A stretch of DNA of 48,382 nt from Candidatus Jorgensenbacteria bacterium (GTDB taxonomy: Bacteria > Patescibacteriota > Minisyncoccia > UBA6257 > GWB1-50-10): positions 1-48,382 of the forward strand of contig JAUSHK010000005.1 in NCBI GenBank assembly GCA_030648515.1. The letters run 5' to 3'. Positions 1-48,382 of the stretch are shown one piece after another. The position numbers and the translations under genes are program-made. The notes below the pieces were generated by a model, which searched no databases, was not told where the DNA came from, and saw only the letters and a program-made list of their open reading frames with translations. Each line of letters begins with the position of its first letter. Positions within the stretch are counted from its first letter, which is position 1.

Positions 1-1
1 G

Positions 2-142
2 CTTGGAAGCCTCACTTACGAAGTAACTGAGACTAACCTTGGATATGACGCCGATCTTAGCGGAGGAGCTTTGGCAGGCAACATTGTGGGCCTCTACGTT
101 GACGGTACCCCGACACTCGAAACTGTCACAGCGAAGACATAA
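2..142 (+). CDS. C-terminal end of a CDS truncated by the window start (unknown protein)
   Basis: Frame 2 is open from the first base: LGSLTYEVTETNLGYDADLSGGALAGNIVGLYVDGTPTLETVTAKT*, stop TAA at 140-142. Confidence 0.6.
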   Translation, partial: LGSLTYEVTETNLGYDADLSGGALAGNIVGLYVDGTPTLETVTAKT

Positions 143-174
143 TTTTGCTGTCCGAATTGGTTTCTACAGAACTT

Positions 175-1422
175 ATGAAAAAGTATTTCTTATTGCTCAT
201 AGTGGGTATAGGTGTTTTCCCGATGTTGGTGGGGGCTGAAAGTTTTCCATCTTTTCCGATGGCGTTTTGGGGAAATGTGACAGTTGATTCGCAGTCCGCT
301 CCTGTTGGAACAATTATTAAAGCTTATGCGAATAGTGCTGTTATTGGACAGGTTACAGTGCAAGAAAGCGGAATATACGGCTACACAGAGCCGACAAAAC
401 AAAAATTAGTTGTCGGAAGTTCATCAGGGGTAATTTCATTTTCATTTCAACACTCGTCGCTTAATGGAGGAGTTGAGACAGAAGGGAATACGCCTCAAAC
501 TCACAATTCTTTTGTGAGCGGAGAGACAGTAAATAAAAACCTTGCATTTGTAACTTTGTCGGAAACTCAACAATTACTTAGCGAAAGTACGGTTGTCAGC
601 GTGAGTACTCCGTCGGTTGTTGTGGGTAATAGCAATACCGCTGATTCCGTTGTCTCTATTCCTAGCGATGTAACGAACGCAACAATTGACGTTTCTGCGC
701 TTACCACAAATACTGCAACGAGCACTATTGCCACCCTTCAAGGCGCAATGACTATTAATTCTTCCCCTACTATTGGAGCTGTAAAAGTTGAGATCCCGGC
801 CGGTATTCAAATAGTAGCTGGAATTTCAACTTGGAATGGAATTATTAATGCTCCGCAGGTAAAAGCGAATTCTACGGTTATCGTTACGCCGGATAGTGGG
901 AAAACTGCCACTGTTTCCTCAGTTATTGAAGTTGGATATGGTGATATCAAATTAACATTTGACAAGGCGGTACGGCTTGTTCTTTCTGGACAAGCAGGCA
1001 AAGAGGCTGGTTATTCAAGAAGTAGTGTTTTTGCAAAAATAAGTACATCTTGTTCCTCAGATACACAAGTTGTCGGAAATGCTTTACCAGTAGAGGGGGA
1101 TTGTAAAATCAACGTCGGTTCTGACTTGGTAATTTGGACAAAACATTTCACGAACTTTATCACGTATACTCAAATAGTAGTTGTGGTTACTCCTCCAGCT
1201 GGTTCGGGTGGTGGAGGTGGTGGTGGAGGCGGGGGAGGTGGTGCGCCAACACCGACCATTAAAATAGGTGACATTAATGGAGATAATAAGGTTGATAAAT
1301 ATGATTTTTCATTAATGATGTCTAATTGGGGCAAAACAGGAACTAATTCTTGTGATCTAAATAATGATAGTAAGGTCGATAAGTATGACTTTGCCTTATT
1401 AATGTCGAAGTGGGGCATGTAA
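175..1422 (+). CDS. Secreted protein with poly-Gly linker and C-terminal type I dockerin-like duplicated Ca-binding repeat
   Basis: ORF 145..1422; likely start ATG at 175 (MKKYFLLLIVGIGVFPMLVGAES signal peptide). C-terminus GDINGDNKVDKYDFSLMMSNWGKTG...CDLNNDSKVDKYDFALLMSKWG is a two-repeat dockerin pattern. Confidence 0.85.
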   Translation: MKKYFLLLIVGIGVFPMLVGAESFPSFPMAFWGNVTVDSQSAPVGTIIKAYANSAVIGQVTVQESGIYGYTEPTKQKLVVGSSSGVISFSFQHSSLNGGVETEGNTPQTHNSFVSGETVNKNLAFVTLSETQQLLSESTVVSVSTPSVVVGNSNTADSVVSIPSDVTNATIDVSALTTNTATSTIATLQGAMTINSSPTIGAVKVEIPAGIQIVAGISTWNGIINAPQVKANSTVIVTPDSGKTATVSSVIEVGYGDIKLTFDKAVRLVLSGQAGKEAGYSRSSVFAKISTSCSSDTQVVGNALPVEGDCKINVGSDLVIWTKHFTNFITYTQIVVVVTPPAGSGGGGGGGGGGGGAPTPTIKIGDINGDNKVDKYDFSLMMSNWGKTGTNSCDLNNDSKVDKYDFALLMSKWGM

Positions 1423-1438
1423 AAATAAAATTTAAAAT

Positions 1439-2179
1439 ATGAAAGACACCAAAACAAAAATTATATTATTAGCAATTATCTTTTTGTCAGTTGCTGGTCT
1501 TGCCGGAATAGTTGCCGCCGCGGGCCCTTTCTTGTATGTTTCCCCTGCAAATTTAACCAAAACTGCTGGAGATATTTTTGATGTATCTGTAGGAGTTAAT
1601 ACATCTGGAAGTAAGGTTTGTGCTGTTGAAGGAACATTAGTTTTCAGCAATCTATCTTGCCAAAATATAACTGTAGCAGGTGATGTTACTCCTCAATCTT
1701 CACCTACTTGCTCAAATCCTCATTTCTTAATTGGCGTGCCAAGTTGCACAATAGGAGATAGGTCATTATTTACGGTATCAGCCAAAGCAGGAAACACTGG
1801 CGCAGCTTCTATTGGTTTCACGAGTGTTGATATTATAGGTGAAGGCGTATCAGTCGGTTCAGCTTCAATAAGTGGAAATTGCACCATTAATGCTGTTGCA
1901 ACACCAACTCCAACACCAACGCCAAAAACAACACCGGTTCAGACGCCTAAGCTAACTCCAACACAAACACCAAGGGTAACAACTCCAGAAGCAAAACAAC
2001 AACTTATTGGAACTTCTACCGAGGTTTCTGTGGCTGAAAATCCAAATCTTCTTTTTGCTGCAATTAGTAGTCTTATAACGTTTGGAACGGGGAATAATAT
2101 TATTGGAATAATTGTTTTATTCGCAATAATCTTGATTATTTACTTGGTTTATTCCTACTTTGTGAAGAAGAAAAAATAA
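1439..2179 (+). CDS. Cohesin-domain-like surface protein with Thr/Pro linker and C-terminal TM anchor
   Basis: N-terminal TM/signal, then FLYVSPANLTKTAGDIFDVSVGVNTSGSKVCAVEGTLVFSNL... (cohesin-like beta fold), PTPTPTPK linker, C-terminal TM plus KKKK. Confidence 0.7.
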   Translation: MKDTKTKIILLAIIFLSVAGLAGIVAAAGPFLYVSPANLTKTAGDIFDVSVGVNTSGSKVCAVEGTLVFSNLSCQNITVAGDVTPQSSPTCSNPHFLIGVPSCTIGDRSLFTVSAKAGNTGAASIGFTSVDIIGEGVSVGSASISGNCTINAVATPTPTPTPKTTPVQTPKLTPTQTPRVTTPEAKQQLIGTSTEVSVAENPNLLFAAISSLITFGTGNNIIGIIVLFAIILIIYLVYSYFVKKKK

Positions 2180-2232
2180 GCGGATGGGAGGAGAGTAATA
2201 ATAAATTATGCCTTACGGGATGTGGTTTAGAG

Positions 2233-3297
2233 CTATAAACCATATTTCACCTTGCAATCCTCATAAAACTTAACCGATGCTTCACTTCCCATAATTAATG
2301 TTTTCGCTTCTACTTTAGGAATTACAATCCCGCAGGTATATTTATTCTCCGCCTCCCGTAAATCCTCATATGTTCTCGGAATTATAAGATTGTCCTTGAG
2401 CCAACTTACAGGAATACTTCCATAACCGTCTATGCTCAAAAACAGGTACTTCTTCGTCTTGGGGTTGTTTTCGTTTGGGTCGTAAGTAAAATCGCACTTT
2501 ACCATATAATCTACTTGAGGTAGTGCTAGTCTTGGTCTAGCATTTCCGGTTAATGTTTCAGGGTTACACGCGATTTCCAATGGTTCGTAAAAATAATCAA
2601 CCATTGCTTTTGTCGTGCTTGTAAAATCAATAACTACCTTTGGAGGCCTGACTGACGGGATAATCGGCGTAGATGTCGGAGCGGTATTCGTTTGTATCTG
2701 CGTAAGCGTTTCCCGCTGTTGTTGCGTATTCTGCTGGATTTGCGTCAATGTCTGTTGTTGTGTTTGGATGGTCTGCGTCTGTTCTACAACCTTATTCTCC
2801 AAGCTTTGAATGCTTTGCTGGCTTTGCTGTTGAACTTGGATTTGTTGCTGGAGGAGGGCGATTTGCTGGAGCAATGCATCTAATTGCGACTGCATTGTGT
2901 TAGTTACATCAGTTGTTGTCTTAGGTGTAGTAAGAGGTGTCGGAGTGATTCCTGTCTCTGAAATGGCTTGTGCATTGGAAGCCTCAATTTGAGTTGAAAG
3001 TCCAGTATTGGCTTTCACTCTTGTAAGTGGCCCAAAATATCCGGCGGCAGGGGAGATACCTTCGCGTGTTTGATAGTCTCTAACTCCTTTCAGAGTGAGC
3101 GAGAAGAAATTACCTGTTATTGGGCCATTATATACACCTTCGCTAGTGAGAAATTCTTGAAGTTTAGTCACTTCGGTGCTGCCTTGCATTCCGAAGTAGA
3201 GATCTGTGGAAAACAACCCATCAGCCTGTGCTATAGAAAACAATCCTAAAACGAGTATAAAAGCACTAACTAAAATCAGGTTTAAAGCGTTTCTCAT
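2233..3297 (-). CDS. Exported protein with peptidoglycan-binding domain 1-like module and Gln-rich coiled coil
   Basis: Signal peptide; DLYFGMQGSTEVTKLQEFLTSEGVYNGPITGNFFSLTLKGVRDYQTREGISPAAGYFGPLTRVKAN matches the PG_binding_1 pattern. Confidence 0.75.
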   Translation of the reverse strand: MRNALNLILVSAFILVLGLFSIAQADGLFSTDLYFGMQGSTEVTKLQEFLTSEGVYNGPITGNFFSLTLKGVRDYQTREGISPAAGYFGPLTRVKANTGLSTQIEASNAQAISETGITPTPLTTPKTTTDVTNTMQSQLDALLQQIALLQQQIQVQQQSQQSIQSLENKVVEQTQTIQTQQQTLTQIQQNTQQQRETLTQIQTNTAPTSTPIIPSVRPPKVVIDFTSTTKAMVDYFYEPLEIACNPETLTGNARPRLALPQVDYMVKCDFTYDPNENNPKTKKYLFLSIDGYGSIPVSWLKDNLIIPRTYEDLREAENKYTCGIVIPKVEAKTLIMGSEASVKFYEDCKVKYGL

Positions 3298-3377
3298 ATA
3301 TTTATCTTAGTATACTCTTACGAATTTACATTTTCATACCCGAATAATAGTAATGTCCAACAAACGTGTCGCGTTTC

Positions 3378-4751
3378 TTATTGAAACGCATTAATTTTTG
3401 TTGAGTAATCGAGATATAACTGTTGTTGCAAAAGCCTTATCTGCGCGATTTGAGTGTCTGCCTTAATTGCCGCACTTTGGATGTCTTGTTGTCGAAACAC
3501 TTCAGGAACTGCTCTCGTTTTTATACCCGCAACATCACTATAATATTTTGTTGTTATATCTATAATCTGCTGATCAAATGCAACCATTTGAGTATTGTAT
3601 TGCTGAGTTAATGCTTTCATCTCATTGTTCTTTTCTCGTTGCACATTTATTTGAGCTTGTAGTGCCGCATTTATTTGAGCTTGTTGCGAAGCCTGTCTAT
3701 CTAACTCAGCTTGTTGTGCGGCACGTTGCGAAGCCTGTCTATCTAACTCAGCTTGTTGTGCGGATTGTTGTTGAGCTTGGTAAAGAATTCTTGAAGATTG
3801 TTCAGTAATATATTTGTCGATTATTGGTTTCCATATTGCATTTTGCTCCTCCTGGGTTAAAAATTGTAAATCTGATACCTTATTAAACTCAACATACAAA
3901 CCCGTTATTTGTTGTTGCTGTATTTTTGACAAATTAGAAATATCTCCAAGTGGTATTATTGGATAAGTTTTACGAACCGGTGGTTGGGTGCTTTGTGTTT
4001 TTGGTAACGTGATACTTTGTACCTTTTGAGGAGGCGCTATTTGGGATTTTTCTTGTGAAAATAAAATTGTGTTCTCCTTGGCCTTTTCCGCTTGTAATCG
4101 TTGGCGCTCAGTTTCAATCTGAATAGCTTGTTCTCTTTCTTCGACAGATAAGCCCTCGGTACCTGCTTTAATAGTTTCTGCCTCAGATTTTGCTTTCAAT
4201 TCAATTATCTCCTGTTTCAATTGCTCAATTTCACTATTGAGTTCGGCGGTTTGTTTTGTAGCTTCTTCTTGGCTCTTTTTACTCACTTCAATTGCTTGCG
4301 TGATCGTTTCTTTTGTTTCTTCAGGAACTTTAATTAAAACCCTAGACAAAACTTCTTGTTGTTTTGAGATATTATCAGTAATTGAAGTAAATAATTCTCC
4401 CGCTTTTTGTTTGTTTTCAACTTGTTTTGATTCTTCAGATGCTAAGGCAATGTTACTTTCATAATTTGTAATAGCTGTTTTAACGGCATCAGAATTTTTC
4501 TCTTCTGCGGAAGTTTCTGCTTCGGCCAATCGTTCCTCAGCATAAAAGAGGTTTTTTTGAGCTCTCTGTTCATGACTGAGTGTAAAAAATAAACTCACTT
4601 TCTCAGAGGCGATATCTAAGAAGTAAAAGATACTAGTTGGCTTAATTCCGGCACCAGGAGCGGCGGAAACGGAAAATGGCGTCACTAAAATAATTAGCAA
4701 TCCAACCTTAAACCAATTTTGTTTTAGAAATTTCTTTATCTTCTCTTTCAT
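3378..4751 (-). CDS. DUF5667-like exported coiled-coil protein
   Basis: Signal peptide, then GIKPTSIFYFLDIASEKVSLFFTLSHEQRAQKNLFYAEERLAEA; long Q/E-rich coiled coil. Confidence 0.6.
   Translation of the reverse strand: MKEKIKKFLKQNWFKVGLLIILVTPFSVSAAPGAGIKPTSIFYFLDIASEKVSLFFTLSHEQRAQKNLFYAEERLAEAETSAEEKNSDAVKTAITNYESNIALASEESKQVENKQKAGELFTSITDNISKQQEVLSRVLIKVPEETKETITQAIEVSKKSQEEATKQTAELNSEIEQLKQEIIELKAKSEAETIKAGTEGLSVEEREQAIQIETERQRLQAEKAKENTILFSQEKSQIAPPQKVQSITLPKTQSTQPPVRKTYPIIPLGDISNLSKIQQQQITGLYVEFNKVSDLQFLTQEEQNAIWKPIIDKYITEQSSRILYQAQQQSAQQAELDRQASQRAAQQAELDRQASQQAQINAALQAQINVQREKNNEMKALTQQYNTQMVAFDQQIIDITTKYYSDVAGIKTRAVPEVFRQQDIQSAAIKADTQIAQIRLLQQQLYLDYSTKINAFQ
3683..3763. repeat. 42-bp tandem duplication inside the DUF5667-like gene (14-aa repeat QAELDRQASQRAAQ)
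   Basis: gttgcgaagcctgtctatctaactcagcttgttgtgcgg at 3683 and again at 3725. Confidence 0.85.
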
Positions 4752-4753
4752 AA

Positions 4754-4915
4754 CTAAATAAGAGGGCTAAGCGGCCAGACATTGGGCCATAAATGTAAAA
4801 ATTCTAAAATTCTATATCCAATAAAAGGGAAGAAATAAGTAACATAGACGATCGCCTTGATAATAAAGTTTATTACCGTCCATACTAAATAAAGTAAACC
4901 AAATATAAATTCCAT
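4754..4915 (-). CDS. Small membrane protein, 53 aa (below the ORF-track cutoff)
   Basis: MEFIFGLLYLVWTVINFIIKAIVYVTYFFPFIGYRILEFLHLWPNVWPLSPLI* read on the minus strand, fills the gap between 3378..4751 and 4932..5156. Confidence 0.6.
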   Translation of the reverse strand: MEFIFGLLYLVWTVINFIIKAIVYVTYFFPFIGYRILEFLHLWPNVWPLSPLI

Positions 4916-4931
4916 AAATCTTTATTTCTAA

Positions 4932-5156
4932 CTATGGTAAAGTTTCGCATGCCACACCATCTTTGTCTTGGTCTAATTTGTGAGGATCACGAGCAGGGCC
5001 GCCATTTGATTCAAAGAATGCTTGGGCTTCTTCATGTGTAGCGAAGTTGGCACAATCATAATCTCTTATTGTTATGGATGGTGTACTGCCAAATATTGCC
5101 CACCATGTGATACCAATTACTATAACAGTTATCAAAATCCAAAAAACCTTTTTCAT
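4932..5156 (-). CDS. Excalibur calcium-binding domain protein
   Basis: TM anchor, then DYDCANFATHEEAQAFFESNGGPARDPHKLDQDKDGVACETLP. Confidence 0.85.
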   Translation of the reverse strand: MKKVFWILITVIVIGITWWAIFGSTPSITIRDYDCANFATHEEAQAFFESNGGPARDPHKLDQDKDGVACETLP

Positions 5157-5173
5157 ATACTAAGAAGTTTTAA

Positions 5174-5569
5174 TTACCTAAATAAACCAAATATCCATTG
5201 CAATAACCCCCTTTTTGTTTCTGGCTTGACTGTTTCTGTTACCGAAGCACTTAAAGGTTTTTCAACGTTCTTTGGAATTGAAACTGATGGAATACTATAT
5301 TCCGGCGCTGGTCGCGTAGAACCCGTCCCTCCCTCGCCAAATGTGCTCTTAATGGGTGCTTTTGGTTGTGGTAATGCCTTTGCGTTATGGCAGTGATATT
5401 CTCCGTAACTTAAACCCCAATTAGGACAATTGGTGCGACAAGTATGACAACCAGACGAGTCAGTACTTCCGGGATGGGCCAAAACAATCGCCGATCCTAT
5501 TGAAAATCCTGTAATAATAGTTATTACCAATAAACTTACCCTGAACCAATTTTGTTTGAGCCAGTTCAT
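5174..5569 (-). CDS. YHYH-type exported protein with NWFK leader
   Basis: Start ATG at 5569 (MNWLKQNWFRVSLLVI); HPGSTDSSGCHTCRTNCPNWGLSYGEYHCH motif. Confidence 0.65.
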   Translation of the reverse strand: MNWLKQNWFRVSLLVITIITGFSIGSAIVLAHPGSTDSSGCHTCRTNCPNWGLSYGEYHCHNAKALPQPKAPIKSTFGEGGTGSTRPAPEYSIPSVSIPKNVEKPLSASVTETVKPETKRGLLQWIFGLFR

Positions 5570-5570
5570 A

Positions 5571-6050
5571 TTATTTAATATTTTGGCAAGTCCCATACGA
5601 AATAAATAAATCTAATCCCAAACTTACAACTTCGTAATAACTCCCATCATTTGATAATTTAATTTCTCCATGTTTTGGCGGAAGGGGTCTAATTATATTA
5701 TAGATACCACTAGGGTTTGGAAAGTAATCATATTTATCACAAGGTTTATTGTCACATCTGTAGTATTTATTTTGAATCTCATCAATAAGTAAGAAAACCG
5801 ATGGCTTCATAGATGAACAATTGATGCCACTCTGACAATATTGTTTAGATGAAGGAATGCAAATTTTTGTGAAAACAGGAAGAGAATAGTTGAGCTTATT
5901 TAAGTCAATATCAAACTTTAAATCTCCTGTTTGTGTTATTGCTTGGTAATTATCGTTTTGCGAAAAATTGCCATTTTTAAATACAAATATACCAATTAGA
6001 ACTAATGCTAGTAATCCAATCTTAAACCAATTTTCTTTGAGCCAATTCAT
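5571..6050 (-). CDS. Membrane-anchored hypothetical protein with NWFK leader
   Basis: MNWLKENWFKIGLLALVLIGIFVF N-terminal TM; intact ORF in a co-directional array. Confidence 0.6.
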   Translation of the reverse strand: MNWLKENWFKIGLLALVLIGIFVFKNGNFSQNDNYQAITQTGDLKFDIDLNKLNYSLPVFTKICIPSSKQYCQSGINCSSMKPSVFLLIDEIQNKYYRCDNKPCDKYDYFPNPSGIYNIIRPLPPKHGEIKLSNDGSYYEVVSLGLDLFISYGTCQNIK

Positions 6051-6051
6051 A

Positions 6052-6567
6052 TTAGTAACAATAACCCATTGAAAGTAAGGCGTAAGGTGCTACAAGGAGC
6101 TTATATGTTTTATTCCATACAGCAACTTTTTCCTGTTTAAAAATTGTATAAGTAAACATATCTCCTAAAACGTTTTGCTCAACCAAGACAATGCTGTCAG
6201 TGTCATTTTTTAGTATTGTAACTGGATTATCTCCGTTATTCCCTTTTATTTTCGGCTCTCTTGTAGAAAGACCCGCAAAAGTTAGGAGATTTGGTGTTTT
6301 ACTACTCGAAGTTTCATAATACACTTTTTTGTTCTCTTTACTCCACGCGTCTTTTTGGTTTTTATAAACAAAATCAGAAACAACATCAAATTCACAATTG
6401 ATAATATCCTCACTTAATTTCTGCCCATTATCTTGGAAAGAGGCCGTAGTTGCCTGTTCGCCACCTGTCTTGCTATTTTGACTTGTAGATAGGTAAAGAT
6501 ATCCGCCAATGACAAACGCGATAATTACAATTACTATCAGTCTTTTGTTACTAACTTCCTTTTCCAT
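6052..6567 (-). CDS. Membrane-anchored hypothetical protein
   Basis: N-terminal TM (RLIVIVIIAFVIGGYLYLS), ORF abuts 5571..6050. Confidence 0.55.
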   Translation of the reverse strand: MEKEVSNKRLIVIVIIAFVIGGYLYLSTSQNSKTGGEQATTASFQDNGQKLSEDIINCEFDVVSDFVYKNQKDAWSKENKKVYYETSSSKTPNLLTFAGLSTREPKIKGNNGDNPVTILKNDTDSIVLVEQNVLGDMFTYTIFKQEKVAVWNKTYKLLVAPYALLSMGYCY

Positions 6568-6637
6568 ATAATCAATCTTACTCTTTTACCGCCAATTTTA
6601 GTAGGTGGCGAGTTTTGGTTTAGTACAAAATTTAGTC

Positions 6638-6666
6638 TTGAGAAAATTGCCAAAATGTGGTAAAAT
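6638..6666 (+). promoter_or_regulatory. Sigma70-like promoter for 6681..8033
   Basis: TTGAGA - 17 nt - TAAAAT upstream of ATG 6681. Confidence 0.6.
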
Positions 6667-6680
6667 TTAACTAAATTACA

Positions 6681-8033
6681 ATGAATATTATGCAAGACCT
6701 TGAACGTATTTATGATGGTTTCATAAACCACGAGCAACCACTCACTTTTTTTAAGGGACTACACGAGTATTTGGATTATATATTTAGTGTCCCTGAGCTA
6801 AAACGGGTTTTCGATCAGCAAATGGGAGAACGGACAGTTCTTATTAAACAAATCGAGAGTCTCGAAAAGGAAACGAGGCGGGAGCTTGATCAAGCAAAAA
6901 CAAAACTGATTACACTGATTAAAAAAACCAAGGTAGATGAAATGTCTTTTTTGCGATACCTCACCCACTCCATTAATGACAAAACAACACTGCTCCAGGA
7001 ATTAGAGGCATATGAGAATCGTACGATATTGCATGGTACTTTTGTCTCAGATGATATTGAAAGATATCTGTTTGATATTGCAGCAAATCTTCTCAATGCT
7101 GGCCATAAGAAAAAATTGAAAGAATTTATAGTATCACCCGAAGAATACGCGATACACTATCGCGGCGATGGTCCTGGTCAATATTTGCGCTTCGGAAATC
7201 AGGACAGTACTTTAATTTTTTCAAAAACGTTGTCGGAGCGAAGAGAAAAAGAGAGAAATTTTGAGCGTGAAAGGATGCTGGAATCATGGGGATCCTTTGA
7301 GGTATTACTTCAATTTGATATTGCGTATAAATTTGCGATGTCAAAAGACACATCTCTGGCATCAGTTCCTCCCAGTGGTACCGAAAAAACGCCATGGTTT
7401 GGATTGGCAAAAGAAAGAAATAAAATTTTCTCTATGGCACAAGAGCTACAACGTCTTGCTGAAAGCCAGCTGGATTTTCACTCGATGATTACTACTCGCT
7501 TTGAAAAAGTGCAGGTGGGTGAGTTAAAGAATTTGAAGCAAATTACGCTTAGGGACGCAGCTCAAGTCGTCCACAGTCGCCTGTTGCGTGTTACTGAATC
7601 GAAAATTGGGGAGGGGAGAGAACAAAAACGCCTGAAATCAATTGACCTTATTACCGCATCTTTTGGATCCCTCGACACTATATTCTTAGTCCTTGATGGG
7701 CATTTCGAGATGCCTATAAGGTGCGCTATGAAAAATAATAAGGGAGGTATCGCATCTATAAAAAAGTTATACGATGTCGCTTATTTTGTAGATGCTCCAG
7801 ACAAGAAAGTTTTTTATGATAGAAATCTTGCTGATAATATTAATAATGGATTATTCAAAATTGTTCGCGTAAAGGAATATATGGAAACAAATGGGTTTAA
7901 AAAACCAACCCTCGTTAAAAAATCAAATGATAATATTTTGGTCTTAAACAACGAGGTTGTAGTGAAGACTGGGTTGATTCGTAAAAACGTACCAACACAC
8001 CTGCAGTATCAATATACAGACAAAACAAAGTAG
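6681..8033 (+). CDS. Hypothetical protein (450 aa)
   Basis: Long ORF with upstream promoter-like element and downstream terminator. Confidence 0.7.
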   Translation: MNIMQDLERIYDGFINHEQPLTFFKGLHEYLDYIFSVPELKRVFDQQMGERTVLIKQIESLEKETRRELDQAKTKLITLIKKTKVDEMSFLRYLTHSINDKTTLLQELEAYENRTILHGTFVSDDIERYLFDIAANLLNAGHKKKLKEFIVSPEEYAIHYRGDGPGQYLRFGNQDSTLIFSKTLSERREKERNFERERMLESWGSFEVLLQFDIAYKFAMSKDTSLASVPPSGTEKTPWFGLAKERNKIFSMAQELQRLAESQLDFHSMITTRFEKVQVGELKNLKQITLRDAAQVVHSRLLRVTESKIGEGREQKRLKSIDLITASFGSLDTIFLVLDGHFEMPIRCAMKNNKGGIASIKKLYDVAYFVDAPDKKVFYDRNLADNINNGLFKIVRVKEYMETNGFKKPTLVKKSNDNILVLNNEVVVKTGLIRKNVPTHLQYQYTDKTK

Positions 8034-8073
8034 TATCCGAATTCCTTCCGACTTGATGGTTAGTCGGATACAG

Positions 8074-8102
8074 AAAACGCTTATTTTATAAGCGTTTTTT
8101 TA
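8074..8102 (+). terminator. Rho-independent terminator after 6681..8033
   Basis: AAAACGCTTattttatAAGCGTTTTTTT. Confidence 0.8.
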
Positions 8103-8187
8103 ATTTTGTATCCGACTGTACGGAGAGAGAAAATTAAAGTGTTGCAAGAGACAACATTTAAGGTCGTGCAAATTACTAACAATTCCA

Positions 8188-8439
8188 ATGAAAGAAATAT
8201 TACAGGAAAAAGATTACTTCAAGACATCAGATATTTGCCTCGCATCAGCGTTGTGTTGCTGTGACTATCAGATAGAGGCGATAGAACGAATTGACCCTTC
8301 TAAATCCGTTTTTCTAATTAAAAGAGACGAACAGTTAGATAGCTTAATACAGTTATATTTTACCCATCAACTCAAGGTAGAGCCTTTGAGCTTTTTCGGT
8401 TTTCTGAAAGAAATTAAGACGCGCATTTATCACGCATAA
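8188..8439 (+). CDS. Hypothetical protein of accessory element
   Basis: 83-aa ORF, co-directional with downstream element genes. Confidence 0.5.
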   Translation: MKEILQEKDYFKTSDICLASALCCCDYQIEAIERIDPSKSVFLIKRDEQLDSLIQLYFTHQLKVEPLSFFGFLKEIKTRIYHA

Positions 8440-8443
8440 ATCA

Positions 8444-8626
8444 ATGAGACAGAGAGCAGAACAAAAGTTACCAAGAATAATTTATAAACCGCCTGGAGAG
8501 ATAACGGATGATATGGAGCGCGGAATAGATAGAGTTTTTGATCTGTTATTTGAGGAGGTTGTCAGGGTCCAAGAATTACAAAAACAAAATTACAACGAAT
8601 ATGAATGTACGAGAATATCTAAATAA
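8444..8626 (+). CDS. Hypothetical protein of accessory element
   Basis: 60-aa ORF overlapping the start of the next gene (8601). Confidence 0.4.
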   Translation: MRQRAEQKLPRIIYKPPGEITDDMERGIDRVFDLLFEEVVRVQELQKQNYNEYECTRISK

Positions 8627-10205
8627 AAATAACATACAGTTTACTGATTCCGGTAGCGACTTGGCTATGGTATGCCCATTTTGCGAGAAAACGCTTGTTA
8701 CGGGAGCGGGGTATGCCACCTTCAATATTAATCAAGTTACAGGGCAGGGTACCTGCTATGATTGTGGAAAAACTGCTGAATTTTCGGAGATTATAAAAAA
8801 ATTTGGTTTTCAAGACGAGATTGGAGAAAGCGAGGATGGAGTTGTTGAGCGTGCTACAAGAAGCAAGACTAACAAGCTGTCAAGAAATGAGCCGGTTGAA
8901 ACCATAAGTTTTGATAACATAGAGCGTATACGGAAGGTTGAGAAGCCCGATAAAGAAATTGGTTTTGACGAATGGTTGAAAGTCATTAATTCTAATTTTC
9001 CAGATTTGTTATTTCCTGCCGAGGTTGGACTTTCTATTATTTCTCAACTTTTAATCAAGGACATTACTAATCCATTCGCACTTGTTTTAGTTGATGTGCC
9101 TTCTGCCGGTAAAACAATCACTATAAACTTTTTCGCGGAGGTTGAGGGAATAACCTATGCCAGTGATAAATTTACACCCGCATCGTTTGTTTCAAACGCC
9201 ACGAATGTAAAAAAGGCGGATTTGAAGAATATAGACCTCCTCCCACGATTGAGATACAAGATGTTTCTACTTAGAGATCTATCCACTTTATTCTCAAAGC
9301 GAGATGACGATTTGAATGAATGCTTGGGGTTATTAACAAGAGTATTAGATGGCGAGGGATTAAATACGGACAGTGGGGTTCACGGACAGAGGCAGTATGT
9401 CGGCGAGTATCTTTTTATGGTTCTTGCTGGCTCAACTCCAATACCGCCACGAGTTTGGAAGATGATGGGCAGTCTTGGGTCCCGCCTATTCTTCTTAAAT
9501 ATCAGGAGTAAAGATAAAAGCGAAATTGAATTAGCGGACCAACTCACAACACTTGCTTATAAAGAGAAAGAAAAGATTTGTCGTGTAGCTACAAAGGGTT
9601 TTATTCAAACGCTTTGGAATAAGCATAAAGATGGCATCGATTGGGATAAAATAGCTGATAAACAAGAATATAAGCTTATCATTGGCCGCTCCGCGAAGCT
9701 TTTAGCGAGATTACGAGGAGTGATTAATGTCTGGAAGGACAGATCTCAAGACGGCGAAGTTTATGAGCACACAGTTCCTGTAATAGAAAAGCCAGATCGT
9801 ATTAACCAGTTATTCTATAACCTTTGTAGAGGTCACGCCCTTGTATGCGGTAGGGCACAGATTAATCAAGATGATCTTAAGCTGATTGCAGAGTTAGCGA
9901 TTGATAGCGCTCCCACAATACGAGCAAAGCTTTTTAGAAAGTTACTTGATAATGGCGGAGAAATGAAAACGGACCATGTAATGGCGGTATTGAATTGTTC
10001 TCGCCCTACTGCGCATAAAGAAATGGAGGCACTAAAGATTTTAGGCGTATGCACCATAACTCAAGAAAGCTATGGCCAAGTTGGAGAACCAGAGAAAACT
10101 ATATACCTCGCCGATGATCTTGGTTGGTTTCTAAGCGATGAATGCAAAAAGATACGTGGAATGTCGTTACCCACCACACAACACACACTGTCAGATTTGC
10201 TTTAG
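8601..10205 (+). CDS. Primase/helicase-like replication protein: CHC2-like zinc finger + AAA+/P-loop ATPase + winged helix
   Basis: Start at ATG 8601 (MNVREYLNKNN); CPFC...CYDC zinc ligands; DVPSAGKT P-loop; MFLLRDLSTLF Walker-B region; FMVLAGSTPIPPRVW sensor region; C-terminal wHTH (MAVLNCSRPTAHKEMEALKILGV). Confidence 0.65.
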   Translation: MNVREYLNKNNIQFTDSGSDLAMVCPFCEKTLVTGAGYATFNINQVTGQGTCYDCGKTAEFSEIIKKFGFQDEIGESEDGVVERATRSKTNKLSRNEPVETISFDNIERIRKVEKPDKEIGFDEWLKVINSNFPDLLFPAEVGLSIISQLLIKDITNPFALVLVDVPSAGKTITINFFAEVEGITYASDKFTPASFVSNATNVKKADLKNIDLLPRLRYKMFLLRDLSTLFSKRDDDLNECLGLLTRVLDGEGLNTDSGVHGQRQYVGEYLFMVLAGSTPIPPRVWKMMGSLGSRLFFLNIRSKDKSEIELADQLTTLAYKEKEKICRVATKGFIQTLWNKHKDGIDWDKIADKQEYKLIIGRSAKLLARLRGVINVWKDRSQDGEVYEHTVPVIEKPDRINQLFYNLCRGHALVCGRAQINQDDLKLIAELAIDSAPTIRAKLFRKLLDNGGEMKTDHVMAVLNCSRPTAHKEMEALKILGVCTITQESYGQVGEPEKTIYLADDLGWFLSDECKKIRGMSLPTTQHTLSDLL

Positions 10206-10245
10206 CGATTAATCAATAAAGTGAAATTGACACTGTATACGCACT

Positions 10246-10914
10246 ATGTCTGAAATACCACAAAAACAATTAGGGACCGGTAAGAAAACTACCGCAATAA
10301 CTAAAAAATATACGCCAGAAGAGGCGCGGAAAATGGTATTAGAGCTTGCCATGCCAGACGGCGATCTCAGAAATAACCTTAAAAATTTTGGCGATAACAT
10401 CCTTCCAGAATTACTTCATGGAAATGAAAAGGGAAAAAAAGAAGCATTGGAGAAATTTAAAGAAAAGGCCGTAGAGGTGATGATGGCATTAGAACCTGAT
10501 ACTCATGTAGCTCTTATGGAGTCATTTGATTCTCGATACAGAGGATTAGCAAAAGAGTTAAGCTCACAGATTATAAAAGATTACAGCTGTATTACCGGCG
10601 TAGAAAAGGCACTCACGGAGGTTGTTGTGAATGCTTTTATCAGAATCATCGATAATTCTCGGAGATTTAATAATTGTGCTGAAGCCGGTGAGTATTTAAG
10701 CGAAGAACGAACTAAACATCTTACTATGCTTAGTATTCAAATTGACAGAGCAAACCGGCAATTTTTGAATGCTCTAATTACCCTTAAACAACTCAAGTCC
10801 CCGAATATTGAAATGAATATCAAGACAAAAACGGCGTTTATAGCTCAGAATCAACAGATCAATGCTGATGGTGCCACAAAACCTCAAACAAGTGAAACCA
10901 ATGAGTCCAAATGA
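10246..10914 (+). CDS. Hypothetical protein of accessory element
   Basis: 222-aa ORF co-directional between replication-like and recombinase genes. Confidence 0.55.
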   Translation: MSEIPQKQLGTGKKTTAITKKYTPEEARKMVLELAMPDGDLRNNLKNFGDNILPELLHGNEKGKKEALEKFKEKAVEVMMALEPDTHVALMESFDSRYRGLAKELSSQIIKDYSCITGVEKALTEVVVNAFIRIIDNSRRFNNCAEAGEYLSEERTKHLTMLSIQIDRANRQFLNALITLKQLKSPNIEMNIKTKTAFIAQNQQINADGATKPQTSETNESK

Positions 10915-11248
10915 TTTAGGAAGAAAATTTATAGTAGAGGAATGTCAGAAAATTGAACTTTCCAGCTTTCTTAATAAATATCGCAAGAATTTGAAGGAGG
11001 CAATTTTGGGTTCAGAAATAGAAGCACTTAACACAAAAATCGAGATAGCGACATCCAGGACGGGCTATGGAGGCACCCGCTACTGGTTCAGATGCCCGCG
11101 CTGTGAGGCAAGAGTCGGGGTGTTGCATAAACATCCTCTTAATCTAAAGATCGGTTGCCGGAAGTGTCTTAATCTCTATTACAGAAAGCAACGATATAAG
11201 GGGATGATTGAAAGCGAATTTAACCACTTGACACCTAGGAACAACTAA
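10901..11248 (+). CDS. Zinc-ribbon protein of the mobile-element type
   Basis: FRCPRCEARVGVLHKHPLNLKIGCRKCLNLYYRKQRYKG; likely start 10901 (MSPNDLGRKF). Confidence 0.6.
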   Translation: MSPNDLGRKFIVEECQKIELSSFLNKYRKNLKEAILGSEIEALNTKIEIATSRTGYGGTRYWFRCPRCEARVGVLHKHPLNLKIGCRKCLNLYYRKQRYKGMIESEFNHLTPRNN

Positions 11249-11264
11249 GAATATGATAAAAGCA

Positions 11265-11441
11265 ATGGAGTTTCTTACTAAGGAGGAGGTGGCAAAACAT
11301 TTCAGGGTCCATCCGCGTACCGTGGAACGCTGGCTCAAAAACGGCATGTTGCTTGGTTATAAGCTCGGAAAGGGTAAAACGGCCTTATGGCGCATACCGC
11401 AGGGCGAATTAAAGAGATTTTTAGAGAGGCATAAGAATTAA
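11265..11441 (+). CDS. Excisionase-like helix-turn-helix DNA-binding protein
   Basis: MEFLTKEEVAKHFRVHPRTVERWLKNGMLLGYKLGKGKTALWRIPQGELKRFLE; adjacent to serine recombinase. Confidence 0.8.
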   Translation: MEFLTKEEVAKHFRVHPRTVERWLKNGMLLGYKLGKGKTALWRIPQGELKRFLERHKN

Positions 11442-11443
11442 CC

Positions 11444-13096
11444 ATGAGAACGAGCGAGGACACTAAAAAGGCGATTAGTTTAATAGCGGTGTATGCGAGG
11501 GTATCAACCGCACGGCAAGAGGAGGAGGGAACTATAGAAACCCAGCTTTCCGCCGTTCGGGAGTTTGCAAAGAAAAACGAGTATACAATCGTAAAAGAAT
11601 ACATTGACGATGGATGGTCCGGCGATATGTTGGCTCGGCCGCAATTGGATCAGCTTCGTCAGGACGCAAAGAGCAAGGTATGGGAGGCGGTGCTGGCGTA
11701 TGATCCGGACCGTGTCGCGCGCCGGTATTCTTATCAGGAATTAGTGATGGATGAGTTGCGGGAGGGAGGGATTGAGGTACTTTTTGTAACAACGCCTTCG
11801 CCAAAGAACGGCGAGGAGAAAATACTACACGGTGTTAAAGGGCTATTTGCTGAATATGAACGCGCGAAGATTTCGGAGCGCTTTCGGCTTGGTAAAATGA
11901 GGAAAGTTCGAGAAGGTAATATTCTTCTCACTGAAGCGCCATACGGATACAGGTACATTCCTAAAAAAGATAAGGTACACGGCTATTTGGAAATTAACGA
12001 GGGAGAGGCGCGGGTTGTGAAAATGATTTTTGCCTGGATAGTAAACGAGGGACTTACTATTCGAGGAGTGGTCCGGAGATTACAAGAGCTCAGCATTAAG
12101 CCGCGAAAGAGTAAGAGGGGTGTTTGGAATACAAGCACACTGGCGCACCTTCTTAGGAATAAAACATATATTGGGCAAGCTACTTATGGAAAATCATACG
12201 CGGTAGTACCAGAAAATCCCATCAATACCGAAAAGTACCGGAAAATGAGAAAGACGAGCAGGCGAATTAGACCGGAGGAGGAATGGACTAATATACCAAC
12301 GTCAGCGATTCTTGAAAAAGATTTATTCGTGCGCGCACAAGCGCAACTCAAAGCTAATTTTGAACTGTCGCAGAGAAACAGGAAAAACGAGTACCTTCTC
12401 GCCGGTAAGGCGTGGTGCGCTTGCGGCAGTAGGAGAACCGGCGAGGGACCGCAACACGGCAAACATCTGTATTATCGTTGCAGTAACAGGATTACTAATT
12501 TTCCTTTGCCTCAAACGTGCGCGGAGAAGGGTATTAATGCCAGGGTTGCTGACGTGCTCGTATGGCAACGGATTGCAAAGCTTATGAGTTCGCCGGAGTT
12601 ATTAACTAAACAGGTTAAGCGTTGGTTTAGTAAGAAACATTCCGAAGCGCAAGATTCTATAGCGGACGTTACTATTATGAAAAAGGAACTGCTCAAAATG
12701 AAAGAGCAGGAGGATCGTTATACAAAAGCATATGGGGCGGGTTTGTTTTCGATTGAGAAGCTGAAAGAGTACACGGTCCCATTGAGAGAAAAGGCATCTT
12801 CTTTAGAAAATCAGATAGCGAGAGTGCGGGTTGAGGGAGAACGTGGAAACGGGGCTGAATTGCCTAGTGCAAGTGAAATAGGAGTATTCGCCAAGAAGGC
12901 GGCAGAAGCCCTTCAGAACTTGAATTTTGAGGCGAGAAAGGCGATAGTTAGGAACGTTATAGAAAAAGTCGTGGGGACGCAAAGTGAATTACAAGTATAC
13001 GGTTATATACCTGTATCAAATATAAATTATGTCGGGTTTAAAACTATCCATCGGAATCGTTGGTCTGCCAAACGTGGGGAAGTCAACACTGTTTAA
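11444..13096 (+). CDS. Large serine recombinase (resolvase N-terminus, recombinase domain, zinc ribbon, coiled coil)
   Basis: YARVSTARQEEEGTIETQL catalytic Ser motif; DRVARR; AWCACGSRRTGEGPQHGKHLYYRCSN; C-terminal coiled coil. Confidence 0.95.
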   Translation: MRTSEDTKKAISLIAVYARVSTARQEEEGTIETQLSAVREFAKKNEYTIVKEYIDDGWSGDMLARPQLDQLRQDAKSKVWEAVLAYDPDRVARRYSYQELVMDELREGGIEVLFVTTPSPKNGEEKILHGVKGLFAEYERAKISERFRLGKMRKVREGNILLTEAPYGYRYIPKKDKVHGYLEINEGEARVVKMIFAWIVNEGLTIRGVVRRLQELSIKPRKSKRGVWNTSTLAHLLRNKTYIGQATYGKSYAVVPENPINTEKYRKMRKTSRRIRPEEEWTNIPTSAILEKDLFVRAQAQLKANFELSQRNRKNEYLLAGKAWCACGSRRTGEGPQHGKHLYYRCSNRITNFPLPQTCAEKGINARVADVLVWQRIAKLMSSPELLTKQVKRWFSKKHSEAQDSIADVTIMKKELLKMKEQEDRYTKAYGAGLFSIEKLKEYTVPLREKASSLENQIARVRVEGERGNGAELPSASEIGVFAKKAAEALQNLNFEARKAIVRNVIEKVVGTQSELQVYGYIPVSNINYVGFKTIHRNRWSAKRGEVNTV

Positions 13097-14033
13097 AGTA
13101 ATCACAAAACAGGAGATTTTGATTGCGAATTATCCATTCGCGACAATTGACCCGAATGTGGGGGTTGTGCCGGTGCCGGACGAGCGACTCGCGAAACTCA
13201 CGGAAATTTCAAAGTCCAAGAAGACCGTGCCGGCAGTCGTGGAGTTTTATGACATTGCGGGGCTTGTAAAAGGCGCGAACGAGGGAGCGGGGTTAGGAAA
13301 TCAGTTTTTGTCGCATATCCGCGAATGCAAGGCGATTGTGCATGTCGTGCGGTGTTTTAAGGATGGCGACATTATCCACATTGAGGGCAAGACCGACCCA
13401 TTGCGCGATATTGAGATAATTGAACTGGAGCTCGCGCTTAAGGATTTGGATACCGTTAAGAAACGGATTGGTAAATTTGAATCAGAAATAAAAGCCGGCG
13501 ATAAGCATGCTCTTGAAAACAAAAGAGTTCTTACAGAGGTTGAAGAAAAGTTGCAAAGCGGGAAACTTATACAGGAATACGCCGATTTGCTGATTATGAA
13601 AGAGATTCAGCTTCTGATGTCAAAGAAACAGCTGTTTTTATTAAACGGCTCACGTGAAGATGTTCCGCCCGAGGTTTTTAGCAAAATCAAAGAGCTCGGC
13701 GGGGACTATATAATTTCAGACCTCGCATTGGCAGAGAATATAGACGAGCTTATTAAAAAAGCGTATGAAATTCTGGACCTCATTAGCTTCTTTACGACAG
13801 GGGAGGACGAGACGCGGGCGTGGACAATTCAGCGCGGAGCGAAAGCGCCGGAGGCGGCAGGAACAATTCACACGGATTTTGAGCATAAGTTCATCCGCGC
13901 GGAAACGGTTTCATATGAAAATCTTGTCGCTTCAGGAGGGTGGAGTCAGGCAAAGCAGAAGGGGAAATTACGATTGGAGGGGAAGGAATATGTTGTGCAA
14001 GACGGAGACGTAATGGTAATTCGACACGGATAG
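13029..14033 (+). CDS. ychF: Redox-regulated ATPase/GTP-binding protein YchF (OLA1 family)
   Basis: MSGLKLSIGIVGLPNVGKSTLFKVITKQ...NYPFATIDPNVGVVPVPDERL; C-terminal TGS. Confidence 0.95.
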   Translation: MSGLKLSIGIVGLPNVGKSTLFKVITKQEILIANYPFATIDPNVGVVPVPDERLAKLTEISKSKKTVPAVVEFYDIAGLVKGANEGAGLGNQFLSHIRECKAIVHVVRCFKDGDIIHIEGKTDPLRDIEIIELELALKDLDTVKKRIGKFESEIKAGDKHALENKRVLTEVEEKLQSGKLIQEYADLLIMKEIQLLMSKKQLFLLNGSREDVPPEVFSKIKELGGDYIISDLALAENIDELIKKAYEILDLISFFTTGEDETRAWTIQRGAKAPEAAGTIHTDFEHKFIRAETVSYENLVASGGWSQAKQKGKLRLEGKEYVVQDGDVMVIRHG

Positions 14034-14074
14034 ATATTACTGAAATTTTCAATTTTTAATCAATTTTTAATGAA

Positions 14075-14096
14075 ACGCCCCAAAAGGCGGCTTTTT
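14075..14096 (+). terminator. Terminator after ychF
   Basis: CGCCccaaaaGGCGGCTTTTTG. Confidence 0.5.
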
Positions 14097-14123
14097 GTTG
14101 GTAGAATGAGGGTTTTATAGACA

Positions 14124-14153
14124 TTGACAAAATGAGATAGGATATGCTACAAT
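14124..14153 (+). promoter_or_regulatory. Sigma70-like promoter for 14211..14654
   Basis: TTGACA - 18 nt - TACAAT. Confidence 0.7.
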
Positions 14154-14210
14154 TGCAAGTAGAAAATTAACTTAGATAATCACGTTAAATTCAACTTGGA
14201 GGATAGGACA

Positions 14211-14654
14211 ATGAAGACAGAAAAAATCTTTGGTTTGCGTGGAAGTATTCTGCGTATGGTGTGGCATTTATTAGTAGTGATGCCATGTATATTTTTCGCG
14301 GCCACCGTGCTTTCGAGTGGTTGTTCGTCGGATAAACGATCAGTCGATTCGTCAGTTGAATCGAAAAGTTTTTACACCTTCCGCGGGGAAGTTGTGAATA
14401 TAGCTATATTCACCGATACCACTTTTTTAGAGAAGCAAGAGATTATTCCTATAAATTCAGTTGAAGTTGGAATGGGAACAATCACCGTTAGGCGATTAAC
14501 TGATGGGGAACTCTTTAGAGTTTTTGTTCCATCGCGGAAATATTTACAACTCCCGAATGGCTATAAGGTGAATGTAGGAGTTGTTTCATATTTTATGTCC
14601 CCCGAATCTCTTGGATGTGAAACAAAAGCTACAGCTGCATTCTTGCTACAGTAA
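14211..14654 (+). CDS. Putative lipoprotein
   Basis: RBS ttggagga; hydrophobic leader with LSSGC lipobox. Confidence 0.65.
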   Translation: MKTEKIFGLRGSILRMVWHLLVVMPCIFFAATVLSSGCSSDKRSVDSSVESKSFYTFRGEVVNIAIFTDTTFLEKQEIIPINSVEVGMGTITVRRLTDGELFRVFVPSRKYLQLPNGYKVNVGVVSYFMSPESLGCETKATAAFLLQ

Positions 14655-14680
14655 ATCTCAAACCTCGTGGAAAATTAATT

Positions 14681-14713
14681 AGCCGTTCAGCTTTTATAAC
14701 TGGCGGCTTTTTT
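14681..14713 (+). terminator. Rho-independent terminator
   Basis: AGCCGTTCAG...CTGGCGGCTTTTTTT. Confidence 0.7.
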
Positions 14714-14765
14714 ATTCCCCGACGTAGCCCGTCGGGGGATTTATTTTTCCATAAATTCAGTTAAG

Positions 14766-15497
14766 ATGTCTTTAATGCCGTTTGAATTGAAATTAGAAAA
14801 TTATCAGGGGCCGATGGATGTGCTTCTTGGATTGATTGAGGAAAAAAAGATGGAGGTGACGCAGGTGAGTTTGGCTGGTGTGACCGCGGATTTTTTGGCG
14901 TATTTAGAAAAATTTAAGGCAAATTCCGATACATCCAATTATCCGCAACTGCTCGCCGACTTTCTTGTTGTCGCGTCAAAACTTTTACTTATCAAATCAA
15001 AAGCGCTTTTGCCGACGTTGGAGCTCACGCCCGACGAAGAGGTGGAAATCCGCGACTTTGAGGCGCGCGTGAAATTGTATCAGGAGCTTAAGAAAAGCCA
15101 GCAGTATATAAAACAGGGGTGGAGCGCAATGCCGCAGATGTTTATGCGGGAATTTCTTGCATCATCCGAAGTTGCTTTTTATCCGCCAAAAAGCATAACG
15201 CCCGAGACGCTCCACGAGGCGCTTCGCGGCATTGTTGAACAGTTTCAGAAAATCGCCCGGCCGACCGCCACGATACGGCGCGACATAATCAATCTCAAAG
15301 AAAAGATTGAGGAGATTATCAGCCGGCTCACGGAGAAACCTATTATGTTCAGTAAACTGCATAGCGGGAAGGCGAAGGGCGAGCTTGTCGCGCTGTTTCT
15401 CGCAATTCTGCATCTCGTGAGACAGCAGATAATTGACGTGAGCCAGAATGAACATTTTGGAGAGATTACGGTTGCCAAACGAGGTCCCGCGGGTTAA
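14766..15497 (+). CDS. scpA: Segregation and condensation protein A
   Basis: ELKLENYQGPMDVLLGLIEEKKMEVTQVSLAGVTADFLAYLE. Confidence 0.93.
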   Translation: MSLMPFELKLENYQGPMDVLLGLIEEKKMEVTQVSLAGVTADFLAYLEKFKANSDTSNYPQLLADFLVVASKLLLIKSKALLPTLELTPDEEVEIRDFEARVKLYQELKKSQQYIKQGWSAMPQMFMREFLASSEVAFYPPKSITPETLHEALRGIVEQFQKIARPTATIRRDIINLKEKIEEIISRLTEKPIMFSKLHSGKAKGELVALFLAILHLVRQQIIDVSQNEHFGEITVAKRGPAG

Positions 15498-15506
15498 AAT
15501 TCATTT

Positions 15507-16103
15507 ATGAGTGCGAGTAACAACGCGAAGCTTGAGGCTCTGCTTTTTTATTATGGGGAACCGATAGCGATAGAAAGAGCGGCAAAATTACTAGGCATTA
15601 AAGAAGACGAATGTAAAACGCTGGCGCATGAACTTGGAGAGGCGCTAAAGAACGACTTGAATCGCGGGCTTTTGCTTATTATAAACGGCGACGAAATTCA
15701 GCTTGCGACGAAACCGGAGGTTCAGGAAGTAGGAAAGAAAATAATCACGGAAGAATTTAAAGAAGAGCTTTCGCCGGCGTCGCTTGAAACGCTTTCACTC
15801 ATCGCGTATCTCGGGCCGATAACGCGCCCGTCAATCGATTTCATACGCGGCGTCAATTCAAGCTTTACGGTCCGTAATTTGTTAATCCGCGGGCTCGTTG
15901 AACGGCAAAGCGGGAAGGGGCACGCGTACTTATACCACGCAAGTTCAAACTTCCTTTCACATTTGGGAATTACAGCGCCCGAGGAATTGCCGGAGCGCGA
16001 GGGATATCAGAAGATTTTTACAGAATTTGAGGAAGCGCAGAAAAAGCAAAATATGGCGGAGCAAATAGAACCAGTTAAAAAAGATAAGGAGGAAAATTTA
16101 TAA
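15507..16103 (+). CDS. scpB: Segregation and condensation protein B
   Basis: LEALLFYYGEPIAIERAAKLL...ETLSLIAYLGPITRPSIDFIRGVNSSFTVRNLLIRGLVE. Confidence 0.92.
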   Translation: MSASNNAKLEALLFYYGEPIAIERAAKLLGIKEDECKTLAHELGEALKNDLNRGLLLIINGDEIQLATKPEVQEVGKKIITEEFKEELSPASLETLSLIAYLGPITRPSIDFIRGVNSSFTVRNLLIRGLVERQSGKGHAYLYHASSNFLSHLGITAPEELPEREGYQKIFTEFEEAQKKQNMAEQIEPVKKDKEENL

Positions 16104-16104
16104 T

Positions 16105-17037
16105 ATGCGATTTTATACCATTGTGGCGCTTGTTTTGGCATTTGGGACGCTCCTTGTTATAGGGATGAAGTCATTTTTAGGGCCGGTTGCGGATTCGGCC
16201 TCGTTGCAAAACAACAGTGCATCTATTGGGATAGCCGGGGGCGCGCTTTCTCCAGCGGACCCAGATCCAGCTCCAAAACTTCCAGTGCGCAAGTGGGATG
16301 TATTTGACCCGCAGGTGAATGCGGAAGCAGTGCTTATTAAGTCGCTTGACGAAGATTTTCTATTTTTCAGCTACAACACGTACAAGCCGTGGCCGATGGC
16401 GTCGCTTACAAAACTTCTTACCGCAGTCGTCGTTATTGAAAACATCGGCGTCGGCCAGAAAATTCCCGTGAGCGAAACGGCGGTTGGAACGGAAGGGGAG
16501 GCGGGCGGTTTGCGGAGCGGAGAAGTTTACGCGGCGCGCGATCTTTTGAAAATCATGCTGATGACCTCAAGCAACGATGCCGCGGCGGCGTTTGAGGAGT
16601 ACGCGGGCGGGAAGGAAGCGCTTGCAAAGCTTTTAAATGACAAGGCGGCGCAGATTGGAATGACGGGCACGGTAGTTTACGACGGCTCTGGTCTTTCCGA
16701 TTCAAATGTTTCTTCAGCAAGCGATATTGCGAAACTCGTACGATATGTTATGGAGTATGAGCCCGAAATTTTAAGCTGGACGCGCGTTCAAACCATGATG
16801 GTTCAGCCGGCAAATGACGCGACGGGCAAGCAGATAACGAACATTGACCCCCTTGTAACCAATTCGGATTTTCTAGGAGGAAAAACAGGGACTTCGCCGC
16901 TTGCGAAAGAAAACCTCGCTTCCGTGTTTTCATTTTTCAATGGGCGCGTTGCAGTGATTATTTTAGGCAGTACGAACCGCGTCCAAGAAGTGGACTCGCT
17001 TTTCAGTTGGGTAAAACAGGCGTATGAGTCCCGTTAA
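16105..17037 (+). CDS. D-alanyl-D-alanine carboxypeptidase (S11 family)
   Basis: SxxK (PMASLTK), SxN (TSSND), KTG (GGKTGTSP) motifs. Confidence 0.9.
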   Translation: MRFYTIVALVLAFGTLLVIGMKSFLGPVADSASLQNNSASIGIAGGALSPADPDPAPKLPVRKWDVFDPQVNAEAVLIKSLDEDFLFFSYNTYKPWPMASLTKLLTAVVVIENIGVGQKIPVSETAVGTEGEAGGLRSGEVYAARDLLKIMLMTSSNDAAAAFEEYAGGKEALAKLLNDKAAQIGMTGTVVYDGSGLSDSNVSSASDIAKLVRYVMEYEPEILSWTRVQTMMVQPANDATGKQITNIDPLVTNSDFLGGKTGTSPLAKENLASVFSFFNGRVAVIILGSTNRVQEVDSLFSWVKQAYESR

Positions 17038-17158
17038 AAATAGCCCGTTCCGTAGACACTTTTGACGCGATTTCTAACGAGATGAGGTACAATAAGAAGT
17101 AACTGGTAATAAATGACTCGGACTACAAACTACTCACTAAAAACTACAAACTAAATCT

Positions 17159-18205
17159 ATGGCAATTTTTGAGGCGGTTCGAATCCTTTTGTTATTTGCG
17201 CTCGCGTTTATCGTGGCGCTTATTATCACGCCATTTGTTGTGTATTTTCTTGAGAAGCTTGGTGCGCGCAAGAAAAATATCCGCGATGAAAAAAGCGCGC
17301 CTGTTTTTTATAGCTTGCACAAAAACAAATCGAGCACGCCAACGATGGGCGGCGTTATTATCTGGGCGACGGTGCTTATCATGGCGATTGTTTTTTGGAT
17401 ATTAGACGGTACAATAGACGGTTTTGGTTCGTATTTTAATTTTGTGAGCCGCGCGGAAACGTATCTGCCGCTCGCGGCGCTTCTTTTGACGGCGCTTGTG
17501 GGGCTTGTCGACGACCTGCTCGGTATTTTGCGCAGAGGACCGAACGGAGGAGGACTATCTGTTCCTAAGAAACTTATCCTCTACACGCTCGTCGCGGCCG
17601 TTGGCGCGTGGTGGTTTTACTTCAAACTTGGTTTTAGCACGCTCTATGTGCCGTTCATTGGAGACGTGAACATCGGTATCTTGTACATTCTCTTTTTTGT
17701 TTTTGTTTTGGTTGCGACGGCATTTTCAGCAAACGAAACGGACGGACTAGACGGGCTCGCCGCTGGCACGATGCTTTTCGGGTTCGCTGCATTCGGCATC
17801 GTGGCGTTTGTCACACACCGGTATGACCTTGCCGCGATGAATGCGGCGGTTGTAGGCGCCATCCTAGCTTTTCTCTGGTTTAACATTTATCCGGCTCGGT
17901 TTTTTATGGGCGACACCGGCTCAATGTCTTTAGGGATGACCCTCGGCATTATGGCGATGCTTACCAATACCGCGCTCTTTCTCCCGCTCTTCAGCTTCAT
18001 TCTTCTTATGGAATCGGTGACGGTTATCATACAAGTGTTGAGTAAGAAAATCCGCAAGAAAAAGGTTTTTCTTTCAACACCAATTCATCACCATTTTGAA
18101 GCACTCGGGTGGCCCGAGACGCGCGTAACAATGCGGTTTTGGATAATTGAGGGAATCGCAACGAGTTTGGGATTAATTCTTTTCTTTATCGCGAGGTTTA
18201 TATAA
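17159..18205 (+). CDS. mraY: Phospho-N-acetylmuramoyl-pentapeptide-transferase
   Basis: TPTMGGVIIW, NETDGLDGLAAG, FMGDTGSMSLG, PIHHHFEALGWPETRVTMRFWI. Confidence 0.95.
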   Translation: MAIFEAVRILLLFALAFIVALIITPFVVYFLEKLGARKKNIRDEKSAPVFYSLHKNKSSTPTMGGVIIWATVLIMAIVFWILDGTIDGFGSYFNFVSRAETYLPLAALLLTALVGLVDDLLGILRRGPNGGGLSVPKKLILYTLVAAVGAWWFYFKLGFSTLYVPFIGDVNIGILYILFFVFVLVATAFSANETDGLDGLAAGTMLFGFAAFGIVAFVTHRYDLAAMNAAVVGAILAFLWFNIYPARFFMGDTGSMSLGMTLGIMAMLTNTALFLPLFSFILLMESVTVIIQVLSKKIRKKKVFLSTPIHHHFEALGWPETRVTMRFWIIEGIATSLGLILFFIARFI

Positions 18206-18311
18206 GTAGAAATTAGTAAATGGTAAATAGTAATTAGAGCAGACCAACAGAAATCCAATCGTCGTTTATTAATTTTCAATTACCAATTTCTAATTACTAA
18301 TTACCACTTTC

Positions 18312-19775
18312 ATGCTAACAGCAATCAAAAATGGAGTTGTATATGATGGCACGGGAAACACTCCGGCTAGAAAAAATATTTTACTGCGCGGCGACCGCAT
18401 TATGCGGATTGACGAGGCGCCTGTTCATGAGGCGGATATTATAATTGACGCGCTTGGTTCTATTGTAATGCCTGGCGTTATCAATGTTGGTTCACGCGCT
18501 GATAAAACATCCTCGCTATTTTCCGATCCGCGGCAGGAAGCGGCGATTTTGGAGGGAATCACGACTCAAATTATAGGGAATGACGGCATTTCTCTCGCCC
18601 CATCTTCTCCTCATATGTCAGGCGAGTTTGAACCGCATCATACTGAGCGCTCTCACATTGTTCACGACTGGCGCCGCACAAGGGATATCACTGCATTTTT
18701 AGAAAAGCGGGGGATAGGGACGAATGTCGGAACGCTTGTCGGGTTTTCTAATATACGCGCCATGGTTGCCCGAGGGAAGCAGCGCGATTTCACTGAACAA
18801 GAATTTCGCGCGTGCTTAACTATTCTCCGCGAATCTTTGGAAGATGGAGCGTTGGGACTTTCAGCTGTCTATACGGAAGGTGAAGGGCATCTTGAAGGAA
18901 TTTCACACGAGGAAGTAAAGGAACTTATGAAACTTCTTGCCGAGACGGAGCGAATATGCGTTTTACGCCTGCCGCGGCATGGCATACGCGCGGCGTTTGA
19001 GGATCTCATTGAATACACGCGTTCCGCGAATATAAATGCCGAGCTGAACTTTACCCGGCCGTTTGAGGACTCTCCCGATGCGTATAACGAGCTGTCCGAT
19101 TTTATGGGCCAGCTTTCAGGGAAGGGGTATGTCCATTTTGATTTATTTCCGTTTCCCGAGGCGACTGTTCGCGCCGAGGCGCTTCTTCCCGCGTGGGCAA
19201 AAGGGGTCAATCGCGAAGCGACGCTTGAAATGCTTTCCTCGGAGGGAATGCACGATGAACTCTTAAAATATTTTAAAACGGAAAAAGAAATCGGAATGGT
19301 TATTATTCGCGTTGCCGACCCGTCACTCCGCTTTTTGGAAGGCAAATCGGTACGCGATTTCGCGCGGAATCGCGGAAGAAGCTATGAACGGGGACTCGTC
19401 GAGCTCTTGCGGCTTACAAAATTGCGGGTTCTGTTCCGCTATCCAGAGGGCGATTTAGCGATTCAAAAATTTATCACTCACTCAAACGCAATTATGAGTT
19501 GGGATACAGCAGAGCAAGACGTGAAGGGACCGCTTGATTTTCTAAAGCGCATGGACGAGGAGAAACTTGTCACGCTTGAGCAGGCGGTTGAAAAAATGAC
19601 TTCTCTGCCGGCAAAAAAATACGGGATTTCAAAGCGCGGGGTTCTTGCGCCTGGTAATTATGCTGATATCGTTATCGCGCGGGATTTCAAAGTGACTCAT
19701 GTTTTTGTAAATGGAGAACCTGCAATCGGGGAATATGCGACACGCGCCTTGAATGGAAGTATAATTACATCGTGA
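18312..19775 (+). CDS. Amidohydrolase superfamily protein resembling D-aminoacylase, metal ligands apparently lost
   Basis: N- and C-terminal amidohydrolase signatures (IKNGVVYDGTG...GSIVMPGVIN; PAKKYGISKRGVLAPGNYADIVI) but the HxH position reads GSR. Confidence 0.8.
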   Translation: MLTAIKNGVVYDGTGNTPARKNILLRGDRIMRIDEAPVHEADIIIDALGSIVMPGVINVGSRADKTSSLFSDPRQEAAILEGITTQIIGNDGISLAPSSPHMSGEFEPHHTERSHIVHDWRRTRDITAFLEKRGIGTNVGTLVGFSNIRAMVARGKQRDFTEQEFRACLTILRESLEDGALGLSAVYTEGEGHLEGISHEEVKELMKLLAETERICVLRLPRHGIRAAFEDLIEYTRSANINAELNFTRPFEDSPDAYNELSDFMGQLSGKGYVHFDLFPFPEATVRAEALLPAWAKGVNREATLEMLSSEGMHDELLKYFKTEKEIGMVIIRVADPSLRFLEGKSVRDFARNRGRSYERGLVELLRLTKLRVLFRYPEGDLAIQKFITHSNAIMSWDTAEQDVKGPLDFLKRMDEEKLVTLEQAVEKMTSLPAKKYGISKRGVLAPGNYADIVIARDFKVTHVFVNGEPAIGEYATRALNGSIITS

Positions 19776-19794
19776 CTTTGACAAACCTGTACTT

Positions 19795-20901
19795 ATGAAA
19801 ATTCCAACTCGGACATCCGCGCCAGACTACGTTTTTATCGCGCTCCTTTTTGTAATTGTTATATTCGGCTTAGTAATGCTTTCAAGCGCTTCGTCCGATC
19901 TCGGAAAAACGCAGTATAGTAATAGTTACTATTTCATAGAACACCAGTTGTTTCGCGGGCTTTCGATAGGCATTGTCGGTTTTTTTGTCGGTGTGTTTCT
20001 TTATTATCGGCGGCTTGAGCGGTTTTCACTTCCACTTCTTGGATTGAGTATCGTCCTTCTCCTCTTGGTTTTTACAGAGTTTGGGTCTCCAGCAAAAGGC
20101 AGTGAAAGATGGCTCGCGCTTGGACCGATTACCTTCCAGCCGGGCGAAATTTTGAAACTCACGTTTTTTGTCTATCTTGCCGCGTGGATGAGCAAGAAAT
20201 ACGCACGCCATAAGAATTTTTTGGAGGGGATGGTGCCGTTTCTCATCATTACCGGCGTTATCATGGCAATTTTATTTCTTCAGCCGTCAACAACTATCGC
20301 GGTCCTCATTTTTCTTGCGGCAGCCGCGACATATTTTATGGCAGGCGTGCCTGTGCGATATCTTATTTTTTCAGGAATTGCAGTTGCAATCGCGGTCGGG
20401 CTTCTTATTGCGGCAACACCATATCGCCTCGCCCGCGTAAAAACTTTTTTGAATCCCAAATCAGCCGACCAGCTGAACGAGGGTTATCATATAAACCAGG
20501 CGCTCATCGCGATTGGCTCGGGCGGGCTTACTGGTGTTGGGTTTGGGCAGTCAACGACGAAATTAAAATTCTTACCCGAGCCGATTGGGGACTCAATATT
20601 CGCGGTCATAGCGGAGGAACTTGGATTCGTCGGCGCGATGAGTTTTATTATTGTGTTTCTTCTTTTTCTTTGGCGCGGGTTTGAAATCGCAAAGAAAGCT
20701 CCTGATAATTTTGGAAGGCTGCTTGCCACTGGATTTATGTGCGTGCTGGGATTTCAGGCATTTGTAAACATCGCCGCGATTTCGGGAATTTTGCCGCTAA
20801 CCGGCATGCCGTTGCCGTTTGTAAGCTACGGAGGAACGGCGCTCGCGGTATTTTTAACCATGTCAGGGATTGTGGTGAATGTGTCGAGGTACAGGCGCTA
20901 A
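19795..20901 (+). CDS. ftsW: FtsW/RodA/SpoVE-family (SEDS) glycosyltransferase, likely FtsW
   Basis: GSERWLALGPITFQPGEILKL; GMPLPFVSYGGTALAVFLTMSGIVVNVSRYRR; position between mraY and murG. Confidence 0.85.
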   Translation: MKIPTRTSAPDYVFIALLFVIVIFGLVMLSSASSDLGKTQYSNSYYFIEHQLFRGLSIGIVGFFVGVFLYYRRLERFSLPLLGLSIVLLLLVFTEFGSPAKGSERWLALGPITFQPGEILKLTFFVYLAAWMSKKYARHKNFLEGMVPFLIITGVIMAILFLQPSTTIAVLIFLAAAATYFMAGVPVRYLIFSGIAVAIAVGLLIAATPYRLARVKTFLNPKSADQLNEGYHINQALIAIGSGGLTGVGFGQSTTKLKFLPEPIGDSIFAVIAEELGFVGAMSFIIVFLLFLWRGFEIAKKAPDNFGRLLATGFMCVLGFQAFVNIAAISGILPLTGMPLPFVSYGGTALAVFLTMSGIVVNVSRYRR

Positions 20902-20925
20902 CGCGTAATTTTCAATTTTATTTCT

Positions 20926-22044
20926 ATGTTACGGATTGTACTAACAGGCGGAGGGACGGGCGGACATATTTATCCGCTTCTTGCGGTTGCTGACGAGTTA
21001 TTGCGTGTTGGTAGTGACGCCTTGGAACTTTCTATTACCTATATCGGGCCAAGGAGCCCGTACACTGAAATGTTTCGCGAACGTGGAATTGGTGTTCGAT
21101 ATGTTGCCTCAAGCAAGCTGCGGCGCTATGCATCGCTTGAAAATATTATTGACGCCGTAAAGCTTCCATGCTCGCTTATTCAGGCGCTTTGGCATCTTTA
21201 TTGGATTATGCCGGACGCGGTTTTCTCTAAAGGCGGGCCGGGCGCATTTCCAACGGTTGTAGCAGCGAGATTTTATCGGATTCCAGTCCTTATCCATGAG
21301 TCCGATTCCGTGCCCGGGCTTACGAGCCGCGCCTCGGCATATTTCGCTTCCCGCATCGCAATTTCATTTGCTCCAGCCGCGTCGTATTTTCCAAAACAAA
21401 AAATCGCGTTTACTGGCAATCCAGTGCGGCGCGAACTTACAGAAAACATTCCCGACCGGGCATCTGCGAAAGGACGAATCGGGTTTAGACGCGAGGAGCC
21501 TGTTGTTTTAATTCTTGGCGGCTCGCAGGGCGCGAAACGGATTAACACATTTGTTTTTGATAATCTTGAAGCGTTTACTGAAAAATATCAGGTTTTTCAT
21601 CAAGTTGGCGAGCGCAACATTGACGAGGCGGAGTCCGTTATGGAAACAGTGAAGGCGCGGGCAAAGTACCGCATTGCCGGCACACTCAGCACGACCGAGT
21701 TAAAGGACGCGATGGCGGCGGCTGATGTTATCATTTCACGCGCCGGTTCTGGCGCAATCTATGAAATCGCGGCATTTGGAAAACCCTCAATTTTAATTCC
21801 AATTCTTGAGTCGGCAAACAACCATCAGCAACTCAATGCGTTTGAATATGAAAAAAACGGCGCGGCGGTCGTGGTTGAGGAAAATAATCTCGCGCCAAAC
21901 ATATTTTTCCGAGAGCTTGATGGAATTTTAAGCGACTCCGCAAAAATGCAGATAATGGGCAACCAGGCTCGCGTGTTTTCTAAGCCAGACGCTGGAAGCG
22001 TGCTCGCGGGCGAGCTCCTTCGATTAGCCGGTGTAAGAGGGTGA
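20926..22044 (+). CDS. murG: UDP-N-acetylglucosamine--N-acetylmuramyl-(pentapeptide) pyrophosphoryl-undecaprenol N-acetylglucosamine transferase
   Basis: LTGGGTGGHIYPLLAVADEL; VLILGGSQGAKRIN; ISRAGSGAIYEIAAFGKPSILIPI. Confidence 0.95.
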   Translation: MLRIVLTGGGTGGHIYPLLAVADELLRVGSDALELSITYIGPRSPYTEMFRERGIGVRYVASSKLRRYASLENIIDAVKLPCSLIQALWHLYWIMPDAVFSKGGPGAFPTVVAARFYRIPVLIHESDSVPGLTSRASAYFASRIAISFAPAASYFPKQKIAFTGNPVRRELTENIPDRASAKGRIGFRREEPVVLILGGSQGAKRINTFVFDNLEAFTEKYQVFHQVGERNIDEAESVMETVKARAKYRIAGTLSTTELKDAMAAADVIISRAGSGAIYEIAAFGKPSILIPILESANNHQQLNAFEYEKNGAAVVVEENNLAPNIFFRELDGILSDSAKMQIMGNQARVFSKPDAGSVLAGELLRLAGVRG

Positions 22045-22075
22045 AAAATTGGTCAAAATGGGGTATACTAACCCT

Positions 22076-23503
22076 ATGGGAGTACGAGTCAGATTTGCCC
22101 CGTCTCCGACAGGGTTTTTCAGCTTAGGAAACGCGAGAACCGCGCTTTTTAACTGGCTTTTTGCCCGCCACGAAGGCGGCGAGTTTTTGCTTCGGATAGA
22201 GGACACTGACAAGGAACGTTCAACGAAAGAATTTGAGGAGGATGTCATTGCCGGCTTGCGGTGGATCGGACTTGATTGGGATGGCAGTATCACGCGCCAG
22301 AGCGAGCGTCTAGATTTGTATGAAAAATATCTCCGCCAGCTTGTTGCTGAACGCAAGGCATACCATTGTTTTTGTACCGAGGAAGAACTTGAAGCAGAGT
22401 ATCAGGGATTTTTAAGCCAGGGACTTATTCCGAAATACAGCGGGAAGTGTAGCCATTTGAAAGAGGAGGAGGTGCAGACAAAACTCAAATCGGGCTTGCC
22501 GAGCGTAATCCGTATTGTAATGCCAAGTAAAACAGCGGTGTTCAATGATATTATTCGCGGAAAAATTGAGTTCAAGACCGAACTTTTCGGCGACATTATT
22601 ATCGCGAAAGGATTTAGAAGCCCGCTTTATAATTTTGCCGCTGTTGTTGATGATTTTGAAATGCAGGTGACGGATGTCATTCGCGGCGAAGACCATCTAT
22701 CAAATACGCCGAAGCAGATGATTATACAGGAAGCGCTCGGCTTTCCGTCGGTTCATTACGCGCACTTGCCGCTCATCTTAGGCCCCGACCGCAAGAAGCT
22801 TTCAAAACGATATGCGGCTGCGTCAATAAACGATTTTCGGCGCGAAGGATATATACCAGAGGCAATGGTTAATTTTCTCGCTCTTTTGGGATGGCACCCG
22901 GAACGCGATAGGGAGGTGCTTTCGCGCGCAGAGATCGTTTCCGAGTTTTCTTTAAAGCGTGTTCAAAAGGCGAGCGCGGTTTACAACGAGGAGAAATTAA
23001 ATTGGCTGAATGCGAATTATTTGAAAAATATGGACGCGAACAAATTCATTGAGGTACTAAAACCGTTTGTGCCGGGGGAGTGGCTTTTAGAGAAAGACCT
23101 CCTGCACCGCGCGTTGCCGCTTGTACGGGAGCGCATTACTAAACTTAGTGAATTCTCGGGGCTCGCCGATTATTTCTTCAGCGTTCCTGAATACGCAAAA
23201 GAGCTTTTAATATGGAAAGAAGGAACGCTTGAAAGAACCACTGAGAGCTTGCGGGAGATCGCAGAATCTTTGGAAAAAATTTCGGCGAGGCAATTCAATA
23301 AAGAAGCAGTACAAAGCGCGCTAGATCCCCTCACGTTGAAATTTGGAAGGGGAGAGGTTTACTGGCCACTAAGAGCTGCGCTATCAGGACGCGTGGCGTC
23401 GCCGGGGCCGCTAGAACTTACTGAGGCTTTTGGAAAAACAGAAACATTGAGCCGTATCATGCTGGCGCTAGAGAAAATAAAATCATCGGAATCAATGGTA
23501 TGA
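22076..23503 (+). CDS. gltX: Glutamyl-tRNA synthetase
   Basis: MGVRVRFAPSPTGFFSLGNARTALFNWLFAR; KKLSKR motif. Confidence 0.95.
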   Translation: MGVRVRFAPSPTGFFSLGNARTALFNWLFARHEGGEFLLRIEDTDKERSTKEFEEDVIAGLRWIGLDWDGSITRQSERLDLYEKYLRQLVAERKAYHCFCTEEELEAEYQGFLSQGLIPKYSGKCSHLKEEEVQTKLKSGLPSVIRIVMPSKTAVFNDIIRGKIEFKTELFGDIIIAKGFRSPLYNFAAVVDDFEMQVTDVIRGEDHLSNTPKQMIIQEALGFPSVHYAHLPLILGPDRKKLSKRYAAASINDFRREGYIPEAMVNFLALLGWHPERDREVLSRAEIVSEFSLKRVQKASAVYNEEKLNWLNANYLKNMDANKFIEVLKPFVPGEWLLEKDLLHRALPLVRERITKLSEFSGLADYFFSVPEYAKELLIWKEGTLERTTESLREIAESLEKISARQFNKEAVQSALDPLTLKFGRGEVYWPLRAALSGRVASPGPLELTEAFGKTETLSRIMLALEKIKSSESMV

Positions 23504-24840
23504 ACACACAAAAGACGATTTTTATAATCGCGGTATTTTGTTTTTCCATCGGGTTCGTAGGCGGGGCGTTTCTTCGCGCGCAGACAGCTGATGCGCAGAT
23601 TGCTTCAAACAATCCGGACGTTTCCCGCGTAATCGCGGCGGCAACAGAGGAACAGATTTTAAAACAAAAGATAGAAGAAAAAAATGCCACGCTCCAGAAT
23701 ATCCAAAATCAGCGCGAGATTCTTCAACAAAATCTTGATGAGGTTGCGAAATCCCAAGATTCTCTTAAAAAAGAGATACGCACGATTGATTCCAATGTTA
23801 ACCAACTCAATCTTTCGGTCCGTGAGAGCGCTGTTACTGTTGAAAAGCTTGGGTTAGAGGTTAATACACTTGCTCAGGGCATCACGGACGCCCAGGCAAG
23901 CATAGTACGCAAGCGGGAAGCGGTTCAGAAGCTTCTTGTTGAGCTCCAGGAACGCGAGCGGATGGGAATGCTTGGCATTCTTCTTGCGCAAACGACGCTT
24001 GGCGACCATCTTGCTGAAATTCAGCAGATTACAAGTTTAAATGATGGTCTCCGCAATGGCATTACGGATTTGCAAAATTTACAAAGTGATATAAAAAATA
24101 AAATAGAGTCAACAAAGATAAAACAGGGCGAATTGCGCGTAAAGAGCACCAGCCTTGAGAATCAAAAAATTCTAGTTCAAGAACAAAAATCAGAAAAGCA
24201 GCGCGTTCTTGAGGCGACAAAAAACCGCGAAGACTTATATCAACAGCAGCTCACGGCGCTTGAAAAGATGCAGGAAGAAATTTCCTCAGAAGTTGAGGCA
24301 ATAGAATATGAACTGCGCAAGAAAATTGATCCTGACTTAATTCCGATTGCGCGCAAGATTTTTCTCTGGCCGGTTTTGGGCGGGCACAAAACACAAGGAT
24401 ATGGGTTTACGACGTTCGCGCAGCGCGCGTATAAGGGCGGCCGGCATAATGGTCTTGATATTGGCGGCGTACCGATTGGGACCGAAGTGTTTGCGGCCGA
24501 AACCGGAAAAATTATCAGTGTTGGAGACCAGGATAAATATTGCCGGAAGGGCGCCTATGGCAAATACGTTATGGTAAAGCATAATAATGGCCTTACGACG
24601 CTTTATGGGCACCTTTCAAAGTACATCGTGGCCCCCGGGCAGATTGTTGAGCGGGGACAAGTCATTGGATATATCGGAAGCACGGGGTACGCAACCGGGC
24701 CGCACTTGCACTTAACTATTTTTGCAAACTCAACATTGCCTCCGTCGCGTCCAGGATATCCAGAGGGAACACAGCCGTCTCGAAGCTGCGGCCCTATGCC
24801 TATCGGCGGTGATTTGAATCCAGAGCCTTACTTCCTTTAA
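23500..24840 (+). CDS. Murein hydrolase activator/M23 peptidase with coiled coil (EnvC-like)
   Basis: Coiled coil followed by HNGLDIGGVPIGTEVFAAETGKII...HNNGLTTLYGHLS...GYATGPHLHL. Confidence 0.88.
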   Translation: MNTQKTIFIIAVFCFSIGFVGGAFLRAQTADAQIASNNPDVSRVIAAATEEQILKQKIEEKNATLQNIQNQREILQQNLDEVAKSQDSLKKEIRTIDSNVNQLNLSVRESAVTVEKLGLEVNTLAQGITDAQASIVRKREAVQKLLVELQERERMGMLGILLAQTTLGDHLAEIQQITSLNDGLRNGITDLQNLQSDIKNKIESTKIKQGELRVKSTSLENQKILVQEQKSEKQRVLEATKNREDLYQQQLTALEKMQEEISSEVEAIEYELRKKIDPDLIPIARKIFLWPVLGGHKTQGYGFTTFAQRAYKGGRHNGLDIGGVPIGTEVFAAETGKIISVGDQDKYCRKGAYGKYVMVKHNNGLTTLYGHLSKYIVAPGQIVERGQVIGYIGSTGYATGPHLHLTIFANSTLPPSRPGYPEGTQPSRSCGPMPIGGDLNPEPYFL

Positions 24841-24940
24841 AAATTTCTATCGCCAGGGGAGCCACTCATTATTATATATGTCGCAAAAGAATGCTTGTGC
24901 GACAGGTCTAGAGTCCTTTTGATATACTCCCCTTTAACAA

Positions 24941-24975
24941 ATAACCCGAGCATTACACGCTCGGGTTATTTTATT
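24941..24975. terminator. Bidirectional terminator between convergent genes
   Basis: ATAACCCGAGCattacacGCTCGGGTTATTTTATTTTTTC. Confidence 0.8.
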
Positions 24976-25372
24976 TTTTCTTTTGTTTCTTTGAGAAGCG
25001 AAGGCCATTAACTTTTTTGTCGTAGTCTTTCCACTTAACTTTTAAAAAAACGGCGATAATGCGTTCTACCCCAGTGGCTAAGCCATGTTCAAAATTATAC
25101 GGGGCGTTTGGTTCATCTCCTGGCTCGCTCATGTCCCCTTCTTTCCTATTTTTCTCGTAGGCGATATCAAACTTCTCAACTCTTTTTTGTTTGATTCCGT
25201 GAGTTTTGCACGCGACGGCTTCCACAATCTCGTGAATCGCGATTAATGATTCATATTTCCAATTATCCATCCGTGAAACTCTAATCTCCAAATCATTGTT
25301 TTTCCACCACCAATCTCCAGGTGTTTCATATCTTTGGCTTTTATGAGGAATTGTTTTAACTGCTATTTTCAT
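24971..25372 (-). CDS. Hypothetical protein of phage/metagenome type
   Basis: Intact ORF MKIAVKTIPHKSQRYETPGDWWWKNNDLEIRVSRMDNWKYESLIAIHEIVEAVACKTHGI. Confidence 0.6.
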   Translation of the reverse strand: MKIAVKTIPHKSQRYETPGDWWWKNNDLEIRVSRMDNWKYESLIAIHEIVEAVACKTHGIKQKRVEKFDIAYEKNRKEGDMSEPGDEPNAPYNFEHGLATGVERIIAVFLKVKWKDYDKKVNGLRFSKKQKKK

Positions 25373-25378
25373 GCTTTA

Positions 25379-26680
25379 TTATAAAATTCCCCATGTTTGA
25401 AGCTGATCGCTTTCCGTGTACCACTTAAGCCCGATGTCCGTGCGGTAAAACATATTTTGCAGCATGATGTTTTTTATCCGCCGATATGCCTGGTGCCGCG
25501 CCTCTTCCACTGTGCCATTTGAGCCTGTCACGACGATTGCATACCCGCTTTCTCCAGCGAGGTGCCAGTCCCCGTCCACAAGTTTTACATCGCCAAGGTG
25601 AACGCCTTCAGTATTTGGTTTTTTGAAAATAATTGACGAGTCGCGGTAAATTTCCGTTTCTTTCTTGTCATCATACGGAAATGGCGGCACGGCAACAACA
25701 ACTCCTAGTTGAAATCCTTTTTTTGTTTTAAGGTCGTATTTTTCGCCCTTCGCAAGTCCGTATAAAAATTCTCCCCATGGGCTTATAACGCCCTCCATTT
25801 GTATATTGATGGTCGGATACCCGAAGCGCGTCGTAAATTCAAGCGGATAAACGCCCTTTGAGTTTGCAATGCAGTTTATATCAACATAGCCGACATATCT
25901 GCTTGCCTGGAGATGCCCGAGCATTTTAGCGAGCGTCGCGTTAAAAAGCGCGTTTGGCTCGCTCCAAAACATCAAAGTTCCCATCTCGCCTGTCGCGGGC
26001 CCTATATCGCCCGGGAAAAGTTTCTTATGCTCAAAGTTGATATTTATTGGGGTTATAAACTCATTGCCGTTAAAGAATGCGCCGACGGCAATTTCCACGC
26101 CCTGCGCGAATTTTTGGAGCTGAAAACGCTTTATTTTTCTGGACCACACTTTTTTATTGTGCTCCAGAACCTCAATAAGGTCTTTGCCGTCCTCGTCGTG
26201 GCCGATGAAAAGAATTCCCTTCTGGTCCGATGAAATGTTTCCAGACGGTTTAAAGACATATCTTCCTGGATTGTCTTTAATGAACTGAACCGCTGTTTCA
26301 AAATCGGTAAAGTCCCAATGTGGTAATATCGTCATCCCGACGGCCTTCATCTCAGCCTGTCCGAATTCCCTATCCAGTTCCAGTTTATCCGTGTACGGAC
26401 TTCCTCCTACAACCGGCTTTCCCTGCGTTCGAAGCGTGTCCGGCGCGTTTCCAAATCCGACGTTGTCTCCAAATACGATAATATCAGCCCAATCGGCATG
26501 CTGTTTCCAATCATCAACTTTTTCCAGGAAGCCGTCATAAACATCTTTATCTGCTGGAGAGGCAACATAGTATCGCACTTCGTTCCCCTCTTTCTTTATT
26601 TGCCACGCCAAATCTCCGCTCAACGATTCAAGATCAATGAATAAAAATTTTTTTGAAAACTTTTGCTGTTGTTCTTCCAT
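25379..26680 (-). CDS. ATP-grasp protein related to phosphoribosylamine--glycine ligase (PurD-like)
   Basis: ATP-grasp-like features (GRYVFKPSGNISSDQKG; EGVISPWGEFLYGLAKG); likely start ATG 26680. Confidence 0.7.
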   Translation of the reverse strand: MEEQQQKFSKKFLFIDLESLSGDLAWQIKKEGNEVRYYVASPADKDVYDGFLEKVDDWKQHADWADIIVFGDNVGFGNAPDTLRTQGKPVVGGSPYTDKLELDREFGQAEMKAVGMTILPHWDFTDFETAVQFIKDNPGRYVFKPSGNISSDQKGILFIGHDEDGKDLIEVLEHNKKVWSRKIKRFQLQKFAQGVEIAVGAFFNGNEFITPININFEHKKLFPGDIGPATGEMGTLMFWSEPNALFNATLAKMLGHLQASRYVGYVDINCIANSKGVYPLEFTTRFGYPTINIQMEGVISPWGEFLYGLAKGEKYDLKTKKGFQLGVVVAVPPFPYDDKKETEIYRDSSIIFKKPNTEGVHLGDVKLVDGDWHLAGESGYAIVVTGSNGTVEEARHQAYRRIKNIMLQNMFYRTDIGLKWYTESDQLQTWGIL

Positions 26681-26694
26681 ACGCAATTACTATA

Positions 26695-27297
26695 CTACTG
26701 CTTTTTGAAAATTAAAATATCTCCGCCGTTGCCGATATTCCGTTTTCCAATAAATTTTACACCAGCATCGCGAAACATATCAATATATTCCTTTTGAGTG
26801 AGAGTAGTTTTTCGAAGTTCGTCGGGATTACGTTTCTGCGAAGCGTGCCGCGAGTGCCTGTATATTGAGGAGAAAAAAATAAATTTATTTGTCCAGCCGG
26901 AAAGCTGTTTTGCGGCGCGCTCAACCTCTTTCTCCGCGAAGTATGAAAATACATCGAGGCAGACAACCGCATCAAAGCTGTTTCTGGGGAAAATGGCCGT
27001 CAGAATGCTTCCTTGCTTAATCTTACTCCGGACCGTTTTATCCGCTCTCTGTATGGCGAAATCAGAATATTCAAGCCCCGCCACATCCGCGCCATATTTA
27101 TTTTGCAATTCCGCGATGAGATAGCCGTGCGCGCATCCTGCGTCAAGCACGCGCGGCCTTTTTTTGCCATTTTTTAAACATCGCTTAATGAGCCGTGCCA
27201 TAATACTTATCCACGACGCGACATCCGTTTCATATTCATCGTATCCGCCGGAAGAAAAATATTTTTTATTAAAATCTTTCGGTTCCAATACCTTCAT
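26695..27297 (-). CDS. Class I SAM-dependent methyltransferase
   Basis: RVLDAGCAHGYLIAELQNKYGADVAGLEYSDFAI...FDAVVCLDVFSYF. Confidence 0.85.
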   Translation of the reverse strand: MKVLEPKDFNKKYFSSGGYDEYETDVASWISIMARLIKRCLKNGKKRPRVLDAGCAHGYLIAELQNKYGADVAGLEYSDFAIQRADKTVRSKIKQGSILTAIFPRNSFDAVVCLDVFSYFAEKEVERAAKQLSGWTNKFIFFSSIYRHSRHASQKRNPDELRKTTLTQKEYIDMFRDAGVKFIGKRNIGNGGDILIFKKQ

Positions 27298-27354
27298 GCA
27301 TTAAAAATACGCTTATCGCCCGCTGAATACAAGATGTGTGGTATCATAGACTGC

Positions 27355-28116
27355 ATGACTTCTGAAAATTCTAATAATATAAAGCTTACTCATGGGTATG
27401 AAGTTGACGGCACATGGTATCCGCGCGTGACAAAAATCGTTGAAATCAAAGCAAAACCGGCGCTCTATCGTTTCTACGGCAAGATGTCGAGTTTTGCCGA
27501 GGGAGAACGCGTAAAAGAGATATCGGCTGGTGAAGGAACGCTTGTTCATGAAACAATTGAGCATATTTTATTGGGCAGAAAAATGCCTATCCCGCCGTCA
27601 ATTGAGCCATCCATACGCGCGTTCCTGGATTTTCTTATTACGAATAATATAAAGGCCGAGGCGGAATTTGTGGAACGGCGATTAGTGAACCATAAGGAGC
27701 GCTATGCTGGCACGCTTGACGCAGTTGCTTCAATAAACGGCCGGCTTGGCATTTTAGACATTAAAACATCGCAGGAAATTTATCGCGATTATAATTTACA
27801 GACAGCCGCGTATTTTGCTGCGATGAAAGATGTTGTGCCGGGGCTTGAGACGCGGTGGATACTCCGCGTTGATCAGACACGCCCCTGCCTAAAGTGCAAG
27901 GCATTTCTTCGAAGCAAGGGCGGACGACACCAGATTAAAAATGGCTGGAGTAATGGAGCGCGAGAGTGCAATCATGAGTGGGGCGCGCTCACCGGCAAAG
28001 TTGAGCTTAAAGAATTTCCACTTTGGGAAGATGATTTCGCCGCTTTTCTCGGCGCAAAGAAATTATGGGAATGGGAGAATGTGAATTGGCTAAGAGATAT
28101 TGGATACTTGTCGTAG
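27355..28116 (+). CDS. PD-(D/E)XK-type nuclease
   Basis: GTLDAVASINGRLGILDIKTSQEIYRDYNLQTAAYFAAM. Confidence 0.75.
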   Translation: MTSENSNNIKLTHGYEVDGTWYPRVTKIVEIKAKPALYRFYGKMSSFAEGERVKEISAGEGTLVHETIEHILLGRKMPIPPSIEPSIRAFLDFLITNNIKAEAEFVERRLVNHKERYAGTLDAVASINGRLGILDIKTSQEIYRDYNLQTAAYFAAMKDVVPGLETRWILRVDQTRPCLKCKAFLRSKGGRHQIKNGWSNGARECNHEWGALTGKVELKEFPLWEDDFAAFLGAKKLWEWENVNWLRDIGYLS

Positions 28117-28132
28117 ATGATATAATGAGATT

Positions 28133-28630
28133 ATGAGGCGATTAATAGTTATAGTAGTTGTTATTGCTATGATAGCCGGACTCGCGTTTTTTCTCAAATC
28201 TTTTTGGGGCGGCGGCGAAGACGCGTGGGTTTGTATTCAAAACCAATGGGTGAAGCATGGGAATCCAAGCGCGCAGATGCCGGCCAGTGGGTGTGGGCTG
28301 ACGACAAGTATTAGTACAAGCACTCCCCCGACTGTCGCGGTCGCGGAGTTTAAAAAGACCGGTTATCTTACGAGGTCAGACGGTTCTGCGGGAAACAATG
28401 GTTGGAATTTGCTGTATGAAGAACCGGGAGCTCCGGCGCTCCGCGTTTCGCTCCGGTTTACGTCTCAAAGTGCGTGCCACTACCAGGATAAAGCTGAGGT
28501 GTGCGTTGCGGATAGTGTTGCCGGCGATCTTGTAACGGTTCGCGGAATACGAGAGGGCGGAAGCGTTGTTGTCCGCAGTATGGATACAACTGGAAGATTT
28601 GGAAGTGGTTATTTCCCGCCGGGTTATTAA
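28133..28630 (+). CDS. Membrane-anchored hypothetical protein
   Basis: N-terminal TM RRLIVIVVVIAMIAGLAFFLKSFW. Confidence 0.6.
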   Translation: MRRLIVIVVVIAMIAGLAFFLKSFWGGGEDAWVCIQNQWVKHGNPSAQMPASGCGLTTSISTSTPPTVAVAEFKKTGYLTRSDGSAGNNGWNLLYEEPGAPALRVSLRFTSQSACHYQDKAEVCVADSVAGDLVTVRGIREGGSVVVRSMDTTGRFGSGYFPPGY

Positions 28631-28638
28631 ATACTTGG

Positions 28639-31600
28639 TTACTTTTCTATCAACTTTCGGAGTGCGCAGAACTCGCAGTCCTTGTCCCCGCATGTTTTGT
28701 CCCGAAACGACATTGTTATAATTTCGTTCGCGGTTTGTTTTATGGTTTCCTCCAGCTCTTTCACTTTTGCGTCCAATATTTCAAATTTTTCCTGCCGGTA
28801 ATTGCCTTTTTCGTCCGGCTCAACAAAATCAATAACGCCAAGTTGCATCTTATAGCGTCCCTGCCAAAATCTATTAAGGAGAAGCTTGTAGAAAATCAGC
28901 TGGCGTTTTATATCGCCGCTTGAATTTTTTGTTTCCCCCTCTATTTCCCCTCTGCTTTTCGGTTTTCCAGTTTTGTAATCGACGACAATAACTTCATTAA
29001 GCGGCGCGGTAAATTCCAGCTTGTCTATTTTTCCGGTTAGCGTAACTCCTGGCGCGAGTTTCACGCCGTCTATTGAAAGCTCTGTAAGCACGTCGCGACT
29101 CCATGAGTGCGAATAAGCGTCGTAATATCCTCCAAGAGCTATTCTACCCTTTTCGCGCGTTTCCTTAAGGTCAAGCTTTTCAAGCGGTTGTTTTTCGAGC
29201 GCGTTCTCGAACTTTTTCAAGAATGATTGCTTGCTTGTCTTTGCGCCTTTTTTAACCGAGTTGAACAGTTCTCTAAGCGCTTCATGTACGGCCGTCCCGT
29301 ACATCTGCCACTTTGTTTGCGCCTGCGGAATGCGCAGGAGATTCACATAAAAATACTTCCACGGACAATCGAGGTAATTATTTAGGTGTGTTACCGAAAA
29401 ACCGTGTTTTTCAAAAAGCTCTCTGACTAATTTTCGTTCGGCGTCCGGTGCCCGCGCGGTTTTTGATTCCGCGAACTGCCTTGCGGGATCCACTATAAGC
29501 GCCCGTTCGAATTTTTCTGTCGGCACTATTTCAAGAAGCTCGGTTTTTATTTCTTCCACAAATACGGACGGCAGACGCTCTTTTCCGCTCTCGCTTTCGC
29601 TCGCGTACGAAATAGTAACGCTATTTTTTGCGCGCGTGAGGGCGACATAAAACAACCGTCTCTCGTCGCTCATCTCGTCGTGCGGCGCGTCCGCGTTTCC
29701 AAACAAGCTGAATATTTCAGGGAATAAAGGCAAGATGTTTGATTTTCTTTTATTTCCCCAGTGGCCGTCATGCGCGTTTATGATGTACACGTGCTCAAAT
29801 TCCTGCCCCTTTGATTTATGCGCCGTCATGAGGCGAACGCGGCGTTCGGAAAGCCCGCTTATTTTTCGTTTCGCATATAAATTGTGTTCTTTGAGGGTTG
29901 TGACGTATTCAAAGAGATCTTCAAGGGAAGCGTTCCTTTTTGCTTCGGCGATGCTTTTTATCTCATCAAATACCGCATTCAATTTTTCTGTTGCCGCGAG
30001 CGGGTCCGGAAGTTTTAGTATATGGTCCAAATACCCCGATTCGCGCACAATATTTTCAAATGTTGAGAGCAGTGATTTATTTTTGTCCGTTCTTGTCCAC
30101 GATTCCATTTTTTTATAAAAGCCCGCTATTTCTTGAGGAGACGAGACGCCTATTCCTCGGAGCGTTTCCTCGGATGATGCCACGTCAAGAACATGTTTCC
30201 GCGCTCCACGCGTGCCCGCGGTGCTTATTATTTTATAAATATCAAGCTGGCTGAGCCCGACAAAATCAACGTGCATCGCTCCAATGAACGCCGTTTCGGA
30301 CCCGAATTCGCTAACCGCGCGCAGTATGGCGATGAGTTTTTTAATTTCAGTGTCGTCAAAAATATCCTGGTCGGATTCTATAACATGTTGAATGCCCGCT
30401 TTTTCAAGCGCGAGCGCAATCGGAAACGCGTCTTTGTTGTCTCTATATAGCACCGCAATTTCTTCCGGCGCCGCTCCGGTCGCGATTTTTTTATGTATAT
30501 CTTCAGCTACCCACGCGAGTTCAGCCCCGCCTTTTTGAAATCTGCATAGGCGTATTTTCCCGCCGCTGGAACTTTGCGCATTCAGCTGTTTTCCAGGACT
30601 ATCCATCACTGTCGCAAGCTTGTGTGCGGAATCCAATATTTGCTGCGTTGAGCGGTAGTTTTCAGAGAGCGTTATCATTGCGGCGGACGGGTACAATTTT
30701 TTGAAGTACAGGAAATTTTCGAGCGACGCTCCCTGGAAACGGAATATTGCCTGCTTTTCATCGCCGACGATGAATATGTTCGGGTTCGCGTGAAAACCGG
30801 CGAGCAATTCCAGGATTTTATTTTGCGCGTTATTGGTATCCTGATGTTCGTCAACAAGGAAATATTGAAATCGTTCCTGAAGCATTATCAGCAAGTCCTC
30901 GCTATTTTTGAGCGCCGAGAGCACTTCCATAATCATATCGCTGTAGTCGTAGAGCCGTTTTACGGAAAGTTCTTTCTGGTACGCCGCGTATATTTTGGAA
31001 AGTTCCTTGTTTTTCGAAATTTGTTTCCATAATTCCCTATACTCACCCTTTATCTGTCCCGCATGCGGGCCTTTTTCATGCCGCAGTCCCTCTATTTTCG
31101 GAAACGCTTTTTCTTTTTTACTAACTATGTCGGAAAATGTCTTATAATCCGTGCCCTCCCGCTTCAAACTATTAAGATTTCCGAGAATCGCCCGCACATA
31201 ATAAAATTTATCTCCGAATGGGCGCAGTTCTTTAAGCTGGAGTTTCTCAACTAGTTTCTCAATAACTTTTATCTGCTCAACCTCTGTTATATTTTGAGAG
31301 CCGATTATGTACGGGAACTCCTCGGGATAATTTTTAATGATGTCGTTACAGAAGCCGTGAAACGTGTTGATGTCCACGGCGTATGCCGCGTCGCCCATGA
31401 TTTCCGCGAGCCGTTTTCGCATTGAAATCACGCCTGATTCCGTAAACGTGAGCGCTAAAATGCTCTTTGGATCGGTGTCGGTTTCCCTCAGAATATTGGC
31501 TATCCGGAGGGTCAAAATCTGGGTTTTGCCTGTTCCTGGGCCAGCTATGACCATAACCGGCCCCTCGACCGTGTTTACGGCCTGTTTCTGGGCTTTATTT

Positions 31601-31641
31601 AAGCGTTTATAGAGTTCTTGGTATAAGTCCCTTTTGGGCAT
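28639..31641 (-). CDS. UvrD/PcrA-like superfamily 1 helicase fused to C-terminal PD-(D/E)XK nuclease
   Basis: VMVIAGPGTGKTQIL; LVDEHQDTNNAQ; LSENYRSTQQIL; RRLFYVALTRAK; IVVDYKTGKPKS; CGDKDCEFC. Confidence 0.93.
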   Translation of the reverse strand: MPKRDLYQELYKRLNKAQKQAVNTVEGPVMVIAGPGTGKTQILTLRIANILRETDTDPKSILALTFTESGVISMRKRLAEIMGDAAYAVDINTFHGFCNDIIKNYPEEFPYIIGSQNITEVEQIKVIEKLVEKLQLKELRPFGDKFYYVRAILGNLNSLKREGTDYKTFSDIVSKKEKAFPKIEGLRHEKGPHAGQIKGEYRELWKQISKNKELSKIYAAYQKELSVKRLYDYSDMIMEVLSALKNSEDLLIMLQERFQYFLVDEHQDTNNAQNKILELLAGFHANPNIFIVGDEKQAIFRFQGASLENFLYFKKLYPSAAMITLSENYRSTQQILDSAHKLATVMDSPGKQLNAQSSSGGKIRLCRFQKGGAELAWVAEDIHKKIATGAAPEEIAVLYRDNKDAFPIALALEKAGIQHVIESDQDIFDDTEIKKLIAILRAVSEFGSETAFIGAMHVDFVGLSQLDIYKIISTAGTRGARKHVLDVASSEETLRGIGVSSPQEIAGFYKKMESWTRTDKNKSLLSTFENIVRESGYLDHILKLPDPLAATEKLNAVFDEIKSIAEAKRNASLEDLFEYVTTLKEHNLYAKRKISGLSERRVRLMTAHKSKGQEFEHVYIINAHDGHWGNKRKSNILPLFPEIFSLFGNADAPHDEMSDERRLFYVALTRAKNSVTISYASESESGKERLPSVFVEEIKTELLEIVPTEKFERALIVDPARQFAESKTARAPDAERKLVRELFEKHGFSVTHLNNYLDCPWKYFYVNLLRIPQAQTKWQMYGTAVHEALRELFNSVKKGAKTSKQSFLKKFENALEKQPLEKLDLKETREKGRIALGGYYDAYSHSWSRDVLTELSIDGVKLAPGVTLTGKIDKLEFTAPLNEVIVVDYKTGKPKSRGEIEGETKNSSGDIKRQLIFYKLLLNRFWQGRYKMQLGVIDFVEPDEKGNYRQEKFEILDAKVKELEETIKQTANEIITMSFRDKTCGDKDCEFCALRKLIEK

Positions 31642-31643
31642 AT

Positions 31644-32876
31644 TTAGCCCTGTTTTAGCCCTGTTTCTATCTGCAACAAACGGTCATATTTAGCCATGCG
31701 TTCTTTCTGCGTCGGTGCCCCGAATTTGACCCATTTCGCGCCGAGGCCGACCGCGAGATCTGCCACTGCGGAATCCATTGTTTCGCCCGAACGGTGCGAG
31801 ACAACCAACTTATATCCTGATTTTTTTGCGAGCATTGCAGTCTCAATAGTTTCGGAAACTGTGCCGGCCTGGTTTGGTTTTATAATAATCGCGTTCGCCG
31901 CTTTTTTGCGTATCCCTTCCTCCAGACGTTTTTTATTTGTAGCGAATAAGTCATCACCGACAACCTGAACTTTATCTCCTATTTTTTGCGTCAGTTCCTG
32001 AAATGCGTCCCATTCATCTTCCGCGAACGGATCTTCTATTGAAATTATCGGATATCTTGACGTCCAGGATTCGTAAAGCGCCATAAGCTCATTTTTTGTG
32101 AGTGTTCTGTTTTCGCGCGCCAACTGATATCCACCGTCATTTTTGAGTTCGCTTGCCGCCACATCAATAGCTATCGCGATTTCTTTTTCTGAGAAGCTAG
32201 CTTTTTTAATCGCCTCAACCAGCATTTGTGTGGCTATTTCGTTTGCGGGAAGTTCCGGGGCAAATCCCCCTTCGTCGCCGAACTTCGTCGAGAGTCCCTT
32301 GTCTTCTAAAATAATTTTGAGCGCGTTCATTGTTTTTTTGGAACATTCCATAGCTTTTTTAAATGTCGCGGCTCCAATCGGCACAATCATGAATTCCTGA
32401 AAATCGGTTGAGTTTTGAGCGTGCCGCCCGCCATTCAAGATGTTCACCATCGGGATGGGCATTTTAAAAGAGTTATTGCCGCATAGTCCGCCGAAATATT
32501 CATAGAGCAGTTGTTTCTCGCTTTCCGCCGAAGCGCGCGCGAATGCGAGCGAGGCGCTTAAAATTGCATTTGCACCTAGCTTATTTTTGTTTGTAGTGCC
32601 GTCTAGCACGGTAAGCGCTTCATCCAGTTCTTTTTGGTTAAATTCTTTTCCGGTTATTGCCTGCGCGATAATCGTGTTTACATTCGCGACGGCTTTTGAA
32701 ACGCCCTTACCGTCCCCGTCGCGCAATTCTAATGCCTCGTATTTTCCGGTTGATGCTCCTGATGGGACGGACGCCGTTCCTGAAATTCCATTATCAAATT
32801 CTACAGTCGCTTCAATTGTTGGCTTATTTCGCGAATCGCGTATTTCTCGTCCAGAAACATTTTTGATTATCGGCAT
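31644..32876 (-). CDS. eno: Enolase
   Basis: Start at ATG 32876 (MPIIKNVSGREIRDSRNKPTIEATV); SHRSGETMDSAVADLAVGLGAKWVKFGAP. Confidence 0.95.
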   Translation of the reverse strand: MPIIKNVSGREIRDSRNKPTIEATVEFDNGISGTASVPSGASTGKYEALELRDGDGKGVSKAVANVNTIIAQAITGKEFNQKELDEALTVLDGTTNKNKLGANAILSASLAFARASAESEKQLLYEYFGGLCGNNSFKMPIPMVNILNGGRHAQNSTDFQEFMIVPIGAATFKKAMECSKKTMNALKIILEDKGLSTKFGDEGGFAPELPANEIATQMLVEAIKKASFSEKEIAIAIDVAASELKNDGGYQLARENRTLTKNELMALYESWTSRYPIISIEDPFAEDEWDAFQELTQKIGDKVQVVGDDLFATNKKRLEEGIRKKAANAIIIKPNQAGTVSETIETAMLAKKSGYKLVVSHRSGETMDSAVADLAVGLGAKWVKFGAPTQKERMAKYDRLLQIETGLKQG

Positions 32877-32904
32877 TGGTACTATTCTAGCGCACTTATT
32901 CTGT

Positions 32905-32957
32905 AAATAAAAAAGGGGTCCGAGAGAAGTGGCTTCCTCTTCCACTTCATCGGACCC
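32905..32957 (-). terminator. Terminator-like hairpin about 30 nt upstream of the eno start codon
   Basis: Minus strand GGGTCCGAtGAAGTGG...CCACTTCtcTCGGACCCCTTTTTTATTT. Confidence 0.8.
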
Positions 32958-33049
32958 AGTGAAGATTTAGTTGAGACTTATGGAGGGATAGATGTAACGG
33001 TAATTTCACCTAATCCCCTTTTTCTCCCCTAAACATTCCTTCGGTGGAT

Positions 33050-33079
33050 AGTGTAGCATAGTGCCTATTTTAGAGTCAA
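33050..33079 (-). promoter_or_regulatory. Sigma70-like promoter driving the eno leader
   Basis: Minus strand TTGACT - 18 nt - TACACT. Confidence 0.6.
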
Positions 33080-33081
33080 GT

Positions 33082-33135
33082 AAAAAAATCCCCAGTTCAA
33101 CGCATATATAATTCTGTATTAGCGTTGAACTGGGG
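33082..33135 (-). terminator. Terminator of the NUDIX gene
   Basis: Perfect 14-bp stem CCCCAGTTCAACGC/GCGTTGAACTGGGG followed on the minus strand by ATTTTTTTA. Confidence 0.88.
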
Positions 33136-33184
33136 CCTATCTATATTGGAGGTTGCCTGTATTGTATCACGGCCATCTTTATTG

Positions 33185-33679
33185 TCAACTACCGCCAAAC
33201 CTCTTCCATTCAATCTTCTCCCCCTTCAGTTTTTTTTCAGTCATAACTAATTCGTCATAAATTCCATCAAGCAAGCTGTATGTTTTTGCTTCTTCAAGCG
33301 TTACCCACGCGAATTGGTCATTTTCTTCCTGCTGGAGTTTTATTTCCCCACCGGCATAATCAGCCATGCAGGAAATTACAAGTGACGGCGCGCCGTCTGC
33401 ATGAACAGTCGCCAAGCTTGTGATGTACTCAATGTTCTCAATATCAATTCCAACTTCCTCTTTTACTTCGCGCTTCAGCGTTCGTTCAAGAACGTTATAC
33501 CAATAATCCTTCGTGTCTTTTGGAAGTTTCAGGTAGTCGTCGGTTTCCATTTTCCCGCCTGGCACCGTCCACGTCCCCGGAAAACGTTTTTTATTCGGCG
33601 ATCTCCGTGTGATTAAAAATTTCCCGCCCTTCACAACGATTGCTGTTATCGCGACTTCGTGGAGATATTGGTTTTCCAT
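33185..33679 (-). CDS. NUDIX hydrolase
   Basis: VPGGKMETDD...LKREVKEEVGIDI Nudix box. Confidence 0.85.
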   Translation of the reverse strand: MENQYLHEVAITAIVVKGGKFLITRRSPNKKRFPGTWTVPGGKMETDDYLKLPKDTKDYWYNVLERTLKREVKEEVGIDIENIEYITSLATVHADGAPSLVISCMADYAGGEIKLQQEENDQFAWVTLEEAKTYSLLDGIYDELVMTEKKLKGEKIEWKRFGGS

Positions 33680-33704
33680 GTTTACTATTTATTATAATGC
33701 TGTA

Positions 33705-33876
33705 TGTTTAGTATGCCAGTTGGGGGGATTTAGCCAGTCCCCTTCGCTTCCTTGCTCTGAGGGATCCTAAATGAGCGAGGCGACATGGTATGGCCGCCGC
33801 CAGTTCCGGGGAGACAGTCAGCGATTTCAATGTCTCTTGTACATATCGCCCGGATTATCACTGGCGGCTTTTTTTT
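33705..33876 (+). ncRNA. Candidate orphan structured RNA with intrinsic terminator
   Basis: TATAAT at 33693-33698; no ORF; nested stems (GCCGCCAGT/ACTGGCGGC, CCGGG/CCCGG, GAGACA/TGTCTC, TATGCCA/TGGTATG) ending in TTTTTTTT. Confidence 0.5.
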
Positions 33877-34138
33877 ATTTCCCAATGTATCTAAACCTCG
33901 GCACTTTTGCGCAGTTTATTTCAACTTCTTCTAAAAACATCTTAATGGGCCGAACCCATATATCTTTTTCTCCATAAAGCGCCTGATATATAACAAGTTC
34001 TTCCAGTGTTTCGCTATGACGTCCGACTTCGAGCGCATTATATCGTTTTCCCGATTTTGAGTGCTCATACTCGCCGATCTTCAAAGATTTTGCCAGTTGG
34101 GAGAATTCCAGTTTTTCCATATCTTTTAATCTTATCAA
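33875..34138 (-). CDS. Hypothetical protein
   Basis: 87-aa intact ORF. Confidence 0.5.
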   Translation of the reverse strand: MIRLKDMEKLEFSQLAKSLKIGEYEHSKSGKRYNALEVGRHSETLEELVIYQALYGEKDIWVRPIKMFLEEVEINCAKVPRFRYIGK

Positions 34139-34263
34139 ATCCAGCGTTTTGTGGCGCTATTGCATGGTCACGGGCTACGGATTTGACAAATAATATTTCT
34201 AATGCTATTTTTTTATCTAGAACCAAATAAATTCAATAATGGGAATAAACAAAGGAGGTTATT

Positions 34264-34512
34264 ATGCTGTGTACCATAAATCCAGAACCAATTAAATCTG
34301 AGTGGGAGCAGGAAGAGCATTCCCCTCCTGCATATATGCATAAAGAGGTTTTGGGCGCAAAAAGTTTGCTTAATTGGCATTGCGGTTTGCGTATGCTTCG
34401 CATCTTAAGATTTGAGAAATCAATTAATGATGGAGAGATAAGGCGTACTAACTATCGCGGCTGGATTTGCCGTGTTTGCGAACACCGAAAATGCACTCCG
34501 ACTGATATGTGA
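34264..34512 (+). CDS. Hypothetical protein with C-terminal cysteine cluster
   Basis: Strong SD aaaggaggttattATG; CRVCEHRKC; followed by terminator. Confidence 0.6.
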   Translation: MLCTINPEPIKSEWEQEEHSPPAYMHKEVLGAKSLLNWHCGLRMLRILRFEKSINDGEIRRTNYRGWICRVCEHRKCTPTDM

Positions 34513-34527
34513 CCGTCTTAAATTTTC

Positions 34528-34558
34528 GCCCAGTGCTCACTTTTGTGGGCACTTTTCA
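34528..34558 (+). terminator. Terminator after 34264..34512
   Basis: AGTGCtcacttttgtggGCACTTTTC. Confidence 0.6.
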
Positions 34559-34560
34559 TT

Positions 34561-35028
34561 TTATACTTGCACCACATCAGCAATTTCAGGATTGACGATT
34601 GATTGATAGCATTCTCGGTCTAGTTTAATTGTTTTATCATGAACCCCTGGATTGAAAAAGATATTATCAACATTCATTAAATTCTCATCAACTATTGTTT
34701 TTACCCCGATAATATTCCCAAATGGATAGCACGCGCCTATCTCGCATCCCATAATTTCCTTGACTTCCTCTGGAGTTGCAAATCTGATGCTTTTGACACC
34801 GACTGCTTTTCTTAGTTTTTTAGAATCTAACTTTTTGTCTCCAGGGATTATAGCTAGAACAAAACTGTTTTCAGTTTTTAGTAATAATGATTTTGCTCCT
34901 TGGCTTAACGGAGAGTTCCTAACTTTCGCCGCTTCTTCGCTTGTGTAGACCGGCGCATGCTCAAAAAGCTCATATTTGATGTTATTGTCAGTTAACAACT
35001 TTTTGATTTTCTCAAAAGGCGTATCCAT
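34561..35028 (-). CDS. YbaK/ProX-type aminoacyl-tRNA deacylase
   Basis: Start ATG 35028; SQGAKSLLLKTENSFVLAIIPGDKKLDSKKLRKAVG; GEIGACYPFG-like motif. Confidence 0.8.
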   Translation of the reverse strand: MDTPFEKIKKLLTDNNIKYELFEHAPVYTSEEAAKVRNSPLSQGAKSLLLKTENSFVLAIIPGDKKLDSKKLRKAVGVKSIRFATPEEVKEIMGCEIGACYPFGNIIGVKTIVDENLMNVDNIFFNPGVHDKTIKLDRECYQSIVNPEIADVVQV

Positions 35029-35062
35029 TATTTTAATTTCCACGCGACGAAACCGAACTTTT

Positions 35063-35695
35063 TTATTTTTTCCCGTTCCATTTCTGGTCTTTAACTTTTT
35101 TATCAATAAACCACGCGTCTTTTACGTCAAACCACCATGAGTCCGGGTTGGTTCTTACTAATATTTTTCCAAGTTTTTTCCCGGCGTTTGTTTTAAGGCG
35201 TTTTAATGCGATATCTATCCATTCGCGTGTCTTCATGTTTCCTTTCACTTCTTCCCCGCGCAAGGTCGTTATCCATTCAAGCTGGTCCGCGTCTTTTACC
35301 AGTTTTGCTTCTAGCGTTTTTCTTTCTCCTTCTTCTTTAAATAGTTCAAAAATTTCAGAACCAAATGGAACGCTATGGGCGATATCTTCAACCGCTTTTG
35401 CTTCCGCGAGCCGGCCGTAACGCTGATGGACATAGTTATGGTCCGATGTTCTACCCTCTCCGATATCGTGAATGAGCGCCATTAATACGACCTTATTTTT
35501 GTCAGCTTTTGGTTCCAGATAAGATAGCGCGTAAGCGATAATCGTCGCATGAAAAAGGTGCTCGGCTACTGACTGGTTCCCGCTCCCTAAAAACCATAAT
35601 CCTGAACGGGGCGTTTTGCTGTGTATGCTAGTTTCATAAATGAAATCAGCAATTTGATTATAAACATTTCTCTTTTTGTTTTCCCTTTTAGCCAT
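35063..35695 (-). CDS. HD-domain hydrolase (YfbR/HDDC2-like 5'-nucleotidase)
   Basis: SVAEHLFHATIIAY...LMALIHDIGEGRTSD. Confidence 0.8.
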   Translation of the reverse strand: MAKRENKKRNVYNQIADFIYETSIHSKTPRSGLWFLGSGNQSVAEHLFHATIIAYALSYLEPKADKNKVVLMALIHDIGEGRTSDHNYVHQRYGRLAEAKAVEDIAHSVPFGSEIFELFKEEGERKTLEAKLVKDADQLEWITTLRGEEVKGNMKTREWIDIALKRLKTNAGKKLGKILVRTNPDSWWFDVKDAWFIDKKVKDQKWNGKK

Positions 35696-35699
35696 ATCT

Positions 35700-35885
35700 T
35701 TATTTTACAACTTTTTGTACTGCGTGGCGCCTTTTATATTCATTTACTATCCCGCACCAGGGACAATACCACAGGTTCTTTTTTGCCGGTGCATCACCAA
35801 TGCTCCACCATTTTTTACATTCATTACAAATAAAATGGTGCAATTTTTCTATTACTCTTTTGTTTTTAGTCACTTTCCGTGGCAT
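35700..35885 (-). CDS. Small zinc-ribbon protein
   Basis: MPRKVTKNKRVIEKLHHFICNECKKWWSIGDAPAKKNLWYCPWCG; overlaps secA 3' end by 16 nt. Confidence 0.6.
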   Translation of the reverse strand: MPRKVTKNKRVIEKLHHFICNECKKWWSIGDAPAKKNLWYCPWCGIVNEYKRRHAVQKVVK

Positions 35886-38377
35886 TTTTTGTACTTTTTG
35901 CCAGAACCGCACCAACACGGGTCATTTCTGCCAATATCTTTTGCTTCGGGCGGAGGCGGATTTTTCGTCTTTTCTATATCCGCTTTTAGTTTTGCCGGGT
36001 CAATTTCAAATAGTTGGAAAATAGTGCCATAAATAAGCTCGCTCCACGCGTTTTGAAGTTGGCTATAAAGTTCATGCGCTTCGCGGCGGTATTCCACAAT
36101 CGGTTCATGCTGGCCGTATGCGCGGATGTTTACCGTCTCGCGCAAGCTTTCAAGGTTTTCTAAGTGGTCAATCCAAAGAGAATCAAGAACGCGCACGAGA
36201 TGCTGGCTTCCAACGACGGCCTGTTCCGGCGCAAGTGTTTTTGGCAGTCCGGCAATTTTCTTCCGCGCATCATCCAGCACTTTCTGATGCTCGGTATGGT
36301 CGCCTTCAATGCGTTCAAGTTGCGACTCAAGAAAAGCGACATGGTGATTAAGCGTTTCTTCCAGTATCGGCAAAATCTCATTTTTCTCCCCGGCTTCCAA
36401 AATCTTTTTCCGGCGCGCATAAAACGCCGTGCGCTGTTTATTCAAAACATCGTCAAAGTCCAACAAGTGCTTTCTGATGTCAAAATTATTTCCTTCCACT
36501 TTGAATTGCGCCTGGTTCACGGCTTTTGAAACCATACCTGATTCAATCGGCGTGTCTTCCGGAAAATTAACGCTTTCCATAAGCCGCTTGATTCTGTCGC
36601 CGCCGAAAATGCGCATCAAGTCATCTTCAAGCGAAAGGAAAAATTGGGACGAGCCCGGGTCCCCTTGGCGGCCGGAGCGCCCGCGGAGCTGGTCATCAAT
36701 TCGCCGCGCCTCGTGCCGTTCAGTGCCAATAACGTGAAGTCCGCCCAGCTCACGCACTTTTTGCGCTTCTTCCGGCGACGGAGGGTTTCCACCAAAAACA
36801 ATATCAACGCCGCGGCCTGCCATGTTTGTCGCGACGGTAACGGCCTTCAGTCTTCCTGCCTGCGCGATTATCGCGCCCTCGCGTTCGTTGTTCTTCGCGT
36901 TTAATACTTCGTGTGGAATGCCCGCTTTTCCAAGATACGCGGAAATAATTTCGTTATTGCTGATTGAGGTTGTGCCCAAAAGCACCGGCTGGCCCGCTTC
37001 ATAGTGTTTTCTTACTTCTTCCGCGACCGCGCGGTATTTCGCGTCTTTTGATTTATAAATAAGATCGCGCAGGTCTTTGCGAACCATCGGCTTATTCGGC
37101 GGGATTGAAACAACGTCAAGCTTGTACACTTTATGAAATTCTTCCGCGGAAGTTTCCGCCGTGCCTGTCATGCCTGATATTTTTTTATACAAACGGAAAT
37201 AATTTTGAATGGTGATTTGCGCGTATGTTCGATTCTCTTCCTTAACGGTGACACCCTCTTTTGCTTCAATCGCCTGGTGAAGGCCGCCCGAATACCGCCT
37301 TCCAAAGAGCACGCGGCCCGTAAATTCATCAACAATAAACACCTCGCCGTCTTTTACGAGGTAGTCCCTGTCGCGCTTAAATAACGCTTTTGCTTTCAAG
37401 CTTTCGTGCAAGAAATGGACGAGGCGGGAATTTTCCGGCGCAAAAATATTTTGAATACTGAGCGTTTTTTCAACTTTTTCAATTCCCTCCTCCGTGATAT
37501 TCGCCACGCGAAGCTTTTCGTCGGTGATATAATCCTTCTCTGGTTCAAGGCGGTCTGCCACGCGCGCAAAAACTTTGTAAAATTCGCTTGATTCGCGATC
37601 TGGCGCGGCGATGATGAGTGGCGTGCGCGCCTCGTCAATTAAAATGCTGTCTATCTCGTCAATAATCGCGTATGGATACCCACGCTGCGCCTGGTCGCTT
37701 ATACGAAGCGTCAGATTGTCGCGAAGATGGTCAAAACCGAACTCGTGATTTGTTCCGTAAGTTATGTCCGCCGCATATGCTTCCTGGCGCGTTATTGGCC
37801 GCAAAAACTTTTCAACAACTTTAAAACTGCCGGTCGTGTCGCGTTCTTTATCCAGCTCGCTTGACCCTTCAAATGCCGGATCGTACATATACGCGGCGTT
37901 GTGCACAATGCACGAGACGGAAAGCCCGAGGGCGTCGTAAATCTGTCCCATCCAGACCGCGTCGCGTTTCGCGAGGTAGTCGTTCACGGTAATGATGTGC
38001 ACGCCGTGGCCAGCTAAAGCATTCAATGATGCCGGAAGCGTTGCGACAAGCGTTTTGCCTTCTCCTGTAAGCATCTGGGCGATTTTGCCCTCATGGAGCA
38101 CTGCGCCGCCGATTAATTGAACGTCAAAATGGCGCTGTTTGAGCGTTCGTTTTGCCGCCTCGCGCACGAGGGCGAACATTTTGGGTAATGCTTCGTTTAG
38201 CGTTTCTTCTGTTCCACCGGCATCTTGAACTTTCTTTTTGAGGCCCAAAACTGCCGCGCGAAGCTCTTCGTTTATTAATTTTTCAGTCGCCGCTTCCTCT
38301 TCGTTTATAGAAGCAACAACGCTTTCAAGTCGTGAAAGCGTTTTGTCTGGAAACAGCTTTGATAAGAATGAAAACAT
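35870..38377 (-). CDS. secA: Preprotein translocase ATPase SecA
   Basis: MLTGEGKTLVATLPASLNAL; VAGRGVDIVFGGNP-type motif; C-terminal NDPCWCGSGKKYKKCHG. Confidence 0.97.
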   Translation of the reverse strand: MFSFLSKLFPDKTLSRLESVVASINEEEAATEKLINEELRAAVLGLKKKVQDAGGTEETLNEALPKMFALVREAAKRTLKQRHFDVQLIGGAVLHEGKIAQMLTGEGKTLVATLPASLNALAGHGVHIITVNDYLAKRDAVWMGQIYDALGLSVSCIVHNAAYMYDPAFEGSSELDKERDTTGSFKVVEKFLRPITRQEAYAADITYGTNHEFGFDHLRDNLTLRISDQAQRGYPYAIIDEIDSILIDEARTPLIIAAPDRESSEFYKVFARVADRLEPEKDYITDEKLRVANITEEGIEKVEKTLSIQNIFAPENSRLVHFLHESLKAKALFKRDRDYLVKDGEVFIVDEFTGRVLFGRRYSGGLHQAIEAKEGVTVKEENRTYAQITIQNYFRLYKKISGMTGTAETSAEEFHKVYKLDVVSIPPNKPMVRKDLRDLIYKSKDAKYRAVAEEVRKHYEAGQPVLLGTTSISNNEIISAYLGKAGIPHEVLNAKNNEREGAIIAQAGRLKAVTVATNMAGRGVDIVFGGNPPSPEEAQKVRELGGLHVIGTERHEARRIDDQLRGRSGRQGDPGSSQFFLSLEDDLMRIFGGDRIKRLMESVNFPEDTPIESGMVSKAVNQAQFKVEGNNFDIRKHLLDFDDVLNKQRTAFYARRKKILEAGEKNEILPILEETLNHHVAFLESQLERIEGDHTEHQKVLDDARKKIAGLPKTLAPEQAVVGSQHLVRVLDSLWIDHLENLESLRETVNIRAYGQHEPIVEYRREAHELYSQLQNAWSELIYGTIFQLFEIDPAKLKADIEKTKNPPPPEAKDIGRNDPCWCGSGKKYKKCHGK

Positions 38378-38387
38378 ACCTGAATTA

Positions 38388-38459
38388 GGAGGTTACGGGA
38401 GGGTAAGGGTAACCTCCAAGTTTTTTTATTGTTGAGTAGGTGCTCATCCTACCCTCCCG
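38388..38459 (-). promoter_or_regulatory. Candidate structured leader of secA mRNA with mutually complementary segments
   Basis: GGAGGTTAC (38388-38396)/GTAACCTCC (38409-38417) hairpin whose loop complements 38450-38459 over 10 nt. Confidence 0.55.
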
Positions 38460-38591
38460 CATCTATAGTAGAACATCGTCCTACATTCGACAAGGATGAT
38501 TTCATTGACTAGGCGCCCCTTTTGTGTATTATATTATTAGCATAAAATAGACCCTAAATAAATGTTTAAAACTAAATAACCGGAGGTCCCA

Positions 38592-39113
38592 ATGGTAATA
38601 GCAGATTTGAGCAAGAATAATGCTGTTGTGCGTTTCATATGCAACGCTACATATTCAACTGAGGTCCCCAATGAGATGACATTGCTCGGTTTTATAACAA
38701 GGCTTCTTTGGTCCTTAATAAAAATCGTGTTTAAAATCTCTGCACTAATCGTTTTCCTTGTATGTTGCGTGATTTTTGTAGTGGGAATAATCATCATTAC
38801 AAGCGTAGCCGGGTTCATGTTTGCATACAGATTGAGTTTTGCTGACGGCGGGCTTTTTGCTGGATTAGTAGAGATAAAAAAATGGCCGAAAGTAAAAGGC
38901 CATCGGATTATGCCGATTTATATAGTTCTATTGTTTATTGTTGGCTATGCATCGTATCTCTCAACAAACATCGGTCTCGCGATTGTAATCGTGTGTCTGA
39001 TGTTTTTACTTTGTGGCTTTCTTCTTGATCGTTGGGACACTGTAAGTAGTATTTTGAGCAGAGTTCCGCGGCTTACAGTAAAACTTTCTGACCCTATTCC
39101 CCCCGCTGTTTAA
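38592..39113 (+). CDS. Membrane protein of unknown function
   Basis: SD ccggagg upstream; several TM segments; followed by terminator. Confidence 0.65.
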   Translation: MVIADLSKNNAVVRFICNATYSTEVPNEMTLLGFITRLLWSLIKIVFKISALIVFLVCCVIFVVGIIIITSVAGFMFAYRLSFADGGLFAGLVEIKKWPKVKGHRIMPIYIVLLFIVGYASYLSTNIGLAIVIVCLMFLLCGFLLDRWDTVSSILSRVPRLTVKLSDPIPPAV

Positions 39114-39132
39114 TCGCGGGGGATTTTTTATT
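39099..39132 (+). terminator. Terminator overlapping the stop of 38592..39113
   Basis: CCCCCGCtgtttaatcGCGGGGGATTTTTTATTT. Confidence 0.8.
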
Positions 39133-39140
39133 TGCACAAC

Positions 39141-39248
39141 AAAAAACCACCCCCGCCGAAGCGGGAGTGGAATTTGGAGTGTTTCCTTAGATTTCCTCGC
39201 TTCCAGCTTGCGCCAGAGTCGAAGATAGGGAAACTCACTTACTCAACG
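39141..39248 (-). ncRNA. Candidate ~108-nt orphan ncRNA
   Basis: Minus strand promoter TTGCAT (39278-39283) - 17 nt - TATACT (39255-39260); stem CTTCG/CGAGG with GCAA tetraloop hairpin; terminator CCACtCCCGCttcgGCGGGgGTGGTTTTTT. Confidence 0.55.
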
Positions 39249-39293
39249 TTTGAGAGTATATCACAGCTGCTTTTAGAATGCAATACCTGCTGG

Positions 39294-40154
39294 TTATTTC
39301 TCGTACGGCAGGGAAAAATGAAACTCGAGTTCGGCGTCGGAGACAACCGCACGCCCATTAACCGGATGATTTTTTACATATCGTTCAAGCCGTCGTTTTG
39401 CTATGCCGGCGACAAATTTTTCAAGCTGGTCTCCAATTATTCCGCTCAAAGTCCATTCAAGTGTTCTACGAAATAAACTCGGCTTTCCGCCGACATAACG
39501 CTCTGTATTTGGTACATTAGTAACGCTTCCCGACCATGACGCGGTCGCTTTAAAAAACCGTTTCAGTGTTTCCTGCTTACCCCAAATCGGCACGAGGTTT
39601 CTATACAGTTCTTGCCGATACGTGTTATACGGCGGTTTTGCGAACGCGTTTTCCGTTACGAAATGATTGAAACAAAATCTATTTGGACTTGCTTTTTTGT
39701 CGTCCGGCCGTCGCATGCGAAACAGCGAAAAGAGTGCGAGAAGACAGTACCGGCTTATAAACATTCTTCCGTCGCGAACACCCACGAGCACGTCAAAATC
39801 AGAAAGCGGCGCCACGTTTCCAAGTGCCATGGATCCGCTTGCTAGCGCGAATTCAATAAACGGGACGTGGCGGAATAGGCGCGCGTAATGGGAAAGTTTT
39901 TTCCATTTTAGGTCCAATAAAAAATCTTGGTTTAAGCGCGGAGAAAATTTTCCCAGCTCTTTCGTGAGCGAATAAAACCCGTCTTTTTCATAAATTGCGC
40001 CGTTGTTTACAAGTATGTCGAGTTCGCGTAAAACTTCGTCAAATGGCGTGTTATTAGTTGCTCTTCCAATCTCAATCGCGGTAAGCGGCCGCCCGAGCTT
40101 CTGATAAAACGCGAGAATTTGCTGTATCGCCTCCTTTCCGCGCGACATATCCAT
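39294..40154 (-). CDS. Nucleotidyltransferase-like protein with N-terminal HTH
   Basis: IEFALASGSMALGNVAPLSDFDVLVGVRDGRMF = GS-x(n)-DxD nucleotidyltransferase signature; N-terminal wHTH-like segment. Confidence 0.7.
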   Translation of the reverse strand: MDMSRGKEAIQQILAFYQKLGRPLTAIEIGRATNNTPFDEVLRELDILVNNGAIYEKDGFYSLTKELGKFSPRLNQDFLLDLKWKKLSHYARLFRHVPFIEFALASGSMALGNVAPLSDFDVLVGVRDGRMFISRYCLLALFSLFRMRRPDDKKASPNRFCFNHFVTENAFAKPPYNTYRQELYRNLVPIWGKQETLKRFFKATASWSGSVTNVPNTERYVGGKPSLFRRTLEWTLSGIIGDQLEKFVAGIAKRRLERYVKNHPVNGRAVVSDAELEFHFSLPYEK

Positions 40155-40164
40155 ACTAAATTAT

Positions 40165-41220
40165 TTACTCGTCTTCGGTGTCTGGCCTATCAAGCAAGGA
40201 CTGTTCCGTGCCGGTTCCGCTGCCGGTAATCCGCAAAACGTCCTTGTCTATTTTTCCGAGTTCTTTGTACGCGGTGTTGTAGGCGTTTACTGTTGTGCCT
40301 AAGTGAGTGCCCATTTTCTTTACGAATTCTTCATAGTTTGAAAGATGCCGCCCGAGCTCGCCGACACGCTTAATAATTTCTTTCGCGGACTCTTCAATTT
40401 GGAGCGCCTTGAGTCCCTGTAAAACAGTCTGAAGATACGCGAGAAATGATGTTGGTGAAACAATGATGACGTGCTTGTCTTTAAACGCATATTCAATAAG
40501 ATCGCGCGTATTTACCTTTACCGCTCCAACCTGCGCAACAAGCAGGTCGTAGTAAACGGCCTCGTGTGGAATAAACATAAAGGCGAAATCCATCGTGCCC
40601 TCAGCCGGCTTCACGTACTTTGCTGTTTCATCAATCCGGGCCTTAAGGTCAATTTTAAATTGTTTTTCAAGCCGCTCGCGCTCCACCGGATCTTTTTCTT
40701 CCGCGAGCCGATTATAGTTTTCAAGCGAGAATTTTGAATCAATCGGGATAATTTTATCTTTTACAAAAACGACGGCGTCCACGATTGTGCCGTCCTTGAA
40801 TGGGTATTGCATCTGATAGCTTCCCGTTGGCAAAACGTTTTTAAGAAGAGTTTCAAGATAATACTCGCCCAAGATGCCGCGCTGTTTCGGATTTTTCAAA
40901 ATATCCTGAAGCGACTGGAGCTGGTCGGTAAAATTAATAACTTGCTTGTTTGTTTCGTCCAGCTTCGTAAGTTTTTCCGTAACATCGCGGATGATTTTTG
41001 CCGATTCGCCGAACTGGCTCTGCATTGCCTTCGCGGACTCCCCTAGTTTCGTATCGATCACGCGCGACAGCTCATTCAGTTGGTTTTGAATTAAGAGGAA
41101 CGCCTGATCGTCCGTTTTCGGAGTTTCCGCGCCGCGATTTTTGGAAGCGCGCCACACTGCAAAAAAGCCGATAGCAAAAACAATGGCTATGATTCCGAGA
41201 AGAATAGTGTTGAGGTTCAT
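40165..41220 (-). CDS. rmuC: DNA recombination protein RmuC
   Basis: KQRGILGEYYLETLLKNVLP; IPIDSKFSLENYNRL; VIIVSPTSFLAYLQTV. Confidence 0.93.
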   Translation of the reverse strand: MNLNTILLGIIAIVFAIGFFAVWRASKNRGAETPKTDDQAFLLIQNQLNELSRVIDTKLGESAKAMQSQFGESAKIIRDVTEKLTKLDETNKQVINFTDQLQSLQDILKNPKQRGILGEYYLETLLKNVLPTGSYQMQYPFKDGTIVDAVVFVKDKIIPIDSKFSLENYNRLAEEKDPVERERLEKQFKIDLKARIDETAKYVKPAEGTMDFAFMFIPHEAVYYDLLVAQVGAVKVNTRDLIEYAFKDKHVIIVSPTSFLAYLQTVLQGLKALQIEESAKEIIKRVGELGRHLSNYEEFVKKMGTHLGTTVNAYNTAYKELGKIDKDVLRITGSGTGTEQSLLDRPDTEDE

Positions 41221-41229
41221 GTGCGCAGT

Positions 41230-41571
41230 TTAATTAACGGAAACAATTGTTGCTGTGGCAATCAGCGCAAGAAGCGAAAGTATAAGCGTTCCCACGATAA
41301 AAATGTATGTGAGTAGGCGGTTTCTGTAAAAAAGCTCCTCAGCAAGCACGGTGTTTGCGATCCCAAGAAGAAGCGCGCCTAGCCATACTATAAAGGCATC
41401 TGCTCGGCTTCCCATGAGCGTTACGCCGTGAAAGACATCAAAACGCAGGATAATTTGTGCCGGCAGTCTGCCGAAATTTATAAGGAGCGCGCCGAGGCCT
41501 CCAAGAAGTAGAATGGCGCTTATTGCAAGAAGAACTACGAGTGGTTTTTGTTTTAAGATTTCTAATTTCAC
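41230..41571 (-). CDS. Small membrane protein
   Basis: 113 aa, several hydrophobic segments, co-directional with rmuC. Confidence 0.55.
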   Translation of the reverse strand: MKLEILKQKPLVVLLAISAILLLGGLGALLINFGRLPAQIILRFDVFHGVTLMGSRADAFIVWLGALLLGIANTVLAEELFYRNRLLTYIFIVGTLILSLLALIATATIVSVN

Positions 41572-41614
41572 GAGGGTATTGTAGCTTGTTTCCTGATAAA
41601 ATAAAACTCACTTG

Positions 41615-41698
41615 TGCGCGGGACAGGATTTGAACCTGCAAGCCCTTACGGGCGCTACCACCTCAAGGTAGTGCGTCTGCCAGTTTCGCCACCCGCGC
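41615..41698 (-). tRNA. tRNA-Leu (anticodon GAG)
   Basis: Minus strand GCGCGGGTGGCGAAACTGGCAGACGCACTACCTTGAGGTGGTAGCGCCCGTAAGGGCTTGCAGGTTCAAATCCTGTCCCGCGCA; class II with long variable arm; CCA not encoded. Confidence 0.93.
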
Positions 41699-41706
41699 AT
41701 TGCCAT

Positions 41707-41943
41707 TTACAATCCTAAATTATCAAGGAATTTTCGTCCAGCCCCGCTTTTTAGAAATTTTTCCCGTTTCCTCGCTTCAATGTAATCCGGAAATAACTCA
41801 GTGTGAAAAATTCTAAATGGCGCATAATTTCTTGTACTTTTATTTTTGCCAAAATTATGTTCTTTGATTCTCCTTTTTAGATTACTTGTTATGCCAATAT
41901 ATCTAAAGTTGTCTGCGCCGAGAATAACGTAAACGCTTATCAT
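41707..41943 (-). CDS. GIY-YIG domain endonuclease-like protein
   Basis: VYVILGADNFRYIGITSNLKRRIKEHNFGKNKSTRNYAPFRIFHTE...ARKREKFLKSG. Confidence 0.88.
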   Translation of the reverse strand: MISVYVILGADNFRYIGITSNLKRRIKEHNFGKNKSTRNYAPFRIFHTELFPDYIEARKREKFLKSGAGRKFLDNLGL

Positions 41944-41947
41944 TTTA

Positions 41948-42059
41948 CAAGGTAGTGCGGCCGCCGGAGGCGGCTAAATCTGCCAGCTTGTCCGCCTAAG
42001 GCGTGGCTTGCCCGCCTTTGGCGGGTTTCGCTTTACCAGCCTTCGGCTGGCACCCGCGC
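41948..42059 (-). pseudogene. tRNA-Leu 5'-half copy interrupted by three hairpin insertions
   Basis: Removing 41960-41978, 41987-42025 and 42032-42050 leaves 35 nt identical to the intact tRNA-Leu 5' half. Confidence 0.85.
41960..42050. repeat. Four ~19-nt hairpin units (YTTR + NCNGCCTNNGGCNGN-like)
   Basis: GCCGCCGGAGGCGGCTAAA; CTTGTCCGCCTAAGGCGTGG; CTTGCCCGCCTTTGGCGGG; TTTACCAGCCTTCGGCTGG. Confidence 0.8.
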
Positions 42060-42102
42060 ATTTTTGAAAAATTATACTAAAACGCTCAAGATTTCGCAAA
42101 TG

Positions 42103-42140
42103 AAAAAGCCGCACTCCACATAATGAAGAGCGGCTTTTGA
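42103..42140 (-). terminator. Terminator after 42155..42673
   Basis: AAAAGCCGCtcttcattatgtggagtGCGGCTTTTTC on the minus strand. Confidence 0.8.
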
Positions 42141-42154
42141 TTTTTTATTCAGAT

Positions 42155-42673
42155 TTATGCCATATGACTAGCCGATAAGTAATCTCGGTGACTTTTTTCC
42201 ACCGCGAAACCAAGCTTCCTGGCAGTTTCGCACAGCTTCCAAAAAGTTTCTTTAGTCTCACTGATTTTTTTGGCGAGACTGAGCAAATCTCTCACCTTCT
42301 CGATTGCTGGTACATCACAACTCTGCGTCGAATACCTTTTTTTCTTTTCTTCTTCTTCTGTAAAAATGGTGTCCAGTTCTGTTGCAATTATTTTTAACAT
42401 TGCGTCTACATTTGGCTGGAGTGCGTTTCGTATTTTCCAATTCTTTTTTCCACGAGTTTCTGGTTGATCCGATATCCCTATTTTTGCAAAGAATTCCCTT
42501 ACCCGTGCGTCTGCTCTATCAATCAGTTTCGCAAACAAAATTGCAAAACCGAGCGCCAAAGCAATCCCACCAACCAGAAAAATCCAATTCTGAGTTATCG
42601 AGGCTGTATTTGCAAGAATTATTCCAGCCACTAATGACCCGAGAACTGATACTGCCATTGATACTTTTAACAT
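42155..42673 (-). CDS. Small membrane protein, paralogue of 42947..43489
   Basis: SD AAAGGAGG; two N-terminal TM segments; C-terminal FWKLCETARKLGFAVEKSHRDYLSA. Confidence 0.7.
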   Translation of the reverse strand: MLKVSMAVSVLGSLVAGIILANTASITQNWIFLVGGIALALGFAILFAKLIDRADARVREFFAKIGISDQPETRGKKNWKIRNALQPNVDAMLKIIATELDTIFTEEEEKKKRYSTQSCDVPAIEKVRDLLSLAKKISETKETFWKLCETARKLGFAVEKSHRDYLSASHMA

Positions 42674-42846
42674 ATTCCTCCTTTTGCGCCGTGCTTGTGG
42701 CGCATTAGTTTTACCGGCCTTTGCTTATCAGCTGGTGTTTTCTATTCCTGTATCTGTTCTGCCGTTGCTTATAGGCTTCCGAGATATAGGGGTCTTTGAT
42801 TTTCAAAGAACGTTAGTATTATATACCTACAGTAATGATTTGTCAA
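42674..42846 (-). promoter_or_regulatory. Promoter and multi-hairpin leader of 42155..42673
   Basis: TTGACA (42841-42846) - 17 nt - TATAAT (42818-42823); hairpins ending with TGCGCCacaagcacGGCGCA before the SD. Confidence 0.65.
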
Positions 42847-42896
42847 GAGCTTGAAACTGACTATAAAAGTAATAAAAATACTGTGTTTTTCAAATG

Positions 42897-42933
42897 AAAA
42901 AGCCGCATTTCATGGTGAAGTGCGGCTTTTTAA
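42897..42933 (-). terminator. Terminator after 42947..43489
   Basis: AAAAAGCCGCacttcaccatgaaatGCGGCTTTTT. Confidence 0.8.
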
Positions 42934-42946
42934 TGATGATGTTATT

Positions 42947-43489
42947 TTACCTTTTCGAGAACCATCTTTCGACTCTGGTTCTCGCTTCTTCTCTTATTGA
43001 TTCTAATTCCCCGACCGCTGCCAGATATTCCTGGTAACGGCAGCGCCTTTCGAAGCCGGCGGCCTTCGCTGTGTGCCAAGTATCCCAAAATTTGTCTCTT
43101 GCCTTCTCCAGACACTCCCGGATTTTTTCCTGCATCTTCTCAATGTCCCTTTCTCCGTCTTGTCCGATCGGAATTGCCGCAATGAAAGCTGTTTGTCCAA
43201 AATCCTGGAGAGCGTATTCTCGCGCCAGTTTTGCAAGAATCTCATTGGCTCTTTTCTGACATTTTTCTTTGTCCTGCTCGGATAATAAACTCAGGTTCGG
43301 GATTTTCCGCAAGCGACGCCCGAGAATTTCTTCCCAGAGTTTCTCCAATTTTCTTTTTTCCGCTCCTTCGTAATAGACGTTCTCGATCGCGTACATTACC
43401 TTCGCGAGAAACGGGATGACGTACCTGCGTACTGCTAAAAAAATTCCAAGCAATGTGCCGTTTACCCAGATGACTTCTAGTACTGTCAT
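42947..43489 (-). CDS. Small membrane protein, paralogue of 42155..42673
   Basis: Start ATG 43489 after SD AAAAGGAGG; C-terminal FWDTWHTAKAAGFERRCRYQEYLAA. Confidence 0.7.
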   Translation of the reverse strand: MTVLEVIWVNGTLLGIFLAVRRYVIPFLAKVMYAIENVYYEGAEKRKLEKLWEEILGRRLRKIPNLSLLSEQDKEKCQKRANEILAKLAREYALQDFGQTAFIAAIPIGQDGERDIEKMQEKIRECLEKARDKFWDTWHTAKAAGFERRCRYQEYLAAVGELESIREEARTRVERWFSKR

Positions 43490-43635
43490 GATGCCCTCCT
43501 TTTGCGCTGTTCTTATCAGCGCATCAGTTGTGGCCAGTTTCTTATGGCTGGCGGGTTCGTATTGAGCGTCTGTTCTTTCAAACGCTATTGTTAATTTGCA
43601 ACTACATTGTACACTACTTATATAGTATCTGTCAA
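43490..43635 (-). promoter_or_regulatory. Promoter and three-hairpin leader of 42947..43489
   Basis: TTGACA (43630-43635) - 18 nt - TACAAT (43606-43611); AGCGT..ACGCT, GCCAG..CTGGC, GCGCTG..CAGCGC hairpins with AAGAA-containing loops. Confidence 0.65.
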
Positions 43636-43670
43636 GTACTATAAAACACCGCAAAAACTGTCTATTTTGA

Positions 43671-43758
43671 GCTACTCCGACGCTACGGCCGGAGTGCTCA
43701 TAATTGTAGTGAAATTTTCTTCTTCGTTATAGCTAGCTCGAAAATTTCAACAATTATG
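43671..43758. repeat. Double-hairpin element, copy 1
   Basis: GCTACTCCG...CGGAGTGCTCATAATTGTAGTGAAATTTTC...GAAAATTTCAACAATTATG. Confidence 0.75.
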
Positions 43759-43884
43759 GCATTTTTCTATGATAATAGGCGCTGGCTGGGCCTCGCGGGC
43801 TATAAGAAAGCCGGCGCCGAAACTCAGGCCCAGCAAGAGTACAAGAATGACGCTAAGTATGACTCGCTTCCCTGTCGTTGACAT
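43747..43884 (-). CDS. Small single-TM protein, 45 aa (below the ORF-track cutoff)
   Basis: MSTTGKRVILSVILVLLLGLSFGAGFLIAREAQPAPIIIEKCHNC*. Confidence 0.55.
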   Translation of the reverse strand: MSTTGKRVILSVILVLLLGLSFGAGFLIAREAQPAPIIIEKCHNC

Positions 43885-43906
43885 AGGTTATGTATTGCCT
43901 TATTAT
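43878..43906 (+). promoter_or_regulatory. Sigma70-like promoter for rpmA
   Basis: TTGACA - 17 nt - TATTAT. Confidence 0.65.
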
Positions 43907-43968
43907 AACAGGGATATTGTTACTCTGGCGCGGGAGGCCGGAGCGCTTATACTGAAGTCGGAGACATG

Positions 43969-44051
43969 GCTACTCCGATGGTCATCGGAGTGCTCATAGT
44001 TGTAGTGAATTTTTCACTAGAACTATGAGTGAAAAATTCACTACAACTATG
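43969..44051. repeat. Double-hairpin element, copy 2, with perfect 23-bp inverted repeat
   Basis: CATAGTTGTAGTGAATTTTTCAC (43995-44017)/GTGAAAAATTCACTACAACTATG (44029-44051). Confidence 0.9.
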
Positions 44052-44336
44052 GCACATACTAAAGCTAAAGGCACAACTAAACTAGGCCGCGAATCCGAAG
44101 CAAAACGCCTCGGCGTTAAGAAGTTTGACGGAGAAGCCGTGAAGCCGGGCGATATTATTATTCGCCAGCGCGGGACGAAGTTTTTTGCGGGCGAAAATAC
44201 GCGCCAGGGCGGAGACGATACAATTTACGCATTGAGGCACGGCACGGTGAAATTCTCAACAAAACGCAAAACAAATTTTGACGGCACAAAGCGGTCAGCA
44301 AAAGTTGTCGGGGTAATCGCCAAGAACAGCAAATAA
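44049..44336 (+). CDS. rpmA: 50S ribosomal protein L27
   Basis: [62 protein letters not shown]. Confidence 0.93.
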
Positions 44337-44343
44337 GACGCCT

Positions 44344-44781
44344 TTACGCTTCGGGTTCCACAAGAACCCGAAGTTTTGTTTTTATCCCGTCGCCCAAATC
44401 AATGTCAAGAATATGTTCGCCCGTAGTTTTTATGTGGTGCTTGCTTGCTATTGGAATATTAAATCCTTTTTCGCTCAGCGCGTTCCGGATGTCGGCGTCT
44501 GTTATTGATCCAAAAACTTTGCCTTTTTCTCCTGTCTTCATTTTGAAAATAAGCGTAGTATTTTTTATCGATTCCGCGGATTTTTTGAGTTCGGCTGTTT
44601 TTTCCGCGCGATTTTTTTCAATCCTGGCTTTTTCTTCGCTCGCACGCGCAAGCGCCGCCGGAGTGGCGATTTCAGCCAATTTTTGCGGCATGAGTAGGTT
44701 GCGAGCATAACCCTCTTTAACTTCTTTCACGTCGCCCTTATGGCCAAGCCCGCGAATTTCTTTGAGGAGTATCACCTTCAT
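44344..44781 (-). CDS. rplI: 50S ribosomal protein L9
   Basis: MKVILLKEIRGLGHKGDVKEVKEGYARNLLMPQKLA. Confidence 0.95.
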   Translation of the reverse strand: MKVILLKEIRGLGHKGDVKEVKEGYARNLLMPQKLAEIATPAALARASEEKARIEKNRAEKTAELKKSAESIKNTTLIFKMKTGEKGKVFGSITDADIRNALSEKGFNIPIASKHHIKTTGEHILDIDLGDGIKTKLRVLVEPEA

Positions 44782-44790
44782 AGAAGTTTT

Positions 44791-46035
44791 TTACTTAATT
44801 CCCAACTGGGATTTCAATACCTGAATTGCCTTACTGAGCTGTGGGTCGCGCCCGTTCTTGGCATCACTGTCGGATATTTTTACAGTAAAGTCCGGCGCAA
44901 GCCCCTTTTTGTTTATATGGGTGCCTTTTGGAGTCAACCATTCCGCTATCGTAACTTTTATCGTGGCGCCATCCGAGAGTTCTTTGATTTCCTGCACGCT
45001 TCCCTTCCCAAACGTCGTTTCGCCAACAAGTTTCGCGTTGCGGACATCGCGCAGAGCGCCGGCTAAGATTTCGGAAGCTGATGCGGAACCGCTATTTACA
45101 ATTACTACAACCGGAATATCCTGGAACATTCCCGGGCCGTCCGATTTCAAAATTTCTAGCGCTTTACCACTCATGTTTTCTTGCACAACAACCTCGCCGG
45201 GACTCAAGAGTAAGCTTCCGATACCAACAGCTACATCAAGGTATCCGCCAGGATTGTCCCGCAGATCAATGATAATACCCCGCGGATCTTCGGCCGCGAT
45301 ACGCGAAACTGCCGTAGAAAAAAGCCCCAAAGCATTTATATTGAAATTGTAGAGCCGGATGAGAGCGGCCTGCGTTTTCACTTCATTTCCGTTTGAAACT
45401 GTTGAGGATGCTAGGTCCACCATTTCCCATTCAAGCGTCGGCACGTTGATTATTTCGCGCATCAGTTTAAATGTTTTTGGATCTTCCCATCCGTCGCGCA
45501 AAATAAGGAGAGAAACTTCGGTGCCTTCTTTTCCGCGGATTATTTTTACGGCCGCGTCAACGTCCATATTTGTCGTAAGCTCGTCATCAATTTTTAAAAT
45601 CTTATCACCAGCCTTGAGTCCGGCTTTATACGCCGGCGTATCTTTGAGCGGCGCCACAATGATAATCTGGTCATCTTTCACGTCTATGCGCGCTCCAATG
45701 CCACCAAAAGAGCCCGAGAGATCCTGATCAAACTTCTGCGCGTCGCTTCTATTAAAGAACGTTGTGTACGGGTCATTTAGCGCGCCGACCATTCCGCTGA
45801 TCGCGCCCTCAAGCATGTCTTTGTCCTTCACGTCTTTAATGCCGATGTAATTTTCTTTTACAACATCCACCGCTTCCCAGAATGTGCTGAAATCAGCGTC
45901 TAAAAGTTGCCGGCTGTCCGTAATTTTGATAGATTTGAATTGAGCTCCGTAGGTAACGCCCCGTAAGAAAGCCCCGTAGCCAACCCCGGCGATTACCACA
46001 AGAATTCCAATTCCTATAAGAATTTTATTTCGCAT
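44791..46035 (-). CDS. C-terminal processing peptidase, S41 family (PDZ + protease)
   Basis: GGIGARIDVKDDQIIIVAPLKDTPAYKAGLKAGDKIL; NSGSASASEILAGALRD; GETTFGKGSVQ. Confidence 0.93.
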   Translation of the reverse strand: MRNKILIGIGILVVIAGVGYGAFLRGVTYGAQFKSIKITDSRQLLDADFSTFWEAVDVVKENYIGIKDVKDKDMLEGAISGMVGALNDPYTTFFNRSDAQKFDQDLSGSFGGIGARIDVKDDQIIIVAPLKDTPAYKAGLKAGDKILKIDDELTTNMDVDAAVKIIRGKEGTEVSLLILRDGWEDPKTFKLMREIINVPTLEWEMVDLASSTVSNGNEVKTQAALIRLYNFNINALGLFSTAVSRIAAEDPRGIIIDLRDNPGGYLDVAVGIGSLLLSPGEVVVQENMSGKALEILKSDGPGMFQDIPVVVIVNSGSASASEILAGALRDVRNAKLVGETTFGKGSVQEIKELSDGATIKVTIAEWLTPKGTHINKKGLAPDFTVKISDSDAKNGRDPQLSKAIQVLKSQLGIK

Positions 46036-46341
46036 ATGTCTCAATCATACCACAAATATTTAGAGACGATACGCGAGCGCGGAAAGAAAAGCAAGGTGTA
46101 CTGTAAGTATCAGGAAACCGGGCTCCAGCTTGCTGAGATTCTGGAGGATAGGAAGCATAAAGCGCTATACATAAAACTTTCGAAAGAGCATGATGAGCAG
46201 AAACTTCTACAGCTTGCAAAAAACATCGCCGAAAAGAGGGATGTAAAAAACAAAGGAGCTTATTTTATGCGGATTTTGTTTGATGGTTCGGCAAGCTCAC
46301 CACAAGTTGGTTCGAAGGGCTCACCACAAGTTAAGAAATAA
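46036..46341 (+). CDS. Hypothetical protein
   Basis: 101-aa ORF; SYHKYLETIRERGKKSKVYCKYQETGLQLAEIL. Confidence 0.6.
   Translation: MSQSYHKYLETIRERGKKSKVYCKYQETGLQLAEILEDRKHKALYIKLSKEHDEQKLLQLAKNIAEKRDVKNKGAYFMRILFDGSASSPQVGSKGSPQVKK
46285..46332. repeat. 24-bp direct tandem repeat at the 3' end of 46036..46341
   Basis: GGTTCGGCAAGCTCACCACAAGTT and GGTTCGAAGGGCTCACCACAAGTT. Confidence 0.85.
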
Positions 46342-46349
46342 AAAGCCAA

Positions 46350-46865
46350 ATGGATAAAATATATCTTTCTGAAAATAAGGACGAGGAAAAGCTTCTCCGT
46401 AAAAAGACGGTTCCTTTTGATTTTTCAAAATTCACAAAGCAGGACATACGCGAACTCATACGGCGAATGCGCGAAGCAATGAGGGAAGCGAACGGCGTGG
46501 GGCTTTCCGCGAACCAGATAGGGCTTCCCTATCGCGTTTTTGTCGCTCAGGTTCCGGATTCGCAAGGCAAGCAAAAATCGTACGCGATTTTTAATCCAGA
46601 GATTACTAAAACTGCCGACGAGACCGAGATAAGCGAGGAAGGGTGCCTAAGCGTGCCTCGCATGTATGGTCCCATTGAGCGCAGTTACCGCGTGTTTCTT
46701 ACCGGCTTTGATAAGAACGGCAAAAGAGTAAAGATAAAGGCATGGGGGCTTCTGGCGCGCGTTTTCCAGCACGAAACGGATCATTTGGACGGAAAATTAT
46801 TCATAGACAAAGCCAAATCGCTTTATAAGGTTGAGATTGAGAAAAAGGGCGGTAATAGAATATGA
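46350..46865 (+). CDS. def: Peptide deformylase
   Basis: GVGLSANQIGLPYRVFV; EEGCLSVP; QHETDHLDGKLFID. Confidence 0.94.
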   Translation: MDKIYLSENKDEEKLLRKKTVPFDFSKFTKQDIRELIRRMREAMREANGVGLSANQIGLPYRVFVAQVPDSQGKQKSYAIFNPEITKTADETEISEEGCLSVPRMYGPIERSYRVFLTGFDKNGKRVKIKAWGLLARVFQHETDHLDGKLFIDKAKSLYKVEIEKKGGNRI

Positions 46866-47737
46866 TTTCAAGATTTGCATTCTTCGGATCTCCGAAGTTT
46901 GCCGAAATAATTCTTAGAAAGCTCATTTCTGCCGGAATGTCGCCGGCTGTTGTGATTTGCAATCCAGATAAACCAGCTGGAAGAAAAAAGATAATGACGC
47001 CTCCTGAGACAAAAATCATGGCACAAAAGCACGGCATTCAGATATACCAGCCGGAACGGCTTAGCGCTGAAGCGTTTGAATCAGAAGTAGGAAATGTTGA
47101 TTTTGCTGTTGTAGCCGCGTACGCGAAAATTATTCCCGCCGATATTTTAAAACTTCCGCGGCTTGGCGTTATTGGCGTTCATCCGTCGCTTCTTCCTAAA
47201 TATCGCGGGTCGTCCCCTATCCAGACAGCAATTTTAAACGGCGACGAAGAAACCGGTGTAACGCTATATAAACTGGATGAGAAAGTTGATCATGGGGAGA
47301 TAATATCAAGTAGCAAGTATCCGTTATCAAGTACGGACACGTATGAAACTTTAGAGAAAAAACTTGCCGAGCTCGGCGGAGAGTCATTAGTTGAAACACT
47401 GCCTAAATTCGTTTCCGGAGAAATAAAGCCAGAGCCGCAAGTTGAGAGTCAGGCGACGTTTACAAAAAAGTTTAAAACAGAGGATGGATTCGTTGAATAT
47501 GAAATCCTCGAACGGGCGCAAAAAGACGGTGGCGATATTGCCACAAAACTGGACCGCATGATACGGGCGCTTTCCAGCGAGCCGGGTGCGTGGACGCTCA
47601 AGCGGGATGGAAAACCCTTCAGCTCAACTCAGGGCAAGCGAATGAAGTTATTGGAAGCGGTTCTCTTGAACGGAAAGTTAAAACTTAAGAAAATTCAGAT
47701 TGAGGGGAAGAAGGAGCAACAGATGCTAGTTGACTAA
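46862..47737 (+). CDS. fmt: Methionyl-tRNA formyltransferase
   Basis: ISRFAFFGSPKFAEIILRKL; VIGVHPSLLPKYRGSSPIQTAILNGDEETGVTLYKLDEKVDHGEII. Confidence 0.94.
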   Translation: MISRFAFFGSPKFAEIILRKLISAGMSPAVVICNPDKPAGRKKIMTPPETKIMAQKHGIQIYQPERLSAEAFESEVGNVDFAVVAAYAKIIPADILKLPRLGVIGVHPSLLPKYRGSSPIQTAILNGDEETGVTLYKLDEKVDHGEIISSSKYPLSSTDTYETLEKKLAELGGESLVETLPKFVSGEIKPEPQVESQATFTKKFKTEDGFVEYEILERAQKDGGDIATKLDRMIRALSSEPGAWTLKRDGKPFSSTQGKRMKLLEAVLLNGKLKLKKIQIEGKKEQQMLVD

Positions 47738-47758
47738 TTTCTATAAGTCTGCTAATAT
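47730..47758 (+). promoter_or_regulatory. Sigma70-like promoter overlapping the fmt stop
   Basis: TTGACT - 17 nt - TAATAT. Confidence 0.65.
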
Positions 47759-47822
47759 TATAAACAGTTGGGCTACAAAATATGTAGTTCTTTTTTAACA
47801 AAAACAAAGGGAGGGATTGCTA

Positions 47823-48382
47823 ATGAAAAGGGTTGTTATTGGAATAGCTGCATTATTACTTGTTGTGAGTTCCTCTGTCTTTTCACAAACAGGGTGGAGA
47901 CTGCGAACGGTTGAGTCGAGTATCGGAAGAGGTGCATTTACTTCTGGTTTCGATATACGGGTTACATTAGAAGATAGCGTTCACAACCAGTGGTTTAACG
48001 TAACGGGAAATCACCAGCGTGTTTACCTGATTTACGGCACGAATTGGCGGATTGTCACAGTTGGTATATGTGCCGGATTCTACAAAAACATGCCGCAATC
48101 GGGGCCATATCTGATTATTGCTCCGGTAAAATTTTTGTATTTCTTGCACTGGTCAGGTTTTGGCGCAGGAATCCCGGATCGCCCAAAGATGGAGATTAAC
48201 AAGTTTTATTCATCAAATGGGATTTATTTTACGGCTAAGGGATTCACTGCTGGGTGCCTACACATGGAATTTCTCGGAGAAACTACCTGGTTGCCTGGAA
48301 TTTCTTACGTGTTTATATTCAATAAAGAACTCAAGTTTCTTGTAGGCGCAGACTATAAAACCGCCGATAAGAAAGTGCCGAT
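47823..48382 (+). CDS. Secreted hypothetical protein, truncated by window end (not in the ORF track)
   Basis: SD agggaggg; MKRVVIGIAALLLVVSSSVFSQTGWRLRTVESSIGRGAFTSGFDIRVTLED... open to the last base. Confidence 0.7.
   Translation, partial: MKRVVIGIAALLLVVSSSVFSQTGWRLRTVESSIGRGAFTSGFDIRVTLEDSVHNQWFNVTGNHQRVYLIYGTNWRIVTVGICAGFYKNMPQSGPYLIIAPVKFLYFLHWSGFGAGIPDRPKMEINKFYSSNGIYFTAKGFTAGCLHMEFLGETTWLPGISYVFIFNKELKFLVGADYKTADKKVP

Follow-up and report, generated by a model that had tools for sequence, protein, structure and literature searches.

The open reading frame (ORF) at positions 18312-19775 of the window (the whole 48,382-nucleotide stretch of DNA that we analyzed) most plausibly encodes a pseudoenzyme: with a probability of roughly 0.7, we read its product as descended from a subtype V amidohydrolase and maintained throughout the source organism's order for binding or scaffolding within a murein gene cluster. 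The protein has the family sequence and fold of subtype V, its gene occupies a slot between mraY and ftsW, the active-site ligands of the family have been lost by degrees, the gene is under purifying selection, and its ancestral linkage is to murD and murI; on sequence grounds, the role of this particular protein is probably non-catalytic, as a scaffold or a regulator. An earlier note made from the letters alone had proposed such a maintained, non-catalytic role, and this is supported by clade-wide ligand loss, conserved synteny, purifying selection and an intact predicted fold, from which we infer the role itself.

The ORF opens with ATG and runs without internal stops over 487 aa, intact as the earlier note had it. 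Its product matches Pfam Amidohydro_3 (PF07969) at 41.6 bits, above the cut-off, with PF01979 also above its cut-off; the closest solved structure by sequence is 3gip, an N-acyl-D-glutamate deacylase (E = 7.5e-26). Orthologs of the ORF product, combined into a profile, find 1m7j at 1.4e-83. An AlphaFold2 model derived from the family alignment (pLDDT 88.2, pTM 0.90) shows the fold to be intact, the best nine PDB matches in a Foldseek search being subtype V enzymes with TM 0.77-0.80. The ortholog from G035, which is less decayed and retains its zinc residues, was modeled at pLDDT 94.5 and matched subtype V enzymes at a query-normalized TM of 0.83-0.85. Pfam, the closest structure and Foldseek all bear out the D-aminoacylase/amidohydrolase frame recognized earlier. 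Descent and fold place the protein in the D-aminoacylase family, yet it fails that family's defining active-site features, so annotation as a D-aminoacylase is unsuitable.

The cluster and the active-site positions are listed below, with the D-aminoacylase residue names H67, H69, C96, H220, H250 and D366 anchored on the alignment to 1m7j.

17159-18205, forward strand: mraY, upstream neighbor, synteny conserved (domain search, relatives' loci)
18312-19775, forward strand: putative pseudo-amidohydrolase of the D-aminoacylase (subtype V) family, 487 aa (sequence, Pfam, predicted fold)
18489-18497, forward strand: codons of G60-S61-R62 at the HxH position (H67/H69 of D-aminoacylase), with D64 retained just after (alignment)
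18582-18584, forward strand: D91 at the position of the metal-bridging Cys96 (alignment)
18966-18968, forward strand: R219 at the position of zinc ligand His220 (alignment)
19050-19052, forward strand: F247 at the position of zinc ligand His250 (alignment)
19503-19505, forward strand: D398 in the column of catalytic Asp366, where the alignment is insecure; the HPR expected to follow is absent (alignment)
19795-20901, forward strand: ftsW, 19 bases downstream of ORF 18312-19775, synteny conserved (domain search, relatives' loci)
20926-22044, forward strand: murG, synteny conserved (domain search, relatives' loci)

Subtype V amidohydrolases are defined by a Cys/His/His site, which binds an essential zinc, together with a catalytic Asp; alanine mutation of either HxH histidine abolishes activity in PpOngB, and the substrate carboxylate is held by Lys254, Tyr285 and Arg379, the last being the Arg of an HPR motif (PMC12017989). 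In the ORF 18312-19775 protein, G60 and R62 stand where HxH is expected and D91, R219 and F247 where Cys/His/His is expected, while at the substrate-carboxylate site NFTRP carries Arg at the position of the Lys in SHxK, and the protein has no HPR. The protein contains two Cys and 13 His in all, none of them at a ligand position. PGVINVGSRAD, CVLRLP and ELNFTRP, which the earlier note had placed at the HxH, HxR and SH regions, are all present as quoted, and its claim that most metal ligands are replaced holds for H67, H69, C96, H220 and H250. The IGNDG motif is likewise there, with D91 at the GNCG position, but weighs less than had been claimed, because family members outside the clade also carry Asp in the Cys96 column (GPDG in L088, GQDG in L089), so that this residue is by itself no sign of a dead enzyme. 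The Asp366 column is insecure, since D398 (within IMSWD) faces a Gly in the nearest homolog, from G017; judging from the alignment, D398 may have been regained, kept by chance, or placed there by an alignment slip. Together, D91 and D398 leave possible room for an unusual metal site. Canonical reference enzymes are themselves not uniform, as two references from plasmid records show (a gap at the Cys column in L087, no Lys in L086).

To place these losses, we compared 59 relatives of the source genome (49 genera), a class sample of 286 genomes and a phylum-wide sample of 287 genomes. Genome sizes of 0.5-1.3 Mb are in keeping with the Parcubacteria to which the earlier note referred. An open homolog free of internal stops is carried by 50 of the 59 relatives (40/49 genera), and homologs occur in 170/286 class genomes vs. 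34/287 in the phylum-wide sample; nine relatives do without the gene, which is therefore not essential everywhere. A peptide-pattern scan of genome contigs matched only three distant gammaproteobacterial relatives. In a tree of 96 rows, a quick one with some long branches and with support computed without bootstrap, the source's order forms one clade of 54 members (support 96), and the state of the zinc site requires about 12 changes.

Outside the order, the first HxH histidine is mostly Gln, Asn, Leu or Thr already; nearly all members retain the second His, Cys/His/His and HPR, and the Asp366 column holds Asp or Asn. Within the order, HxH is intact in 3/54 members, Asp is found in the Asp366 column in 4/54 (lost in 50/54), HPR in 4/54 (vs. 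38/38 outside the order) and the substrate-site Lys in 5/54 (vs. 35/38), and the Cys/His/His zinc site is complete in 28/54. Of six ligands, class and phylum members mostly retain four or five, while the order has a median of three, with none left in 9/54. Catalytic loss is thus a property of the clade of 54 and not of one strain; as read from these alignments, it is graded and lineage-wide, not peculiar to ORF 18312-19775, with the zinc site outlasting the catalytic Asp and the substrate anchor. The roughly 28 of 54 members that keep Cys/His/His may bind zinc still. The earlier note had reasoned that relatives keeping HxH would point to recent decay. They do not simply keep it, and recent decay of a single gene is ruled out, because the loss spans the clade and 50 of the 59 relatives carry an open homolog, in the same slot where the contig reaches that far, at a pairwise dN/dS of about 0.04-0.22.

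These dN/dS values (NG86, near-relative pairs) are rough, because dS approaches saturation in most pairs and several give a high or undefined dS, and they come from relatives beyond the source's genus, so that selection on ORF 18312-19775 itself is read indirectly. Pairs without the zinc site are also low (0.11 for G027-G033, 0.22 for G015-G028), and the neighbors mraY, ftsW and murG gave 0.02-0.16. Sequence change in the amidohydrolase gene outpaces that in mraY and ftsW and, for the most part, that in murG, yet the gene is constrained: the dN/dS comparison suggested earlier indicates purifying selection acting on an intact reading frame.

The gene lies between cell-wall genes as described, mraY on one side and ftsW, then murG, on the other, and the order scpA-scpB-pbp5-mraY-X-ftsW-murG-gltX-M23 (X being the amidohydrolase gene) recurs in nearly every locus of the source's order that extends far enough. 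The synteny mraY-X-ftsW-murG is also found in many class and phylum loci, with few exceptions where the contig reaches, which answers the question of conserved synteny raised with the original observation. Elsewhere in the window, a short distance upstream of the murein cluster, we observed a large serine recombinase (Resolvase, Recombinase and zinc ribbon; 11444-13096) that may mark a mobile element. The ORFs at 8538-10205 (555 aa) and 6681-8033 (450 aa) have no Pfam match, and the longer has none in NCBIfam either. A Dockerin-domain protein lies at the window start (145-1422), and positions 28639-31641 encode a 1000-aa fusion of an AddA-like UvrD helicase with a PD-(D/E)XK nuclease.

MurI makes D-glutamate and MurD adds it. 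Outside the order, murD lies directly or one to two ORFs downstream of the amidohydrolase gene in 30/38 loci. In many of them mraY precedes the pair and ftsW follows it, murD usually lying between the gene and ftsW, and the pair persists in loci without mraY and ftsW. In 11 genomes, murI lies within 2 kb of the gene (G066, G084, G128, G151, G162, G167, G332, G351, G369, G412 and G452), in the order mraY-murI-X-murD in G066 and G332. This linkage, together with a closest solved relative that deacylates N-acyl-D-glutamate, points to D-glutamate, or a step close to it in the murein pathway, as the most likely target of the ancestral protein. The earlier suggestion of a role in peptidoglycan synthesis is thereby upheld as to murein context, which specifies the D-glutamate (MurI/MurD) step rather than synthesis in general. 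In one class member (G166), an ORF with a C-terminal PEP-synthase-like swiveling domain lies between the amidohydrolase gene and murD (L119:7067-8674).

Within the source's order, murD is out of the slot or absent (absent from about 20/59 genomes), and the amidohydrolase gene is retained in 50 of 59 relatives vs. about 41 for murC, about 39 for murD and 5 for murI, a wider retention that argues against mere erosion. MurC and MurD are patchily missing and MurI is present in 5/59, while MurE/MurF-type ligases remain; the early steps towards the stem peptide seem to have been eroded or replaced. In the source genome, scored as 100% complete, profile searches found neither MurD nor MurI; MurE, MurF and one MurC/Mpl-type ligase are present. 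This sole MurC-type ligase (L075:9574-10989; G000:C3:87621-88979) scores 250 bits as MurC vs. 219 as Mpl, compared with about 375-440 vs. 130-190 in typical relatives, and is the most Mpl-like of the 59; its score hints at ligation of ready-made peptide.

We also considered other associations. Replacement of MurD by the gene as a simple swap in the murD slot is not supported, as the two co-occur in 32 relatives and show no association in their presence (Fisher p = 0.70). Supply of D-Glu in place of MurI finds no support either: across the class sample, presence or absence of the gene is independent of that of MurI (36/134/21/95, p = 0.55). Loss of the zinc site is not tied to loss of MurD (site kept in 12/18 genomes without MurD and 14/30 with it), and MurG, matched in 271/286 genomes, was useless as a discriminating marker.

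Could the protein still be an enzyme? That it is a working D-aminoacylase, with motifs that were simply misread or misaligned, is highly improbable: family, fold and C-terminal half are ordinary and Asp occurs at the Cys position in other members, but the alignments to 1m7j and 3gip are free of gaps through the HxH and GNCG regions and their flanks, the H220 and H250 columns are anchored by near relatives that retain YATHLRD and EISH, HPR is gone, and no Cys or His falls on a ligand position. It is unlikely, though it deserves consideration, that the protein is a neofunctionalized enzyme, with a new TIM-barrel active site, metal-free or differently ligated, serving another step on a D-Glu-containing murein precursor; D64 (48/54 in the order), the following His (39/54) and N138 could form its core. 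The order does have a conserved motif of its own, N-x-x-S-D-H, in place of HxH-x-D, N138 is invariant there, the pocket positions D91 and D398 are acidic in the ORF 18312-19775 protein, and an order without MurI almost everywhere and often without MurD must have some further step. However, the His of that motif is Lys in our protein and in its sister from G017, polar pocket residues vary freely among members, and most of the invariant columns hold structural glycines and prolines that the canonical family has as well.

Less likely than such a rebuilt active site, which is possible, is a gene eroding along with its surrounding pathway, a fading enzyme awaiting deletion. We consider this quite improbable, since the homologs of the 50 relatives have neither frameshifts nor internal stops, dN/dS is low, the gene is more widely kept than murD, murC or murI, and the loss is old and common to 25 families, a time span over which a gene free of selection would not have remained open in 0.5-1 Mb genomes. 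The long branches in the tree and the patchy absence of murI, murD and murC from the same genomes do fit decay, as does evolution faster than that of the neighbors, which relaxed constraint would give and which also counts against the pseudoenzyme reading.

Under the pseudoenzyme reading, which we prefer, a subtype V amidohydrolase of the N-acyl-D-amino-acid/N-acyl-D-glutamate deacylase family would have been built into the phylum's murein cluster beside murI and murD, and its catalytic Asp, HxH, zinc ligands and substrate anchor would have been lost by degrees, completely or nearly so in the ORF 18312-19775 protein, which would no longer be able to hydrolyze N-acyl-D-amino acids. As a scaffold or regulatory subunit, it could keep together murein-precursor enzymes (MraY, FtsW, MurG or a Mur ligase); alternatively, it could bind a precursor that contains D-Glu. 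Since MurD and MurI were not found in the source genome, any scaffold partner there must be another protein.

Like the subtype V enzymes D-aminoacylase (1m7j), N-acyl-D-glutamate deacylase (3gip) and PpOngB (9kb1), the protein belongs to the same sequence family and combines a TIM barrel with an N/C-terminal beta sandwich, a PGF...GN.G frame and a C-terminal MTSLPA...RG...G.YAD block. Unlike them, it lacks HxH, the Cys/His/His zinc site and the substrate-carboxylate Lys/Arg, its catalytic Asp is doubtful, and it is encoded in a murein rather than a catabolic cluster. A parallel is the pseudo-dihydroorotase of Pseudomonas aeruginosa, which is inactive but needed to assemble active aspartate transcarbamoylase (PMC7053772). 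It is a conserved, catalytically dead amidohydrolase coupled to a biosynthetic pathway, as our protein would be; the two differ in subfamily and pathway, and a partner is proven only for the pseudo-dihydroorotase. CRMP/dihydropyrimidinase-like proteins are eukaryotic pseudo-amidohydrolases with the fold intact and the catalytic metal site gone. They appeared as weaker Foldseek matches of our model and have a fold without a metal site in common with it, but they are eukaryotic, have a cytoskeletal role and belong to another subfamily.

The protein would add a variant to the already known pseudo-amidohydrolases, and our literature search found no report that brings together a D-aminoacylase or other amidohydrolase, bacteria of this kind and murein genes. 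Its relatives form a natural series within one orthologous slot, in which the active site is dismantled stepwise from the first His through the Asp and substrate anchor to the zinc ligands. More speculatively, and in our view improbably, the stripped amidohydrolase might be a new component, specific to the phylum, of the D-glutamate branch of peptidoglycan synthesis. An ancestral enzyme between MurI and MurD would then have become non-catalytic or neofunctional in the order and would enable cells to build the second position of the stem peptide, or to accept it, in the absence of MurI and, in many genomes (the source among them), of MurD. Ultra-small, host-dependent bacteria of this kind carry murein genes with missing steps, which raises the question of how their precursors are made or borrowed; a protein kept more faithfully than MurC, MurD and MurI, and fixed between mraY and ftsW, offers a concrete handle on it.
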